Assembly (NCBI GenBank): GCA_012719495.1
Contig: JAAYAG010000100.1
Coordinates: forward strand, 1 to 64,000
Direction of reading: 5' to 3'
DNA length: 64,000 bases
Source: Bacteroidales bacterium
GTDB lineage: Bacteria; Bacteroidota; Bacteroidia; Bacteroidales; Prolixibacteraceae
Shown: one piece after another, positions 1-64,000 of the stretch
Position numbering within the stretch: position 1 is the first letter of the stretch
Layout: each line of letters begins with the position of its first letter
Position numbers and translations under genes: made by a program
The notes under the pieces: model-generated
What the model saw: only the letters and a program-made list of their open reading frames with translations
What the model was told of the DNA's origin: nothing
Databases searched by the model: none

Positions 1-1
1 G

Positions 2-109
2 ATTGAAAAGGCTGATATCCAAAAAGCAAGCAAGGTCAGGTCGACCAAGGGTGTGTTGATTCATGCTTTTGGCAGGTTGGCAGTTGCTTTTATTACATTG
101 GTTATTTAA
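2..109 (+). CDS. C-terminal end of an unidentified protein (5' cut by window)
   Basis: An open frame enters from the window edge and stops with TAA at 107-109. The 35 visible residues begin with a charged stretch rich in Lys, Asp and Arg and finish in a hydrophobic run (FGRLAVAFITLVI) that could be a terminal membrane segment or a buried strand. I cannot assign a family from this fragment. It lies 30 bases upstream of the DUF4180 gene on the same strand, so the two may be cotranscribed. Confidence 0.6.
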   Translation: MEKADIQKASKVRSTKGVLIHAFGRLAVAFITLVI

Positions 110-139
110 CCCTTGATTCGCATTATTTATAAATTTCTA

Positions 140-502
140 ATGAAGATTAAGGTTCATACAATTAACAATATTCAAATTGCTGAAGTGATTTCCGAAGTCA
201 GGATCATTGATAAAATTGAAGATGGACTCGACGTAATGGGAAATTTGTATTATCAAGGTTTTGATCGTATTGTGATTTACGAAAAAGATATCACTCCCGA
301 CTTTTTTGACCTTAAAACCGGGATAGCAGGAGAAATACTTCAGAAATTTTCAACGTATCGGATACGCTTGTCAATTGTTGGCGATTTCACCAAATACAAA
401 AGTAAAAGCCTTAATGATTTCATCGCTGAAAGCAACAAGATGCGTCATATTAATTTTGTTTGCTCATGTGATGAGGCAATTAAAATACTTTCGGACAAAT
501 AA
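140..502 (+). CDS. DUF4180 family protein
   Basis: A 120-residue soluble protein with no signal peptide. It matches the DUF4180 family as I know it: an N-terminal beta-rich segment starting MKIKVHTINN, a central YQGFDRIVIYEKDITPDFFD region, the LKTGIAGEILQKF stretch, and an IVGDF.KY.SKSL.DFI.ESN core. The fold is thought to be STAS/SpoIIAA-like, but no biochemical role is established. A TTG at 113 would add nine residues with no family support, so I chose the ATG at 140. It sits 8 bases before the YdeI-like gene and is probably in an operon with it. Confidence 0.85.
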   Translation: MKIKVHTINNIQIAEVISEVRIIDKIEDGLDVMGNLYYQGFDRIVIYEKDITPDFFDLKTGIAGEILQKFSTYRIRLSIVGDFTKYKSKSLNDFIAESNKMRHINFVCSCDEAIKILSDK

Positions 503-510
503 TTGAGAAT

Positions 511-1101
511 ATGTCAACAAACAACTGCCAGGAAGCCGGAAAGAAGTCTGTTACTTTTTTCGAAACACAAGAAGATTTTAGAAAATGGTTGGAAAGTAAC
601 CATAAAACAGAAACAGAACTTATTGTTGGGTTCTACAAAAAGGATAGTGGAAAACCGTCGATGACATGGTCTCAATCGGTCGATCAAGCGCTTTGTTTTG
701 GTTGGATTGACGGAGTTCGAAAGTCTGTTAACTCCGAGAGTTATAGCATTCGTTTTACTCCTCGACGGAATAATAGTAATTGGAGTGCCATCAATATAAA
801 AAAGGTAGAAGAATTATCAAAAGCAGGACTTATGAAGCCCGAAGGGCTATGCGCTTTTGGTTTGCGAAAAGAACATAAATCGGAAAAAATAGCTAACGAA
901 AACGCCCCCCTATTTTCAGACGCAACTTTTGAACAACAATTTCGAGAGAATAAAACCGCTTGGGATTTCTTCATGAAACAAGCCCCATCGTATAAAAAGG
1001 CAGTATTGCGTTGGGTGATGAGTGCTGTTCAAGAAAAAACAAGGCAAGCGCGATTGGAAAAGACAATAAGGGAAAGCGGAAAATTAAAGCGACTTTCTTA
1101 G
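511..1101 (+). CDS. YdeI/OmpD-associated family protein (OmdA-like)
   Basis: A 196-residue soluble protein. The N-terminal half has the hallmark sequence of the YdeI/OmdA family: an F.. ..DF..WL start, an ELIVGFYKK..GKPSMTW stretch, and the ALCFGWIDG.R core followed by S..IRFTPRR..S.WS. The C-terminal half (about residues 140-196) is helical and basic, ending in an ARLEKTI..SG.. pattern common in this family. Related proteins have been linked to protection against peptides or bacteriocins in enterobacteria, but that role should not be carried over here. A strong terminator follows about 40 bases downstream. Confidence 0.88.
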   Translation: MSTNNCQEAGKKSVTFFETQEDFRKWLESNHKTETELIVGFYKKDSGKPSMTWSQSVDQALCFGWIDGVRKSVNSESYSIRFTPRRNNSNWSAINIKKVEELSKAGLMKPEGLCAFGLRKEHKSEKIANENAPLFSDATFEQQFRENKTAWDFFMKQAPSYKKAVLRWVMSAVQEKTRQARLEKTIRESGKLKRLS

Positions 1102-1138
1102 TCAAAAACAAAAAATCGAACTCAGGTTAATAAAAAGA

Positions 1139-1174
1139 ATGCATGTTGAATATGAACAACATGCATCTTTTTTT
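1139..1174 (+). terminator. Rho-independent terminator after the YdeI-like gene
   Basis: A perfect 10-base-pair stem (1139-1148 with 1157-1166, ATGCATGTTG/CAACATGCAT) with an 8-base loop is followed directly by a run of T at 1168-1174. It closes the DUF4180/YdeI transcription unit. Confidence 0.85.
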
Positions 1175-1613
1175 GCATAAAAAACCGATTTTAGCCTCTC
1201 TAAGCTCATTAATCATAGAAGAAGCAGAAATCATGGTAGCTTTAACTTCAATCTATTTTTAAACCTACAATTGTAATGGCATTAAAAATATCCCCATACA
1301 TTTTGTTATGTAAAGATCGCACATACTTCTAATTCAAATTTTTAATTCCAGATATTTAATCTTTGAAAATTGATAAAACATCCATTTTGTTGGGTATTTA
1401 TAGAAAAATAGCAATGATTTCGTTTTGTTAATGTTGATTGTTTTTATTTTGGATTGCAAAATTATTTGTCTTTTGACGATTGATTTGATATTGATAAAAT
1501 GTGTTTATTATTTGTTAAATAGTGTTCATTTATTCAATTTAATTGAAATAAAAGTGATAAAAAGATTGATAAAAGCTCATATTCGTAACATCGAGAATTT
1601 TTAATTTAATTTT
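1175..1613. other. AT-rich intergenic stretch without a recognisable gene
   Basis: About 440 bases of very AT-rich sequence between the terminator and the PAS/chemoreceptor-like gene. I found no tRNA, no conserved open frame and no full Bacteroidetes -33/-7 promoter pair. It presumably holds the promoter and leader of the downstream gene. Confidence 0.5.
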
Positions 1614-2624
1614 ATGATCATGGTGTATTTTACTGTAATTAGTTGTTTTTTTTTAGCGTTTTTTTCGGTCTTGTTATCATTTCAAATCTTCAGGTTGAAA
1701 AGGGAAATAAAGGAGAAAGAGGATCGTTTTGCAATGGAGAAGGAAAGATACGTTTCTCAAGAGCAAAAGACCCACGAAGAGTTGTCGCGAATTCGTTCCT
1801 TCGAGCTTTTTGCCCGCCTTGTAAACCAAAGTCCCAATGCGATAATGCTTATGGACAAGGAAGCAAACATCAAATGGATAAATAGGGGTTTCTCCGAGAT
1901 GTATGAGTATTCGTTTGCTGAATTTACCAGCGCTCTGGGCAATAATTACCGGCAAACTTCATTTAGCCCCGATGTTCAGTCGCGTCTCGATTTCATTGCC
2001 TCAAGAAAAGAGTCTTATCGTTACGAGGCCTTGAATGTTACCCGTACAGGTCGCTCGCTGTGGACGCAAACGGCTCTTATGCCAATTCTTGATGTTTCAG
2101 GTGAAATTACTCATTTGGTAACCATCGATACCGACATTGATCAGCGTATTCGTATGAGCGACAATCTTATCGCTGAAATGGAGAAATTGAATGGTTTTAT
2201 TGATCAATTGTCACAACGGTTGAGTCATCTCGACAATGAATTCAGGAGTTTATTCGAGAGCATTAACGACATGTATTCCTTAATTGACAATACCGGTGAT
2301 ATTTTACGTTTTATCAAGGATATTTCAGGCAAAACAAAAATTTTGGGGTTTAACGCGTCAATAGAAGCAAATAGGGCAGGTGAGTATGGTCGCGGATTTC
2401 AGGTGATTACCAGCGAGATCATCGACATTTCGGAACAAACAATTCTTAGTGTAAAGCAAATTAAGGAAATCGTAGATTCAATTCAGAAAAAACAAAATGA
2501 ACTGATTTTGCGAAAAACAACATCTGAAAATCAAATCGATGACTATCAAGATCAGTTCAACATGCTACATCAGAAAGTTGAAAACATTAAGTCAGCTATC
2601 GAAGCGTTTAAGACACTAGCTTAA
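1614..2624 (+). CDS. Membrane-anchored PAS protein with a short MCP-like signalling tip
   Basis: A 336-residue protein with one membrane segment (residues about 4-26), a charged coiled linker, a PAS domain (about 65-185, with the NQSPNAIMLMD and VNRTG-like core strands), and a C-terminal helical hairpin. Residues 245-262 (GFNASIEANRAGEYGRGF) match the conserved chemoreceptor tip that contacts CheA and CheW. The flanking helices are only 30-50 residues, far shorter than a normal chemoreceptor, and there is no HAMP domain. Start codons at 1614 and 1620 are both possible. It is convergent with the M23 peptidase gene. No che genes are visible nearby, so its partner is unknown. Confidence 0.8.
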   Translation: MIMVYFTVISCFFLAFFSVLLSFQIFRLKREIKEKEDRFAMEKERYVSQEQKTHEELSRIRSFELFARLVNQSPNAIMLMDKEANIKWINRGFSEMYEYSFAEFTSALGNNYRQTSFSPDVQSRLDFIASRKESYRYEALNVTRTGRSLWTQTALMPILDVSGEITHLVTIDTDIDQRIRMSDNLIAEMEKLNGFIDQLSQRLSHLDNEFRSLFESINDMYSLIDNTGDILRFIKDISGKTKILGFNASIEANRAGEYGRGFQVITSEIIDISEQTILSVKQIKEIVDSIQKKQNELILRKTTSENQIDDYQDQFNMLHQKVENIKSAIEAFKTLA

Positions 2625-2639
2625 TGAAAAATTTGATGT

Positions 2640-3605
2640 TTAGGGCACATAAAGTATTGTACCAATTTTCAATGTTGAATTGGTATAAATTTTATTCAAC
2701 TCACAAATGCTTTTTATGCTGGTGTTGTACCTTTTTGCAATAGACCAAAGGTTGTCGCCTTTTTGAATAACATGTTTTGTTGGTGTATCGGCTTGTGCCA
2801 CAGCATCTTTTGAAGTGTTTTTGTTCGCTTGTTTGGTTTTTGTTGAATCACGTTGAGCAAGAACAGGTTCTGGTATACTTGGATCAACTTTAATTCTGTC
2901 GGGTTCAATAAAGATCTTCTTATTGGAATAGTATAAGTTATTCGAACGTAGTGCAAAGTTTTCGAAATCAATATATTTGTTTGGATCGAATGGATCGCCG
3001 AAAATACGTGTTTCGAAATGCAAATGATCGGTTGTGGCTCTTCCTGTACGGCCACCCAGCCCAATTAAATCGCCGGCTTTTAGTTCATCGTTTACTTTTA
3101 CCGAGATGGTTTTAAGGTGAGCATAAAGTGTTTCTAACCCGTTATCGTGGCGCACGAGAACCATGTTCCCATATCCGCTAAACCGTTTTGCAAGCCGTAC
3201 TTTTCCATCGAAAGCACAAACAACAGAATCGCCCGAATGAAGCTTAACATCCGTGCCGGTGTGCATTCGTCCACTGCGTGGTCCAAATTTCGAAATTACT
3301 TTTCCTTTGAATGGATGAACATATTGAGATTCACCAAAACTTACCAAGGTGAAAATAATTGTATCGTTTTTGTCGGCAAAGTTGGCCGATGGATATCTGA
3401 TATTAGTATTACTCCAATAGCTTTTATATAAATCTTGTGCCGGATAGGCAGCATTCAATGAATCTGAATTGTGAATTGAATCGAGTACCCATTCAATTTC
3501 TAAATTCTCGGGCGATTCTATTATTTTTTCTGTTTTACCTGATTGCGAATACACTGAAATACTCAACACAGATAGCAGTATAATAGTAATTAATCGTAAC
3601 CTCAT
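2640..3605 (-). CDS. Secreted M23 family metallopeptidase with C-terminal LysM domain
   Basis: A 321-residue exported cell-wall hydrolase. A signal peptide spans residues 1-20. The M23 (LytM-type) zinc domain carries H115-x-x-x-D119, the catalytic-type YAHL at H163 and the HLHFE motif at H194/H196, so all expected ligands are present. A LysM peptidoglycan-binding domain follows a Thr/Lys-rich linker at about residues 277-321 (starts HVIQKGDNLWSIAKRYNTS). The family cleaves peptide cross-bridges of peptidoglycan or helps activate amidases. It probably acts in the periplasm during cell-wall remodelling. Confidence 0.93.
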   Translation of the reverse strand: MRLRLITIILLSVLSISVYSQSGKTEKIIESPENLEIEWVLDSIHNSDSLNAAYPAQDLYKSYWSNTNIRYPSANFADKNDTIIFTLVSFGESQYVHPFKGKVISKFGPRSGRMHTGTDVKLHSGDSVVCAFDGKVRLAKRFSGYGNMVLVRHDNGLETLYAHLKTISVKVNDELKAGDLIGLGGRTGRATTDHLHFETRIFGDPFDPNKYIDFENFALRSNNLYYSNKKIFIEPDRIKVDPSIPEPVLAQRDSTKTKQANKNTSKDAVAQADTPTKHVIQKGDNLWSIAKRYNTSIKSICELNKIYTNSTLKIGTILYVP

Positions 3606-3761
3606 TTACAGCTCTTTAGTTAATATTCCCTCTTTTTTTTCCTAACAAAGATAACATTGTCGTAATAATATTTGAAATTTTATGAATAGTAATTGCATTT
3701 TTTAACAATTCAGTCCAGCTTTTTATACATTTGCCGCGGTTTTTTAAAGAGTCAGTTTTAC

Positions 3762-4925
3762 ATGAAAAGATCTGGTTTACAAAAGTTTTTCAAGTTTCTG
3801 TTATTAACAATCGTCGGTTTATTTTTTTTGATCGGCTTGGGCCTTTCGGGCGCTTTTTTGGCTGTAAAGTTCCATTTAACCGATGCTCCGGGTGTTGTCG
3901 ATATCAATGATCGTTATTTTCAGGAGATTAAGAATAAATACGGGAAGCACACAAAGATTGAAGCTTCGAGTGGCGAAAAGGAACTGTATAAAAAGATTGC
4001 TGTCCTAAGCAAATACTATCCAGAGAATGCAGGCTATATTCTGAATGCCTACAATACATCGAATAATTTGGTTGAAGCGTTGCGCATGGCCGAAGCGGCA
4101 GAAATTCATTTAAAAGAAAATTCTTCTTATTTGAACGATGTCGCTGAAATACAGTCATTGACTGATTCTGATGACGAACTTTTCAGTACCGGTAGCATAT
4201 ACGAATGGATGAATATTTCGGAATGGCGCGATTTTAAACTAGCTGTGGCCAAAGACCGTGCGTTAATCGATTCGGTTGCGAACCTTACCGGTGTGGAGCC
4301 CCGGCTTATTGTTTCGGTGCTTGTCGGAGAGCAAATCCGGCTTTTCAACTCTAACCGTGAAGCCTATAAGCGTTGGATAAGCCCATTAAAAGTGTTGTTT
4401 GTTGAATCGTCATTTTCGTATGGCGTTACTGGAATTAAACTTCCAACGGCCAAACAGATAGAGACATACCTGAAAGATTCTTCTTCTGTTTTTTATTTGG
4501 GAAAGGAATATGAAAAACTGCTTGATTTTGAAACTGGAGCTATTGCAACCGAACGATTAACCCGCTTAACATCAACAAAAAATCATTTCTATTCATATTT
4601 GTATGCAGCATTGAATATTAAACAGATGAAAGTGCAATGGGAGCGTATGGGTTATCCTATCGATCATAGGCCCGAAATATTGGCTACCCTTTACAATATA
4701 GGGTTTGATTCGTCGCAGCCTAAAGCCAACCCCGTTGTGGGCGGCTCTGGAATCAATATAAACGGAAAAAGGTATTCGTTTGGCGCAATTGCTTATGAGT
4801 TCTATTATTCTGGGGAACTTTTCGATTTGTTCCCTTTCAAAAAAACTAGATTCGACTTTAACGGCCCTGATACTTATGCATTGAATCCTTCTTCTACTAC
4901 CGAGGCAGTGGATGGTGGTGCTTAG
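3762..4925 (+). CDS. Inner-membrane-anchored protein with lysozyme/transglycosylase-like motifs
   Basis: A 387-residue protein with an N-terminal membrane anchor (about residues 8-35). The remainder looks periplasmic. Three features recall the lysozyme superfamily of lytic transglycosylases: a Glu in a helix (PRLIVSVLVGEQIR), a later SYGVTGIKLPTAKQIE segment resembling the S-x-G-x-x-Q motif, and an ILATLYNIGF segment resembling the T-x-YN-x-G motif. Overall identity to named families is low, so the assignment is tentative. I chose the ATG at 3762, which gives a canonical anchor; an upstream TTG at 3693 would precede the putative -7 box TACATTTG at 3726-3733. A phosphodiester glycosidase gene follows 42 bases later. 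Confidence 0.6.
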   Translation: MKRSGLQKFFKFLLLTIVGLFFLIGLGLSGAFLAVKFHLTDAPGVVDINDRYFQEIKNKYGKHTKIEASSGEKELYKKIAVLSKYYPENAGYILNAYNTSNNLVEALRMAEAAEIHLKENSSYLNDVAEIQSLTDSDDELFSTGSIYEWMNISEWRDFKLAVAKDRALIDSVANLTGVEPRLIVSVLVGEQIRLFNSNREAYKRWISPLKVLFVESSFSYGVTGIKLPTAKQIETYLKDSSSVFYLGKEYEKLLDFETGAIATERLTRLTSTKNHFYSYLYAALNIKQMKVQWERMGYPIDHRPEILATLYNIGFDSSQPKANPVVGGSGININGKRYSFGAIAYEFYYSGELFDLFPFKKTRFDFNGPDTYALNPSSTTEAVDGGA

Positions 4926-4967
4926 TCTTTTTGCTACTTGGTGTAATTATTTTATGTTACAATTTAT

Positions 4968-5837
4968 ATGAAAACAACGCGAATTTGCAGATTTCAAGTT
5001 GATGTGGCCAAGGCTGTGTTGTTTTTTTTATTTCTTTTGCCGGCTTATTCGGGTTTGGCACAGCAATCTGCTATCGTTTTAAATTGGTTACCTGTTGATG
5101 AAGGGGTTTCTTTTTGTGAAATTGATGCACCAGAAAAATCGGTGGTAAACGATTCGAAACTAACGTTGGTCAGAATTGATCCTTCGCACTGTAAATTTGG
5201 GTTCTACACTGCAACCCAATATGAAAATACTCCACGCAGCGCTTCTTCGTGGGCCGATAAGTTTGATCTGTCGGTTGTGGTAAATGCAGGGATGTATAAA
5301 TCGAGGAACAACAATCAAAATAAAGGTTTTCTGAAAGTTTTTAATCACTTGAACAACAGTACTGTAAGTTCGAGCTATAATGCCATGCTGGCTGCCAATC
5401 CGCTCGATTCATCCGCATTGTCGTTCCGTATTTTTGATATGACTTGCGATGATTTTTCGACATTCGATAAAGAATACCATTCGTTTTGTCAGGTTATGCG
5501 CATGATGGACTGTAACGGGCAAGGCATGGCATTCAGGAAACGGCCCGACCAGTCGTGCAGCATGGTATTGGTTTCAACTGATGACAATGGTATAATTTAT
5601 ATTGTTTTTACCCGTTCGCCCTACACTCACTTAACCATGATCAGGTTTTTGCAGCAGCTCCCTTTAGGCTTGCGGCAAACGGCTTATCTGGAGGGCGGGC
5701 CGCAGGCAAGTTTGTATCTTTGCGGGCGCGATACTGTGGTGTCAAAATTTGGAAGCTATGTGTCGAATGGCTACGCGAACGACGACAACGATCATTTTTG
5801 GGAAATACCCAATATAATAGGTGTTAAGCGAAAGTAA
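4968..5837 (+). CDS. Exported phosphodiester glycosidase family protein (NAGPA-like)
   Basis: A 289-residue protein with a signal peptide (cleavage near residue 32, after SGLAQ). The rest matches the phosphodiester-glycosidase domain (PF09992): a VVVNAGMY strand, a region with GMAFRK, a repeated SPYTHLTMIRFL segment, and the conserved AYLEGGPQASLY loop near the C-terminus. The family hydrolyses or recognises sugar phosphodiesters, and bacterial members are mostly periplasmic and uncharacterised. Its place behind a lysozyme-like membrane protein suggests a shared cell-wall role, which is inference. The stop codon abuts the stop of the convergent histidine kinase gene with no intervening base. 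Confidence 0.82.
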   Translation: MKTTRICRFQVDVAKAVLFFLFLLPAYSGLAQQSAIVLNWLPVDEGVSFCEIDAPEKSVVNDSKLTLVRIDPSHCKFGFYTATQYENTPRSASSWADKFDLSVVVNAGMYKSRNNNQNKGFLKVFNHLNNSTVSSSYNAMLAANPLDSSALSFRIFDMTCDDFSTFDKEYHSFCQVMRMMDCNGQGMAFRKRPDQSCSMVLVSTDDNGIIYIVFTRSPYTHLTMIRFLQQLPLGLRQTAYLEGGPQASLYLCGRDTVVSKFGSYVSNGYANDDNDHFWEIPNIIGVKRK

Positions 5838-7592
5838 TTATTTGGTATATAGTGGAATGGTAAAATAGAAACTACTGCCTTTGTTGGGTTCGCTAATGAC
5901 CCAAATTCGTCCATTACAATATTCGACAAACTCTTTGCATATCTTTAGTCCAAGTCCCGTACCTGTTTCTTCTTCAGTTCCTTTTTTGTGGAAATTAACA
6001 TCAATTCTGAATAATTGGTCTATCTCGTTGTGGTGAAGGCCAATGCCTGAGTCTTTTACGCAAAAAACAAGCTCTTTTTCAAATTCTTTCACTGTTACTT
6101 CTATTTGCGATTTGCGAGGCGAAAATTTTACAGCATTTGTAAAAAGGTTTCGAAGAACGGTAGCAATTAGGTTCTCATCGGCATATCCATGTCTCTTTGT
6201 ATCAACGCGCTGTATTATTTCTATGTTTTTATTTTTCGCAAGGTTTCCAACCGTTTCAAGTGATATTTCTATAATGCTTGCTGGGTCAATGTCGGTTGGT
6301 ACATTTTTTAACGTTCCGCTTTGTGTGCGTGTCCATTCCAATAGGTTTTGGAGTAGGTTAAATGCATTTTTTGATGAAATATTCAGGTCGTTGATGATGT
6401 CTTTTCGTTCCTGATCGCTAATATTATCATAACTTTCAGATAGATAGCCTGTCATTCCCATAATGCCGTTGAATGGGTTTTTTAAGTCGTGGGCAATTAT
6501 CGAGAAGAATTTATCTTTCGAGTTGTTGATCTTTTTCAATTTCATTTCTGATTCTTCAATCGCTTGCTTCTGCTTGAGCAATGCTGCCCTGTTGATGAAA
6601 AGATAGGTTATACCAAACATTATAAGGGTTAGAATTATCAGGTTTGTCAGGAAAATCTGATTGTTCCAGTCATTGGTTTTATCAAGGATATAATCATCGA
6701 CAAGGCATGCAAAATGCAACTTTCTGGTATTGTTTCCTGTTTCTATTGGGCTAATAGATAGTACTTTGGGCTCTTTTCTGGTGTTAAGGTAAATTGAAAA
6801 GCTTTGACCTGCTTTTGATATTGTTTTTAAGTTTGCATTAAGTTGTTTCAGTGCTTTATCTGTAAGCTTTTTGTCGATAATCGGTATGAAAGTTTTATTG
6901 AAATAGAATGGGTAATCTTTATGGATATGCTCAAAGCTTTGAAATGATGGATGTGATGGATTAAAAGTACTGTCTCCGGTAAACATCAGGTACCCTACTG
7001 TGCTTCCGGGGATGTTTTCGGTTAATTTCGATCGGAGAGCTAGAAAGTCGATTCCTATCGATATTTGTACTGCAAGTTGGTTTGTATCGATGTATTGAGA
7101 ATTAATAAATTGATATTCAGGTTTTTGTTTATAATACGATATTGTATTCCCCTCAAGCTCGTTCTGAAATGAATTTTTATTGTCGATTGTTTGGAGGCTG
7201 TCATTTGGGTCAATTCTTAACGATAGTGTTTTATTATTGTTTGTTCTCACTATAATTGAAAGCGAAGTAAATCCAAGCTTTTCTAATTGCTTGAACTTTA
7301 GTGTCATGGTTGAACCCAACATTTTTCTAAGCAATTCAAGTTGGGTTTCTTCATTGGCCGTTGGGTTATTTTGCCAAATGTGACTATTTAAGATATCATC
7401 AGAGATAATTGTAGAATTATTTTTTAATGTGCTGAATATGAGTTTTTTTTGGAGTTGTAGATTGTTTGAAAAAAAGGATAATCGTTCTTTCTGGGTTGAA
7501 ATTTTATCTTCAGTAATAAAATACTGGAATCCAGCTAATAACACAATAGTAATCAGCAGAACAGATAAAATTATGAATGTTTTTCGTACCAT
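5838..7592 (-). CDS. Membrane sensor histidine kinase
   Basis: A 584-residue kinase. It has an N-terminal membrane segment (residues about 5-25), a roughly 290-residue extracytoplasmic sensor of unknown type, a second membrane segment (about 315-335), and a short coiled linker. The HisKA H-box (FFSIIAHDLKNPFNG) places the phosphoacceptor His near residue 367. The ATPase domain shows the N-box (LRNLFTNAVKFS), DSGIGL and GTGLGLKICKEFVE. No receiver domain is fused and no response regulator lies next to it, so it is an orphan whose partner is elsewhere. The catalytic residues look intact. Confidence 0.93.
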   Translation of the reverse strand: MVRKTFIILSVLLITIVLLAGFQYFITEDKISTQKERLSFFSNNLQLQKKLIFSTLKNNSTIISDDILNSHIWQNNPTANEETQLELLRKMLGSTMTLKFKQLEKLGFTSLSIIVRTNNNKTLSLRIDPNDSLQTIDNKNSFQNELEGNTISYYKQKPEYQFINSQYIDTNQLAVQISIGIDFLALRSKLTENIPGSTVGYLMFTGDSTFNPSHPSFQSFEHIHKDYPFYFNKTFIPIIDKKLTDKALKQLNANLKTISKAGQSFSIYLNTRKEPKVLSISPIETGNNTRKLHFACLVDDYILDKTNDWNNQIFLTNLIILTLIMFGITYLFINRAALLKQKQAIEESEMKLKKINNSKDKFFSIIAHDLKNPFNGIMGMTGYLSESYDNISDQERKDIINDLNISSKNAFNLLQNLLEWTRTQSGTLKNVPTDIDPASIIEISLETVGNLAKNKNIEIIQRVDTKRHGYADENLIATVLRNLFTNAVKFSPRKSQIEVTVKEFEKELVFCVKDSGIGLHHNEIDQLFRIDVNFHKKGTEEETGTGLGLKICKEFVEYCNGRIWVISEPNKGSSFYFTIPLYTK

Positions 7593-7654
7593 TTGTAGCA
7601 GTGATGTTGCTACAATTTACGAAATAAATCATACTCTATTTCGAAAAGATGCAT

Positions 7655-7677
7655 AAAAAAGGCTCCATTGGGAGCCT
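7655..7677 (-). terminator. Terminator of the DUF2795 gene
   Basis: Read on the minus strand, a 7-base-pair AGGCTCC/GGAGCCT stem (7660-7666 with 7671-7677, 4-base loop) is followed by a run of T, seen as A at 7655-7660 on the plus strand. It lies 20 bases past the DUF2795 stop and separates it from the histidine kinase gene. Confidence 0.75.
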
Positions 7678-7697
7678 GTTATTGATAATTAGAAGTT

Positions 7698-7919
7698 TTA
7701 ATATTCATCTTCATTAAAGAAGAAATCATCCTTACTGGGATAATCTGGCCAAATATCTTCTATCGATTCATAAATCTCACCCTCATCTTCAATCTCCTGG
7801 AGATTCTCGATAACTTCGAGAGGTGCACCCGAACGGATTGCGAAGTCGATAAGTTCATCTTTTGTTGCCGGCCAAGGGGCATCTTCGAGCTTTGAGGCTA
7901 ATTCTAATGTCCAGTACAT
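7698..7919 (-). CDS. DUF2795 family small acidic protein
   Basis: A 73-residue, strongly acidic protein without signal peptide. It begins MYWTLELASKLEDAPWPATKDELIDFA, which is the conserved start of the DUF2795 proteins common across Bacteroidota, and contains the RSGAPLEVIENLQ helix. The C-terminus is a low-complexity acidic tail with many Asp, Glu and Phe. The function is unknown. The gene stands alone, 78 bases downstream of the cobalamin adenosyltransferase gene on the same strand, and has its own terminator. Confidence 0.85.
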   Translation of the reverse strand: MYWTLELASKLEDAPWPATKDELIDFAIRSGAPLEVIENLQEIEDEGEIYESIEDIWPDYPSKDDFFFNEDEY

Positions 7920-7997
7920 AAGCGTTTGTGTTTAACAATAATTCTTTTTGTATTAGCTGCGAATATAGAATTTTTTCTATAAATGTGTTCTTATTTT

Positions 7998-8564
7998 CTA
8001 TTTTTTTTCAGGGATCCACAATGTTTCTTTTTTTCCCTCTTTTAGGTTGATAAAACGCGAGAGAACAAACAAATAATCGGAGAGGCGGTTGATGAACACA
8101 ACTATGTTTTCATGGATATGAACATTTTCGCTCAATTCAACAATTTTTCGTTCCGCACGCCGGCATACTGTTCGAGCCACATGCGCATAGCCTGAATAAA
8201 GCGAACCTCCGGGCAACACGAAGTTTGTAAGTGCCGGAAGCATTTCTTGCATTCGGTCAATTTCCTTTTCCAGCATATCAATCGATTCTTCAGAGCAGGG
8301 GAGTGGAGTCTTTACGCCGGTTTTACTTTCGTCGGTTGCCAAGTGCGAACCTATAACGAATAATTTGTTTTGAATGGCGAAAAGCACTTCGCAAACGCGG
8401 GGTTCGAGGTTCCCTGCAGAAAGTACGCCTATCCACGAATTGAGCTCATCTACTGTGCCATAGGCTTCAAGTCTTAATTCGTATTTTTTCACCCGGGTGC
8501 CACCTAACAAACCGGTTGTCCCATCATCGCCGGTTTTTGTATAGATATTAAATTTTTTGTCCAT
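7998..8564 (-). CDS. Cob(I)yrinic acid a,c-diamide adenosyltransferase, PduO type
   Basis: A 188-residue cytoplasmic enzyme that transfers the adenosyl group of ATP to cob(I)alamin to make coenzyme B12. The N-terminal KIYTKTGDDGTTGLLGG-like motif (here NIYTKTGDDGTTGLLGGTRV) binds ATP. The EAYGTVDELNSWIG segment and the ARTVCRRAERKIVEL and INRLSDYLFVLSR helices are the conserved core of the PduO/MMAB family. Length is normal. No other B12 genes are adjacent, so this is likely a stand-alone salvage or cofactor-supply gene. A possible -7 element reads CAAATGTA on the plus strand at 8583-8590. Confidence 0.94.
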   Translation of the reverse strand: MDKKFNIYTKTGDDGTTGLLGGTRVKKYELRLEAYGTVDELNSWIGVLSAGNLEPRVCEVLFAIQNKLFVIGSHLATDESKTGVKTPLPCSEESIDMLEKEIDRMQEMLPALTNFVLPGGSLYSGYAHVARTVCRRAERKIVELSENVHIHENIVVFINRLSDYLFVLSRFINLKEGKKETLWIPEKK

Positions 8565-8649
8565 ATTTTTTTATTTCTTCAACAAATGTATAAGAATTAA
8601 AGAAACAATCTAAGCTAAAAAAGGGTTGAAAAAAAAGTCTTTTTGATTC

Positions 8650-8678
8650 TTGATTCTTTGTACGATGCAATATCTTTG
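8650..8678 (+). promoter_or_regulatory. Candidate recG promoter (Bacteroidetes -33/-7)
   Basis: TTG at 8650-8652 and TATCTTTG at 8671-8678 are separated by 18 bases, fitting the Bacteroidetes sigma-70-type pattern TTG-N17-23-TAnnTTTG. The -7 box ends 5 bases before the ATG, implying a very short or nearly leaderless transcript. Confidence 0.55.
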
Positions 8679-8683
8679 TTTTT

Positions 8684-10783
8684 ATGGCTTCACAACTCTC
8701 GCAGGAAATAAAATTTTTGGCTGGTGTTGGTCCTCGCCGAGCTGACTTGTTGAAAAGTGAGTTGGGAATAGAGACCTTATACGACCTGCTTTATTACTTT
8801 CCCTACAAGTATGTCGACCGTACTAAATTCTATACAGTTAGGGAGATAAACGATTCTATGCCATTTGTTCAGCTCGTTGGTAAAATTATTCAGGTTGAAA
8901 CCTCTGGAGTGGGAGCCAAAGCACGCATGTCAGCCGTATTTACTGATTCTACAGGCTCAATCGATCTGGTTTGGTTTAAGGGAATTAAGTGGGTAAAGCA
9001 AACAATGAAACCCAATGCAACTTACGTAGTATTTGGCAAACCAACACTGTTTAATGGGCGTTTGAATATTGTTCACCCTGAACTTGAAATTCACGACGAT
9101 TCTAAAACAATGATTTCTGGTTCTATACAGGCATTTTACAATACCAGCGAGAAGATGAAGAGTAACTATCTGTCATCTAAGGCGATATTGAAGCTTCAGG
9201 CTAACCTTTTTGCTTCACTTAAAGATAAAATACCAGAAACTTTCCCCGCATGGTTCACCGCCAAGTATAAACTGATGAATATTCACGAAGCATTGCGAAC
9301 GGTTCATTTTCCCGAAAATCCCGACCAGCTTTCTGCCGCAAGGTTTAGGTTGAAATTCGAAGAGCTTTTTTTCATTCAGTTGAAAATTCTAAGCCTCAAA
9401 TCGAACCGGGAACGACGGTTTAAAGGACATATTTTTTCAAAAGTTGGAGATGTTTTCAATACCTTCTATTATAAGTGTTTGCCTTTTGAAATGACGAATG
9501 CCCAGAAAAAGGTTATCCGCGAGATTAGAAAAGATATGGGATCGGGGCACCAGATGAACCGATTGTTGCAAGGCGATGTTGGTAGCGGAAAAACGCTGGT
9601 TGCCCTAATGTGTATGCTTATTGCCATTGATAATTCAATGCAAACCTGCCTTATGGCTCCTACCGAAATACTTGCTATTCAGCATTTCGGAACAATCTCA
9701 CAAATGCTTCAACCACTTGGTCTTTCAATACGTTTATTGACAGGCTCTTCAAGCGTAAAAGACCGAAGGCTCATTCATCATGAACTTGAGACCGGGGCTG
9801 TTGATATCCTTATTGGCACCCATGCACTGCTCGAAGATAAAGTGGTCTTTCAAAACCTTGGTTTTGTAGTTATCGACGAACAGCATCGGTTTGGCGTTGC
9901 CCAGCGAGCCAAGTTGTGGCATAAAAATACCATTCCTCCGCATATTCTTGTGATGACTGCTACGCCAATTCCGCGAACCTTGGCTATGACCGTTTATGGC
10001 GATTTGGATGTGTCGGTTATTGACGAACTTCCGCCTGGACGAAAACCTATCAAAACGCTTCATTTCTACGATAATAAGCGTAAGCAAGTGTATGATTTTA
10101 TCCGGAAAGAAATTGCCCTTGGGCGACAGATTTATATTGTTTATCCATTGATAGAAGAGTCGGAGTCGTTTGATTATAAGAATCTTCAGGATGGATATGA
10201 AGTAGTTTGTAAGGTTTTTCCTGAGATGAAAGTGAGTATGGTACATGGAAGGATGAAGCCAGCCGAGAAAGATAAAGAAATGATGGCATTTAAAAGTCGT
10301 GAGTCTCAGATTCTTGTCTCTACCACGGTAATCGAGGTAGGTGTCGATGTGCCTAATGCTTCGGTTATGGTTATCGAAAGTGCTGAGCGTTTTGGTTTGT
10401 CTCAACTGCATCAGCTGCGGGGAAGGGTAGGGCGTGGTGCCGAGCAATCGTATTGTATATTAATGTCTTCCTATAAATTGTCAAAAGAAAGCAATATCCG
10501 GTTAGACACGATGGTGCGTACTAACGATGGTTTCGAAATTGCTGAAGTCGACCTTAAATTGCGAGGCCCGGGCGATTTGGAAGGAACCCAGCAAAGCGGC
10601 ATTGGCTTCGACCTAAAAATTGCACAGTTGGGGCGCGATGGTGAAATATTGTCGCACGCACGCAATGTTGCTAATGACATCCTTTCTTTAGATCCTGTGT
10701 TAACCTCAGATGAAAATAAACTCTTCCGCCAAAAACTTTCCCGAATGCGCAATGCTTCATTCGATTGGAGCAGTATTAGCTAA
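8684..10783 (+). CDS. recG: ATP-dependent DNA helicase RecG
   Basis: A 699-residue superfamily 2 helicase that reverses stalled replication forks and processes branched recombination intermediates. The N-terminal wedge/OB domain (about residues 60-150) precedes the helicase core. Walker A is GDVGSGKT, the DExH box reads DEQHRFGV, and motif III is MTATPIPRT. The C-terminal core includes STTVIEVGVDVPNA and QLRGRVGRG, and the protein ends with the RecG-specific GP GDLEGTQQSG region. Length is typical. It is convergent with the T9SS esterase gene, with only 6 bases between stops. Confidence 0.97.
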   Translation: MASQLSQEIKFLAGVGPRRADLLKSELGIETLYDLLYYFPYKYVDRTKFYTVREINDSMPFVQLVGKIIQVETSGVGAKARMSAVFTDSTGSIDLVWFKGIKWVKQTMKPNATYVVFGKPTLFNGRLNIVHPELEIHDDSKTMISGSIQAFYNTSEKMKSNYLSSKAILKLQANLFASLKDKIPETFPAWFTAKYKLMNIHEALRTVHFPENPDQLSAARFRLKFEELFFIQLKILSLKSNRERRFKGHIFSKVGDVFNTFYYKCLPFEMTNAQKKVIREIRKDMGSGHQMNRLLQGDVGSGKTLVALMCMLIAIDNSMQTCLMAPTEILAIQHFGTISQMLQPLGLSIRLLTGSSSVKDRRLIHHELETGAVDILIGTHALLEDKVVFQNLGFVVIDEQHRFGVAQRAKLWHKNTIPPHILVMTATPIPRTLAMTVYGDLDVSVIDELPPGRKPIKTLHFYDNKRKQVYDFIRKEIALGRQIYIVYPLIEESESFDYKNLQDGYEVVCKVFPEMKVSMVHGRMKPAEKDKEMMAFKSRESQILVSTTVIEVGVDVPNASVMVIESAERFGLSQLHQLRGRVGRGAEQSYCILMSSYKLSKESNIRLDTMVRTNDGFEIAEVDLKLRGPGDLEGTQQSGIGFDLKIAQLGRDGEILSHARNVANDILSLDPVLTSDENKLFRQKLSRMRNASFDWSSIS

Positions 10784-10789
10784 ATAGTG

Positions 10790-12067
10790 TTATTTCTTAA
10801 TGAATTTTACGTGTTGCCAGTTCCCATCACTGCTTTGGATACGAAGCAAATAATAACCTTGATTTAAGTTACCTACCGGAACTGAATTGTTTTCTGTAAT
10901 ACTGGTAATCTTTTCAATTACTGCACCTGAAAGCGATACAATTGCAATTTGCTGTATATCAAGTTTAGTATCAATATAAACAATATTGTTCGCTGGGTTA
11001 GGATATACTTTAATGGTTTTTTCCCTGACAATTTTTGAAGAAACGAAGTTGGTTTCAGTGCTAAGTGTATCCATCACATTAACAAGAAAATTCAAGGCTT
11101 TAGGGAAACTTTTCAGCAAACTGTTTACATGGTCTCCATTTTCATCTGTTTCGTAGGTGTGTGCAATTGAATATTTTGTTAATGAGTCGGAGAACATTTG
11201 GTTCATTGGTTGAATTTTATACTCGTCGGCGCCACCGCAGTACATATAAATGGCCAATGACGGATTTCCTTTCCAGTTACTTATCATGTTAATAGGGTTG
11301 TGTTCGTCCCAGAGTGCCACAACCTCTTGATTTAGAGTGCCGTCTTGGTTAATCGGAAATTTTACCTGTGGGCTTGCTGACAGGTCAGGAGAAAAGGCTC
11401 CGGCCATTGAATACACTAGCTTGCTGATGCTATCATTGCTGATGCTTCCATTGTAGGTGAAATTATATGGTGCCTTTCCGCCTTGCTCTTCAAGTATAAC
11501 AGGAAGAATTTCATCATAATGGGTAATGTGCAGCGGGCCGCTAAGCGAGGCAATTCCGGCGAAATTACCGGGGTGTTTCAATGCTATTTTCATCGATCCG
11601 TAGCCGCCCATGGAGTGTCCCATAATAGACCACTTTTCTTTGAAAGGAAAGGTATTGTAATTCTTCCTGACTTCGCTGATCAGGTCGCGCCAAATATAGT
11701 CTTCATAATTTCCATATAACACCGAGTTGGTGTAAAAACTTCCAAGAAATGGCTCACATGATCCGTCGGGGATGACAAAAATAACATTGTGGATATTCTT
11801 AAATGCCGGGCTTGTCAGCGGAAAGATTATTGCAGCATCTATCTTATCCTTCATGAATTTCGCATCAACTGTTGCCCCGTGAAGAAAAATAATTACCGGA
11901 TATTTGGTTGTTGTGTCTGCTTCATTATATCCCGTTGGAAAAGAGATATAGTATGTTTCTTCTCGGTTCAGAGCGTTGCTGAAAAATTTCTTTTCGGTGA
12001 AAACACTGGCAATAACAGATTGTGTTACAATAAAAAGCAGTGTTAAACTAATGGCTATTTTTTTCAT
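10790..12067 (-). CDS. Secreted esterase (alpha/beta hydrolase) with T9SS sorting domain
   Basis: A 425-residue exported hydrolase of the esterase D / putative esterase type (PF00756). The signal peptide covers residues 1-20. The nucleophile elbow GHSMGG places Ser152, and the VIIFLHG strand and oxyanion region precede it. Residues about 350-425 form a type A T9SS C-terminal domain (KVYPNPANNIVYID, ending in a YYLLRIQSSDGNW..VKFIKK strand), so the enzyme is predicted to reach the cell surface or medium. A start at 12109 would add 14 residues ahead of the signal peptide, so the ATG at 12067 is preferred. Substrate is unknown; feruloyl or acetyl esters are typical for the family. Confidence 0.88.
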   Translation of the reverse strand: MKKIAISLTLLFIVTQSVIASVFTEKKFFSNALNREETYYISFPTGYNEADTTTKYPVIIFLHGATVDAKFMKDKIDAAIIFPLTSPAFKNIHNVIFVIPDGSCEPFLGSFYTNSVLYGNYEDYIWRDLISEVRKNYNTFPFKEKWSIMGHSMGGYGSMKIALKHPGNFAGIASLSGPLHITHYDEILPVILEEQGGKAPYNFTYNGSISNDSISKLVYSMAGAFSPDLSASPQVKFPINQDGTLNQEVVALWDEHNPINMISNWKGNPSLAIYMYCGGADEYKIQPMNQMFSDSLTKYSIAHTYETDENGDHVNSLLKSFPKALNFLVNVMDTLSTETNFVSSKIVREKTIKVYPNPANNIVYIDTKLDIQQIAIVSLSGAVIEKITSITENNSVPVGNLNQGYYLLRIQSSDGNWQHVKFIKK

Positions 12068-12293
12068 TTTAATGTGTTTTTCTGGGTGAAAATATAATCG
12101 TGGAGACACCTGAATGATTGGCTCGGTAAAATCAACTTTGAATCGTAATTAATTCAAACATATTGTTTAGCTTAGCTCAAATAGCAAGTATTTATCCGAT
12201 TACAATGCTCAAAATAAATCATTTTTTGCCAACAAATCTCTTGTTCGCGAAAGTATATTGCTAGTTTTTACTTAAAATTGAAATTAACTCTAT

Positions 12294-12301
12294 TACCTTT
12301 G
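12294..12301 (+). promoter_or_regulatory. -7-like box upstream of the acyltransferase gene
   Basis: TACCTTTG fits the TAnnTTTG consensus of Bacteroidetes promoters, 60 bases before the start codon. I found no well-spaced -33 TTG, so support is partial. Confidence 0.35.
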
Positions 12302-12361
12302 CAATTAGTGATAGCAGTTTCTTTTTAGATTTTTTTTCAGTAATAATATAAAACGAGGTCT

Positions 12362-13165
12362 ATGTTTAATAAGTATTTTCCTGAAAATGAATATCATACT
12401 CCTGTTGGCCACAAAAGGTCGGTTTGGGATGTTTTATCGTTGGGTTCCAGTTTATACTTTAAGGTTGGTTTTTTCAATTTTGTAGTGAAAAACAGGAAAC
12501 TTGCATTGGCCAATAATTATGGTACAGAAAATTGGGCGTTAAGTTCATACGAAATTTTCAAGTTTTCTGAGAATTGCGGGGGAAAATATCATATTTCAGG
12601 GTTCGATTATGTTGATGAAGTTAAAGATGAGCCGGTTGTGTTTATCAGTAATCACATGAGTACACTTGAGACAATGGTATTTCCTTGCTTGATTGCCCCG
12701 GTAAAAGAAGTAACTTTTGTGGTTAAAGAGTCGCTGACTACCAATGGTTTATTTGGTCCAATAATGCGAGCACGCAACCCTATTGCTGTTGGTCGTACCG
12801 ATTCGCGCAAAGACCTGATCACTGTTATGACGGAAGGACAACAAAAACTTGCCGAGGGGACGTCGGTTATTATTTTTCCACAAAGTACACGCGCTACTAT
12901 CTTCAAGCCAGAAGAGTTTAATTCAATGGGGATAAAGTTGGCTCAAAAGGCTGGTGTAAGGGTTGTACCCATGGCTATAAAAACTGATTTTTGGGAGAAC
13001 GGACGCATTGTTAAAGATTTAGGCATCAACAACCGTAACCTGCCGGTTTTCATCAAATTTGGCAAGCCAATGAAGGTGGAAGGAAGCGGTAAAGATGAAC
13101 ACCGATTTATTGTAGATTTTATTGCCAACAGCCTTGAGGAGTGGAAAGATATCCGGAACAAGTAA
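12362..13165 (+). CDS. PlsC-like lysophospholipid acyltransferase family protein
   Basis: A 267-residue protein of the glycerolipid acyltransferase fold. Motif I reads NHMSTLE, so His98 is followed by Glu103 (HX4E) rather than the usual Asp. A second block is GRTDSRKD (residues 144-151). Motif III reads FPQSTR (172-177) instead of the canonical FPEGTR, and VVPMAIKT corresponds to motif IV. Such proteins acylate lysophosphatidic acid or related acceptors at the inner membrane. The two substitutions suggest a different acceptor, possibly not glycerol phosphate, but that is inference. It is convergent with the hexosaminidase gene, 28 bases apart. Confidence 0.85.
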   Translation: MFNKYFPENEYHTPVGHKRSVWDVLSLGSSLYFKVGFFNFVVKNRKLALANNYGTENWALSSYEIFKFSENCGGKYHISGFDYVDEVKDEPVVFISNHMSTLETMVFPCLIAPVKEVTFVVKESLTTNGLFGPIMRARNPIAVGRTDSRKDLITVMTEGQQKLAEGTSVIIFPQSTRATIFKPEEFNSMGIKLAQKAGVRVVPMAIKTDFWENGRIVKDLGINNRNLPVFIKFGKPMKVEGSGKDEHRFIVDFIANSLEEWKDIRNK

Positions 13166-13193
13166 ACTGAAGGTTCATTATAATGAATACGTA

Positions 13194-15071
13194 TTATTGA
13201 TCTGCTCTTTTTTGAAGGTCATTATATGTAAGAGTTATTAAGTTTCCAATTTTCTTGTCATTTCTGTATGAAGCACAGCGAAAAGTAATATTTCCATTGG
13301 GTATAACTATTGGAGTGTTGTATTTATCACTGAATACAGAAGGCATTGTGCCATCAATAGAGTAATGCATTTCAACATTGTGTGCTTCGGATTCTAAGGT
13401 TACAATCAATTTCCCTTGCTGATGTTTTACGGTGATAATTGGGTCGTATATGGCTGAGGAATAGTTAATCCCCATTGCTTTGGCGCGAATAAAATGTTTC
13501 TCGGTTTTCTGGGTAAAGGTTTCCCAATTTCTCGAATCTTTTGGCGACCATAATACTTCAGCAATTGCCCATGCCCGGGGATACATCATGTACTGTACAG
13601 TGCTGAATGTTGGGATGTTTTCGGTCCAAAGGTTTGCTTGTCCTCCTAAAATGTATTTTTCATTGGCATTTTTGGGAACGGGCTCAAAATGGTATGTTTC
13701 TTTCAGTCTCAGACTGGCATATACAGGTGGTTCTATGCTTGATTCGCCTTGTTGATAATCGAGGTAGCAATGTTGTGTTGGGGTCATAACTACAAAATGA
13801 CCAAGGGTTGAAGCCTCAATTCCACGCTGTAATCCTTTCCAGCTCATTACAGTTGACCCTGCAGGAAAATCTCCGTCTTCGCCCCAGATAATCATCTTTT
13901 TCCCTTTCGAGATAATTATGTCGTTCACCCGTTTCATAAAATAAACCTGTAACCCATTTACATCCTGAAGGTTCAAATTCTCCATTAATACTTTGCATGC
14001 TTGGTTTTCGCTCCAGTACCCTTTGTAACATTCGTCGCCACCTACATGGATGTACTCACCGGGGAAAAGCATTGCAATCTCGGTAAAAACCTTATCTAGA
14101 AATTCGTAAACGTTTTCGTCGGAGGGGTTTAGGGTATTGTCGACCAGCATTTTGAATGAGCCATCTGAAAACCATTCTGAAAAATGCGTTCCCGGATTGA
14201 CTTGGATTGAGGAGTCTTTTGTGCAGCTCAAATTGGGGTATGCTGCCAGGAGTGCCATACAATGTCCGGGGATATCTATTTCGGGAACAATGGTAACGTA
14301 CTTTTCTTTAGCATATTCAACTATTTCACGAATATCGTTATGTGTATAAAAACCTCCGTAGTGTTTAGGTTCACCTGGCTTGGGATTTTCTCGTTCTCCG
14401 AATTGTCCTTGCCGTTCAACCCTCCATGCCCCAATATCTGTAAGTTTGGGCAAGGATTCAATTTCTATACGCCAGCCGTGATCATCGGTCAAGTGTAAAT
14501 GCAACGTATTAAATTTATAGTGTGATAACTGGTCTATATGGGTTTTGATTTCTTCTTTTGTAAAGAAATGCCGGCTCACATCGAGCATTGCACCTCGCCA
14601 TCGGAAACGAGGATAATCGGTGATTTCTATGGCGGGAATATTAGTGCTTCCTGATTGTTGCTTGCTCCAAATTGCTTCTGTAGGGATAAGTTGCAGCAAT
14701 GTTTGTATGCCATAGAAAATTCCGGTTTCAGTGTTAGCTTTTATTGTGATCTTTTTTTCCTCTACGACTAGATTATATCCTTCTTCTCCTGTTTGCTGAT
14801 TGCTAACCTTATTGACTTCGAGAAAAATATTTCTTACCCCATTTTTCCCGATGATGGGCTTTATTCCGGTCATTGTCGAAATCGTTTCAGCAAGAATTAA
14901 TGCTGATTTTTTTGCCTCAGGAGTATAGTTTATAGCACATTCATTATCAAGAATAAAAAAGCCTTCTTTCATCATTGCATTAGCTGGTTGGGGGATTAAT
15001 GCAACAGTATTGTTTTGGGCAAAAAGGAATGATGTGAGCAGCGATGTGATTATCAGTAATATATTCTTCAT
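13194..15071 (-). CDS. Exported beta-N-acetylhexosaminidase (GH20)
   Basis: A 625-residue glycosidase that releases terminal N-acetylglucosamine or N-acetylgalactosamine. A signal peptide spans residues 1-18. An N-terminal GH20b domain runs to about 140, followed by the catalytic TIM barrel starting at FRWRGAMLDVSRHF. The acid pair D346-E347 sits in HVGGDEC, the expected catalytic motif. The C-terminal 80 residues form a small beta domain (FN3 or chitobiase C-terminal type, SIDGTMPS). It probably acts in the periplasm or on the cell surface in glycan scavenging. A GC-rich repeat tract lies just upstream and may fall in its leader. Confidence 0.95.
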   Translation of the reverse strand: MKNILLIITSLLTSFLFAQNNTVALIPQPANAMMKEGFFILDNECAINYTPEAKKSALILAETISTMTGIKPIIGKNGVRNIFLEVNKVSNQQTGEEGYNLVVEEKKITIKANTETGIFYGIQTLLQLIPTEAIWSKQQSGSTNIPAIEITDYPRFRWRGAMLDVSRHFFTKEEIKTHIDQLSHYKFNTLHLHLTDDHGWRIEIESLPKLTDIGAWRVERQGQFGERENPKPGEPKHYGGFYTHNDIREIVEYAKEKYVTIVPEIDIPGHCMALLAAYPNLSCTKDSSIQVNPGTHFSEWFSDGSFKMLVDNTLNPSDENVYEFLDKVFTEIAMLFPGEYIHVGGDECYKGYWSENQACKVLMENLNLQDVNGLQVYFMKRVNDIIISKGKKMIIWGEDGDFPAGSTVMSWKGLQRGIEASTLGHFVVMTPTQHCYLDYQQGESSIEPPVYASLRLKETYHFEPVPKNANEKYILGGQANLWTENIPTFSTVQYMMYPRAWAIAEVLWSPKDSRNWETFTQKTEKHFIRAKAMGINYSSAIYDPIITVKHQQGKLIVTLESEAHNVEMHYSIDGTMPSVFSDKYNTPIVIPNGNITFRCASYRNDKKIGNLITLTYNDLQKRADQ

Positions 15072-15094
15072 TATTAACTGGTTTTTCCATTTTG

Positions 15095-15237
15095 TTCTCC
15101 TGTTGGAGAAAACCAGCCCTACATTTGGGGCAACCTTTCTCCGTTGCGGGAAAATTAGCCCGAGACCGCGAGCAAGCTTTCTCCTGCAGGAGATGATGTG
15201 CCCGTTACCGGGTTGGGGTTCTCTCCATGCAGGGATG
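15095..15237. repeat. Degenerate ~42-base tandem repeat of imperfect palindromes
   Basis: Three and a half units of 41-42 bases: 15095-15135, 15136-15177, 15178-15218 and a partial unit 15219-15237. Each starts with a small inverted repeat of the form TTTCTCC-n-GGAGAA (for example TTCTCCTGTTGGAGAA and TTTCTCCTGCAGGAGA) and continues with a second palindrome around AGCCC...GGGGCAA. The tract is much richer in G and C than its surroundings. It lies 24-166 bases upstream of the hexosaminidase start. It may be a REP-like dispersed element or a structured leader. Confidence 0.7.
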
Positions 15238-15499
15238 TTTTTTTTCTTTCAATTTAGATCATTTTCAATAGCTTTTCAAATAAATCAGAGTTCGTCTGCT
15301 TAATTTTTCTAAAGGCATATGTCCGAATTGGATCATTACAAGAAGGTCTTCCGTGTTTATCTGCTCATGGATACGTAAAGGTTTTTCATGATTGAAAAAT
15401 ACATAATCTACTCTAAACATTCTTGAACGTTATAATGTTTTTTTAAGTTCTATTTTATTTTTTGTCAGGTCTGTTTTAGTTCACGAAAAGTATGGGTAC
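15238..15499. other. Intergenic stretch without a recognised gene
   Basis: The 260 bases between the repeat tract and the tpiA terminator hold no open frame I would support and no RNA gene I recognise. Divergent remnants of coding sequence are possible but I see no family match. Confidence 0.4.
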
Positions 15500-15536
15500 A
15501 AAAAAACAGAGGCTACACTTTAAAAAGAATAGCCTC
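15500..15536 (-). terminator. Terminator of tpiA
   Basis: On the minus strand the GAGGCTA/TAGCCTC stem (15509-15515 with 15530-15536, 14-base loop) is followed by a T run, seen as A at 15500-15506. It lies about 43 bases past the tpiA stop. Confidence 0.75.
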
Positions 15537-15578
15537 CGGTAAGGTGAAATTTAGGATTTGTATACTATAGATAATTAT

Positions 15579-16337
15579 CTAGTATGCATTGATAATTTGA
15601 ATGAAATCTTCTGCCTTAAGTGATGCACCACCAATTAGCCCACCATCAACATCGGGATTGGCAAAAAGTTCATTAGCATTTTTTGCATTGCAGCTTCCTC
15701 CGTAAAGAATTGATGTTTCGTTGGCGATTTCCTGACCAAATTTTTCAGCAACTGCTTCGCGAAGTGCTTTGTGCATTTCTTGTGCCTGTTCGGTTGTGGC
15801 TGTTACGCCAGTACCGATAGCCCAGATGGGTTCGTAAGCAATAATGATTTTTTTGAAGTCCTCAGCTGAAAGCTGGAATACGGTTTCTTTCAACTGATTA
15901 ATTACATATTCGTTTTGAGTTCCTGCGTTACGAATGGCAAGTGCTTCGCCACAGCAATAAATTGGGGTAAGACTATTTTCGAGGGCAAGTGCTAATTTTT
16001 TGTTCAATATTTCACTTGTTTCACCGTAATATTCACGGCGTTCGCTATGGCCTAAGATTACATATTCAGCTCCGGTCGATTTTACCATCGATGCTGATAC
16101 TTCGCCGGTGAAAGCTCCCTTGGCTTCTGCAGCACAGTTTTGGGCAGCAACACCTATACGTTTGCTGTCTATGGCACTGATTACGCTGGTAAGATGTGTA
16201 AACGGAGTTCCTAAAACAACCACTACATCTTTTGCGCCTTTTTCAGCAACTAATTGGTTTACAGCTATTGCAAGCTCAACGCCTTCCTGGAGGGTGGTAT
16301 TGCATTTCCAGTTACCGGCAACTACTTTTTTCCTCAT
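15579..16337 (-). CDS. tpiA: Triosephosphate isomerase
   Basis: A 252-residue glycolytic enzyme interconverting dihydroxyacetone phosphate and glyceraldehyde 3-phosphate. It shows the N-terminal GNWKCN lysine loop, the ILGHSERR electrophilic histidine, the catalytic Glu in [11 protein letters not shown], and phosphate-binding YGGS and GLIGGASL. Length and all catalytic residues are normal. A CAAAATTA box on the plus strand at 16384-16391 fits a minus-strand -7 element. The M64 peptidase gene lies 175 bases upstream on the same strand. Confidence 0.97.
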
Positions 16338-16512
16338 TTTTCAGAATATTTTTTGAAAAGTTTATTTTTCTTTTGAAGTCCCGCAAAATTATTAAAAAAG
16401 CATAAATCTTTTAATGAAGGGCTTGTTTTTTCGCATCGTTAACAATGATATAATACCGTATCGGTTTTTCACTATCTTGGTAACGTGTTGTTTTGTACTT
16501 GTTTGCTGATTG

Positions 16513-17787
16513 CTATTTTGCCTGGTTTAAAATTGTTTGCCTGATTGCTTCCTGGCATACGGGGCAAAAACTTTTTGTAGATAGTGTTTTCATTAAGCAA
16601 GTTATAGAAGGACTGTATATTCCTTTAGTCCTGTATCCGCCGCCTTCAAACAGCCCGATGGTGTTTATATACATCGAATCGCGTGGGGTAGGCAGGGGAG
16701 TTTTGTGAGAAATACTTCCCTTCCACTTTTTGTCAAATTGCACCAGTGTGGTAATGTTGGGCTCCCATGGTTCAATAGTAATGGGGTAGGTGGTATCCTC
16801 AATATCGCCGTTGTAGTAATATTCATCGGCCAAACCAGCAAATGCATGGCCAAATTCATGGATAAAAACTAATTCAGATTGTTGGTGGTCTGACGAGAAA
16901 ATGCTTAACCAATTGTAAAAGCCACCTCCGCCATATCGGGCAGAATTCACAATAATGACTATTTGATCCCACGATACCTCATCGGCAGCATTTGAAATTT
17001 GCAGCATATCACCGGACGTGAGGTATCTTTCCGATTCGAATGTATTCCATGTGGCATTGAACGCAGTATTTTTTAGTATACCAATCTCAGGTTCGTCGGC
17101 TCCGCTTTCAGCCGAAGGTACTTGTATGGCATAAAGGTTGAATTTGTTTTGAAATTCATTAAATGGTTGAAAATTAAGAAGAAATCGGGCCATGCGTTTA
17201 GCATCAGCAACATATTTATCCATTTCTTCGCGCGTATAACCTTCTGACAAAAATACAAGATCGATCTTTTCCTGTGAATGACCACTGTATAGCAAGGTGT
17301 CGATTTTGTATTTCTTTGGGTTTTCATTTTTTATTCTAATGTCAGAAATGAATAGTGTGTCTGCATATTTCTGCCCCCATTGTCCTTCAATGTTTCTTAA
17401 GTCGATGCTTACCAGTACATCTTTCGATGGGTGTGGAAAGTAAAGGGCTTGGTAGAATTCTCGTTCTTTGGTATTCGCTTCGCTGGTTAGCAACCATTCC
17501 TGAAAAAGCGGACTGAAGCCTTTTATAAAAAGCGTGTCGCCTGTTTCTGTTTCTTTTACTACCAATCGCATATTGCCTTTTTCGGCAAATTGGTGCTCAT
17601 AGCCTGAATTTCCGGTAGCAAACTGAACAATTTTGGTTTGAGAATGAATAACGTCCCAATGATCTGCTTTGCCGGTAAAACATACATCGTAACGTATTGT
17701 TTTATCAATGTTCCCTGCTATTAGCGTATTGGTTAAAATGCTCAACAACAATGGTATAATAATGACTTTCAAGGCGTGCACTTTCAC
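16513..17787 (-). CDS. Exported M64 family metallopeptidase (IgA-peptidase-like)
   Basis: A 424-residue protein with a signal peptide (about residues 1-24) and an N-terminal beta-rich domain (M64 N, to about 150). The zinc motif HEFGHAFAGLADEY starts at H310 with E311, H314 and D321, the extended HEXXHXXGXXDE form of peptidase family M64. The type member is a Clostridium ramosum IgA-cleaving enzyme, but Bacteroidota homologues are common and their substrates are unknown. No T9SS domain is visible at the C-terminus, so periplasmic or lipid-independent export is likely. It lies between tpiA and a divergent metallo-beta-lactamase-fold gene. Confidence 0.9.
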   Translation of the reverse strand: MKVHALKVIIIPLLLSILTNTLIAGNIDKTIRYDVCFTGKADHWDVIHSQTKIVQFATGNSGYEHQFAEKGNMRLVVKETETGDTLFIKGFSPLFQEWLLTSEANTKEREFYQALYFPHPSKDVLVSIDLRNIEGQWGQKYADTLFISDIRIKNENPKKYKIDTLLYSGHSQEKIDLVFLSEGYTREEMDKYVADAKRMARFLLNFQPFNEFQNKFNLYAIQVPSAESGADEPEIGILKNTAFNATWNTFESERYLTSGDMLQISNAADEVSWDQIVIIVNSARYGGGGFYNWLSIFSSDHQQSELVFIHEFGHAFAGLADEYYYNGDIEDTTYPITIEPWEPNITTLVQFDKKWKGSISHKTPLPTPRDSMYINTIGLFEGGGYRTKGIYSPSITCLMKTLSTKSFCPVCQEAIRQTILNQAK

Positions 17788-18012
17788 TTTTTTCTTTTCT
17801 TGTATTTTTTAGGTCTCGATACTTTTACAAGTTTACGAAGAATATTTCAGCCAAACTTTTTTTTGAGTTATTTTCCTTCTTTTGGGTGACTAATTTCCTA
17901 ATAGCTAGTATTATTCGTCATAAACGATCATGATTAACGGAAAGTAGTCCGATTTTATTTTCTTATTTCTTAAATTTACCCCGTTAATGAATAACAAGAA
18001 AAGGATAGAGAT

Positions 18013-19080
18013 ATGAGGGTAGTGTTGATGTTATTTTTCGTTGTTGGTTGTGATATAGTGAGTTGGGCCGGGAATTATGTTGCAAAAGATATAACTGCAA
18101 ATGTATTTACCATTACCCCCGACCGAAAACAGCTTCATACCTTAGGCTGGCCAAACGATATAATTAATTCCGTCGTAATAAATACCGGCAACGGGTTAAT
18201 TTTGGTCGATACGCAAAACTCTCCGGCCAATGCACGGCTGATCAAGAAAGGGATTATGGAAATTATGAACGATACAACCTTCTTGTATGTTATTAATACT
18301 CATGGTCACTCATGTCATTCGGGCGGTAATTGTGTTTTTAGCCAGAATAAAATTGTAGCTCAAATCAACAGTCATGCCGAGATGAAAGATTACGACGATT
18401 TGTTTCTTGGCCAAACCGTTGAGTTTTTGAGACAGAAAATTTATTATAAATCGTTTATCCTCGACACCATAACTTCCGAAGGCATTCTTTCCGATTCGAT
18501 AAAGCAAGCCATCGATTTATACAAGTATTATGAGTCTGATTTATTGAACAATTATAAAGTTCGGTATCCCGACTTAACTTTTGAAGATACCCTCACACTT
18601 CGTGCCGGTTCTGTTTCTGCAAAACTCATCTACATGGGCAAGGGGCATGGCGATGCCGATGTTGCTGTTTATATCCCCGAGGAAAAGGTGGTTTGTACGG
18701 GTAATTTGTTTCACCTGGGGGCTTATAGTCAGGAAAGTATGCCTAGTTTTTATCTGAATAGGGTCAATGAAATAAATAAATGGATTCAGTCGCTGAACTA
18801 TTTGCTTGACGGGAAAAACCAAATTGATTATGTTATCAGTACCCACGGGCGTAAGCCGATGAACAGGCGCACGCTGGAATTTGTTCGCGATTATTGTGTG
18901 GCAGTTCATGAGCAGGTGAAAAAAGCAAAAACAACGAAGTTAGCGATTGAAGAGGTGCAAAAAACCGATCTGTTTATGCCTGTTTTCAGCCAATACCGGG
19001 ATGTTGTGAATGTAAACAAGAAACTTGAAGAGATGCATTCACGGAATATTTCCATCATTTGGAAATACGTTACCGACTGA
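18013..19080 (+). CDS. Metallo-beta-lactamase-fold protein with altered metal ligands
   Basis: A 355-residue protein of the metallo-beta-lactamase superfamily with an N-terminal export signal; VVGC around Cys13 could be a lipobox. The first metal motif reads H97-G-H99-S-C101-H102, so the Asp expected in HxHxDH is Cys. H212 lies in GHGDAD, and the residue normally Asp or Cys after strand eight is N231 (CTGNLF). The last His is H278 (STHGR). Four His ligands are therefore retained while both bridging acidic positions are changed. It may bind one zinc, use Cys101 as a ligand, or be non-catalytic. A roughly 60-residue helical insert lies between residues 130 and 190. Confidence 0.82.
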   Translation: MRVVLMLFFVVGCDIVSWAGNYVAKDITANVFTITPDRKQLHTLGWPNDIINSVVINTGNGLILVDTQNSPANARLIKKGIMEIMNDTTFLYVINTHGHSCHSGGNCVFSQNKIVAQINSHAEMKDYDDLFLGQTVEFLRQKIYYKSFILDTITSEGILSDSIKQAIDLYKYYESDLLNNYKVRYPDLTFEDTLTLRAGSVSAKLIYMGKGHGDADVAVYIPEEKVVCTGNLFHLGAYSQESMPSFYLNRVNEINKWIQSLNYLLDGKNQIDYVISTHGRKPMNRRTLEFVRDYCVAVHEQVKKAKTTKLAIEEVQKTDLFMPVFSQYRDVVNVNKKLEEMHSRNISIIWKYVTD

Positions 19081-19267
19081 TAGGTATTACTTTTTTTAAT
19101 GGCAAAACCTTTTTTCTGATGAGTATGATTGTCCGTTTTGAATAATCTTATGCTTTTACGTAATGCACCGATATTTTCCTGTTTTCAGTGTTCATATCCA
19201 CAAATTTTTTTGATATTTGTCGTCGTATTTTATCAACCTTTCAGGTAACACACAAAAAATACTAATC

Positions 19268-20437
19268 ATGTTAAAAATTCAAAACTTAAACAAAATTGAT
19301 GAAGCAGGGTTGTCTGTTTTTCCTGCCGAAAAATATCAAATCGACAGCAAATTTGCTGATCCAGATGCGATTATCTTACGTAGTTTCGATATGCACAGCA
19401 TGGAATTGCCATCGTCATTAAAAGCAATTGCACGCGCTGGTGCCGGATATAATAATATTCCTGTTGACAAATGTACCGAAAAAGGTATTGTTGTTTTCAA
19501 TACCCCCGGAGCCAATGCCAATGGCGTTAAAGAACTCGTGCTTGCCGGATTGTTGCTGGCATCGCGCGATATTGCCAATGGAATTGAATGGGTGAAAACA
19601 CTCAAAGGAAAAGGCGCTGAAATTGCCACGTTGGTAGAATCGGGGAAAAACAACTATGCAGGAACCGAGATCCAGAAAAAAACCTTGGCTGTAATTGGCT
19701 TGGGAGCTATCGGTGTTTTGGTTGCCAACGCCGCTCAATCGTTGGGAATGAATGTAATAGGTTACGATCCGTATATTTCGGTGAATGCAGCATTAAAACT
19801 CAGTAGTAGCGTTAACGTTGCCCGCAGCTTGGATGCAACGGTGGGGAATGCCGATTTTGTTACTATTAACATTCCGCAAACTCCCGAAACAAAAGGGTAT
19901 ATAAACAAAGAGCTGATTTCGCACATGAAAGATGGTGTTAAGGTGTTAAACTTTGCCCGTGGTGGTTTGGTAAACAATGCCGATATGAAAGCAGCTCTCG
20001 AAAGCGGGAAAGTGGCCAAGTATATAACTGATTTTCCCGATGCCGATGTGCTCGATATGCCTAACGTAATTGCTATTCCTCACCTTGGCGCATCTACTGC
20101 CGAGTCTGAAACCAATTGCGCCATTATGGCTGCCGATCAGATTCGCGAATATCTTGAAAAAGGAAATATTATTAATTCTGTGAATTTCCCTGCTGCTGAG
20201 ATGGATCGTAGTGGCGGAACCCGTATCGTAATTGCAAACAAAAATGTTCCTAATATGGTTAGCCAGATTACTGCAGTGTTGGCTTCTGAAAATGTGAATA
20301 TTTCTAATATGCTAAATCGTAACCGCAATGAAATTGCTTACAACATTATTGATGTTGATAAAGCCGATGTATGCAATTCTTGTGTGGAAAAGTTAAAAGC
20401 TATTCAGGGCGTTTTCCTTGTTCGCAAAATCGATTGA
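19268..20437 (+). CDS. serA: D-3-phosphoglycerate dehydrogenase
   Basis: A 389-residue NAD-dependent enzyme that starts serine synthesis by oxidising 3-phosphoglycerate. The Rossmann motif is VIGLGAIG, and the catalytic Arg (FARGG), Glu and His (HLGASTAES) regions are present. The C-terminal 70 residues form an ACT domain (NVPNMVSQITAVLASENVNI), which normally mediates serine feedback. I chose the ATG at 19268, since an upstream TTG-type start at 19217 adds residues unlike the family. A GATATTTG near the upstream end resembles a weak -7 box. Two terminators follow. Confidence 0.93.
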   Translation: MLKIQNLNKIDEAGLSVFPAEKYQIDSKFADPDAIILRSFDMHSMELPSSLKAIARAGAGYNNIPVDKCTEKGIVVFNTPGANANGVKELVLAGLLLASRDIANGIEWVKTLKGKGAEIATLVESGKNNYAGTEIQKKTLAVIGLGAIGVLVANAAQSLGMNVIGYDPYISVNAALKLSSSVNVARSLDATVGNADFVTINIPQTPETKGYINKELISHMKDGVKVLNFARGGLVNNADMKAALESGKVAKYITDFPDADVLDMPNVIAIPHLGASTAESETNCAIMAADQIREYLEKGNIINSVNFPAAEMDRSGGTRIVIANKNVPNMVSQITAVLASENVNISNMLNRNRNEIAYNIIDVDKADVCNSCVEKLKAIQGVFLVRKID

Positions 20438-20464
20438 TAAAAACATTTTAATAAATATAGAAAG

Positions 20465-20494
20465 AAAGGGGACATTACTGTTTCCTTTTTTTTT
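20465..20494 (+). terminator. Terminator immediately after serA
   Basis: A 9-base-pair stem with two G-T pairs (20465-20473 with 20480-20488) and the hexaloop ATTACT, followed by a long T run. The loop and its closing bases are nearly identical to the terminator after the cyclophilin gene at 22431-22459. Confidence 0.75.
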
Positions 20495-20635
20495 AATTTT
20501 TTTTTCTCCTCATGAACCTTTTTGGCGTCGTATTGTTTTAGTCTCAGAAGTGTTTAATTTTTTACTTCTTATAAGCACTTCGTCAGACGTTATTTATAGT
20601 TCATAAGGTTTGGTTTTGTTAGTTTGGTTAAGGTT

Positions 20636-20665
20636 AACCGCGGGGTGGTTCCCGCGGTTTTTTTT
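20636..20665 (+). terminator. Second, GC-rich terminator downstream of serA
   Basis: A perfect 9-base-pair stem AACCGCGGG/CCCGCGGTT (20636-20644 with 20651-20659, 6-base loop) followed by eight T. It is 200 bases past serA. Either it backs up the first terminator or it ends an unannotated short transcript from 20495-20635. Confidence 0.85.
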
Positions 20666-20770
20666 ATGTTCTATTTTTTCTTTTGGGAATATACTTATTT
20701 TTGGAAGTGAGAAACTTTACTGCATTTTATCTTTTTTTGTTAAAAATTAGTCTATAAATTAGGTTGTTGC

Positions 20771-21868
20771 ATGAAATGTCATTATAAAATATATCAATTC
20801 TTTTTAGGAGTTGCACTTTGGGTTGTTCTTTCAGGTTGGGGATATACCGGGCATTCAAAAATTGCCAAAGAAGCAATTTCGTCGGTGGGAGACACTATGA
20901 AAGGTTTCAGTGAGTTTTCGAGCTTCATTACTGCTCATTCTTCGGATCCCGATTTTCGGAAATTTTGGGTGAAAACAGAGTCTCCAAAGCATTTTATCGA
21001 TCTCGATAATTATGAAGAATTCCATATAGATGGTTTAATAGATACCAGTTATTTTGCCTTGGTGTCGAAACATGGCGAGGCATTTGTTGTACAGCAAGGT
21101 ATTCTTCCTTGGGCTACAATTAATGCATTCGACTCATTACGTACCAGTTTCCGGAAACGCGATTTCACAAAGGCAATGCACTGGGCTGCAGACTTAAGCC
21201 ATTATGTTGGCGATGGACATATGCCCCTTCATGTTACCCGCAATTACGATGGACAAGAAACCGGAAATAAAGGAATTCATGCCCGATACGAATCTGAAAT
21301 GGTTGTTGCTTATGCCGATTCAATTTCATTCAAAGCGGAGAAAGTTTCATATATCGAAAATCCAAAGCAATATGTATTCTCATATTTGTCTGATAGTTAT
21401 ATGTTTTGCACGAAAGTGTTCGACGCTGATAATGAATCTCAGGCATTAGCAGGCAATGCAAAATCGGTCGACTATTTACAGCAAATGTGGAAAAGGACGT
21501 CAGGAATGACAAATAATCGTTTTGGAAAAGCATCGACAGCTTTGGCAAGTCTGATTTATACGGCCTGGGTCGATGCTGGTTCACCCGAAATTGATACAAA
21601 AACAGTACCTTATGCTTGCAATATAAAGGCATTAGATAAATTGCTTGACAGTAATTTAGTTGTTAATTATCAGATTAATACACAAGGAACCTACAAACTC
21701 GATGTGCGTAGTGCCGATGGAACCCCACTGCAGAAAGGCGGGCTTTGGCTCCGTGAACCGGGAAATTATTCCGATACACTATCGTTGAAAACACTCCCCG
21801 AAGGCGTGTATTTAATAACCCTCGATAGTGAAAACTTTTCAGCAGTAGAACGGTTTATTAATAAATAG
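20771..21868 (+). CDS. Exported S1/P1-type nuclease or zinc phospholipase C-like, T9SS-like tail
   Basis: A 365-residue protein. After the signal peptide the mature N-terminus would begin WGYTGHSKIA (W23, H28), the zinc-binding start of the S1/P1 nuclease family. Further ligands are visible in ESPKHFIDLD, in DLSHYVGDGHMPLH, and in GIHARYESEM, where the last Asp of the family appears as Glu. The family cleaves single-stranded nucleic acid or, in related enzymes, phospholipids. Residues about 300-365 form a beta domain ending LPEGVYLITLDSENFSAVERFINK, resembling a T9SS sorting domain. It is probably secreted. The cyclophilin gene follows 59 bases later. Confidence 0.88.
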   Translation: MKCHYKIYQFFLGVALWVVLSGWGYTGHSKIAKEAISSVGDTMKGFSEFSSFITAHSSDPDFRKFWVKTESPKHFIDLDNYEEFHIDGLIDTSYFALVSKHGEAFVVQQGILPWATINAFDSLRTSFRKRDFTKAMHWAADLSHYVGDGHMPLHVTRNYDGQETGNKGIHARYESEMVVAYADSISFKAEKVSYIENPKQYVFSYLSDSYMFCTKVFDADNESQALAGNAKSVDYLQQMWKRTSGMTNNRFGKASTALASLIYTAWVDAGSPEIDTKTVPYACNIKALDKLLDSNLVVNYQINTQGTYKLDVRSADGTPLQKGGLWLREPGNYSDTLSLKTLPEGVYLITLDSENFSAVERFINK

Positions 21869-21927
21869 TAACGAGAAAGAATCAGTTATTCAATAAACAG
21901 AATTAATAACAAATAAAAATTGAAAAT

Positions 21928-22374
21928 ATGTTAGTAGCTGAAATACAAACTTCTAAAGGAGTAATGAAAGCCAAGTTGTATGAAAACGACGCACCAGGAA
22001 CTGTTGCTAATTTTGTCGAATTGTCGAATATGGGCTTTTACGATGGGCTTACCTTTCATCGGGTAATTCCAAATTTTGTTATACAAGGAGGTTGCCCTAA
22101 AGGAACTGGTTCTGGTGGTCCAGGGTACACAATTAAATGCGAAACCAATGGCGGGAACCAATATCACGACCGCGGAGTGCTCTCAATGGCCCATGCAGGA
22201 AAAGATACCGGAGGTTCACAATTTTTTATTTGTCATAGCCGTGAAAATACAGCGCACCTCGATCGTAAGCATACTTGCTTTGGGAAAGTTTTCGAAGGGC
22301 TCGATGTAATTGATGATATAAGGCAAGGCGACATTATTGAAAAGATTATCATAACCGAGGTCGATTCTATCTAG
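21928..22374 (+). CDS. Peptidyl-prolyl cis-trans isomerase, cyclophilin type
   Basis: A 148-residue cyclophilin without signal peptide, so cytoplasmic. The active-site Arg lies in [13 protein letters not shown], followed by [14 protein letters not shown], the [16 protein letters not shown] core, the [12 protein letters not shown] segment and GLDVIDDI. It catalyses proline isomerisation in protein folding. It ends with a terminator whose loop matches the one after serA. Confidence 0.95.
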
Positions 22375-22430
22375 TGAATAGATAAATATGTTATGGACAT
22401 TTCTTTTTGAAAATTGAAATGCAAAATGAT

Positions 22431-22459
22431 AAGGGTGACATTACTGTTGCCCTTTTTTT
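22431..22459 (+). terminator. Terminator after the cyclophilin gene
   Basis: A 9-base-pair stem AAGGGTGAC/GTTGCCCTT (22431-22439 with 22446-22454) with the hexaloop ATTACT and a T run to 22459. Shares the GAC-ATTACT-GTT core with the terminator at 20465-20494. Confidence 0.85.
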
Positions 22460-22489
22460 GTATGTATTTTAATTCAATGTATTATGTTT

Positions 22490-22497
22490 TATATTTG
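22490..22497 (+). promoter_or_regulatory. -7-like box upstream of the serine hydrolase gene
   Basis: TATATTTG matches TAnnTTTG and ends 25 bases before the start codon. No TTG lies at the expected 17-23-base spacing, so only half of the promoter signal is visible. Confidence 0.4.
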
Positions 22498-22522
22498 CTC
22501 GATACACCAAATTCTGTAAACC

Positions 22523-23872
22523 ATGAAATTGAAACGGATTATTCCCTTCGTATTGTTAATTGGATTGTTATTAGGGTTTTATCTCTACATGAATCCGTTG
22601 CTGCCGATCATAACCGGATATTCGGCAAAAAACCTTTCTTCGGGTATTTTTGTTGCAGGCCGCACCCAGAAATCGTTGGAAAATGAAGATCTTAACTTTT
22701 CATTTATTCGGTATGTACGGAATAAGGTTGATACGGCTAACCGTGTGGTTACCAGTAGTTTTTTGTGGCATAAGTCGAAATCAATTTATGTAGATGGATT
22801 GGGATGCGTTTTGGAAAACGGCTTTTCAGAAGATGAGATGTATTCTCGACCGGCATATAAAAAAGCAGCTTGCCATGTTTTGTCCGATACAATTCCCTGG
22901 CCGGAAGGTGATTTGCTGGCCGATACGCCTCCGCGTGGCTTAAATGCTGCAAAACTTGATAAAGCTATGGCGCAAGCCTTTTCTGATGTTCCTCCTTTTA
23001 AGGGCACATTTGCTGTTACAGTTGTGTACAAAGGACAGATAGTGGCTGAAAAATACAGAGATGACTTTGCTCCCGATACTAAATTCCTTAGCTGGTCTAT
23101 GGCAAAAAGTTATACCAATGCCTTGGTTGCTATGCTGGTAAAAGAAGGCAAACTCGATATAAACCAGCCGATTGGATTTCCTGAATGGAAAGCCGACGGT
23201 CGCAATGGCATTACAATCAATCATTTAATGCACATGAACAGTGGGCTTGACTGGAACGAAGATTATGGCAATAATTCAGATGTAAATATCATGCTGCACA
23301 AAATTGGCGACATGGCTCAGTATACTATTGATAAAAAGCTTCTATATAAGCCTGATTCGGTTTGGGTTTATTCTTCCGGCTCCACCAATATAGTATCAAA
23401 GATAATTAGAAGTAAATTCAATACTGATTCCGCATATTATACTTTTCCATATAAGTCTCTTTTCGAAAAGATTGGGATGCACAGTGCCATTTGGGAAGTT
23501 GATGCTTCGGGAACGTATGTTGGCTCTTCATACATTTATGCCACTATGCGCGATTATGCACGCTTTGGCCTGCTTTACCTTAACGATGGATGTTGGCTTG
23601 GAGAACGCTTGCTGCCCGAAGGATGGGTTGATTATACCCGCAAAACAGCCAATGGATCGGAAGGAAAGTACGGGGCGTTTTTTTGGCTCAATAATTCAGG
23701 CATCGACTATCCCGATGTTCCGCGCGATATGTATTGCTGTCGGGGGCACGATGGCCAGTATATCTACATTATCCCCTCTAAACAATTGGTTGTGGTGCGT
23801 ACAGGGTTCTCGAAAAAAGGAATGTTCGATTATAATGCTTTTCTGAAAAACATTGTTGATGCTGTTGAATGA
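22523..23872 (+). CDS. Membrane-anchored serine hydrolase (class C beta-lactamase-like)
   Basis: A 449-residue protein with an N-terminal membrane anchor or signal (residues about 5-28) and an extracytoplasmic beta-lactamase/transpeptidase-like domain. The SxxK nucleophile motif is S192-M-A-K195 in FLSWSMAKSY. The second motif region is VYSSGSTN, where the family Tyr is kept, and the third is HDGQYIYIIP in place of KTG. These are features of the esterase/PBP4*/6-aminohexanoate-hydrolase group of the class C fold. Activity could be an esterase, D-aminopeptidase or amidase; antibiotic hydrolysis should not be assumed. Confidence 0.88.
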   Translation: MKLKRIIPFVLLIGLLLGFYLYMNPLLPIITGYSAKNLSSGIFVAGRTQKSLENEDLNFSFIRYVRNKVDTANRVVTSSFLWHKSKSIYVDGLGCVLENGFSEDEMYSRPAYKKAACHVLSDTIPWPEGDLLADTPPRGLNAAKLDKAMAQAFSDVPPFKGTFAVTVVYKGQIVAEKYRDDFAPDTKFLSWSMAKSYTNALVAMLVKEGKLDINQPIGFPEWKADGRNGITINHLMHMNSGLDWNEDYGNNSDVNIMLHKIGDMAQYTIDKKLLYKPDSVWVYSSGSTNIVSKIIRSKFNTDSAYYTFPYKSLFEKIGMHSAIWEVDASGTYVGSSYIYATMRDYARFGLLYLNDGCWLGERLLPEGWVDYTRKTANGSEGKYGAFFWLNNSGIDYPDVPRDMYCCRGHDGQYIYIIPSKQLVVVRTGFSKKGMFDYNAFLKNIVDAVE

Positions 23873-24032
23873 AAGACTTTTACAAAAAGAAATTTGTAGT
23901 TTCAGCTCTACTGTAAGTTTTGCTAATGAATTTCTTGTTTTGAATAGAAATTAGTAACAGATTGACGTTTTCACCCGAAGTATTTTTTCACTATTTTTAG
24001 CCCCCTCAATTAACCATTGATAAATTCATATT

Positions 24033-24422
24033 ATGTCGAAAGAATATACGAACGAATTCCTTGTTGATTTTGGCCCCGATGGTCAAAAACTTCTACCCGT
24101 TGTTACACAGGATTTTACTACCAAAGAAGTATTGATACTGTCGTTTATTAACCGTGAAGCATACGAAGAAACTGTTCGTAGCGGTTATGCAACATATTGG
24201 AGCAGAAGCCGTAACGAGTTGTGGAAAAAAGGCCTTACCAGCGGTGATATGCTGAGGGTGGAAGAAATTAGGGTAAACTGCGAACAAAATTCTTTCTTGT
24301 TCCTAGTTACTCCCGAAGGAAAAGGAGCATGCCATGCAAAAAAAGAAGGTGGACTGCCTTATCATTCATGTTATTATAGAAAAGTAGAAAAAAACGGTAC
24401 ACTTACTGTCACTGAAAAATGA
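24033..24422 (+). CDS. HisI-like phosphoribosyl-AMP cyclohydrolase, divergent subfamily
   Basis: A 129-residue HisI-fold protein. It keeps LPVVTQDFTTKEVLILSFIN-type architecture, Y-WSRSR-ELWKKG-TSGDML, and Cys83, Cys100 and Cys113. The DxDxD-type acidic metal motif of true HisI reads N82-C-E84-Q-N86, and the ACH...SC block is stretched (C100 to C113, against 7 residues in the classic form). Classical HisI opens the purine ring of phosphoribosyl-AMP in histidine synthesis. The substitutions make that uncertain here. No HisE domain is fused. The stop overlaps the hisG-like start by 4 bases, so the two are translationally coupled. Confidence 0.8.
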   Translation: MSKEYTNEFLVDFGPDGQKLLPVVTQDFTTKEVLILSFINREAYEETVRSGYATYWSRSRNELWKKGLTSGDMLRVEEIRVNCEQNSFLFLVTPEGKGACHAKKEGGLPYHSCYYRKVEKNGTLTVTEK

Positions 24423-25468
24423 GTAACTCAAAACTTACCATAGGAATGCCGGCAGGGTCGCTGGCAAACCCAACACGCGGAGGAAACTTAATTAAGCTTC
24501 TCGAAGATTCTGGTTTTAAAACATCTGGGTATGAGGCTGGTGGCCCGAGTGTGTTCAAGACAGTCAATTTCCTTTATGGATGGGACGGACGTCCTCAGGA
24601 ATTTAGCTCTCAGTTAGCCCTCGAGGAACTTGACGTAGCCATAGCTGGTGATGATTGGATTGAAGAACGGATTCTAGAATTCAAACTCGAATACAATACT
24701 CAAATTGATCTTCAGCGGGTGCTTCCGCTTAATCGGGGAGGAGTGAAGCTGGTTGGCATTGTGAAAGGCGATACAGAACTCGATACTACAGAAGCGTACT
24801 TGAACGATCTTACCGAAAAGCAAGACCTGATTGTGGTAGCTACCGAAATGCCTTATTTGGCTTTGAATTGGCTTCGGGGAGTTCTTCAGAAAATTGACAG
24901 ACTTGATGAATTCAACGATTTCTCTGTGCAGAAATATAAATCGCCTTCAAAAATTAAGAAAGGAGTTCTTATTTATGAAACCTGGGGCAAAACTGAATCA
25001 AAAGTTCTGAATGGAGGTGCAGATCTTGGGTTGGAGATTACACAATCGGGGAGTGCCATAAAAAATTATGGGCTGAAAATTTTGGAAACGGTATATACAT
25101 CTCAAACTAGTATATGGATAAATCCGACCCTAAAAAATAATGAAGAAAAGTGCGAGTTGTTGAACATGTTCTTGTTAAATATTTACGGATCGATTAACGC
25201 TGAAAACAAGGTGTTGGTAACATTCAATGTACCTAATACACATCGCGAAATAATCGAGAATTATCTAAACGAGAACAATCTTTTTGCCGACGAGCCAACC
25301 ATGAGTGTGGGTAAAACCTATACGGTATACAACATTCAGGTAGATACTTCAGGTAGCAAAGTTCCTTTGGCCATGGTACGTTACCAGTTGGCCAAGCTTG
25401 GTGCAACAAATATCGATACGCTCCCTATTCAGTCTTCAATTCAAAGTCTTGAGGCAATAAAGTTTTAG
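24419..25468 (+). CDS. HisG-like ATP phosphoribosyltransferase, divergent long form
   Basis: A 349-residue protein whose order of elements follows long-form HisG. There is an N-terminal phosphate-binding start (LTIGMPAGSL), a LDVAIAGDDWIEE strand matching the usual ADLGITGED, and a PRPP-loop region ADLGLEITQSGSAI (201-214) in place of the usual ETGxT. Residues about 245-345 resemble the regulatory C-terminal HisG domain (VLVTFNVPNTHREI, LAKLGATNIDTLPI). It is longer and more divergent than the classical enzyme. The overlap with hisI-like and the absence of other his genes here suggest a dedicated two-gene unit. Catalytic identity is inferred. Confidence 0.75.
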   Translation: MSNSKLTIGMPAGSLANPTRGGNLIKLLEDSGFKTSGYEAGGPSVFKTVNFLYGWDGRPQEFSSQLALEELDVAIAGDDWIEERILEFKLEYNTQIDLQRVLPLNRGGVKLVGIVKGDTELDTTEAYLNDLTEKQDLIVVATEMPYLALNWLRGVLQKIDRLDEFNDFSVQKYKSPSKIKKGVLIYETWGKTESKVLNGGADLGLEITQSGSAIKNYGLKILETVYTSQTSIWINPTLKNNEEKCELLNMFLLNIYGSINAENKVLVTFNVPNTHREIIENYLNENNLFADEPTMSVGKTYTVYNIQVDTSGSKVPLAMVRYQLAKLGATNIDTLPIQSSIQSLEAIKF

Positions 25469-25486
25469 AATGAGCATGATTATTAT

Positions 25487-25527
25487 AAAATTAAAAGAGC
25501 CATCAAAACGATGGCTCTTTTAATTTT
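25487..25527. terminator. Bidirectional terminator between hisG-like and tkt
   Basis: An 18-base-pair hairpin (25487-25504 with 25510-25527) with a 5-base loop, flanked by A and T runs on both sides. It serves the hisI/hisG-like unit on plus and the transketolase gene on minus. Confidence 0.9.
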
Positions 25528-25543
25528 ATTGTAAGAATTGGTA

Positions 25544-27559
25544 TTAGGCAAGGATTTCTTTCACTTGTTTGTATACATTTTCGCCATTGAAACCAAGTTT
25601 TTCATCGAGAACTTTGTACGAAGCAGAAAAACCGAACGATGGCAAACCGAATACTTTACCGTCGGCACCAACAAGTCCTTCAAGGTTAACTGGCAAACCA
25701 GCTGTCAGACCAAATTTCTTAACGCCACAAGGCAGTACCGAATTCTGGTATTCTTTAGGTTGTGACCTGAACAAACCTTCTGAAGGAACAGAAACAATGC
25801 GGCATTTGATGCCTTCTTTTTCAAGCAATTCAGCTCCATCGACCAACGTGCTTACTTCAGAACCACTAGCCAGCAAAATAATGTCTGGTGTACCTTCTGA
25901 ATCTTTCAGAATATACGCACCTTTTGTTGCATTGAGTGCTGTTTCATATGTGGTTACATCCTTAATGTTCTGGCGTGAAAGGATCAGTGCTGTAGGTGTG
26001 TCGGTGTTTTCCATAGCCATCTTCCATGCCACTGTTGTTTCGTTAACATCGGCTGGACGAATCACAAGCATCGAGTTTTTGTGCTTATGGTTTTGGAGTT
26101 TTTCCATCAGGCGGATTTGAGCTTCTTGCTCAACTGGCTGGTGGGTTGGGCCATCTTCTCCAACGCGGAATGCATCGTGTGTCCAAACGTATTTAACAGG
26201 TAATTCCTGTAATGCAGCCATACGGGCAGCGGGTTTCATATAATCGCTGAAAACGAAGAAGGTTCCGCAAGCAGGGATAATACCGCCATGTAAAGCCATA
26301 CCGTTCATTACGCATGCCATGGTGAGCTCGGCAACGCCAGCTTGAAGGAATTTGCCAGAGAAATCACCTTTTTTGAACGCTTTTGTTTTCTTGAGGAAAC
26401 CATCGGTTTTGTCAGAATTTGATAAGTCGGCAGATGCAACAACCATATTGTCAACTTGTTCTGCAAAAGCAGCTAAAACAGTAGCCGATGCGGCACGGGT
26501 AGCTTGACCTGGTTTTTGTTCAATTTTGCTATAATCAAAAGCTGGAGCTTCTTTCGAGAAGAATTTTTTCAATTTTGCAGCTAATTCAGGATTTTCAGCT
26601 TCCCATTTTGCCTGTTCTGCTTTTTTTAGGGCTGCGGCCTTAATTAATTCTTCACGGCGTTTGGCGTATAATTCCTGTACTTCAGGGAAAATTTTGAATG
26701 GGTTTTTAGGATCGCCACCCAAGTTTTCGATTGATTTCTCGTACGATGCACCTGCTTCGCCCAGTGGCATACCATGGGTTGCACATTTGCGTTCGTAATT
26801 CGAACCATCTTCTTTAACGGCTCCTTTACCCATAATTGTTTTACCAATGATGAGGGTTGGCCTGTCTTTTTCGTTTTGTGCGGCTTTCAGTGCAGCGCGA
26901 ATTTCGTCTGCATTATTTCCGTTGATAGTCATTACATTCCAGCCCCATGCTTTGTATTTCATTTCGGTATTTTCGCCGGTTACTTCATGGGTTTCTGTCG
27001 AAAGTTGGATGTCGTTCGAGTCGTAGAACATGATCAGGTTGTTAAGTCCCAAGTGACCAGCCAGACGGCCTGCACCTTGTGATATTTCTTCCTGAACACC
27101 ACCGTCGGAGATAAATGTATAGGTTTTGTGAGCCATCCATTCACCAAAACGGGCAACTAAAAACCGTTCTGCAATTGCAGCGCCTACAGCCATAACGTGG
27201 CCTTGACCAAGAGGACCCGATGTGTTTTCAACTCCGCGTTCAACATCAACTTCGGGATGCCCGGGGGTTACGCTTCCCCACTGGCGGAAGTTGGCACAGT
27301 CTTCCATGCTGAATTTGCCAATAAGGGCAAGTTGTGCATATAACATTGGCGACATATGACCTGGATCGAGGAAAAAACGGTCACGGTTTATCCAGCCCAT
27401 ATCACTGGGGTCATAGTTGAGGAATTCTGAATAGAGTACGTTGATGAAATCGGCGCCACCCATAGCGCCACCGGGATGCCCCGACTTGGCTTTTTCGACC
27501 ATCGATGCGGCCAAAATACGAATGTTATCGGCAGCTTTGTTTACAATTGCATTGTTCAT
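25544..27559 (-). CDS. tkt: Transketolase
   Basis: A 671-residue thiamine-diphosphate enzyme of the pentose phosphate pathway, moving two-carbon units between sugar phosphates. The N-terminal GHPGGAMG and HMSPMLYA motifs, the TPP region (SDGGVQEEISQGAGRLAGHL ... MFYDSND, with Ser in place of the usual Gly before DG), and the pyrimidine domain with THDAFRVGEDGPTHQPVEQ are all present. Length is normal. A CAAATATA box on the plus strand at 27620-27627 fits a -7 element for this minus-strand gene. It ends at a shared bidirectional terminator. Confidence 0.96.
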   Translation of the reverse strand: MNNAIVNKAADNIRILAASMVEKAKSGHPGGAMGGADFINVLYSEFLNYDPSDMGWINRDRFFLDPGHMSPMLYAQLALIGKFSMEDCANFRQWGSVTPGHPEVDVERGVENTSGPLGQGHVMAVGAAIAERFLVARFGEWMAHKTYTFISDGGVQEEISQGAGRLAGHLGLNNLIMFYDSNDIQLSTETHEVTGENTEMKYKAWGWNVMTINGNNADEIRAALKAAQNEKDRPTLIIGKTIMGKGAVKEDGSNYERKCATHGMPLGEAGASYEKSIENLGGDPKNPFKIFPEVQELYAKRREELIKAAALKKAEQAKWEAENPELAAKLKKFFSKEAPAFDYSKIEQKPGQATRAASATVLAAFAEQVDNMVVASADLSNSDKTDGFLKKTKAFKKGDFSGKFLQAGVAELTMACVMNGMALHGGIIPACGTFFVFSDYMKPAARMAALQELPVKYVWTHDAFRVGEDGPTHQPVEQEAQIRLMEKLQNHKHKNSMLVIRPADVNETTVAWKMAMENTDTPTALILSRQNIKDVTTYETALNATKGAYILKDSEGTPDIILLASGSEVSTLVDGAELLEKEGIKCRIVSVPSEGLFRSQPKEYQNSVLPCGVKKFGLTAGLPVNLEGLVGADGKVFGLPSFGFSASYKVLDEKLGFNGENVYKQVKEILA

Positions 27560-27619
27560 TTGTCGTTATAATTTAATACCTTAGGTAATTGTTATTATTA
27601 CTTATATTGAAACGGAGAG

Positions 27620-27627
27620 CAAATATA
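27620..27627 (-). promoter_or_regulatory. -7-like box upstream of tkt
   Basis: Read on the minus strand the site is TATATTTG, matching TAnnTTTG, 61 bases upstream of the tkt start. No clear -33 element is seen at the right spacing. Confidence 0.35.
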
Positions 27628-27772
27628 AAACTATTCAGCAACCTAAAAAAGCCTTGTTCAAACCTTTGCTTTGGTTTTTATTTTCTTGACAGAGAATTAA
27701 CACAATCTGATTGTTGATTGGCTCTTGCTCCTGTTGTTATTTGTTTTATTGCTTTTTATTCCAAACTGAATC

Positions 27773-30700
27773 CTATTGTATAATTATTTTATTGCATTGA
27801 TGGTATTTCCTGTTTTCAATATTAACAAAATAGAGCCCTTTGCTTAGGTGGTTCAATTCGATCTGAATCGTTTTATCCTCGGTTTGGGCTTTGTAAACAA
27901 CAACTCCTGAAGTGGTGGTAATCATTATTTTTGAGATGCCTTCAAACTGGTTCATATCGACAATAAATTGACCGTTATTTGGGTTCGGATAAATCTTTGC
28001 CTGTTTTTGAGTAATGGTTATTATTGTTGAAGTATCGGCAGTGATACTGATTGGCTCACTTTTTTCAGTTTCGAAATGTTCTATGCCCTGGCTTTTCTCA
28101 TAAAGGCAAAACGTATTATTGGTGGTAATATGGCCAAATAAATTACTGCCTTCTCTTGCATGAAATCCTGGCATAAACCGTATTGTTTTGCCAGCAATTA
28201 TTTCAACAGATGATGCACTTTCGAGGATGACATTTGTCTCATCCCCTGCTACGATTACTGTGTCGAGAGCATTAAAACAAGCGATGTTGGATTCGTGCAG
28301 TGTGGTGTCTGAAACTGCAAGTATCCTTGGCACAAGTCCTCCTTCTTCAGCCGATACTGTTATATCGTCGATTGCCCAGTACCATGCAAATTCGCCACAA
28401 TAGTTCCACTTGAATTGAACTTGCGACTGGTTAGCGAGTTCTCTAGTAAGATCAATGGTGTATTGTTCTGGGTTTTGTGTGTCTTTTCCCCATGTTTGCA
28501 ATGTATCCCATGATGTCCCGTTGTCGGTGCTATACGAGAGTGTTGCTATGCTAGGTTCATAAAAACTAAAGACATGACTAAATTCAAGAGAGATTTTTTC
28601 AGGTGCGTTTAGTTGAGAGAAATCAAACACTGGTGAAATCAAGTCGCAGTTTTGGATTCCTCCACTTCCGTAATTATCGCTATCGATAATAGCAAAACCG
28701 TTCTCGCTGGTGGATGTAGAAATAATTCGGTTCCGCGGATTATTAAAAGTCCAAATCTGGTTGTTTCCCACATGGTCGTCGATAGTCCAGCAAAAAGGAA
28801 GATGGGGTGCCGAGAAATCCTGTGTGTAAGGAAAGTTGATGACAGGGGTGCAATCATACGTAAATAGCTGTATGTCATCGATTGCCCATGATTCTGGATA
28901 ATTTCCGGTGTAGCTCCATTTGAACATTATTTGAGAATGACCGTATAATTGAGTTGAAAAAGTAGTAGAAAATAATTCGACAGACGAGGTTGAACTATCC
29001 CAATCCTTACTAGTAATCCATGTTTTTCCAGCATCCAAGCTGTAGTAAAAGGAAACAGAATTGCCATAGTCTTCTTCATAATATTCATGTTCAAAGCTTA
29101 TGATGATCGATGAATCTGCAATTGCACTAATATCAAAAATAGGAGATATTAACTCTGTATTTTGTCCGCTTCCAACTCCATATTCGTAGCTGCTGATTGT
29201 AGCAAAACCATTTTCACTGGTGGTCGAATTGAAATTGTATTCTTCAAGATCAGTGAAAACCCAGGTTTCATTGTTCCCTATATTGTCGGTTACCGACCAG
29301 CCAACTGGGAGTTCGCATATTGAAAAATCTTGAGAGTATGGGAAACTTAGATTGGTTAGCGCAGTGCAACTTTTACTACCGGAGTAAAATTCGGGCCTAT
29401 ACGACCATGCTTTGTAATAGTAATTAGTTCCGGGAATTAAACCAGAATGTGTAAAATTGGTGTCACTCCCGAAATACAAAATAGAGCCTCCACCCGGAAG
29501 TAAGTCGCCTGGTTCATAAATAACGCCGTCAACCGGTTCTCCAAACGAATCGGTATTCGAAAATGCAACCAAAACAGAATCATTGCTGAGGTTTCTTATC
29601 CATTCAACGTTAACATTTTGTGACGAAATAGCTTGTGCTTTCAATTCGTTAATACTTGATAGTTCCTGAATCACCTGAATAGTTATAGGCGTTTGACCAA
29701 TGGTTGAGACAGTAACAGTGGCCATGCGTTCAATATTTGTATGGTTGGCCTGGGCTGTAAAGATAAGCGAATCCGCTCCTCTACCTGCGTTCGGACTTAC
29801 GGTTAACCATGGTTGATCTGATGATGCTGTCCATTCTGTATGAGCTGAAAGCCACAACCGGGCTTGGCTCCCTTCTTCTGCATTTAACCTGACTTCTGGA
29901 AATTCTACGTAGAAATCGTATTCAATAATTTGAATGAAGTCTTCCCATTGGTCGGCAGTTTTATAGAGCGCCGAAGATCCGTAAGGAACATAAAGTTTAC
30001 AATTATTTTTATCTACTCCATCAAAAACAGTTTCGGAATTTATCAAATCAATCGGCACACTATTATCTACTTTAATCGAATCTAGATCAGAACAATAAGA
30101 AAAGGCATTACTCCCGATTGATGTAATTGATTCAGGAATTGTAACCGCAGTTAAGCCACAGCGGAAAAAGGTTTGGCTTTCAATTGTGCTCATCGATTCT
30201 GGTATGGTTACCGATGTTAAATTCCAATCTTCGGCGAAAGCTCCAACGCCAATGAATGTTACCGATGATGGAATTGTGATTGTATTTAATTCATAACATG
30301 ATGAAAACGCCTTATCACCAATTGAAGTTACTGACGACGGAATTTCAATTGTGGTTAACGAACCGCACTCATAGAATGCAAATTCGCCAATGGTTTGTAC
30401 AGAGGGTGCAATTGAAATTGATGCTAATTCTTGGCATTGATAAAATGTGTAATCATTAATAGCCGTAACTTTTGGAGGGATATTGACCGATAGTAATTTT
30501 TGACACATCTCAAAGGCATATTCTCCAATATATGTTATTGATGAAGGTAATGCTATTGTTTGAATATTAATACAATGACTGAATGCTTTTGGATTGATCG
30601 ATTTTACTGATGAGGGGATGGATATAGAGCTCAACCTGCTGCAATACCCAAAAGCACTTTCACCAATTATTCTTACTGTTGTAGGAACTGCAATAGAATT

Positions 30701-32881
30701 CAACCTGCTGCACCCATAGAACAAGTTCATACCGAGCTCAGAAATCGAAGCATTAATTGTTGCTGACTCTATACTAATACAGGCTTTGAACACAGCACTG
30801 CCCATAGAAGTCACTGAAGCTGGTATGTCAATAGAAGTCAGGTTGCTGCAATTTTCAAATGCGTTGTTTCCGATGATTCTTAATGATGTTGGAACCTGAA
30901 AAGACGTCAGGCTCTTACATCCCGAAAACGAAAATGCCCCAAGCGAAGTAAGCGACGAGTTTGAAACTACTGAAACCAAGTTGCTACACTCGTAAAAAGC
31001 ATAATTGTCAATTTGGCTTACTAATGGGCTTAGTGTAAAGCTTTTTAAATTTCGGCATCTGTAAAAAGCATTTCTTCCTATCGAGGTAATGGTTGAAGGG
31101 GGTGTTATTCTATATAAACTGTTTTTTCCCTGTAAAGTACCAGGGGTGCAGAAGGCATATTCTGGAAAGCTATTGGCAGGATAAAAAGAATTTGTTCCGG
31201 TTGTACCTAAAGTCCCTGAATATTGAACAATGTTTACTTCGTTTAAATCAAGCACAGAAAGCTCGGGCATACTGTCGCGCATGGTTTTGAAATCGCACGC
31301 GTTAATGGTGCCAATTAGCTTTAGGTTCGATATATTGTTTTTTTCTTCAGTACTTAACTCCTTGGATAGGTTCCCTGCCGAAACAGTTACTTCTTTAGGT
31401 AAACCCCATTGAATAAATTCGATGGTTTGCGAAGGTATTCCTGATGCCGAAACTGTAAGGTTGGCTCTTCTGTCTGTATATTCTGTATTTGCATTGGCCG
31501 TAAAAACGAGCGTATCATTACCAGTTCCATTTTCTGAGTTAACCGTTAACCATGCTGGTATTGAGTTAATTGACCATGACACATCAGAGTAGATAAAAAT
31601 AGAATCGCTATTCCCTTCCTCTGGGAAAACATCGGCATGCGACGAGGACAAATAAAAACCAGACCGATTAATTATGGTTGAAAAATTGCCCCATTGATTT
31701 GCTGCAGCATACATTTCTTTTGTCATGTATGGCACATATAAGGTACAAGAAGCATAATCAACACCATAAAAAACTTCAGGCGACAAACTTAAATTGATGG
31801 GATTGGGCGAATCAACGTAAATGGATGTTAAATTTGAGCAGTATCTAAAGGCTTGTTTGTTAATTGTTTGTATTGAGGAGGGAATCGTTATTGAAGAAAG
31901 ACTTGAACAATTGCCAAACGCATTATCACCGATACTGGTAAGCGTCGAAGGGAAAGTTATTGAAGCTAGTTCAACGCAATTGATAAAAGCAGCTCTTTTT
32001 ATTGTGGTTAATGTTGAAGGTAATACCACTGAAACCAAATCTCTGCAATTGAAAAAAGTTTCCTCTTCAATAGAGGTAAGGTTCGGGGGCAATTGAATTG
32101 ATGTGAGTAACATACATTGATAAAAGGCTCCCCGTCCTATGGCGGTTACAGTTGGTGGAATCGTCAATGAGCTTAAACTCTTGCAATTCATAAAAGCTTC
32201 TGGTCCAATTGTTACTACAGATTCAGGAATGGTATAGCTTCCTGATTTTGATGCGGGACAATGAATTAAAACTGTTTTGTCTTTATCGAACAATATCCCT
32301 TGATCACTTGAGTAATTCGGGTTGTTTGCATTCACTGTAATGGCAACCGGGCACCAAGAAAAACAATATGCTTCGATTATAGTAACCGATGAAGGAATGG
32401 TAAGCGTACTCAAACTGCTACACCCATTAAACGCTGAAACCTTGATTGAATTTAACGATGATGGAATGGTCGGAGAGGTTAAATTGTTGCAATTCATAAA
32501 AGCCCAGGCTCCAATCGAGATTATATTGTTTGGAAGAACAATGCTTTTAAGGCTTCCTTTCGAGTTAAATGCTGCTTCGGGTATTGTATGTATCGGGTAG
32601 GTTTGACTGCTAGAACCAGCTGTTCCTTGCGTCCCGGTATAAGACGCAACTGATGCATTGCTTATGTTGAGCACTGATAACACGGCCATGCTGTCGCGCA
32701 TGATTTTAAAATCCCTGGCATCAATAGTACCCGAAATTGTCAAATTCGTAATAGTCGATTTCTCTGATTTACTTAACGCTGAGGAGAGACCTCCTGCGCT
32801 GACACTAATGGTTTTTGATACTTGGGCTTGTAACGAAAGGGTAAGAAAAAGCAAACAAAATAAGGAAGTAAAATTGTTCAT
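27773..32881 (-). CDS. Giant BspA-type leucine-rich-repeat surface protein with T9SS domain
   Basis: A 1702-residue exported protein. Order: signal peptide (1-19), N-cap module (about 22-95), LRR_5 block (about 97-380, units of the TSITIPSSVTSIGDKAF type, about 23 residues each), BACON-like domain (about 407-490), a second N-cap module (about 494-584), a second LRR block (about 584-964), a second BACON-like domain (about 990-1073), a fibronectin-like domain (about 1075-1174), two MAM/jellyroll-like domains (about 1179-1343 and 1352-1510, both start FPY-QDFS), a beta 'coat-hanger' module (about 1519-1595) and a type A T9SS domain (KIYPNPNNGQF, 1629-1702). BspA proteins bind matrix or other bacteria; an adhesin role here is inferred. 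Confidence 0.93.
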   Translation of the reverse strand: MNNFTSLFCLLFLTLSLQAQVSKTISVSAGGLSSALSKSEKSTITNLTISGTIDARDFKIMRDSMAVLSVLNISNASVASYTGTQGTAGSSSQTYPIHTIPEAAFNSKGSLKSIVLPNNIISIGAWAFMNCNNLTSPTIPSSLNSIKVSAFNGCSSLSTLTIPSSVTIIEAYCFSWCPVAITVNANNPNYSSDQGILFDKDKTVLIHCPASKSGSYTIPESVVTIGPEAFMNCKSLSSLTIPPTVTAIGRGAFYQCMLLTSIQLPPNLTSIEEETFFNCRDLVSVVLPSTLTTIKRAAFINCVELASITFPSTLTSIGDNAFGNCSSLSSITIPSSIQTINKQAFRYCSNLTSIYVDSPNPINLSLSPEVFYGVDYASCTLYVPYMTKEMYAAANQWGNFSTIINRSGFYLSSSHADVFPEEGNSDSIFIYSDVSWSINSIPAWLTVNSENGTGNDTLVFTANANTEYTDRRANLTVSASGIPSQTIEFIQWGLPKEVTVSAGNLSKELSTEEKNNISNLKLIGTINACDFKTMRDSMPELSVLDLNEVNIVQYSGTLGTTGTNSFYPANSFPEYAFCTPGTLQGKNSLYRITPPSTITSIGRNAFYRCRNLKSFTLSPLVSQIDNYAFYECSNLVSVVSNSSLTSLGAFSFSGCKSLTSFQVPTSLRIIGNNAFENCSNLTSIDIPASVTSMGSAVFKACISIESATINASISELGMNLFYGCSRLNSIAVPTTVRIIGESAFGYCSRLSSISIPSSVKSINPKAFSHCINIQTIALPSSITYIGEYAFEMCQKLLSVNIPPKVTAINDYTFYQCQELASISIAPSVQTIGEFAFYECGSLTTIEIPSSVTSIGDKAFSSCYELNTITIPSSVTFIGVGAFAEDWNLTSVTIPESMSTIESQTFFRCGLTAVTIPESITSIGSNAFSYCSDLDSIKVDNSVPIDLINSETVFDGVDKNNCKLYVPYGSSALYKTADQWEDFIQIIEYDFYVEFPEVRLNAEEGSQARLWLSAHTEWTASSDQPWLTVSPNAGRGADSLIFTAQANHTNIERMATVTVSTIGQTPITIQVIQELSSINELKAQAISSQNVNVEWIRNLSNDSVLVAFSNTDSFGEPVDGVIYEPGDLLPGGGSILYFGSDTNFTHSGLIPGTNYYYKAWSYRPEFYSGSKSCTALTNLSFPYSQDFSICELPVGWSVTDNIGNNETWVFTDLEEYNFNSTTSENGFATISSYEYGVGSGQNTELISPIFDISAIADSSIIISFEHEYYEEDYGNSVSFYYSLDAGKTWITSKDWDSSTSSVELFSTTFSTQLYGHSQIMFKWSYTGNYPESWAIDDIQLFTYDCTPVINFPYTQDFSAPHLPFCWTIDDHVGNNQIWTFNNPRNRIISTSTSENGFAIIDSDNYGSGGIQNCDLISPVFDFSQLNAPEKISLEFSHVFSFYEPSIATLSYSTDNGTSWDTLQTWGKDTQNPEQYTIDLTRELANQSQVQFKWNYCGEFAWYWAIDDITVSAEEGGLVPRILAVSDTTLHESNIACFNALDTVIVAGDETNVILESASSVEIIAGKTIRFMPGFHAREGSNLFGHITTNNTFCLYEKSQGIEHFETEKSEPISITADTSTIITITQKQAKIYPNPNNGQFIVDMNQFEGISKIMITTTSGVVVYKAQTEDKTIQIELNHLSKGLYFVNIENRKYHQCNKIIIQ

Positions 32882-33040
32882 AAGTTTCTATTATGTTGAG
32901 TTTCTAATGCTGGCAATAATAGTATTTAATTTTTAGTTCTACAACCTGATTCCAGCTTTACACGATGCTGATAATTTTTATTATTAATGTTGTTTGTTAT
33001 TAATAAACGTATTATGGAGGGGTGGTTCTAGCCGTGTGGA

Positions 33041-33469
33041 TTAGTTTTTAAGATATAACACTTCGATTTTTACCTTTTTTCTATTTTCCGAAAATTCAAA
33101 TGAGAAAGATTCAAAACTGGGTTTGCTGGTGATTCTTTTGTGATAATTTGAAAAACCAAATCCTTCGCATGGAAAAAATCCTCGATAATCAATTTTCCCA
33201 TTTTCGTTTGTATCGTCAATGAGGGCTATCCCGTATTTTCCGTAAGGTAGATTGCTTAATGTTAAATTTATCGAGCCATTAGTTAGTCCTTCTTTTGTAA
33301 ATTTTAAAATTGCTCGTGGGGTCTCATTTGAAAACGATTCTTGATCGCAAAAAACGGATAGTTGAATTACTCCTTTATCACTTCTTATCCCCGATATTTC
33401 AACCGTCAGTACTTGCGGAAAAACGGTTAGTCTGCTTATTAACAATAGTATTACAACTAATTTCTTCAT
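33041..33469 (-). CDS. DUF2141 domain exported protein
   Basis: A 142-residue protein with a signal peptide (residues 1-19). The mature part matches DUF2141: ISGIRSDKGVIQLSVFCD, an F. .T..GL..GSINLTLSNLPYGKYGIALIDDTNENGKIDYRGFF pattern split over the middle, and a C-terminal beta strand. The fold is predicted to be an immunoglobulin-like sandwich and the function is unknown. I chose the ATG at 33469, giving a clean signal peptide, over 33487, which overlaps the upstream gene. It is the last gene of the barrel/RND/LolA-like operon, 7 bases after the LolA-like stop. Confidence 0.88.
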   Translation of the reverse strand: MKKLVVILLLISRLTVFPQVLTVEISGIRSDKGVIQLSVFCDQESFSNETPRAILKFTKEGLTNGSINLTLSNLPYGKYGIALIDDTNENGKIDYRGFFPCEGFGFSNYHKRITSKPSFESFSFEFSENRKKVKIEVLYLKN

Positions 33470-33476
33470 CGCTTGT

Positions 33477-34244
33477 TTATTGCCCAAGTGTTGATGCCGA
33501 AAAAATGCTTTCTTTCAGTGTAGACTCCGACTCAAGCTTCTCAGTTATAATTACTGATCTGCGGTTGTTTTTTTTGTTGATCATTTCCATGTTGAATGCG
33601 AAATAATTACCACTCGGTTGGCGTCGGTAATCTTTAAAAGTTTGTTCTCGAATAATCTCATTGTCTTTATTCTGATATTCAATTCTTTGTGGTGTTACGT
33701 GTGTTTTTTCAATATAGCTTGTTTTTTTACTGAATCCATATTGTGTAGCTATTAATTGGCTTTTGCATGAAGCTTCAATTTTCCAGCATTTTACGTTGTT
33801 AATTGTCTCTTCTCCAAGTAATTTATAGTCAAAGTCATCGAGTGATGGTTTACTCATGTCGGCATTCGTGAATTCACTTCCCATAAAGTTTTTCCCTTTT
33901 TCGCTGCTTACAATGCGACGGGTTTTTCTCAGTGCCGGCAAGTAAATCCACATATCGTCGTCTTTATTTTCGTAATCGAAAATGAGAAGCGTAGTACCAC
34001 GAACTTCGGCTGGCTCGATAAACCGGATCAGAGTTTTGCTTACTTCACCGAATTTTCCCGTTGCCGTAGAAATGGTCCGAACACGTTCTTCGCCTTTAGC
34101 ACTGATAATTTTCAGGGTTGAAACCATTTCCATAGCGTTCATTTGTATAGCATCGTTGGCTTTTTTGCTTATTTCGCGCGCATCTTGACCCAAAGCCATA
34201 ATGCTCATGGTCAGGAATAACAAACTAACTGATATTGTTTTCAT
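33477..34244 (-). CDS. LolA-like outer membrane lipoprotein-sorting family protein
   Basis: A 255-residue periplasmic protein with a signal peptide (residues 1-19). It matches the LolA-like family PF17131: the RFIEPAEVRGTTLLIFDY segment, DDDMWIYLPALRKTRRIVSSEKG, and FMGSEFTNADMSKP. The fold is a half-barrel with a hydrophobic cavity for acyl chains. In several phyla it is encoded beside MMPL/RND transporters, as here, rather than with LolCDE, and is thought to ferry a lipid or lipophilic product. Its start overlaps the RND gene stop by 4 bases, showing coupling. Confidence 0.92.
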   Translation of the reverse strand: MKTISVSLLFLTMSIMALGQDAREISKKANDAIQMNAMEMVSTLKIISAKGEERVRTISTATGKFGEVSKTLIRFIEPAEVRGTTLLIFDYENKDDDMWIYLPALRKTRRIVSSEKGKNFMGSEFTNADMSKPSLDDFDYKLLGEETINNVKCWKIEASCKSQLIATQYGFSKKTSYIEKTHVTPQRIEYQNKDNEIIREQTFKDYRRQPSGNYFAFNMEMINKKNNRRSVIITEKLESESTLKESIFSASTLGQ

Positions 34245-36592
34245 AGTATCTGTTTTTTTTGATTTTCATCGATCTGAATTCTATTACTATCTCTGGGTTC
34301 AGCTATAAGTTTTATATTTCTATTTGTTTGTTTTGTAGGATTATGAAGAAATTCTGGTTTCAATACCAAACATATAGAAGGGATAAGCACTAACGAGCAA
34401 ATGAGGCATAAGAACAATGACAGGATAATGAGGAATCCAAAAGACTGAACCAGTGGAAACGCAGAAAAGAGTAATACTGAAAAACCTAAAATTACCGCAA
34501 ATGCGTTGATAATGATTCCCCGCCCAATTGTTTTTAATGTGATTGATACACTGTTGAAATAGTCATTTCCTTTGGCTAATTCCCATTTAATCCGCCAAAA
34601 AACCTGAATGGTGAAATCAACACCCAATCCTATTGAAATAGAAGAAAGCAATGCAGACACCATGTTGAGTTCCAGTCTCAGCCAACCCATAAGTCCAAAT
34701 GTGCAAACAACGGCAAAAACCAGTGGTAAACTTCCAATTATTCCTGCTTTTGTGCTTTTGAAAATGATGGACATCAGCAAGAAGATCACAGCAAAAGCAA
34801 AAATTAACGAATAGTACTGGCCTGAAATAATCGATTCGCTCATTTCTTTTTCAACCAAGCTGTAGCCTCCAATGACCTGAGTGTAAATGCTGTTCTCTCC
34901 AAGCTTTTTAAGTTGGTACAAAATATTGTCAATCTCTGCCAGCCTAGTTGCTTTATATTGGATTGTAAGCAAGGTTTTGTTGTAATCAATATTGATGAAT
35001 TGTTCCATATCTTCGGGGTTTCCGCTCATCGAATACAACTCGATATATTGAGCTATTGCTTCGCGGCTTTCCGGGATTTTGTTATATGCTTTATCGTCGG
35101 AGGAATTTAGCGCTTTACTCATTTCTTTAATTATGGTAGCCAGTGAGGTTACACTTCCAATGGTTGGCGATTTAATTAACTCATTTTCATATTGTTCAAG
35201 TTTCTTTAGCAGATCGGGGTTAAGTGCATCACCTTCAACAAGAATTGTAATTATTTTACTTCCTCCAAGGTGTTTGTCGGCAATTTCAATGGCTTCATTG
35301 AATTGGTTTTTCATGGGAAGTACATCGTTCGAATCGGGAGATACGTTGAAGAATGCTAATCCTGAAGCACATATAGATAAAATTATTATAAATGAAATAA
35401 TTACTTTTTTTGACGAACGGGTTACCAATTTACCTGTGTTGACAAGTATTGGCATGAAAAAGCCTGCGGTTTCATTTGACAAATGGTGATGTGGTTTTCC
35501 TTTTTTTAGTGTCGATAGCACTGCTGGAGCAAATAATAAGCTCACAATTAGTGCAAAACAAATACCTATGGCACTTACAATTCCTGTTTGCCGGGCAGGA
35601 ATCAACAGGTGAACTATTAAACCGGCTATTCCTGCAATGGTTGTAAGTCCACAAAATAAGATGGGTTTATATAAGTATGAAAACGACTGCCTAACAATTG
35701 ATTTCATTGTTAATTTTGGATTGTTGGCATTTAGATCCTGATAACGTGCAATGAAATATACCCCATAATTGTTGGCAATTGAAAGCATCATTACAGGAAT
35801 CAATATACCCAGCAGGCTTAGTTTCCATCCTAGAAGAGGAATTAGGGCCATCGATATAATTATTGAAAATACAACAACCGAAAACGGGAGCAAAACACCC
35901 TTTAATTCCCGGAAAGAAATCCATAACAAAACAAGCATTAACAGTAGTCCGAGTGGTAACAAAATCATTATGTCGCGTGCTATTTTCCGGCCTGCCTCAT
36001 CGCGCAAAACAGGTTGGCCGCTTAGCAGAATCCTTTCTTTTCCTGGATATTTTTTTATTGTGCTGTTTATGGTTTCTATAAGTTCTTTGTCGGGCATTGT
36101 TTTGTTTGAAACTAACATGATTAGTGAGTAACGACAATCGTTTGAAACCACTCTTTCCCAAACTAATTCATTTGATTTGAGATTATTGCGTAGCTCTTCT
36201 TTTTCATATTCATTTTGAGGAATTTGCTGAATTAAAGGTTCTATAACCATCGAGCCATTTTCGTTTGTGATGCTTTTGGCTTGAAAAAGGGAGAATACCC
36301 TGTCGAAAGCCGGCATTTGGGAAAATTCATCACTCAGGTTTTTAATCCGTTGAAGACAGGCTGAGTTCAAAACATCTTCAGCTTCCACAACAATTAGCAA
36401 TGGCTCTTCATTTCCTGTCATTTCGTTGATAATGTGATCGTTTTGTATTGAATGCATGGATTCGGGCAAATACGATTCAAAATCGGGGTTGATCTGTATT
36501 TTTGTTAACAGCACTGTACAAACAGCTACACAAAACAGAGTGGCAATGATGATTATCCAACGATATTTTATGATGAAATTTTTGTTTTTCAT
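34241..36592 (-). CDS. RND/MMPL family transporter
   Basis: A 783-residue inner-membrane protein with the RND two-repeat layout: a first membrane helix (about 10-30), a periplasmic domain to about 200, a block of five helices (about 205-370), a single helix starting the second half (about 395-415), another periplasmic domain (about 430-620), and five more helices ending near 750. GLGVDFTIQVFWRI near residue 665 is the MMPL-type signature in the second half. The C-terminus has a charged cytoplasmic tail. No membrane-fusion protein is encoded nearby. With a LolA-like protein and a barrel beside it, a role in moving a lipid or hydrophobic product outward is likely. Confidence 0.92.
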   Translation of the reverse strand: MKNKNFIIKYRWIIIIATLFCVAVCTVLLTKIQINPDFESYLPESMHSIQNDHIINEMTGNEEPLLIVVEAEDVLNSACLQRIKNLSDEFSQMPAFDRVFSLFQAKSITNENGSMVIEPLIQQIPQNEYEKEELRNNLKSNELVWERVVSNDCRYSLIMLVSNKTMPDKELIETINSTIKKYPGKERILLSGQPVLRDEAGRKIARDIMILLPLGLLLMLVLLWISFRELKGVLLPFSVVVFSIIISMALIPLLGWKLSLLGILIPVMMLSIANNYGVYFIARYQDLNANNPKLTMKSIVRQSFSYLYKPILFCGLTTIAGIAGLIVHLLIPARQTGIVSAIGICFALIVSLLFAPAVLSTLKKGKPHHHLSNETAGFFMPILVNTGKLVTRSSKKVIISFIIILSICASGLAFFNVSPDSNDVLPMKNQFNEAIEIADKHLGGSKIITILVEGDALNPDLLKKLEQYENELIKSPTIGSVTSLATIIKEMSKALNSSDDKAYNKIPESREAIAQYIELYSMSGNPEDMEQFINIDYNKTLLTIQYKATRLAEIDNILYQLKKLGENSIYTQVIGGYSLVEKEMSESIISGQYYSLIFAFAVIFLLMSIIFKSTKAGIIGSLPLVFAVVCTFGLMGWLRLELNMVSALLSSISIGLGVDFTIQVFWRIKWELAKGNDYFNSVSITLKTIGRGIIINAFAVILGFSVLLFSAFPLVQSFGFLIILSLFLCLICSLVLIPSICLVLKPEFLHNPTKQTNRNIKLIAEPRDSNRIQIDENQKKQIL

Positions 36593-36596
36593 ATAC

Positions 36597-37943
36597 TTAG
36601 TAATTCACTTTCAATTCAATATAGCCTCCGTTCATTATAGGGGCTGCATACCCGAACAGGGACTTTTCTTTCCCTTTCATGAAGTGGTACCCTGCCGTAA
36701 TGCTCAATGCATCACTTAATTTATAGCTCGCTTGCGGTTTAATCAGCATTTCTTCCGAGGTGAAATCGTAAAAGCACGATATTTCGGCATTCAACGTTTC
36801 ATAGGCAAAATTGCCCGATAATGTTAGTGAAAGCCCGTTATTTGTGCTTTCTTGCTGATGAAAAATCTTTCGATTCATTAGCTCCGATTCATACCTTATA
36901 GTTTTCTGTATATAATCAATCTGTGCTAACGGATCCAATGGATTTGTTAATTCTGGAATTTCTAAACTCTGGAAATTCAAGGTGTAATTTCCTATATATT
37001 GAAGAATAGCTGTTACTTCCGACACGTTGAACTCAATTGCTGCTACGTAGTTCATGTTGTTTTTAGGAATGTACATTTCCTGTGTTTCATTATTGCATAG
37101 GTTTAAGGCTGCTTCGCTTCTGATAATAACATTCCCGATAGGTATGGCAAAATCGGTACCCAAGGTGTTTTTTTTGTAATAGGCTGGAATATATACGATT
37201 TCGGGAGTACCCTTGCTGAAATCGACTTTTTGCAGATCGAAACCATAAAATGGATCAAAACCGGAGAACCAAGATATTGAAAAGCCGATTCCTGGATATT
37301 CAAAATTTAGTTTAGTAGCTAATGAGCTGTTTGTTAGTTTTTTATTTGGTGATACAGCTTGATTGAATGTAATGTTATCGCCCATTTCGAACAATTCATA
37401 TCGATATACTGACGGGCGAAATATAGGAATGGCAATGATTTCAACATCGATAGATGATGCTAACCTGATCCTGGATTTCAATAAGAAATTTGAAATCTTC
37501 TGATCGTCGGGAGTAGGGCTTAAAAAGAAGTAATCGGTAGGTGTAATATTGTTCGTCGGGTTAAACCCGTCGGTACGACCCCAATTAATGATTTGTTCCC
37601 CAAGGCTAATATTAAAGTGTGGAGTTCTAATACCGGCCCAAGCTTCTTTTATTTCAATTAATGATGTTTCTGTATTAAAAAAGTATCCTTTTCGAAATCG
37701 AATATCAGATTTTGCAACTACTAAATTTTTGTTTATCCCGAGTTGCAAACTGGCTTCTCCAAATGCATTGCATATATAATTTTCGCTGTTTCTTAGCCAT
37801 GTCTGTCCCTTGAAATAACCATGCAGAAGTTTAGTTTCACTTAAGGGGCTATCTGTTGTCTCGTTACTTGTTTCAAAAAGTCCCTGACCTTGCGTTAAAA
37901 AAGGTAAGGCTATTAATGCTAATATAATAACTACTTTTGTCAT
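36597..37943 (-). CDS. Outer-membrane beta-barrel protein (DUF1302-like)
   Basis: A 448-residue protein with a signal peptide (1-20 from the ATG at 37943) and alternating hydrophobic strands to a terminal aromatic, NGGYIELKVNY, typical of an outer-membrane barrel. Segments such as VVAKSDIRFRKGYF, LIEIKEAWAGIRTPHFNISLGEQIINWGRTDGFNPTN resemble the DUF1302/alginate-export-type barrels that neighbour RND and LolA/LolB-like genes in Proteobacteria. The assignment by family is moderate; the barrel prediction is firm. A start at 37988 would place 15 charged residues before the signal. It is the first gene of the operon, 4 bases before the RND gene. Confidence 0.8.
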   Translation of the reverse strand: MTKVVIILALIALPFLTQGQGLFETSNETTDSPLSETKLLHGYFKGQTWLRNSENYICNAFGEASLQLGINKNLVVAKSDIRFRKGYFFNTETSLIEIKEAWAGIRTPHFNISLGEQIINWGRTDGFNPTNNITPTDYFFLSPTPDDQKISNFLLKSRIRLASSIDVEIIAIPIFRPSVYRYELFEMGDNITFNQAVSPNKKLTNSSLATKLNFEYPGIGFSISWFSGFDPFYGFDLQKVDFSKGTPEIVYIPAYYKKNTLGTDFAIPIGNVIIRSEAALNLCNNETQEMYIPKNNMNYVAAIEFNVSEVTAILQYIGNYTLNFQSLEIPELTNPLDPLAQIDYIQKTIRYESELMNRKIFHQQESTNNGLSLTLSGNFAYETLNAEISCFYDFTSEEMLIKPQASYKLSDALSITAGYHFMKGKEKSLFGYAAPIMNGGYIELKVNY

Positions 37944-38159
37944 CGCTTGTAGTATTTTTTGAATCGAAGATAGCGACGAACATTGCATTGTTTTGTTCGG
38001 GTTTTAAAAGTCGTACCAATAAAAGTTGTCCGGATTTGTAAAGGAGAAAAGTCGTACTATTTTCTTTATTCTAGTGAATTACAACTTAGGTTCGGGGTAA
38101 CAAGTATTGTTTAATTGTTAATGTTGGGCATTTTCGCAAGTAAACTCAGAAAAGTTGCC

Positions 38160-38189
38160 TTTGTATTTTGAAATAACTTGTTATTTTTG
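38160..38189 (+). promoter_or_regulatory. Ferredoxin gene promoter (Bacteroidetes -33/-7)
   Basis: TTTG at 38160-38163 and TATTTTTG at 38182-38189 are 18 bases apart, a good match to the TTTG-N19-TAnnTTTG consensus. The -7 box ends 35 bases before the ATG. Confidence 0.7.
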
Positions 38190-38224
38190 CTTCAAAATCA
38201 TTGATAACATTAATAAATTAAACT

Positions 38225-38395
38225 ATGGCTTATAAGATTTCTGACGATTGCATCGCATGTGGTACTTGTATCGACGAATGCCCGGTAGAAGCTATCAGCG
38301 AAGGTGATATTTACAAAATTGACCCTGAGATTTGTACTGATTGCGGTTCTTGTGCCGAAGTTTGCCCGGTTGAAGCAATTTCACCAGACAAATAG
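38225..38395 (+). CDS. 2[4Fe-4S] ferredoxin
   Basis: A 56-residue bacterial ferredoxin from ATG at 38225 to TAG at 38395. Two classic cluster motifs are visible, CIACGTCIDECP (C9, C12, C15, C19) and CTDCGSCAEVCP (C37, C40, C43, C47), giving all eight cysteines for two 4Fe-4S clusters. It carries low-potential electrons, for example for pyruvate:ferredoxin oxidoreductase or hydrogenase, and marks an anaerobic metabolism. It stands alone with its own promoter and terminator, consistent with high expression. Confidence 0.97.
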   Translation: MAYKISDDCIACGTCIDECPVEAISEGDIYKIDPEICTDCGSCAEVCPVEAISPDK

Positions 38396-38444
38396 GCAAC
38401 AGTACAGTCAAAAACAAAGAAATTATACGTTATTCACTGTACAT

Positions 38445-38476
38445 GGGCATCCCCTCAAAGGATGCCCAATTTTTTT
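38445..38476 (+). terminator. Terminator of the ferredoxin gene
   Basis: A perfect 8-base-pair stem GGGCATCC/GGATGCCC (38445-38452 with 38460-38467, 7-base loop) followed by AA and seven T. The T run overlaps the stop of the convergent DUF2891 gene. Confidence 0.9.
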
Positions 38477-39578
38477 ATTGCTGTTCAATGTCTGAAAGCG
38501 AAAGATACATATAAACTGCGAAGGTTGTTAGCCAATGTGAGCCTACCGTGTTGTCTGATAGCACATTGGGTAATGCTTCGGAGGCATGCCGATATCCCGA
38601 TTGCCACAAATCGCGGTGAGTTTGGGAGTCGTCGGGTAAAACTTTGGCCAACTCAAACATGCACCACGCTCTGCTTAAATTCAGCCCGTCGAGATGAACT
38701 CCGCGAGGGTCACTTCTGTCGGCTACAACTGCGGGGTAATTAAGTGAGTAGGGTAGTTGAGGCATGAAATCTTTAAACCAGTGTATAAATTCTTCACGGC
38801 TTAGCACACGGCGCATCAAATCGGCTTCGATCAACGATGGGGAAAAAATATCCTCACCCTCGGGTTCCCACGATGCGGGTATGTTATGGTCGTTGAAATA
38901 AAAGAACTTTGCCCGTTCTATCAGAAATGCTTCAAATGTTTTATCGCCTGTTGCCCGGGCGTAATCTAAAGCGAACATAATGCCGAATGCTGTATTTTCA
39001 TGTGCACCCCTCCTTACCGGGTAATACAATCCTGGAAGGTACGAGTAATAGAGCCCTTTAATTACCTCGGCTATTGGGAAGAGCCTGTTGAACCATTTTT
39101 TTTGTACAGGGTCGTTGCTGTTAGCTAATTCTGAAGTTAATTTTAAAAACCAAGCCCATCCGTATGGTCGCTCAAAACTGCTGTTATTTTTGTTTTTTAT
39201 GTAATTCAGTTCTGTTGTTAAGTTTTCTTGAGAAAAATGGTTGTCAATGGTTTTTATAATATCATTTCGTTGGTTGAGGTCGGGATAAAGTTGAATTAAT
39301 TTAACGAGCATCCAGTGTGCATGCACAGACGAATGCCATTCACCACAACCATAGAAAGCCGGATGAAGCGTCGATGGAGTGCCCACATCGCTTTGTGAAC
39401 CAATTATATGAGTGAGTTTATTCGGATATTCTGTGCTAATACAAGTGTAAGCAAGGTTCGAGAACTTAGAAGCAGTTTCAACGGTAAAGGGTGGGATCAT
39501 CAGGTTCGAGACCTGAGAAAAACTGTTCAGTGCTATTATCAAGAACAATATTGCAATGATGAAACTCTTTTTTATCAT
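38475..39578 (-). CDS. DUF2891 family exported protein
   Basis: A 367-residue protein with a signal peptide (1-22 from the ATG at 39578). It matches DUF2891: HPAFYGCGEWHSSVHAHWMLVKLI, RPYGWAWFLKLTSEL, the YPVRRGAHENTAFG region, and SLIEADLMRRVLS. The family is all-helical and probably an (alpha/alpha) barrel like many glycoside hydrolases or lyases, with conserved His, Trp and Glu, but no activity is known. A start at 39614 would place 12 residues before the signal peptide. An inverted repeat is located about 70 bases upstream. Confidence 0.88.
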   Translation of the reverse strand: MIKKSFIIAILFLIIALNSFSQVSNLMIPPFTVETASKFSNLAYTCISTEYPNKLTHIIGSQSDVGTPSTLHPAFYGCGEWHSSVHAHWMLVKLIQLYPDLNQRNDIIKTIDNHFSQENLTTELNYIKNKNNSSFERPYGWAWFLKLTSELANSNDPVQKKWFNRLFPIAEVIKGLYYSYLPGLYYPVRRGAHENTAFGIMFALDYARATGDKTFEAFLIERAKFFYFNDHNIPASWEPEGEDIFSPSLIEADLMRRVLSREEFIHWFKDFMPQLPYSLNYPAVVADRSDPRGVHLDGLNLSRAWCMFELAKVLPDDSQTHRDLWQSGYRHASEALPNVLSDNTVGSHWLTTFAVYMYLSLSDIEQQ

Positions 39579-40049
39579 GATTTTGATTTTTATAAGTTGT
39601 TTCAAATTTAACAAGTACTCGGTAAAATTCTAGCGCATTTTTCAAAAATGACAAAAACTTTTTGTCAGGCCTTTTTTTATGAATTTACCGACAACGTACT
39701 ATTATATTTTTTTTGACAGAAGTCTATATTTTAGTATTGATTTTATATACAATAATTTATAGATATTTGAAGACATATTTATTTGTGTTTGGTACCATGT
39801 TTGTCATTTTGTTTGTTCATTAAACAACAAAACTCATTTTAATCTTTCTGAACATAAATAAGTTAAAAAATGAGATAAACTCATGTTATTAAGAAATTAT
39901 TACATTAATTTCGTCGTTTTGTGAATATAGGAAGACTAATGAGAATGAAAGTTTTTATGATTTATTTTTAATAAATTTTTTATAATATGTTGTTTTATTT
40001 TTAGTTGCAAATATTAGTCCAATTCAATCACGCAAAATAGGTATTAAAG
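39579..40049. other. AT-rich divergent intergenic region with an inverted repeat
   Basis: This 470-base region separates the DUF2891 and repeat-lipoprotein genes, which are transcribed away from each other, so it must hold both promoters. A near-perfect inverted repeat, TGACAAAAA-C-TTTTTGTCA, lies at 39648-39666 and is followed by GGCC and a T run. I see no complete TTTG-N19-TAnnTTTG pair and no RNA gene. Confidence 0.45.
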
Positions 40050-41138
40050 ATGAGGAGAATTAATTTTAGATACATTCAGGCTGCATTTGTTTTGTCTGTT
40101 TTATTGTTTGCTTCCTGCTCTCAGGATGAAGGCATTGGCGGCAATTCTCATATAAAAGGCCGATTAATGGTGAATTACTATAACGATGATTTTTCGGTTT
40201 GCCTTTCAGGACAACCCGTTCCGGCGTGTGATGAAGATGTCTTTTTGTTGTTTGGAGAAGATGCTGTCGTTGGAGAGGATGTTACGACAAGTAATACCGG
40301 AAATTATGAGTTCGAATATTTGTGGCCGGGGAAATACACCCTTTACTACTATAGCGATGATACTACAGGGTTGACCGACGAAAAAGTTCCTGTTATCAAG
40401 GAAATTACGTTGAAAAAGAACGAAACTCTTATTCTCGATGATTTAATAATCAACCGTAAACTTAAATTCGACGAAGGAAGTTGTGACGTAAAAGGTCGCA
40501 TTATGGTAAATTATTATAACGACGACTTTTCATTGCTTTTGCGTGAAGAACCCGCTCGCGACGAGGATGTTTTTATCCAGTTTGGAAGCCATAATACTGT
40601 AACCGATGACACTAAAACCAGTTTCGACGGTTATTTCTCGTTCAATAACATTTGGCCTGGCGACTACACACTGTATTATTATTCTGCCGATACTACTAAG
40701 ATTTCGCGCGAGGATGTGCCTGTCGTCAATCATTTTAGTTTAGCTGAAAATCAGGAACTCCAAATGAATACCTTGATAATGAAACGGGTACTGGAGTGGG
40801 ATGAAGGCTCGTCAACCATTCGTGGAACAGTTTTTGAAGTAAATTATAAAAACTCATCGAGTTATCCGAACCTCGAAATAAATTACATTGTCCCCTCCAA
40901 AGAGCAGGAAATATACATTACATACGGAAACCATACGTTTTACGATGAACGGATACGCACAGCTTCCGACGGTACTTTTGAGTTTAAAAACCTTATCAAG
41001 GGAAGGTATAAAATCTTTCTTTATTCTGAAGATGTAACAGGAAAAACCGATAAGGTTGTCATTGAAAGAGAAATAAATATAAGCAATGATAATGAGGTTT
41101 ATGTTATTGACGACCCAATTTATGTTGAAAATTTGTAA
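40050..41138 (+). CDS. Lipoprotein with three Cna-B/transthyretin-like repeats
   Basis: A 362-residue lipoprotein: residues 1-24 end in a lipobox (LLFASC), with acidic residues after the Cys that may favour surface exposure in this phylum. Three repeats of about 105 residues follow, at about 35-140, 147-250 and 253-362. Each runs K/RGxxxxxxYxND..., a DEDVF/EIYIxFG strand, a G.Y.F/F.F.N..PGxYTLYYYS strand and a VPV/VIE...L strand. Repeats 1 and 2 are clearly the closest pair, implying a recent duplication. The fold is a beta sandwich as in carboxypeptidase-regulatory domains. It starts the VTC/DUF4956 module. Confidence 0.85.
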   Translation: MRRINFRYIQAAFVLSVLLFASCSQDEGIGGNSHIKGRLMVNYYNDDFSVCLSGQPVPACDEDVFLLFGEDAVVGEDVTTSNTGNYEFEYLWPGKYTLYYYSDDTTGLTDEKVPVIKEITLKKNETLILDDLIINRKLKFDEGSCDVKGRIMVNYYNDDFSLLLREEPARDEDVFIQFGSHNTVTDDTKTSFDGYFSFNNIWPGDYTLYYYSADTTKISREDVPVVNHFSLAENQELQMNTLIMKRVLEWDEGSSTIRGTVFEVNYKNSSSYPNLEINYIVPSKEQEIYITYGNHTFYDERIRTASDGTFEFKNLIKGRYKIFLYSEDVTGKTDKVVIEREINISNDNEVYVIDDPIYVENL

Positions 41139-41162
41139 TTGTTGAATTGTAAAAAAGGAAAT

Positions 41163-41576
41163 ATGAAACCAATTGTAATAGCATTTGTATTTATCCTGTT
41201 ATCGGTCGTTGCTTTTGGGCAGGATCGTAAAGAGGTAATTGAAAAAGGAATACAAGTAAAGCGCAACTACGAACTCGATATTGCTAAAGGGGAAAAAGAA
41301 CCCCAAATTGAAAAAGAAGAAGTATACAACTTTCGCGGCGACCTGATTGAAATAAAAGAATATTCTGAAGAAGGGAAAGTCGTCAGCTTATGGTTTAGAT
41401 ATAAGTATGATAATCAAGGAAATTTAATTGAAGAAGAAGAATTGAATGGCAAAGGGGAAATTAAAGAACGTTACGAATACAAATACGAAAACGGCTTAAA
41501 AACTGAAAAGCTTTATTACGATAATAAAGGCAGGCTTTTCAAGAAGAAAATATATAAATATGAGCTCCGCAAATAA
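41163..41576 (+). CDS. Periplasmic YD/MORN-like repeat protein
   Basis: A 137-residue protein with a signal peptide (1-20 from the ATG at 41163). The mature part is highly charged and consists of short beta-hairpin units: NFRGDLIEIKEYSEEGKVVS, RYKYDNQGNLIEEEELNGKG and KYENGLKTEKLYYDNKGRLF. These resemble YD (RHS) or MORN-type repeats. It is exported and probably periplasmic, with no catalytic signature. It lies 24 bases after the lipoprotein gene and its 3' end overlaps the start of the VTC gene by 17 bases, so they are in one operon. Confidence 0.75.
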   Translation: MKPIVIAFVFILLSVVAFGQDRKEVIEKGIQVKRNYELDIAKGEKEPQIEKEEVYNFRGDLIEIKEYSEEGKVVSLWFRYKYDNQGNLIEEEELNGKGEIKERYEYKYENGLKTEKLYYDNKGRLFKKKIYKYELRK

Positions 41577-42324
41577 CGATCTTAAAGAGATTATTGAAGG
41601 CTTTGCACCCATCTCGCTCAACCAGATGGATCGTGTGAAGTTGATGCGGCGCGTCGATAAAAAATTTGTTATTCCAGCCGGAAAATTACCATTGTTACTT
41701 CGAAAAGCTCTGGTTGATTATTATATATTGGAAATCAGCGGAATACGAGAACAGGTGTATCAAACTACCTACTTTGATACAAACGATTACGCAATGTATA
41801 CCCTGCACCATAACCGTCGTAAGAACCGGCACAAAATCAGGGTGCGCAAGTACGTTTCTTCAGGCATTGAATTTCTCGAAGTGAAATGGAAAACCAATAA
41901 AGGCGAAACAATTAAAAGCCGGATCAAAAAGCCTGAAGGCAAAGAAATGCTCGATTTTGTTGGAAGCGACGAATTTATAAGGGAACATACGCCCTATGAT
42001 GCTCAACTGCTTTGGCCTAAACTGGGAAACCGTTTCATCAGGCTAACCTTGGTCAATAAAGATATGAGCGAACGCATAACAATTGATTACGATCTGACGT
42101 TTACCGACATAAAGTATCACACCCAAGCGAGCGACGAAAACCTTAGCATTGTGGAAATTAAACGTGATCGTGATGGCCGTAAGTCGCCCTTTTTGTCTAC
42201 ATTAAGTGCTTTGAAAATTCGCCCGGCAGGCTTCAGTAAATACTGTATTGGGTTGGCTATGCTTAGTCCTGAGGTGAAGGTTAACCTTTTTAAACAACGA
42301 TTGAGAGAACTAAACAAACTGTAA
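41560..42324 (+). CDS. VTC-domain polyphosphate polymerase-like protein
   Basis: A 254-residue cytoplasmic protein of the VTC family (PF09359), whose yeast member polymerises polyphosphate from ATP in a basic tunnel. Tunnel features are visible: RRVDKKFVIP, YFDTNDYAMYTLHHN, the basic RRKNRHKIRVRKY run, LEVKWKTNKGE, IKSRIKK, ERITIDYDL, VEIKRDRDGR and SKYCIGLA. The bacterial standalone form is about this length. It lies between a periplasmic repeat protein and a DUF4956 membrane protein, the standard VTC partner. Product identity is inferred from the family. Confidence 0.9.
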   Translation: MSSANNDLKEIIEGFAPISLNQMDRVKLMRRVDKKFVIPAGKLPLLLRKALVDYYILEISGIREQVYQTTYFDTNDYAMYTLHHNRRKNRHKIRVRKYVSSGIEFLEVKWKTNKGETIKSRIKKPEGKEMLDFVGSDEFIREHTPYDAQLLWPKLGNRFIRLTLVNKDMSERITIDYDLTFTDIKYHTQASDENLSIVEIKRDRDGRKSPFLSTLSALKIRPAGFSKYCIGLAMLSPEVKVNLFKQRLRELNKL

Positions 42325-42343
42325 CTTGTAAAACATATTCACA

Positions 42344-43000
42344 ATGGAACTATTTAATATTAAATTAGTTGATTTTCAGGATTTAGGAGAGCTATTCTTT
42401 AGGTTTCTTTTTAATATTGGTGTGGTTTTTATCATTATCCGGTACATTTATTATCCAATAAGAAGGCGAAGAGATTACTTGCTTACCTATGCACTGATTT
42501 CTACTATAATTTTCTTACTCTGTTTTTTGCTCGACAATGTGAAGCTTGAAATAGGGTTTGCGTTAGGTCTTTTTGCCATATTCGGCATTATTCGGTATCG
42601 TACCCGACAGATTCCTATCAAAGAAATGACATATCTTTTTCTAGTAATTGGGATTTCAGTTATCAATGCGTTGTCCAACAAAAAGGTTTCCTATGCCGAA
42701 CTTATTGTAACCAATTTATTGGTAATCACAGTGGCTTTTCTCCTCGAACGTGTGCTTTTGCTCAGGCACGAATCGAGTAAAATTATAAATTATGAAAAAA
42801 TTGAATTGATAAAACCAGAGAACCGCGATAAACTTAAGGCTGATCTTGAAGCTCGAACAGGGTTGGAAATAAATAGAATACAAGTCGGTAAAATAGATTT
42901 CCTGAAAGATTCTGCCAAAGTGATGATTTATTACTACGATAGCTCTAACAGCGAAAACCTTGCCGATGACGAAATTACCAGTGGGGGCGACGATGATTAA
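42344..43000 (+). CDS. DUF4956 membrane protein
   Basis: A 218-residue inner-membrane protein. Four hydrophobic segments are visible (about residues 18-34, 45-68, 72-88 and 98-130), and a soluble C-terminal domain (about 140-218) follows. The FGIIRYRTRQIPIKEMTYLFLVIGISVINAL stretch is the DUF4956 signature, split here by its length. DUF4956 genes are regularly encoded with VTC-domain genes, so this is the probable membrane partner or channel of the polyphosphate system. It is 19 bases after the VTC gene and overlaps the DUF2490 gene by 8 bases. Confidence 0.9.
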   Translation: MELFNIKLVDFQDLGELFFRFLFNIGVVFIIIRYIYYPIRRRRDYLLTYALISTIIFLLCFLLDNVKLEIGFALGLFAIFGIIRYRTRQIPIKEMTYLFLVIGISVINALSNKKVSYAELIVTNLLVITVAFLLERVLLLRHESSKIINYEKIELIKPENRDKLKADLEARTGLEINRIQVGKIDFLKDSAKVMIYYYDSSNSENLADDEITSGGDDD

Positions 43001-43670
43001 TACTCGTAACATATTTGTTCTGTTTTTTTTAACTGTTTTTTTTCCAGTTGTGTCTTCGGCTCAGATTACTGATTTTAGGGCACGAGCCGGAGTTAAGGTG
43101 CAAAAAGACCTAAGTAAGGAATTGACAGCCAGTATTGAGTATGAGCATCGTTTCGATAATTTGCTCACAACATTCGATAAGGCATTGATTGAGCCTGCCC
43201 TTTCTTTCGACGTTACCAAACGAATTAGGGTGGGAGCAGAGTGGCGTTTTATGATAGACCAAAACCTTGTACGCGAAATCGAGTATAAACAGCGTGCATC
43301 GGCCTATTTCAGATACAATTACCCACTGGGAGATTTCGATTTGAAAGCAAAAATCGCGTTACAATATGGCTTTGACGAACTTACTTTTTCTTCGGGGAAA
43401 AGCAGTAAACTCATTAACCGCAATACTTTTGAACTGGAATATGATTGGTTTGGTTCGAAATTCACACCCTTTGTCGTTTATGAGTTTTTCTATCATGTCA
43501 ACAATAAAAATGGTGGAATTATTAACCAGTGGAAAGCCAAGGCCGGAACTTCTTATCGGATTGACAAAAGATCTGAATTGTCGGTTTTCTATCTGTTCGA
43601 AAAGGAAATTAATATTGCTCATCCTGTTGATGCTCATGTGTTTGGAATAGGTTATACTTATAAATTATAG
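42993..43670 (+). CDS. DUF2490 outer-membrane beta-barrel protein
   Basis: A 225-residue protein with a signal peptide (1-24 from the ATG at 42993, inside the end of the DUF4956 gene). The mature part is a series of amphipathic strands, such as LTASIEYEHRFDNLLTTFDKALIEPAL and RVGAEWRFM, ending AHVFGIGYTYKL, the typical aromatic-terminated barrel end. It matches DUF2490, which is predicted to be an outer-membrane protein of unknown function. It is the last gene of the five-gene module and may make the outer-membrane exit or an anchor for the lipoprotein. Confidence 0.85.
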   Translation: MINTRNIFVLFFLTVFFPVVSSAQITDFRARAGVKVQKDLSKELTASIEYEHRFDNLLTTFDKALIEPALSFDVTKRIRVGAEWRFMIDQNLVREIEYKQRASAYFRYNYPLGDFDLKAKIALQYGFDELTFSSGKSSKLINRNTFELEYDWFGSKFTPFVVYEFFYHVNNKNGGIINQWKAKAGTSYRIDKRSELSVFYLFEKEINIAHPVDAHVFGIGYTYKL

Positions 43671-43901
43671 TTTGCCTACCTTTTTTAGTCCGTTTTGTGA
43701 ACTTGCTGTTGTTTGTTGTTTCATTGATTGTTAAGCCTTCCTTATCAATATTAAAAAATCTTAAAGTTGACAGTATCATCAGGGGATAAACTGCTGGCTG
43801 ATTGTATTGAAGATAAAAAGCGATAAAAAAATGCTTGGTATAAGCAACCTTTTGCATTTTTTACTTGTCTTTTAGTTAGCCATGATTTAAATATAGTAGC
43901 C

Positions 43902-44312
43902 ATGAAACGAACACAACTTTTAGTATTTTTTATGCTATTTGCCGTTTTCGATCTTTTTGCCCAAGGAATAATAAATTTTTCTGGGGTTATAAAAGATTCA
44001 CAAACAGGCGATTTTCTTGACGGAATCAACATCCTTATTGTTGACATCAACACAGGAACCCTAAGCGATTTTAACGGTGAGTTTTTTGCCTTTTTTGCTG
44101 GTGGAACATACTGTGTAAATTTTTCTTCGCCGGGATATAAACCCGAAAAAATCACTTTTGATTTGCGCGAGGATAAATTTGTTGAAGTAATGTTAACTCC
44201 TACCGAAGAAACCAGGAAGAAAAACGAGATCTCGATGCGTAAGAAGCTTCAATCGCTCGAAAATGCAAGGCTTGATCGCAAGAAAAATAAAACGGCGAAT
44301 GTAATCTTGTAG
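43902..44312 (+). CDS. Small exported protein with carboxypeptidase-regulatory-like domain
   Basis: A 136-residue protein: signal peptide (1-21, LLVFFMLFAVFDLFAQ), then a carboxypeptidase-regulatory-like beta sandwich (about 27-102, INFSGVIKDSQTGDFLDGINILI, then GTYCVNFSSPGYKPEKITFDL), then a basic coiled tail (about 105-136, rich in Arg and Lys). In Bacteroidota this domain usually begins TonB-dependent receptors, but here it stands alone. The function is unknown. It is convergent with rocD. Confidence 0.8.
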   Translation: MKRTQLLVFFMLFAVFDLFAQGIINFSGVIKDSQTGDFLDGINILIVDINTGTLSDFNGEFFAFFAGGTYCVNFSSPGYKPEKITFDLREDKFVEVMLTPTEETRKKNEISMRKKLQSLENARLDRKKNKTANVIL

Positions 44313-44333
44313 AGATTTTTTTTAGCAAAAGGC

Positions 44334-44368
44334 AAAGGGTGTTAGGAACGTTATTCCCTACACCCTTT
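44334..44368. terminator. Bidirectional terminator between the regulatory-fold gene and rocD
   Basis: AAAGGGTGT at 44334-44342 pairs with ACACCCTTT at 44360-44368, with a further TAGGAA/TTCCCTA pairing inside the loop. A T run follows on plus and an A run precedes on plus, so it can act in both directions. Confidence 0.75.
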
Positions 44369-44398
44369 TCTTTTTCGTATAGTTAGATACTGATGAAC

Positions 44399-45607
44399 TT
44401 AGTATTTCGAAAAAGCTTCTTTTATCCGCTCTATAGCATCCAGCATCTGTTCTTCAGTAATAATAAGCGGTGGGGTAAAACGAATTATGTTCCCATGGGT
44501 GGGTTTGGCAATGACTCCTTTTTCCTTCATTGACAGGCATACATCCCAAGCTGTTTTTCCTTTTATCGGGCGAATACTGATGGCATTCAGAAGGCCTTTC
44601 CCTCTAATCTCTTCGATCATTGATGAGCTTGTTTTCCCCATTTCTGTTCGAAATATTTCGCCCATCTTTTGCGCGTTATCGGCAAGCTTTTCATCATGAA
44701 CAATCTTAATTGCTTCTATGGCCACAGCGGCTGCAATGGGGTTGCCACCATAAGTAGAGCCATGTTCTCCCGGTTTGATGGTTAGCATGATATTGCTATC
44801 CGCCAAAACGCACGAGATTGGGTACATTCCTCCAGAAATGGCTTTGCCAAGAATGAGTATGTCGGGGCGAACATTTTCGTAATCGCAAGCTAAAAGTTTT
44901 CCGGTACGCCCAATCCCGGTTTGTATTTCGTCGGCAATAAACAGTACATTGTGTTGGGTGCAAAGCTCACGCATAGCTTTAAGGTACCCATCGGAGGGGA
45001 CAAATACTCCAGCCTCGGCTTGTATTGGTTCTATAAGGAACGCTGCAACATCCTGATCGGAAAGGGCTTGTTCTAAGGCATGAAGGTCGTTGTAAGGAAT
45101 GTTCACAAAACCAGGAGTGTAAGGACCATAATCAGAGTACGCATCAGGGTCGCTCGACATTGATACAATGGTAATGGTACGGCCATGGAAATTTCCGTTA
45201 CAAACTACAATTTTGGCATGGTTTGGAGCTATGCCCTTAATTATATAAGCCCACTTCCGGGCAAGTTTCAGTGCCGTTTCAACTCCTTCAGCTCCAGAGT
45301 TCATTGGCAGCATACGTTCGTATCCAAAGTATCGTGTCATAAATTCTGTCCATTCGCCAAGCTTGTTGTTGTAAAAGGCACGCGAAGTAAGAGCCAGTGT
45401 TGAGGCTTGTACTGTGAGTGCTTTTATTAGTCTTGGATGGCAATGTCCTTGGTTTACAGCCGAATAAGCCGAAAGAAAATCGAAGTATTTTTTTCCTTCA
45501 ACATCCCAAACAAAAACGCCATTCCCTTTTTCAAGAACTACAGGAAGCGGATGGTAGTTATGTGCTCCGTATTGTTCTTCCCGGTCAATGTACTGCTGTG
45601 TTCTCAT
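44399..45607 (-). CDS. rocD: Ornithine--oxo-acid transaminase
   Basis: A 402-residue PLP-dependent class III aminotransferase that converts ornithine and 2-oxoglutarate to glutamate semialdehyde and glutamate. Diagnostic stretches are YGAHNYHPLPVVLEKG at the N-terminus, PMNSGAEGVETALKLARKW, NGNFHGRT, DEIQTGIGRTGK and LILGKAISGGMYPIS with the PLP lysine, and HGSTYGGNP. The N-terminal match to ornithine aminotransferase and overall length favour rocD over acetylornithine or GABA aminotransferases. I chose the ATG at 45607 over 45631. The gene stands alone. Confidence 0.93.
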   Translation of the reverse strand: MRTQQYIDREEQYGAHNYHPLPVVLEKGNGVFVWDVEGKKYFDFLSAYSAVNQGHCHPRLIKALTVQASTLALTSRAFYNNKLGEWTEFMTRYFGYERMLPMNSGAEGVETALKLARKWAYIIKGIAPNHAKIVVCNGNFHGRTITIVSMSSDPDAYSDYGPYTPGFVNIPYNDLHALEQALSDQDVAAFLIEPIQAEAGVFVPSDGYLKAMRELCTQHNVLFIADEIQTGIGRTGKLLACDYENVRPDILILGKAISGGMYPISCVLADSNIMLTIKPGEHGSTYGGNPIAAAVAIEAIKIVHDEKLADNAQKMGEIFRTEMGKTSSSMIEEIRGKGLLNAISIRPIKGKTAWDVCLSMKEKGVIAKPTHGNIIRFTPPLIITEEQMLDAIERIKEAFSKY

Positions 45608-45711
45608 CGGATCGATTTTAGATTTTAACAAAATTGATGGTTTACAATAGCTTAAATGCTATATCAATTTTGTGAATCTATCGACCAGAAATTAGGATTT
45701 TGATCATGGTT

Positions 45712-47781
45712 TTATGCAAAAATTCTATCCCAAAGTTTAATTATGGCAGCTTCTAAAAGTATGGAAAATAAAGCAATGAAGATGAATAGTTTCCAGAATT
45801 GTTTCCCGTGGTCGAGTTCTTTTATGACTGTTGATAAGTTGCCGTTAGTTTCTTCAATCAAGTTGAAATTTTTAACTTCGGACTGGCTGAGTTGTGTCTT
45901 TAATTCGTCTGATGAGTAACAACTTAGGTCTGATTCTCGAAGATTGTAATTTAGTGCAATGCCTCCGATGCTTTTATTGTCAATGGTTACTGTGTATAAA
46001 CCTGCATCTATATTGTCATCGACACTTAATAAAATTTGTTTGCCTTCTTGTTTAAACAGAGCGGGGATAAATTCTTTTCCAGTAGTGGTGTTTCTCAGTA
46101 TTGGGTTTTGTTGGATTTTTTCTAATGGATTCATGATGCTCGAAAACTCATCGATTCCAACGGTAGCATAGAGTTGCTGGTTCGATGAAGCATAGAGTGC
46201 AATATTATATATTGTAGGTATAAATAAAAGGTGATCTGAAAATTGGTTTTCTTTTTCAGAAAATGGAAAGGCAAATGAATACACTTTACCTTTTCCGTAA
46301 TTGTTCATTACTAGTGCATTTGATTTGTCGGCAAAAGTAATTATCGGAAATTCTGATATATTTTGGTTTGCAGAAAATCTGAATCGTTTCCCAATTTTAG
46401 GAAGTTGAAGTTGCTCTTTATTGTTGTCTTTAAACACACCATTATAAAGCGGATGACTGTAGTTTATTTCACTAAACGGAATGCTAACCGTGTCTTTTTC
46501 TGTTATAGTTAACGATTGCAGTGCTGAAAGTAAATTGTTGTAGTCGTTTGTGTTATTTGAAAATGAAGGAATTAGAGTGAGAGTTCCACCATCGTTTACA
46601 AATTTCTGAAGCTCGCTTATCAATCCGGAAGCAATAGTGCTTATTTCGTATACGAAAATGGATGAGTAGTTTGTGAAATCGCTGATTTGAAGTTTATTGA
46701 CATCGACAATATTTAGAGATACATTAGCGTCGTTGGCAAAAAGTGCTGCAAATTTATTGATTTCTTCAGTATTCTGACCTGATTTAATTAAAAGGGTATT
46801 GTTTGAGTTGCTTACTGCATATGAAAAATAAATAATATTGTCATATACGATTGGGTAGTCATTCAATTCGATGCGTCCAAGTTGAGTGCCTTCATTTTTA
46901 TTGGCATATTGGAGTGTAATTATTTTATTTTCGTCTGCCTGTAAATCAACATTGGCAATGGCTTTTAGTGAATCGTTGATAAAAAGGTTTACCGGTATGT
47001 TATAATATTCTTCTTCTGAATGGTTAACAATACGAACTCGAATTTCTTCAAGTTGATTAATATGATGGGCTGGGGTCTCGAACCAACAAGAATCGATAAA
47101 AATGTTTGAAACTTGGTTGATGTTTATAGGGACAAAGTTGTAAGAATTTAGGGTGTCAGGTTTTAGGTTTATTAGGTCACAACTGTTTTTTTGAAAATCG
47201 GATATAAGATATATTTTTCGTTCGTTTTTTGTTAGTACACTGGATGTCAGATTATTGTTTCGGATGATAATAGTGCTGAGTGGGGCGAACCTTTGTGATT
47301 CGCTAATGTCGCCGATAATACTCATGACCTCTTCCTTGGTGAAAAAACGGTAGTGATTTTCGCTCAGGTCGTTGGTTAAGAGCACAAATTTCGAATCGTC
47401 CGGGCTCGCATTTACAATAGAATATGCTTTTTGTTTTGCACTTTCAATGCCTATTCCTTCAGGCCCTTCGGCTGCCATGCTGAATGAGTTGTCGATATAA
47501 AGGCTGATAATTGGACCTGAGACATTTCTTTCGCCAAAACCAACAGGTTTATAGGGCTTAGCAAATGCAACTACAATTGCCGCAATTGTTAGTACACGGC
47601 AGGCTAATATGAGCAATTGCTTGAGTTTAGATTTTCGCTGGTTTTCTTTCTTTATCTTTTTCAAGAAGTTAACATTCGAAAAGTAAACCGTTTGGTGACG
47701 ACGGAAATTTACCAGGTAAATAATTACCGGAATCAGCATGAGCAATAAAGCCCAAAGAAACGATGGATAAACAAATTTCAT
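45712..47781 (-). CDS. BatA-domain/vWA-like membrane protein
   Basis: A 689-residue inner-membrane protein. The N-terminus carries the BatA double-membrane module (residues about 7-24 and 55-75, with FLWALLLMLIPVIIYLVNFRRH). A von Willebrand A-like domain follows with the metal-site motif DNSFS (D97-S99-S101). The middle is a long periplasmic region (about 270-655) with beta-sandwich and flavodoxin/GATase-like segments, and the protein ends with one more membrane helix (about 662-683). Such proteins are widespread in Bacteroidota and are linked by name to aerotolerance (Bat), though the role is unproven. A CAAAAATA box at 47804-47811 fits a minus-strand -7 element. Confidence 0.88.
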   Translation of the reverse strand: MKFVYPSFLWALLLMLIPVIIYLVNFRRHQTVYFSNVNFLKKIKKENQRKSKLKQLLILACRVLTIAAIVVAFAKPYKPVGFGERNVSGPIISLYIDNSFSMAAEGPEGIGIESAKQKAYSIVNASPDDSKFVLLTNDLSENHYRFFTKEEVMSIIGDISESQRFAPLSTIIIRNNNLTSSVLTKNERKIYLISDFQKNSCDLINLKPDTLNSYNFVPININQVSNIFIDSCWFETPAHHINQLEEIRVRIVNHSEEEYYNIPVNLFINDSLKAIANVDLQADENKIITLQYANKNEGTQLGRIELNDYPIVYDNIIYFSYAVSNSNNTLLIKSGQNTEEINKFAALFANDANVSLNIVDVNKLQISDFTNYSSIFVYEISTIASGLISELQKFVNDGGTLTLIPSFSNNTNDYNNLLSALQSLTITEKDTVSIPFSEINYSHPLYNGVFKDNNKEQLQLPKIGKRFRFSANQNISEFPIITFADKSNALVMNNYGKGKVYSFAFPFSEKENQFSDHLLFIPTIYNIALYASSNQQLYATVGIDEFSSIMNPLEKIQQNPILRNTTTGKEFIPALFKQEGKQILLSVDDNIDAGLYTVTIDNKSIGGIALNYNLRESDLSCYSSDELKTQLSQSEVKNFNLIEETNGNLSTVIKELDHGKQFWKLFIFIALFSILLEAAIIKLWDRIFA

Positions 47782-48080
47782 TACCCGCGAATTAATTTTT
47801 TCCCAAAAATAGCAAAATACTTAAAGACACCTCGAATACAACCGAACTTTGCCCTAACAAATGAGATACAAACCCTTTTTACATCGAGAAGGTAATATGT
47901 TATCAAATTTCGATGTTGCGGCTAAAACAACGAGATTTCTTTTATTTTTCATTCATTTTTTTTATACTTTAGGCTGCATTAAAGGTTTGTCAGAGATAGC
48001 TAATTGGGTGTTGGCTATCAACGGAACGAAAGAATGTTTAATTAAACAACGATTTTCAAAAATCAATTACCATTTTTAAT
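47782..48080. other. Divergent intergenic region upstream of the V-ATPase operon
   Basis: About 300 bases separate the BatA-like start (minus) from the V-ATPase subunit E start (plus). A 72-codon frame at 47861-48079 is not supported. The region must hold the operon promoter, but I find no complete -33/-7 pair on the plus strand. Confidence 0.45.
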
Positions 48081-48686
48081 ATGGAACATAAAATTCAAGA
48101 ATTAACCGAAAAACTTTACCAAGAAGGTGTTGTAAAAGGGAATGAAGAAGCGGAAAAAATAATTGGTGAAGCACAAGAAAACGCTAAATCGATCATTGAA
48201 AAAGCAAAGCAAGAGGCAGAAGCTTTATTGAATGATGCACAAAAGAAAGCATTAGAGTTAGATAAGAATACCCGTTCTGAGCTGAAATTGGCTACTATAC
48301 AGCTCATTGCTTCGCTACAACAGGAGGTTTCATCAATGGTTAGTGGGAAAATTGTTGACGAATCGGTTAAGATGGTTACCGACGATAAGCAATTTATGCA
48401 AAATCTTATACAAAGTGCTGTCGAAAAATGGAGTGAAAAACAATCTCCTGTGGTATTTGTTTCGCCTGCCGAAAAGAAATCTATAGACAATTACTTTGCA
48501 ACTAAGGCAAAAGCACTTCTCGACAGTGGTCTATCTATTGAGACAGCAAACAACATCAAAGCTGGATTTCAGATTGGCCCTTCAGACGGAAGCTATAAAG
48601 TGAGCTTTACACGCGAAGATTTTATTAGTTTTTTCAAAGAATTTATTCGTCCCAAGGTTGTTGAGTTGTTGTTCGAAGACAAATAA
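48081..48686 (+). CDS. atpE: V-type ATPase subunit E
   Basis: A 201-residue peripheral stalk subunit. The N-terminal half (about 1-100) is a long coiled-coil helix with AEKIIGEAQENAKSIIEKAKQEAE, and the C-terminal half is a small globular domain that caps the A/B head. This matches bacterial/archaeal V/A-type subunit E in length and layout. It is the first gene of the operon, 3 bases before the DUF2764 gene. The symbol follows V-type naming and should not be confused with F-type atpE. Confidence 0.88.
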   Translation: MEHKIQELTEKLYQEGVVKGNEEAEKIIGEAQENAKSIIEKAKQEAEALLNDAQKKALELDKNTRSELKLATIQLIASLQQEVSSMVSGKIVDESVKMVTDDKQFMQNLIQSAVEKWSEKQSPVVFVSPAEKKSIDNYFATKAKALLDSGLSIETANNIKAGFQIGPSDGSYKVSFTREDFISFFKEFIRPKVVELLFEDK

Positions 48687-48689
48687 ATC

Positions 48690-49547
48690 ATGGCAAAATA
48701 TTATTATCTGATATCAGGGTTACCTGAACTGCAGCTTGATGATAGCAAATTGAAAATCTCATTGTTGGAATTTAAAAATCAGTTACTCGAGAACCTATCT
48801 GATAGCGATTTGTCTTACATTGGATATTTCTATATGCAGTTCGATAACAAGAACCTTTTGCATCTTTTAAATAATAAAGATGCAGAATTGGAAACGTTGG
48901 GGAATCTTGACCGCGATCAACTGCTTGATATTATTCTTCAGTTTAAAGAAACCGAAGAGCCTGCTGATAAGAAAATACATCCCTATTTCAGACAGTTTAT
49001 CCCGGCATTTCTAGCCGATAAGCCTGTTTTTCAACATATGTCGTGGGAAGATCAGCTAGCTACACTATATTATAATAGTGCCATTTCGTGTAGAAATAGC
49101 TTCATTTCAGATTGGTTCAAGTTCAATCTAAATGTAAATAATATAATTATTGCGATGAATTGCCGGAATTTTGGCTATCGTCGCGAAACAATGGTTGTTG
49201 GAGACGACGATATTTCTATTGCAATACGCACTTCCAACGCAAAAGATTTTGGCATCAAGCCTATTTTCCCTGAAGTCGATGATGTAATGCGCCTTGCCGA
49301 TGAACCTGATCTTTTTGAAAGGGAGCGGAGAATTGATTTATTAAAATGGAATTGGCTAGAAGAGAAAGGTTTTTTTCATTATTTTGATATGGAACACCTT
49401 TTCATTTATCTGGTAAGGCTGAGTTTGCTCGAACGATGGGTACGCCTTGAAAAAGAAACCGGAAGAAAAGTTTTCCGTGAAATGATAAGCCAGTTACAAC
49501 ATTCATTTGAATTCCCTAATGAATTTACAATCAATAGGGTAAAGTAA
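48690..49547 (+). CDS. DUF2764 protein of the V-type ATPase operon
   Basis: A 285-residue, mainly helical soluble protein starting MAKYYYLISGLPELQLDD, the conserved opening of DUF2764. Further conserved blocks are LTWSISC-like YYNSAISCRNSFISDWFKFNLNVNNIIIAMNCRNFGY and the DLFERERRIDLLKWNWLEE region. DUF2764 sits between subunits E and A in Bacteroidetes and Chlamydia operons, and the helical repeats recall subunit C/d (the socket between the K ring and the stalk). No separate C gene is present, so DUF2764 is the best candidate for that role; this is inference. Confidence 0.9.
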   Translation: MAKYYYLISGLPELQLDDSKLKISLLEFKNQLLENLSDSDLSYIGYFYMQFDNKNLLHLLNNKDAELETLGNLDRDQLLDIILQFKETEEPADKKIHPYFRQFIPAFLADKPVFQHMSWEDQLATLYYNSAISCRNSFISDWFKFNLNVNNIIIAMNCRNFGYRRETMVVGDDDISIAIRTSNAKDFGIKPIFPEVDDVMRLADEPDLFERERRIDLLKWNWLEEKGFFHYFDMEHLFIYLVRLSLLERWVRLEKETGRKVFREMISQLQHSFEFPNEFTINRVK

Positions 49548-49570
49548 AATTGCAGAAAAAAGTAATAAAT

Positions 49571-51328
49571 ATGTCAACAAAAGGAATTGTTAAAGGAATC
49601 ATTTCCAACCTGATAATTGTAGAGGTCGATGGGCCGGTTTCTCAGAACGAAATAGCTTACATCATTGAACCCGATACAAAACTTATGTCGGAAGTAATTA
49701 AAGTGGTTGGTAAGAATACCTATATACAGGTGTTTGAAAGTACCCGTGGTGTAAAAGTTGGCGACCCTGTTGAGTTTGCCGGTCATATGCTTGAAGTTAC
49801 CCTCGGCCCGGGCATCTTGTCGAGAAATTACGATGGTCTTCAGAATGATTTGGACAAAATGGACGGAGTTTTTCTTAAACGGGGCGATTATACGTATGCG
49901 CTTAACGACGATAAACTGTGGGACTTTAAGCCATTGGCTAAACCCGGCGAAAAGGTCATTGCTGGTTCATGGCTTGGCGAAGTCGACGAAAACAGCAAGT
50001 CACACAAAATAATGGTTCCTTTTGCTTTCTCTGGGGAATATACCGTAAAATCTGTAATTGCAACGGGGCAATATAAAATCACCGACACTGTTGCTGTTTT
50101 GATCAATTCCGACGGAGAAGAAATTGCGGTTACAATGATACAGCGTTGGCCGGTAAAACGTCCCATTACCGTTTATAAAGAAAAACCGCGCCCGTTTAAA
50201 TTGCTCGAAACCGGGGTACGTACCATCGATACAATTAATCCAATAGTTGAAGGTGGGACAGGATTCATTCCAGGGCCTTTCGGCACTGGGAAAACAGTGC
50301 TTCAGCATGCCATTTCAAAACAGGCAGAAGCCGACATCGTTGTAATTGCTGCTTGTGGTGAACGTGCCAATGAGGTAGTGGAAATTTTTACGGAGTTTCC
50401 AGAGCTTGAAGACCCGCATACTGGTCGTAAACTTATGGAGCGAACTATAATTATTGCAAATACTTCAAACATGCCTGTTGCTGCACGTGAAGCCTCGGTA
50501 TACACTGCAATGACCTTGGCTGAATACTATCGTTCAATGGGACTTAAAGTTCTGATGATGGCCGATTCAACGTCTCGTTGGGCTCAGGCCTTGCGCGAAA
50601 TGTCGAACAGGCTTGAAGAACTCCCGGGACAAGATGCATTCCCAATGGACCTTTCAGCAATTATTGCCAACTTCTATGCCCGTGCTGGGTTTGTATACCT
50701 TAATAATGGGGCAACAGGATCGGTAACTTTTATCGGAACAGTTTCGCCTGCTGGAGGAAACCTAAAAGAGCCTGTTACTGAGTCGACTAAAAAGGCTGCT
50801 CGTTGTTTTTATGCCCTTCAGCAAAGTCGTGCCGATAGCAAGCGTTATCCGGCAATCAACCCTATCGACTCATATTCAAAATATTTAGAATATCCTGAAT
50901 TTGAGGAATATATTGCGAAACGAATTGGAGCCAACTGGATTGAAATGGTGAACGAAGCAAAAACTATATTACTTCGAGGACAGGAGGTAAGCGAGCAAAT
51001 CAATATTTTGGGCGACGATGGTGTGCCCCTTGATTACCACATACGATTTTGGAAGTCAGAAGTAATAGATTTTGTTATTCTTCAGCAGGATGCTTTCGAT
51101 AAAGTTGATATGTTAACTCCGCTGGAGCGGCAACAATATATGCTGAAAAAAGTGATGGAGATTTGCCATGCCGATTTTAACTTCGATAGTTTTAACGAGG
51201 TTGAGAATTACTTTAAACGTATAATCAATCAGTTTAAACAAATGAACTATTCCGAATTCGATTCGGCACAGTTCAAAAATTACGAAGAAGAATTAGCATC
51301 AATCATTAACGAAAGGAAAATAGCATAA
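49571..51328 (+). CDS. atpA: V-type ATPase catalytic subunit A
   Basis: A 585-residue nucleotide-binding subunit. The P-loop is GPFGTGKT and the catalytic GER region is AACGERANEVVEI. The family's bulge insertion near residues 100-190 (DFKPLAKPGEKVIAGSWLGEV) is present, which sets it apart from F-type beta subunits. SRWAQALREMSNRLEELPGQDAFP is the arginine/Walker B-flanking region. I chose the ATG at 49571; a TTG at 49550 adds seven residues not seen in the family. It overlaps subunit B by one base. Confidence 0.96.
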   Translation: MSTKGIVKGIISNLIIVEVDGPVSQNEIAYIIEPDTKLMSEVIKVVGKNTYIQVFESTRGVKVGDPVEFAGHMLEVTLGPGILSRNYDGLQNDLDKMDGVFLKRGDYTYALNDDKLWDFKPLAKPGEKVIAGSWLGEVDENSKSHKIMVPFAFSGEYTVKSVIATGQYKITDTVAVLINSDGEEIAVTMIQRWPVKRPITVYKEKPRPFKLLETGVRTIDTINPIVEGGTGFIPGPFGTGKTVLQHAISKQAEADIVVIAACGERANEVVEIFTEFPELEDPHTGRKLMERTIIIANTSNMPVAAREASVYTAMTLAEYYRSMGLKVLMMADSTSRWAQALREMSNRLEELPGQDAFPMDLSAIIANFYARAGFVYLNNGATGSVTFIGTVSPAGGNLKEPVTESTKKAARCFYALQQSRADSKRYPAINPIDSYSKYLEYPEFEEYIAKRIGANWIEMVNEAKTILLRGQEVSEQINILGDDGVPLDYHIRFWKSEVIDFVILQQDAFDKVDMLTPLERQQYMLKKVMEICHADFNFDSFNEVENYFKRIINQFKQMNYSEFDSAQFKNYEEELASIINERKIA

Positions 51329-52647
51329 TGGCAACAAAAGCATTTCAAAAAATATATACCAAAATTACCAAAATTACCAAGGCAACTTGCACATTGAATG
51401 CACAAGGTATTGGTAACGAAGAGTTAGCTGAAATTGATGGGCGCTTGGCTCAAGTTGTTAAAATTATGGGCGAAGAGGTAACCCTGCAAGTTTTTGGAGG
51501 AACTGAAGGTATTCCAACTAATGCTGAAGTGGTGTTTCTTGGTAAAGCACCAACCTTAAAGGTTAGTGAGCAGTTGGCTGGCCGGTTCTTCAATGCTTTT
51601 GGGGCACCTATCGATGGCGGTCCTGCCGTTGAAGGCGAAGAGAGAGAAATTGGCGGTCCTTCGGTAAATCCTGTTCGACGCAAACAGCCGTCTGAACTAA
51701 TTGCTACAGGTATTGCTGGTATCGACCTGAATAATACATTGGTGTCGGGACAAAAGATACCATTTTTTGCCGACCCCGATCAGCCGTTTAATCAAGTAAT
51801 GGCTATGGTTGCCCTTCGTGCCAAAGCCGATAAAATTATTCTTGGCGGTATGGGGCTAACCAACGACGATTATCTTTTCTTCAAAAATGTTTTTGACAAC
51901 GCGGGAGCTCTCGACCGTATTATATCTTTTGTTAATACCACTGAGAATCCCCCAGTCGAACGTTTGCTCGTACCCGATATGGCACTCACTGCAGCCGAAT
52001 ACTTTGCTGTTGATAAGAATGAAAGTGTTCTGGTTTTGCTTACCGACATGACCCTGTATGCCGATGCTTTGTCGATTGTTTCGAACCGAATGGATCAAAT
52101 TCCATCTAAAGACTCAATGCCAGGTTCGTTGTACTCCGATTTAGCCAAGATTTATGAAAAAGCAGTGCAATTTCCAGATGGAGGTTCAATTACCATTATT
52201 GCGGTAACGTCTCTTTCGGGTGGCGATATTACTCATGCCATTCCTGATAATACGGGATATATTACTGAAGGACAATTATTTTTGCGTCGTGATACCGATA
52301 TAGGGAAAGTAATTATTGACCCTTTCCGGTCGCTTTCTCGCTTGAAACAGCTTGTAATTGGTACAAAAACCCGCGAAGACCATCCTCAAGTAATGAATGC
52401 TGCAGTTAGGCTTTTTGCCGATGCTGCTAATGCCAAAACCAAACTTGAAAATGGTTTTGACCTGACTGAATACGACGAACGAACGTTAGCTTATGCAAAA
52501 GAATATTCGAACAATTTGCTGGCGATCGACGTGAATATAGGTACCGATGAAATGCTCGATACTGGCTGGAAACTTTTTGCTAAACATTTTTCAAAAGAAG
52601 AAGTTGGAATTAAGCAGGAATTAGTAAATAAATATTGGAGAAGCTAG
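51328..52647 (+). CDS. atpB: V-type ATPase subunit B
   Basis: A 439-residue non-catalytic subunit paired with A in the head. It shows the beta-barrel start (ITKITKATCTLNAQGI), GRFFNAFGAPIDGGP and NPVRRKQPSELIATGIAGIDLNN. The position of the P-loop (KIPFFADPDQPFNQ) lacks Walker A, as expected for B. The family's conserved arginine-finger region SRLKQLVIGTKTREDH follows. Its start shares one base with the stop of subunit A, which argues for translational coupling. Confidence 0.96.
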   Translation: MATKAFQKIYTKITKITKATCTLNAQGIGNEELAEIDGRLAQVVKIMGEEVTLQVFGGTEGIPTNAEVVFLGKAPTLKVSEQLAGRFFNAFGAPIDGGPAVEGEEREIGGPSVNPVRRKQPSELIATGIAGIDLNNTLVSGQKIPFFADPDQPFNQVMAMVALRAKADKIILGGMGLTNDDYLFFKNVFDNAGALDRIISFVNTTENPPVERLLVPDMALTAAEYFAVDKNESVLVLLTDMTLYADALSIVSNRMDQIPSKDSMPGSLYSDLAKIYEKAVQFPDGGSITIIAVTSLSGGDITHAIPDNTGYITEGQLFLRRDTDIGKVIIDPFRSLSRLKQLVIGTKTREDHPQVMNAAVRLFADAANAKTKLENGFDLTEYDERTLAYAKEYSNNLLAIDVNIGTDEMLDTGWKLFAKHFSKEEVGIKQELVNKYWRS

Positions 52648-52698
52648 TGAATATTTTTGATATTCATTGTTTTGGCTAATTAACTAATTCGAAAATGT

Positions 52699-53298
52699 AT
52701 GGCTATAAAATATCAATTCAATAAGACCTCGTTACAGCAACTTGAGAAGCAGTTGAAGGTAAGGGAACGTGCTTTGCCAACCATCAAGAACAAAGAGAGT
52801 GCGTTGCGTATCGAGGTGAAAAAAGCGAAGATTGAGGTAGAACGCCTCGACCAGCTTCTAGAAGATAAAATTGTTCACTATGATAAAATGATCGCGTTGT
52901 GGAGTGAATTCAACAGTAGGTTGGTCAGTGTCGACGATGTTAGCCTATCCGTTAGGAAAATTGCCGGGGTAAAGATCCCGGTACTTAATAAAATTGAATT
53001 TTCTATTGCGCCTTACAGTCTTTTCAATGCCCCGCATTGGTTTCCCGAAGGTATCGAGTTGGTGAAGAGCCTTGCCCAAGTTGGCATTGAACGTGAATTG
53101 GTCGATCAAAAGTTGAATTTGCTGGAACATGCCCGCAAAAAAACGACCCAGAAAGTTAACCTGTTCGAGAAAGTTCAAATTCCTGGTTATCAGGATGCCA
53201 TATTAAAGATTAAACGATTTATGGAAGATGAAGAAAACCTTTCAAAATCGGCCCAAAAAATTGTAAAAACCCGTCAGGAGGAGGAGGTTGAGCCATGA
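52699..53298 (+). CDS. atpD: V-type ATPase subunit D (central shaft)
   Basis: A 199-residue coiled-coil protein forming the rotor shaft through the A3B3 head. It begins AIKYQFNKTSLQQLEKQLKVRERALP and has the long antiparallel helices at both ends (about 8-60 and 130-190). The family's usual partner, subunit F, has no gene in the operon. It is 51 bases after subunit B and overlaps subunit I by 4 bases. Confidence 0.9.
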   Translation: MAIKYQFNKTSLQQLEKQLKVRERALPTIKNKESALRIEVKKAKIEVERLDQLLEDKIVHYDKMIALWSEFNSRLVSVDDVSLSVRKIAGVKIPVLNKIEFSIAPYSLFNAPHWFPEGIELVKSLAQVGIERELVDQKLNLLEHARKKTTQKVNLFEKVQIPGYQDAILKIKRFMEDEENLSKSAQKIVKTRQEEEVEP

Positions 53299-55109
53299 TA
53301 ACCCAAATGGAAAAATATGCTTTTCTGGTTTACCATAGCGAATACGATTCATTTTTGCATGGTATACAGGAGCTTGGTGTAATTCATGTTATTGAAAAGC
53401 AGAGCGGAATTTTAGAGGACGAAACAGTTCGTCGAATGCATACCAAGCTGTCAGAATTACAAGCTGCAGCGAAATTCTTGTCCAATAAACTACCTGAAAA
53501 AGCTGTTCTTAAGCCATTCGTAACTGATGAGTATGCATACGAGAGCATTGAAAATTTACAAGAATTGCAGAAAACTCAAGATAATTTGGAGTTGCGTTTG
53601 TCTACGGTTGTAAAAGATATTTCTCAACTTACCCCTTGGGGCGAATTTTCGTGGGATATTATTAGTAAGCTCAGACAGCAGGGTTGGCAACTGACATTTT
53701 ATTCGTGTCCAACTCGTAAAATTGATTTAACTTGGAATGAAAAATTCTTTTTTGAGATAATCAGTCAGGATTCTTCCACCACGAATTTTATTACCATTAC
53801 AAAAGCAGGAGAATTGATTGACCTTGATCTAGAAAGTGTTCATTTACCAGAAAAAAGCTTGTCTTCACTCTTGGCAGAAGAAGTAAGCATTAAAGAACAA
53901 CTACGACAAATAGCCGATACCTATAGTAATCTTGCCATTGATTCAATTAATACGCTCAAACAGGTGCAAACCAGTGCATTGGCTGATCTTGATTTCCGAA
54001 AAGTGGTTCTTAACACACAAAAACAAGCCGACAATCGTTTAATGCTTCTCGAAGGCTGGGCGCCAGTTGAAAACCATGAAGAAATAAGTAATTTTCTAAA
54101 TGAAAAGGGTGTTGTATGGTTTTCACATAAGGCAGAAAAAGAAGACCCGGCGCCAATCAAGTTAACGAATAATAAATTTGCCAAACTTTTCCATCCTATT
54201 ACCGAACTTTATGAGATGCCAGCTTATGGGGAATTAGACCTCACTCCGTTTTTTGCCCCATTTTTTGTAATGTTTTTTGGCCTATGCCTTGGTGATGCCG
54301 GTTATGGGGTGTTGCTACTCTTGATTGGTTTAATTGCCCGCAGGAAAGTAAAAGATGATATGAAGCCCATTATGACCTTAGTTTCTATTTTGGGTGGGGG
54401 AACAATTTTCTTTGGGTTTCTGAGTGGAACGTTATTTGGCATAGAGTTGCTTAAGGTTGAATGGCCTTGGATTCAGCGTTTTAAGTCAATTATGCTCGAT
54501 TCCAATGATTTGTTCAGTTTCTCGCTGATTATTGGTGGAGTGCAAATAATATTTGGAATGACAATTAAAGCCATAGGTCAAACCATTCGTTTTGGATTTA
54601 AAAATGCTTTATCTACATGGGGGTGGTTGATGGCTATTATCGGTTGTGGCGGTGTATATGGAATGCAAAAGTTAGGAGTTCTTTCTCAGCAAACTGCCAC
54701 AGTAGGCTATTATATAACTGGGGGCTTAGCTTTTCTTGGAATTTTCATACTCAACGACATAAAGCGCAACATATTAATAAATATTGGAGCAGGCTTATGG
54801 GATACCTACAATATGCTTACTGGGCTATTAGGTGATGTTTTATCATACGTACGTCTTTTTGCATTGGGAATCTCTGGTGCAGTTTTGGGTTTGGTATTTA
54901 ACGATTTAGCAATGAAAATGAGCCCCGATATTCCTGTGGTCGGATTTTTAGTTTCTGCAATTATATTGTTATTTGGTCACGGGATGAACATTTTTATGGC
55001 AGGCCTTGGATCCTTTGTGCATCCACTCCGTTTAACGTTTGTAGAATTTTACAAGAATGCTGGATTTGAAGGAGGAGGAAAGAAATATAACCCTTTCAGA
55101 AAGGGGTAA
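53295..55109 (+). CDS. atpI: V-type ATPase membrane subunit I (a)
   Basis: A 604-residue stator subunit. Residues 1-310 form the coiled, hydrophilic arm and residues about 315-600 hold seven or eight membrane helices. The essential arginine sits in the SYVRLFALGISGAVLG helix, and the FGLCLGDAGYGVLLLLIG and HGMNIFMAGLGSFVHPLRLTFVEFYKNAGFEGGG segments are typical. It forms the ion half-channels against the K ring. The start overlaps the D stop by 4 bases (ATGA). Confidence 0.94.
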   Translation: MITQMEKYAFLVYHSEYDSFLHGIQELGVIHVIEKQSGILEDETVRRMHTKLSELQAAAKFLSNKLPEKAVLKPFVTDEYAYESIENLQELQKTQDNLELRLSTVVKDISQLTPWGEFSWDIISKLRQQGWQLTFYSCPTRKIDLTWNEKFFFEIISQDSSTTNFITITKAGELIDLDLESVHLPEKSLSSLLAEEVSIKEQLRQIADTYSNLAIDSINTLKQVQTSALADLDFRKVVLNTQKQADNRLMLLEGWAPVENHEEISNFLNEKGVVWFSHKAEKEDPAPIKLTNNKFAKLFHPITELYEMPAYGELDLTPFFAPFFVMFFGLCLGDAGYGVLLLLIGLIARRKVKDDMKPIMTLVSILGGGTIFFGFLSGTLFGIELLKVEWPWIQRFKSIMLDSNDLFSFSLIIGGVQIIFGMTIKAIGQTIRFGFKNALSTWGWLMAIIGCGGVYGMQKLGVLSQQTATVGYYITGGLAFLGIFILNDIKRNILINIGAGLWDTYNMLTGLLGDVLSYVRLFALGISGAVLGLVFNDLAMKMSPDIPVVGFLVSAIILLFGHGMNIFMAGLGSFVHPLRLTFVEFYKNAGFEGGGKKYNPFRKG

Positions 55110-55148
55110 TAGAGGAATGTAAATTAGTAAAAAATAAATAATAATTAA

Positions 55149-55610
<462 letters not shown>

Positions 55611-55627
55611 TGAAAGTTTTTTTGATA

Positions 55628-55670
55628 AACAACCCGGGAAATGTCGATAACTTCATTTTCCCGGGTTGTT
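55628..55670 (+). terminator. Hairpin ending the V-ATPase operon
   Basis: A 14-base-pair perfect stem AACAACCCGGGAAA/TTTCCCGGGTTGTT (55628-55641 with 55657-55670). The T run after it is short and interrupted, so termination may be partial, or the hairpin may protect the transcript end. Confidence 0.7.
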
Positions 55671-55699
55671 TGTTTCCATTTAATCTTATCGTACTTTTG
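55669..55699 (+). promoter_or_regulatory. Promoter of the SRPBCC gene (Bacteroidetes -33/-7)
   Basis: TTTG at 55669-55672 and TACTTTTG at 55692-55699 are 19 bases apart, an excellent match to the consensus. The -33 element lies on the end of the V-ATPase terminator stem. The -7 box ends 28 bases before the ATG. Confidence 0.75.
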
Positions 55700-55727
55700 C
55701 ATCTTTCATCACTTATTTATTGATTTT

Positions 55728-56102
55728 ATGAAGAACCTGAAAAAATATTACAAGCTGGGAGCTTCGCCTGCCGATATCTATAATGCTCTTACCAATCAGA
55801 TTATGATTGAGATATGGACCGGAGATAAAGCTGATTTTAAAGCAGAACCGGGCTACGAATTTTCTTTGTGGGACGGGGCAATTACTGGCCGAAATGTGGC
55901 CTTCGAAATGGATCGGAGAATTAAACAGATATGGTTCTTTGATGAGATAGAGTCGGAAGTGATTATAACCCTTCATCCAGATAAAAAAGGGACAAGCGTT
56001 GAACTTGTTCATAATAACATTCCCGACGAAGCCTTTGAAAACATCTCGGAAGGGTGGGACCTTGATTATTTTAGTTCGTTGGCCGAACTTTTTAACGATT
56101 AA
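55728..56102 (+). CDS. SRPBCC/AHSA1-like (START-fold) protein
   Basis: A 124-residue soluble protein with the short AHSA1-type helix-grip fold: KKYYKLGASPADIYNALTNQIMIEIWTG at the start, LWDGAITGRNVAFE in the middle, and GWDLDYFSSLAELF near the end, where the family usually has a W...L.. L helix. It lacks a signal peptide. The family binds hydrophobic ligands or activates Hsp90, but the ligand here is unknown. I chose the ATG at 55728, in agreement with the promoter; a start at 55641 would lie upstream of it. Its end overlaps the OB-fold gene on the other strand by 4 bases. Confidence 0.85.
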   Translation: MKNLKKYYKLGASPADIYNALTNQIMIEIWTGDKADFKAEPGYEFSLWDGAITGRNVAFEMDRRIKQIWFFDEIESEVIITLHPDKKGTSVELVHNNIPDEAFENISEGWDLDYFSSLAELFND

Positions 56103-56524
56103 TTACCGGTTAACGCGCAATTGTCGAGGACAACTTCCATAAGCATGCCAGAGCATTTGCCTTTTATGCTTACGGTTTGTCCGGTTTTTAGCTCGCTGAT
56201 AACTTGTTGTTGTGCGGTTTCAAATACACAACGAACACCGCCCATGGGGTTTTCTACCATTAGCAATACTTCTAGTTGGCCATTTGCGGTTTGTTCTATT
56301 GAAAGTACTTCACCACTTACTTCTATTACTTTGCCAATATATTTTTCATTGGCAGCATTTTCATCGGTTTCGAACGATGAAAATAAGTCGTTAGCTCCAA
56401 TCTCATAAGCTGCTTGTTCTTTTGCTACCGAATCTTCCGGGCTACGGAATACATAACTCATTGCTAACAAACCTACTGTAATGATTAATGCCATTGGCAC
56501 GATGAATCTTCTTATTTTTTTCAT
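56099..56524 (-). CDS. Membrane-anchored OB-fold protein (tRNA_anti-like)
   Basis: A 141-residue protein with an N-terminal membrane anchor (residues about 8-26) and an OB-fold domain of the tRNA_anti-like type (about 55-138). Strands NEKYIGKVIEVSGEVLSIEQ, LEVLLMVENPMGGVRCVFE and TGQTVSIKGKCSGMLMEVVLDNCAL are typical. These are found in Bacteroidota beside YceI and DUF5777 genes and are exported, so RNA binding is unlikely. It is the last gene of the minus-strand envelope cluster, 24 bases after YceI. Confidence 0.85.
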   Translation of the reverse strand: MKKIRRFIVPMALIITVGLLAMSYVFRSPEDSVAKEQAAYEIGANDLFSSFETDENAANEKYIGKVIEVSGEVLSIEQTANGQLEVLLMVENPMGGVRCVFETAQQQVISELKTGQTVSIKGKCSGMLMEVVLDNCALTGN

Positions 56525-56548
56525 TGGGTATGATTTATCTGCTGTTGT

Positions 56549-57106
56549 CTATTTTGAGTAAGGTACATATTCAACATCTACTTTTATATCGACAATTTTT
56601 GCTACACGGTCTTCAACCATTTTAGGAACTTTTATCGCGTAATCATCAATGTTTACTGTGAACGCCGAGTTGGCTGTAATTTTGCCGTTCTTCACTACAA
56701 TATTGCCTTCTTGCTTTATGTTCTTGCTTACACCATGTATTGTTAAATCGCCTTTTACCTGAGCTTTGTATGTGCCGTCTTTTTTCAGGTCGATCGATTG
56801 CATGTTTTCAACAAACCCCTTGAATTGTGCTTTGGGATATTTGTCTGATTCCATGTATGTTTCGTTGAAATGTTCTTCGGCAGTGGCTAAGGTGAATTTG
56901 AATGATTTAACCAACATCTGAAATGCTATCTCGCCGGTTTCTATATTCAAGAAGCTGGTAACCTGATTGTTGTTGCCATCAATATCGATAGCTTCGGTAT
57001 GCGACATGAAATAGGCGTGTCCGGTTTTTGTGTAAAGCAGGTTTTGAGCTTGAATTATTTGTGTGCTGAAAACCAATAATATTAGTGGTAGAATCCAATT
57101 TTTCAT
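56549..57106 (-). CDS. YceI family protein
   Basis: A 185-residue periplasmic protein with a signal peptide (1-20 from the ATG at 57106). The mature part is a lipocalin-like barrel: GHAYFMSHTEAIDIDGNNNQ, FTLATAEEHFNETYMESDKYPKAQFKG, and GDLTIHGVSKNIKQEG, the conserved YceI core. The family binds isoprenoid or similar lipids. It lies 10 bases after the DUF5777 gene. The N-terminal extension from a start at 57157 would overlap that gene and is not supported. Confidence 0.92.
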   Translation of the reverse strand: MKNWILPLILLVFSTQIIQAQNLLYTKTGHAYFMSHTEAIDIDGNNNQVTSFLNIETGEIAFQMLVKSFKFTLATAEEHFNETYMESDKYPKAQFKGFVENMQSIDLKKDGTYKAQVKGDLTIHGVSKNIKQEGNIVVKNGKITANSAFTVNIDDYAIKVPKMVEDRVAKIVDIKVDVEYVPYSK

Positions 57107-57116
57107 ACTTTCAATT

Positions 57117-57986
57117 TTAAAATACGGTTGAAATATTAAAGCCCAAACGAATGTCACCTTTGGCCCAACTGTTTACAGTTCTCCCTATTACGCTATTTTC
57201 AGCAATGGCGTGTGAGTTGCTGACCACAACTTGAAAAACATGGTGGCTAACCTGATACGACAAAGCTAACGAAAGAGGGTTGTAGTAGGCTGTAGAGCTG
57301 TTTTTTGGTTGGTTCACCCAGAAATATTCGAGCGCAACATCGAAAACTGATGATATTTTATACCGACCGCTAAGCCCGAGTGCTGCCAAATCGTTTGCAT
57401 CATCCTGCTTATCAACTAAATTGCGGTGGAGGTATGTTGGCGAAACCAATATTGATAAATTATTGAACTTTCGGGCAATCAGCAACTGTCCGGTATATTC
57501 CAGTCGGCTGTTGAAATCATCGTTTCTCTCTTTATTTGAAAATTTTTGTGTTGTTGCCGATATTCCACCCCAAAAAGAAAGAGTCACTGGTATAGTTTTT
57601 TTTCCGCTCGATTGGCGTAACAGCTTTGCTTTTATGTTAGCGGTGACCAATTTATTGTCGGTAGCGCGTCCTAATCCTATCATTATTCGGTTCGAGAGAC
57701 CATAATCAATTGTAAAATAAGAGTTTGATTCGTCGAATCCGTAAAGTTCGTTTTTACCTTCTTTAAGCGAACCAAAGCGGTGTGCTATTCTGAAATCAAG
57801 TCCATTGCGTTGCAGTTGTTCGCTCGATTGTCCGTTAACAACCCGGTTGCCAAGAAATGTAGCTAGGGTATAATCGGTTGTTTCGCTTGTTTCTTCGTCG
57901 AGCAAGGCGCTGATATCTTGAGCTGAACATGGTTTTATTATGCCTACCGATGCTATGATAAGAGCTGATATAATTACTTTTTTCAT
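57117..57986 (-). CDS. DUF5777 beta-barrel protein
   Basis: A 289-residue outer-membrane barrel with a signal peptide (1-22). It matches DUF5777: ATFLGNRVVNGQSSEQLQRNGLDFRIAHRFGSL, an FGFDESN-like YGFDESNSYFTIDYGLSNRIMIGLGR block, and the C-terminal KGDIRLGFNISTVF strand. In Bacteroidota these genes are often near YceI and OB-fold genes, as here. A transport or sensor role is not known. It is second in the cluster, 7 bases after the LamG lipoprotein gene. Confidence 0.9.
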   Translation of the reverse strand: MKKVIISALIIASVGIIKPCSAQDISALLDEETSETTDYTLATFLGNRVVNGQSSEQLQRNGLDFRIAHRFGSLKEGKNELYGFDESNSYFTIDYGLSNRIMIGLGRATDNKLVTANIKAKLLRQSSGKKTIPVTLSFWGGISATTQKFSNKERNDDFNSRLEYTGQLLIARKFNNLSILVSPTYLHRNLVDKQDDANDLAALGLSGRYKISSVFDVALEYFWVNQPKNSSTAYYNPLSLALSYQVSHHVFQVVVSNSHAIAENSVIGRTVNSWAKGDIRLGFNISTVF

Positions 57987-57993
57987 TTGCTAA

Positions 57994-58758
57994 TTAGTGC
58001 TGAGTGTCGTTATTGATTAAGGCTAATAGTTCTGATTTTGAAAGTGGGCGGTTATATACCCTTATGTTGTCGATACTTCCCGTGAAATAGGTTTCGGATG
58101 CAGTGTTTTGCCCTCCCGAACGACCAATATACAACATGTCGGCAACAGGAAGTAATACGCCAATCGATTCATTTTCAGTGTCTATTTCAATTACCTCGTT
58201 ATTTTTCATTACCCCTTTGTAAACAACCTTAAATTTTCCCGATCCGCTTTCGGCATATAAATAGTTCCAGCCGTTGAAAGAATTGATCCAGTCATCCATG
58301 GTTGTTTTTTCATTATTATGGATTGTATTTAGGAGTGTTGATCCGGTTGATCCGTCAATTTGCATTGAAAAACTGTTTACACCGTAGTCGAATAGGGTGA
58401 ATTTATCGTTTTTGGTTAATGCTTGTTCAGTTTTGAACCAAAGGAAAATAGATAAAGTATCGTTGTAGCCGATATTTGAAACGGCGATACATTGTGGGTA
58501 ACCGCTGAGTTTGATTGCACTGCTGTCTTTCCCGTCGACACCTTTAACATACTCCGCATCTCCCTGAAGGGCAACAGCGCTCTTATTTTCACTTTTGTCG
58601 CTTATGTTTTTATCAAAGGTAATGTGAGCGAGAAGTCCGTTGTTATTTACAACAACAGGTCCTTTGGCGTCGTAATATTTCTCCTCGGCATTTTCGTATT
58701 CACAACCAGTTAATACGTAAAGAATTAATACCACGGTACAAATGTGTTTTTTTATCAT
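57994..58758 (-). CDS. LamG/concanavalin A-like lipoprotein
   Basis: A 254-residue lipoprotein (lipobox LTGC at residues 16-19). Residues about 42-250 form a laminin G-like jellyroll: GLLAHITFDKNISDKSENKSAV, SIFLWFKTEQAL, the AVKVSG-like strand and the MLYIGRSGGQ..., SIDNIRVYNRPLSKSELLALI ending that is highly characteristic of LamG-like domains. It probably binds a glycan at the outer membrane. It is the first gene of the LamG/DUF5777/YceI/OB-fold cluster. Confidence 0.9.
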   Translation of the reverse strand: MIKKHICTVVLILYVLTGCEYENAEEKYYDAKGPVVVNNNGLLAHITFDKNISDKSENKSAVALQGDAEYVKGVDGKDSSAIKLSGYPQCIAVSNIGYNDTLSIFLWFKTEQALTKNDKFTLFDYGVNSFSMQIDGSTGSTLLNTIHNNEKTTMDDWINSFNGWNYLYAESGSGKFKVVYKGVMKNNEVIEIDTENESIGVLLPVADMLYIGRSGGQNTASETYFTGSIDNIRVYNRPLSKSELLALINNDTQH

Positions 58759-59089
58759 GGTTAGGTTTTGTTAATTTCGGCTTCGAAGATGAGTATTTTT
58801 TGTTAGATAGAAATTCAATTTTGAATTATTTTATATCATTTTAAGATATTTTTACAGAAAAATTGTTCTTTGATTCTGGATTACATCTCTTTTCGCTTAA
58901 TAAAGATCTGTATTAATTGTAGTTATGTTTTTTGAGATTTGTAATCATGTCATCATTGAGTTATGGAGCTCGACTAGAGTTTTGTTACATTATCCCCTCT
59001 TTTTTCAATATATTATTCTTCTGCGCGGGGTTTTTATTGTTCTCAAATGATGATGGTATTCATCTAATAATTAATTAGAGTATGCTTGA
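58759..59089. other. AT-rich intergenic stretch without a recognised feature
   Basis: About 330 bases between the LamG lipoprotein start and the macro-domain stop, both on minus. I see no RNA gene, hairpin terminator or open frame worth reporting. The promoter of the LamG cluster should lie in the first 100 bases. Confidence 0.45.
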
Positions 59090-59605
59090 TTAGCGTTGAT
59101 TTGAAGTTAGCAATTGATTGTAGATGGTTAAGTTTTCTTCATCGAAAACGCAAAATATTATTTTCTTGAAATAAGTATTTTTTGTTAGTATGTTTTCAAT
59201 GGTATTGATCGCAATAATTGCTGCTTCCTTTTTAGGAAACTGGTACACTCCGGTACTAATATTTGGAAACGCGATGGACTTAATTTCATATTCCATGGCG
59301 ACTTCAAGGCTCCGTGAGTAGCATGATGATAATAGGTTTGCTTCTCCACATGTCCCGCCATGCCAGACCGGACCAACCGTATGGATTACATATTTGGCCG
59401 GAAGTTTATAGCCTTTGGTAATTTTTGCGTCGCCTGTTGAACAGCCGTTCAGTGTTTTGCACTCGGTAAGCAATTCAGGGCCTGCTGCGCAATGTATTGC
59501 CCCATCAACTCCACCGCCACCAAGTAGTGTTGTGTTGGCTGCATTTACAATCGCGTCAACCTGCAAACGGGTAATGTCCCCTTTTACGATTTCAATCCTT
59601 TTCAT
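59090..59605 (-). CDS. Macro-domain O-acetyl-ADP-ribose deacetylase
   Basis: A 171-residue soluble hydrolase of the MacroD/YmdB type. The ADP-ribose-binding motifs are the start IEIVKGDITRLQVDAIVNAAN, the LLGGGGVDGAIHCAAGPEL loop, ATKGYKLPAKYVIHTVGPVW-like strand and the FPNISTGVYQFP loop. It removes O-acetyl-ADP-ribose or ADP-ribose from proteins. It follows the FemAB-like gene on the same strand at 28 bases. Confidence 0.95.
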   Translation of the reverse strand: MKRIEIVKGDITRLQVDAIVNAANTTLLGGGGVDGAIHCAAGPELLTECKTLNGCSTGDAKITKGYKLPAKYVIHTVGPVWHGGTCGEANLLSSCYSRSLEVAMEYEIKSIAFPNISTGVYQFPKKEAAIIAINTIENILTKNTYFKKIIFCVFDEENLTIYNQLLTSNQR

Positions 59606-59632
59606 TAATCGCTGTTTTTGATTTACAAATGA

Positions 59633-60757
59633 TTAGTTGATATGGTAACCCAGACTATTCATTTCGCTGGCAATGAAACAATTATATTTCTCTTTGTCGA
59701 GTGGATAATCCCAACATCCCATACTGTGGTATAAGTCTCCGCCGAAGCCAATCTTAAATTTGTAAAGCCCGTAAAGAGGATGGGTAGGGTCGGGGTTTGG
59801 TGAAACTCCGAACATATCATATTCTGTACAGCCCCGACTTTTTGATATTTTAATTGCTTCCCACTGTAAGGCATAGGGAGCCATGTAGTTGCGGTTGTCA
59901 GAGGACGATGCCCCATAAAGGTAAGAACCTCGGTTTCCGGTAATTATCAGGAACATTGCTGCCAACGGTTTATGATCGAGCTCGGCAAGCAACAAAATAA
60001 CTTCTGCCGGAGATTGCGAATTGTGGGTTTTGGCCTCGAGTACTGCTCTGAAATTATTTATATCGTTGATTCTTATCTTATTTCGTTGTGCTGTTTCTTG
60101 GTAAAGTTTGTACCAGATTTCTAAACTTTCCATCCCTATTGGCCTAACGGTAACTCCTTTGCGACATGCAAGTCCAATGTTGTATCTTGTTTTGGGCTTC
60201 ATCCGCTGAAGAATAGTCTCCGTGTTGTTAGAAAGGTTAAGATATATGGTATTGGAAGGTAAAATATTAAATTGTGTTTTTTTGAAATTCCAGTGTAACG
60301 TATTGAAATTGAACCTAAATTCCTGTGTTCTTATTTCAGGGATTCCAGTCCATGGGTTGTCTGTTTCTTGTTCATATTGGTCTTTTGCCCAATACGATTC
60401 CCAGCAAAGGTCATAACGTATCATAATACAATTCTTGGGTAAGAACGAGCGTAAGCATTCCGATAATTCTTCGAGAAATAAACCTTGAAATTCTTCATCG
60501 GGTTCTAATTCAGGGCCATAGGGAATGTAGGCTACAGAGTGAATTTTGTCTATTTTGCGAATAATAAGCAGCAAATCTGAGATTATTAGCTCTGAACTGT
60601 TTGTGTTTGCATACATCCCTGATTTTTGTGCCTTAAAATTAATTGCCAATGTGTTAGCACCCAGCTTCTTCTTAACAACTGACCAGAAAGCGGTTTGTTG
60701 TACAATTGGGGTCTTGAAGAGTTCTTCTATTTCTTTACTGTAAATATTAGTTAACAT
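59633..60757 (-). CDS. FemAB-like peptidyltransferase (GNAT fold)
   Basis: A 374-residue protein of the FemX/FemAB superfamily. Residues about 35-180 form the first GNAT lobe; the conserved block SNNTETILQRMKPKTRYNIGLACRKGVTVR is typical, and the second lobe ends in YDMFGVSPNPDPTHPLYGLYKFKIGFGGDL, the signature of the family. Members attach amino acids to peptidoglycan precursors or other acceptors using aminoacyl-tRNA. I preferred the ATG at 60757: a CAAAGTTA sequence at 60782-60789, a plausible minus-strand -7 box, overlaps the start at 60784. Acceptor is unknown. Confidence 0.9.
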   Translation of the reverse strand: MLTNIYSKEIEELFKTPIVQQTAFWSVVKKKLGANTLAINFKAQKSGMYANTNSSELIISDLLLIIRKIDKIHSVAYIPYGPELEPDEEFQGLFLEELSECLRSFLPKNCIMIRYDLCWESYWAKDQYEQETDNPWTGIPEIRTQEFRFNFNTLHWNFKKTQFNILPSNTIYLNLSNNTETILQRMKPKTRYNIGLACRKGVTVRPIGMESLEIWYKLYQETAQRNKIRINDINNFRAVLEAKTHNSQSPAEVILLLAELDHKPLAAMFLIITGNRGSYLYGASSSDNRNYMAPYALQWEAIKISKSRGCTEYDMFGVSPNPDPTHPLYGLYKFKIGFGGDLYHSMGCWDYPLDKEKYNCFIASEMNSLGYHIN

Positions 60758-60781
60758 TTCTGAAAATAAATTGTTAGCCTG

Positions 60782-60789
60782 CAAAGTTA
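60782..60789 (-). promoter_or_regulatory. -7-like box upstream of the FemAB-like gene
   Basis: On the minus strand this reads TAACTTTG, fitting TAnnTTTG. It supports the start at 60757 rather than 60784. No -33 element is seen at the right spacing. Confidence 0.4.
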
Positions 60790-61006
60790 GCTAATACATT
60801 CTATTAAAAAAACTTAGCCTTTTAATTGTCGCAATTTAGTGTTTGAGAATTATGCCGATTTATTGAAGAGGAAGCACTTCTTGTTTGCTTCTTATTGTTG
60901 AAGATTATTTTGTTTAAATGATAAAAAAGTATAATTCATTCTATTTTCGTTGACCTATTTTTCAAATTATCAGTAGCCATGGTTATCTTCGTGAAAAAAA
61001 GAATCC

Positions 61007-61801
61007 ATGTTGAATAGGTTTTTTATACCATTTTTTTTAGTAGCTTCAATATTTTGGTCGTGTGAGGACAATAGCGAAATTTTTACACCCAATTATCCTA
61101 CAACAATTCAGACAGTTTCTTCTGATGAAATTGACATGATTTTTAGTGAACTATATGAAACTCCGCTTTATGAATGCACTTCGGTAGATGATTACGGGTT
61201 TTGTCATGTGACAACTTCTTCCACTGCTTGCGGTAAATTTGATTCGATTTATGTTAATTATTCGTATGAAGAATTGGAAAATATTTTTCACAATGCGCTT
61301 ATTGAATATTCAGAATTGCTGAATATAAGCGACCTGTCTGATATCACTATATCTTCGATCAAAAATTTAAAAGGAATGACGTTTGAGGCTTTCAAAAAAG
61401 CTTATCCCGATTCTGCTACAACGGGTTGGCTTATAACTTCAAATGTTCAGCGGGTCAAGAATTATCCAATTTATGGAACCGAAATTAAGGTTTTGGTATT
61501 TTTCGATCGTGTACGAGCGATAGGGGGCAGGCGTTTTTCTAATTTGAATATTCCTGACAGTGATGTGTATTCTGAAGACGACGCAAAGAAAAAGTTTATT
61601 GGTCAAGAGATAAGTTCGAGTTCAACGGTACTTAAAATCACCGATGAATCGTTCTGGTACACTAGCGAGAAAGTGATTTTTCCATACCAATCCAATAATA
61701 AAATAGAACTGCGCCTTTGTTGGAAGCTCCGTCCTGAGAAATGGACTGTATTTGTAGATACTCAGACCGGCCGAACTTTTGGGGTGATCAAACCAACCTG
61801 A
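61007..61801 (+). CDS. Lipoprotein with FTP/PepSY-like fold, function unknown
   Basis: A 264-residue lipoprotein (lipobox at FWSC, Cys19). Residues about 70-185 contain a helical N-terminal part with SELLNISDLSDITISSIK, then strands GWLITSNVQRVKNYPIYGTEIKVLVFFDRVRAIGGR, whose spacing is like the fungalysin/thermolysin propeptide (FTP) domain. The final 80 residues resemble a PepSY-type half, ending WTVFVDTQTGRTFGVI. These domains normally inhibit or chaperone M4/M36 peptidases, but no peptidase is fused or adjacent. It is convergent with the patatin gene, 8 bases apart. Confidence 0.6.
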   Translation: MLNRFFIPFFLVASIFWSCEDNSEIFTPNYPTTIQTVSSDEIDMIFSELYETPLYECTSVDDYGFCHVTTSSTACGKFDSIYVNYSYEELENIFHNALIEYSELLNISDLSDITISSIKNLKGMTFEAFKKAYPDSATTGWLITSNVQRVKNYPIYGTEIKVLVFFDRVRAIGGRRFSNLNIPDSDVYSEDDAKKKFIGQEISSSSTVLKITDESFWYTSEKVIFPYQSNNKIELRLCWKLRPEKWTVFVDTQTGRTFGVIKPT

Positions 61802-61809
61802 TTGAATAA

Positions 61810-62877
61810 TTATTTATCCTCAAGTAAATAAGGTAAAAGATACTCTGCAAATGGGGTAGGAGGGTTTTTCTTTGCCCATCGTGTGGTAACATTATATTGT
61901 TGTTTCATGGTTCCAAAATCAAACATTGGAAAATTATCATTAAAATCGGGAATCCAAACGTAAGTAAGAGGCACAAGCTCCGGAGCTTCAACGGCATACG
62001 CTTTTAGTCTTTTAATTAATCCCCTTCTTAAAAAGGTATCGAACGTGAGATCAAGTTCGTCGAATACCCCATCGTCGTCGATTCCTAATGCATCAAACTC
62101 TTCGCTAATTTTTGTGGCATCATCACCGTTTCTGCTGATAATGAACACTTTTTCTACACCAATACCTCGCTGTTTTTCAAATTGCAGAAGCGCTTTAAAA
62201 GGGATTTCATCGTCGCCGACCCCACCATCAATATATTCCACATCGGGAATGGTTTTCACATTTGGTATTCTAACAGGAGGAAACACGATGGGAAAGGCAG
62301 TAGATGCCATCAGTATATCGACTAAATTGAGAGTAGTATCACTTTCCTCATTTATTTTTCTGCTACTCATCCGGTAAGCAACTTTCTTTAATGGGAGTTT
62401 CTTAATGTATGCAACAGATATCGATGTCGTTACTGGTAGGTCGCCTATGGTTTTGTATCCCAGCTTTTTCTCTACAATTTTTGTGTAAAGGGCACGTGCC
62501 GGTGAAGTGTCGAAAGGAAATTGAACATGGTCATACACAACAATGTCTTTATTTTTAATGTTGTACAAGATATTTCTATATTCTTTCCAAGTTATTTTTT
62601 TATCGATTATTCCATTGAGTAACACTGCATTTAATGCTCCTGAACTAACTCCTGATATGAACACTATGTCATCAAGCATGCCGCGTTTATCGAGTTCTTC
62701 GAGCAAGGCTGCTTCTTGTGGAATTCGAGCCGCTGCCCCAGTCATAATTATGGCAACTCCTTGTCGTTTTTCGGGTACAGATACGGGCTTTTTGTTATAA
62801 AATCCGAAGTATAGCAAGATCGCTGAAGCGGCTACAAAGCCTGTAATTATCAATGTTATAGCCCATGATCTTTTCAT
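61810..62877 (-). CDS. Membrane-anchored patatin-like phospholipase
   Basis: A 355-residue protein with an N-terminal membrane anchor (residues about 5-25) and a patatin domain from about 38 to 340. The nucleophile is S78 in GVSSG (G76-V-S78-S-G80) and the partner aspartate is D217 in YIDGG. The oxyanion-hole loop, usually GGGxRG, reads TGAAAR (46-51), which retains the Arg but has lost Gly residues. The enzyme is predicted to hydrolyse acyl chains from lipids. A CAAAAGTA sequence at 62904-62911 fits a minus-strand -7 element. Confidence 0.88.
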   Translation of the reverse strand: MKRSWAITLIITGFVAASAILLYFGFYNKKPVSVPEKRQGVAIIMTGAAARIPQEAALLEELDKRGMLDDIVFISGVSSGALNAVLLNGIIDKKITWKEYRNILYNIKNKDIVVYDHVQFPFDTSPARALYTKIVEKKLGYKTIGDLPVTTSISVAYIKKLPLKKVAYRMSSRKINEESDTTLNLVDILMASTAFPIVFPPVRIPNVKTIPDVEYIDGGVGDDEIPFKALLQFEKQRGIGVEKVFIISRNGDDATKISEEFDALGIDDDGVFDELDLTFDTFLRRGLIKRLKAYAVEAPELVPLTYVWIPDFNDNFPMFDFGTMKQQYNVTTRWAKKNPPTPFAEYLLPYLLEDK

Positions 62878-62962
62878 CGTTCCCTTGTTTTGTGTTTTTT
62901 ATTCAAAAGTAAAAAAAATCGCGATTTTCATTCTCTTTTTAATGGTTGATACACCTTTGTTT

Positions 62963-62999
62963 CAACAAAAAAGCAACACAATGGTTGCTCTTTTTGTTG
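62963..62999 (-). terminator. Terminator of the aminotransferase gene
   Basis: AGCAAC at 62972-62977 pairs with GTTGCT at 62984-62989 (6-base loop ACAATG); the outer CAACAAAAA and TTTTTGTTG arms extend the pairing. On the minus strand a T run follows. It lies 40-75 bases past the aminotransferase stop. Confidence 0.75.
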
Positions 63000-63039
63000 T
63001 ACAGAATGTGAAAATTCTCTGCAGTAAGCAAATTTATTT

Positions 63040-64000
63040 TTATATGCTAACCGTCATTTGATTTAATCTCAGTTTTTTACTGAATATTGCTCCCATTGTT
63101 TTAATTCCTCTTTCAATGGTTTCAAGGTTGGAGTTACTAAAATTCATTCGGATTGAATGTGCTCCGTCTCCGTTAGTATAGAATGAATTGCCTGGAACGA
63201 AAGCTACTCCCTGAGATAAACAATCTTTAATTAACTCATTTGAATCTAATTCTTTAGGAAGTGTAAGCCATAAAAACATTCCTCCTTGAGGATTCGTCAT
63301 CTTAATTGAGTCGGGCAAGTATTTCACTATCATCTCTTTCATTGCATCGCATTGTGCTTTATATGCTTTGCGGGTTTTGTTTAAATGATCGTCGATATTG
63401 TGGTGTGTAAGAAAATCGAGTAAAGCATACTGTGAGAGATTGTTGGAGTGTAAATCTGTCGATTGTTTTGCTTTTATGAAATGAGCGGTCATTTCTGGTG
63501 GTAAAACTACCCATCCCATTCGTAAACCGGGAGCTACCATTTTTGAAAATGAACCAGACCAAAAAACATTTTCCGAGGCAAGGCTTGCAATGGGGGGAAG
63601 TTGTTCTCCTTCGAAACGGATCTCGCTATAAGGATCATCTTCAAGCAAAATTAACTGATAATCACTTAAGATGTTCGCAATCTTTTCCCGGTGTTTTCTG
63701 TCATAACATATTCCGGTTGGGTTTTGAAAATTAGGAATCGAGTACATAAATTTTGGCTTGTTTTGCCAGCAAATGTTTTCTATCTCATTCGTATCAAGAC
63801 CGGTTTCGGTTAATGTAACCGGGTGAAATTCTGGCAAATATCCTGACATTGCTTGTAAAGCGCCCAAATAGGTTGGCTTTTCAACGATAACTGCATCGCC
63901 CTTTTCTATGAACATTTTGGTGGTAACATCAAGTGTTTGTTGCGAACCATTGGTTATTACAATGTTATTGGCATCGATTTTCATGTCGAACTTTTGGTTA
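63040..64000 (-). CDS. PLP-dependent aminotransferase, 5' end outside window
   Basis: The visible 320 residues are the C-terminal two-thirds of a class I/II aminotransferase of the 2-aminoadipate/MocR-like group. The frame stays open to the window end beyond the first internal Met at 63984 (upstream codons give NQKFD), so the true start is outside. Visible blocks are the NIVITNGSQQTLDVT start, PNFQNPTGICYDRKHR, LLEDDPYSEIRFEG, the PLP lysine in WSGSFSKMVAPGLRMGWVV, and GGMFLWLTLP. The substrate could be aromatic or branched-chain amino acids or 2-aminoadipate. No MocR DNA-binding domain can be seen in this part. Confidence 0.92.
   Translation of the reverse strand, partial: NQKFDMKIDANNIVITNGSQQTLDVTTKMFIEKGDAVIVEKPTYLGALQAMSGYLPEFHPVTLTETGLDTNEIENICWQNKPKFMYSIPNFQNPTGICYDRKHREKIANILSDYQLILLEDDPYSEIRFEGEQLPPIASLASENVFWSGSFSKMVAPGLRMGWVVLPPEMTAHFIKAKQSTDLHSNNLSQYALLDFLTHHNIDDHLNKTRKAYKAQCDAMKEMIVKYLPDSIKMTNPQGGMFLWLTLPKELDSNELIKDCLSQGVAFVPGNSFYTNGDGAHSIRMNFSNSNLETIERGIKTMGAIFSKKLRLNQMTVSI

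Follow-up and report, generated by a model that had tools for sequence, protein, structure and literature searches.

The question raised by this locus is what a hisI-like gene and a hisG-like gene, here called hisI′ and hisG′, do as a pair standing apart from the other histidine genes. The window – by which we mean the whole 64-kb stretch of DNA analysed – is contig 90 in a Prolixibacteraceae assembly totalling 4.19 Mb and 99% complete. The initial annotation described overlapping HisI-like and 349-residue HisG-like frames lying outside a histidine operon. This holds good: both proteins score above their Pfam cut-offs, the frames share four nucleotides, and tblastn of the window returned no additional his genes. 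The features are as follows.

24033..24422, forward strand: hisI′ (PRA-CH-like), 129 aa; open reading frame, Pfam and AlphaFold match
24419..25468, forward strand: hisG′ (divergent long-form HisG), 349 aa; open reading frame, Pfam and AlphaFold match
24419..24422, forward strand: ATGA overlap of the hisI′ stop and the hisG′ start; from the sequence
25489..25525, forward strand: perfect 16-bp inverted repeat with an AAAAC loop and AT-rich flanks; read from the sequence

The ATGA overlap may well couple translation of the two genes, which in relatives are spaced from -4 to +152 bp apart. The inverted repeat 3′ of the pair is likely to act as a terminator; a consensus terminator scan gave it no score. 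Elsewhere in the window (27773-32881, reverse strand) we noticed by eye a protein of 1702 aa containing numerous BspA-like leucine-rich repeats and, at its C-terminus, a type-9-secretion-like sequence.

Does the genome have canonical hisG and hisI elsewhere? The answer is yes for hisG and no for hisI. Two HisG domains are present, that of HisG′ and an ordinary one encoded on contig 99, together with a single PRA-CH domain, that of HisI′ itself; step three of histidine synthesis thus has no candidate here other than HisI′. The genes hisG, D, C, B, H, A and F are all on contig 99, as is a free-standing hisE of 102 aa. Bacteroidales relatives that lack the pair have their HisI domains in frames of at least 200 aa, as in HisIE, and in pair-only Bacteroidales the PRA-PH (HisE) frames measure about 99-123 aa. 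Where the pair occurs, HisIE has lost its HisI half, and the window genome still possesses the older HisG/HisE route. Its his operon also contains a gene that reads as a DUF1016/PDDEXK-like nuclease, placed between hisD and hisC (L004:12258-13283), and the cluster is interrupted by other non-his genes as well.

Relatives were sought by scanning one genome per species with two peptide patterns, a query that will have missed more distant members. The scan gave 66 loci encoding HisG′ (51-84% identical), with hosts among the Bacteroidota, Spirochaetota, Myxococcales MAGs, Acidobacteriota, Planctomycetota, Hydrogenedentota, Sumerlaeota, Kiritimatiellae and Gynuella. HisI′ lies directly upstream of HisG′ at most of them. 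The patchy spread of the pair, combined with its high identity, suggests dissemination by horizontal transfer. Clustering of neighbours over the 66 loci found nothing common across phyla except the pair itself, on which ground a linked alternative pyrophosphatase was rejected as a candidate; viral carriage was likewise rejected, viral contigs holding no relative of HisI′.

The initial annotation offered two readings of the pair: a second phosphoribosyl pathway, making or opening another purine-like ribotide, or an unusual histidine branch. Several features sit comfortably with the first. The pair adjoins no ordinary his genes within the flanks examined (in G085 the contig also bears hisC and hisB, at a distance of about 9 kb), the metal motif of HisI′ is altered, and a few genomes, such as that of Mariniphaga sediminis (G093), carry a full ordinary HisG and HisIE besides the pair. 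The pattern of replacement speaks against it. HisI′ occurs in 40 of the 50 HisG′ genomes examined and is the sole HisI in 37 of those 40 (the exceptions being G091, G093 and G098); no other intact HisG accompanies HisG′ in 26 of the 50, nor in 15 of another 16 genomes, making 41 of 66 in all, although most of these genomes are MAGs and their lineages are not independent counts. HisB (IGPD), an enzyme specific to histidine synthesis, is retained in 48 of the 50. Replacement can even be seen in progress: in G075 a truncated remnant, immediately ahead of hisD, is all that is left of the ordinary hisG, and hisE is gone, while D, C, B, H, A and F are intact. Because ordinary HisI and HisG are replaced in genomes that keep HisB, the pair acts in histidine synthesis, and a separate pathway strikes us as very improbable.

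In HisI′ itself, the match to Pfam PRA-CH (PF01502) is strong (E 8.9e-25; 86.8 bits against a gathering score of 27), yet the protein falls below the NCBIfam equivalog cut-offs for hisI and hisIE. Its AlphaFold model matches 1zps with a TM of 0.75. It shares with the PR-AMP cyclohydrolases HisI and HisIE the 1zps fold, a zinc site of three cysteines plus the catalytic histidine, and the SRS and WxKG substrate motifs. The zinc-site residues C83, C100, H101 and C113 are invariant in an alignment of 28 sequences, and C83, C100, C113 and H101 are the equivalents of C126, C142, C149 and H143, the residues to which ligand roles are assigned in the plant enzyme (PMC8102479). The differences are equally consistent. 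DCDxD has become NCEQN and GETS has become GLTS, and the protein is free-standing and paired with HisG′. The magnesium-binding aspartate triad, called universally conserved in PR-AMP cyclohydrolase (PMC8102479), is replaced by N82, E84 and N86, of which the first is invariant and the others nearly so; and the usual C-x6-C spacing (by alignment with 1zps) is extended by six residues to C100-x12-C113. Both the N82-C83-E84-Q85-N86 motif and the long cysteine spacing had been pointed out in the initial annotation; conserved as they are throughout the subfamily, they do not represent decay. HisI′, being the sole HisI of 37 genomes, is in all likelihood a working enzyme whose metal site is altered. 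We also considered, and rejected, the notion that it is a Zur-type zinc-independent HisI paralogue: its zinc residues are kept and no link was found. Published Zur-type HisI paralogues likewise keep these residues (PMC2770081).

HisG′ departs further from its ordinary counterpart. It exceeds the cut-off of Pfam HisG (PF01634: E 3.4e-17; 63.3 bits against a gathering score of 25.5) and falls short of the NCBIfam hisG equivalogs (45.9 against 75.75 for TIGR00070; 28 against 40.05 for TIGR03455). According to the AlphaFold model (pLDDT 89.7), residues 2-342 adopt the full three-domain fold of long-form ATP-PRT, matching 2vd3 with Z 25.8 and rmsd 2.4 over 284 residues, the next unrelated fold scoring 11.9. 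A PRPP-type loop and a C-terminal regulatory-type domain complete the likeness to the long form (HisG-L, TIGR00070 + TIGR03455), from which it differs in length – 349 aa against about 285-300 – and in several motifs. The initial annotation had singled out TQSGS in place of ETGxT. The sequence does differ there, but as a lesion the change was overstated: the PRPP-type loop is kept with only its last T altered, and the ordinary HisG of the same genome reads SSGGT at this position. More telling are two other substitutions, KGR to AGS and GSVE(I/L) to WGKTE(A/S)K. In the window protein AGS replaces KGR and WGKTESK replaces GSVE(I/L)xx; the KGR position reads AGS or SGS, without the arginine, in all 26 divergent HisG′ sequences aligned. 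In the ATP-PRT of P. arcticus, R32 (of KGR) and R56 (of SRKL) help the departure of PPi (PMC9734150); the SRKL arginine is also replaced in HisG′.

Calling HisE at a PF01503 match of E < 1e-12, we found it absent from 34 of the 41 genomes in which HisG′ is the only intact HisG, and present in all 25 that have a second, intact ordinary HisG (in one of these, G066, as a weaker match adjoining hisG); Fisher's test, which ignores ancestry, gives p 3e-12. The HisE-less HisG′ genomes comprise Hydrogenedentota, Myxococcales, rumen and termite-gut spirochaetes, several Bacteroidales and a Kiritimatiellae MAG, and so span at least five lineages. Among the seven HisG′-only genomes with HisE, four look genuine (G076, G081, G082 and G336); of the others, G080 is incomplete, G091 mixed, and in G084 the contig stops at hisB, just where hisG would be expected next. 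This supports the reading of the pair as an unusual histidine branch and makes it more precise: loss of HisE is almost confined to genomes in which this HisG class stands alone.

As a control we took 45 spirochaetes without HisG′ and compared them for HisG motifs and HisE presence only. HisE is found in 33 and missing from 12. All 12 of the HisE-less spirochaetes (loci L266-L275, L284, L305 and L306) have a HisG with KGS and WGATE(A/V)K, a combination seen in none of the 33 with HisE, which read KGR or AGR (in the 32 that are readable) and GSVE-like or GATEVFP. This KGS-type HisG resembles HisG′ in having GS for GR, WG(A/K)TExK and an RxQE stretch, and in the absence of HisE; its profile is also the nearest to that of HisG′ (E 2.8e-22, against 2.2e-15 for ordinary HisG). 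It is unlike HisG′ in its length of about 300 aa, in keeping the lysine of KGS and the SRxY arginine, and in its ordinary-looking spacing. The position of Pa R32 is thus a serine in both HisE-independent classes, with R56 lost in HisG′ only. In the tree HisG′ forms a clade of its own with support of 100/100, borne on a very long branch, and the KGS class likewise forms a clade (97/96), the tree leaving their joining unsettled. Four other genomes (G158, G178, G183 and G238) carry a KGS + WGATExK HisG and a KGR HisG together.

The link between HisE and HisG class is thus well supported by genome content, and we think it probable that HisI′ and HisG′ constitute an alternative module for entry into histidine synthesis, disseminated horizontally, whose HisG needs no HisE and most likely converts AMP and PRPP to PR-AMP, which HisI′ converts to ProFAR. 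HisG′ would join PRPP and AMP to give N1-phosphoribosyl-AMP and PPi, skipping both PR-ATP and the pyrophosphohydrolase; HisI′ would open the adenine ring of PR-AMP to give ProFAR, ring opening perhaps pulling the first reaction; and the ordinary HisA-F-H-B-C-D steps would follow. AMP is proposed because this is the simplest chemistry without HisE that still feeds an ordinary HisI. Ten genomes have HisG′ without HisI′; most of these have an ordinary HisI elsewhere, its DCDxD site normal in those read, which implies PR-AMP as the shared intermediate. AMP is known to inhibit ordinary HisG by binding in the active site (PMC3896937), making a shift from inhibitor to substrate plausible. Our search of the open-access literature, subscription papers being outside it, found no description of a HisG that uses AMP. 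Points against this explanation are the seven HisG′-only genomes that keep HisE, the make-up of the sample, mostly MAGs whose lineages are not independent counts, the apparent retention of the ATP gamma-phosphate arginine discussed below, and the altered aspartate triad of HisI′, given its reported universality.

Two other accounts keep the pair within histidine synthesis. The first holds that HisG′ is an ordinary ATP phosphoribosyltransferase and that an unrelated or MazG-like pyrophosphohydrolase has taken over hydrolysis of PR-ATP. The fold of HisG′ is indeed that of ATP-PRT, and Pa R73, the arginine proposed to touch the gamma-phosphate of ATP, is apparently kept as R58 when aligned through KGS-type HisG, so that the residue changes in HisG′ are no proof of lost ATP binding. 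An hhalign comparison with ordinary HisG had hinted at loss of this arginine; we dropped the argument for AMP built on it once the KGS-type intermediate placed R58 there. Weak, MazG-like PF01503 matches do occur in most HisE-less genomes. They are, however, just as common in genomes with HisE and so leave unexplained why HisE loss follows HisG class (34/41 against 0/25 for HisG′; 12/12 against 0/33 in the control); moreover, HisI′ is the sole conserved neighbour that travels with HisG′. We regard this account as unlikely. The second supposes that ADP is the substrate of HisG′ and that HisI′, its metal site being altered, acts on PR-ADP. ADP is accepted by short-form HisG (PMC10795190), and HisI′ has lost two of its three aspartate ligands outright, has glutamate as the third, and bears the six-residue insertion. 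But Myxococcales and Hydrogenedentota have HisG′ beside an ordinary DCDxD HisI without HisE, and the HisIE of A. baumannii does not process PR-ADP (PMC10242683), which argues against ADP as the substrate. We judge this version improbable.

Extending the proposal that HisG′ uses AMP, we lean slightly towards the view that the phylogenetically wide HisG class marked by GS and WGxTExK is an AMP phosphoribosyltransferase forming PR-AMP in one step, that it defines a HisE-free pathway with one step fewer, and that the window pair is its mobile two-gene form. Going by genome content, the pair stands in for the conventional first three steps in many genomes, with HisE absent, which points to a shorter entry to the pathway. 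Histidine biosynthesis has been described as running through identical enzymatic steps in every organism (PMC8305728); for genomes without HisE there has so far been either no explanation or an appeal to a "minimized" HisIE. The same study noted that HisE is missing, and HisG of a variant kind, in Chlorobi and some Rhodothermota, for which it proposed a minimized HisIE; set beside the published description, that variant is possibly of the KGS type, and an explanation based on HisG fits these data too. A short signature in HisG predicts the presence of HisE and makes the question of HisE-less genomes directly testable. Predictions of auxotrophy would be corrected, since HisI′ and HisG′ both fall under the curated naming cut-offs, and the use of AMP rather than ATP would give engineers another point of control and a changed energy cost.

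Two minor observations concern HisE in spirochaetes. In G077, G086, G081 and G076 (L221, L223, L229 and L238) it is fused behind an N-terminal stretch of about 90 aa that lacks cysteines and by eye resembles a decayed HisI; as a degenerate HisI this stretch was rejected in G077, G081 and G086, where Pfam PRA-CH fails to match it even with the threshold at E 10. In G261, G305, G265 and others (L279, L280 and L307-L314), whose HisG has KGRI and GATEVFP, HisE domains lie in unusually long frames of 434-548 aa, possibly representing fusions of HisE to another enzyme.
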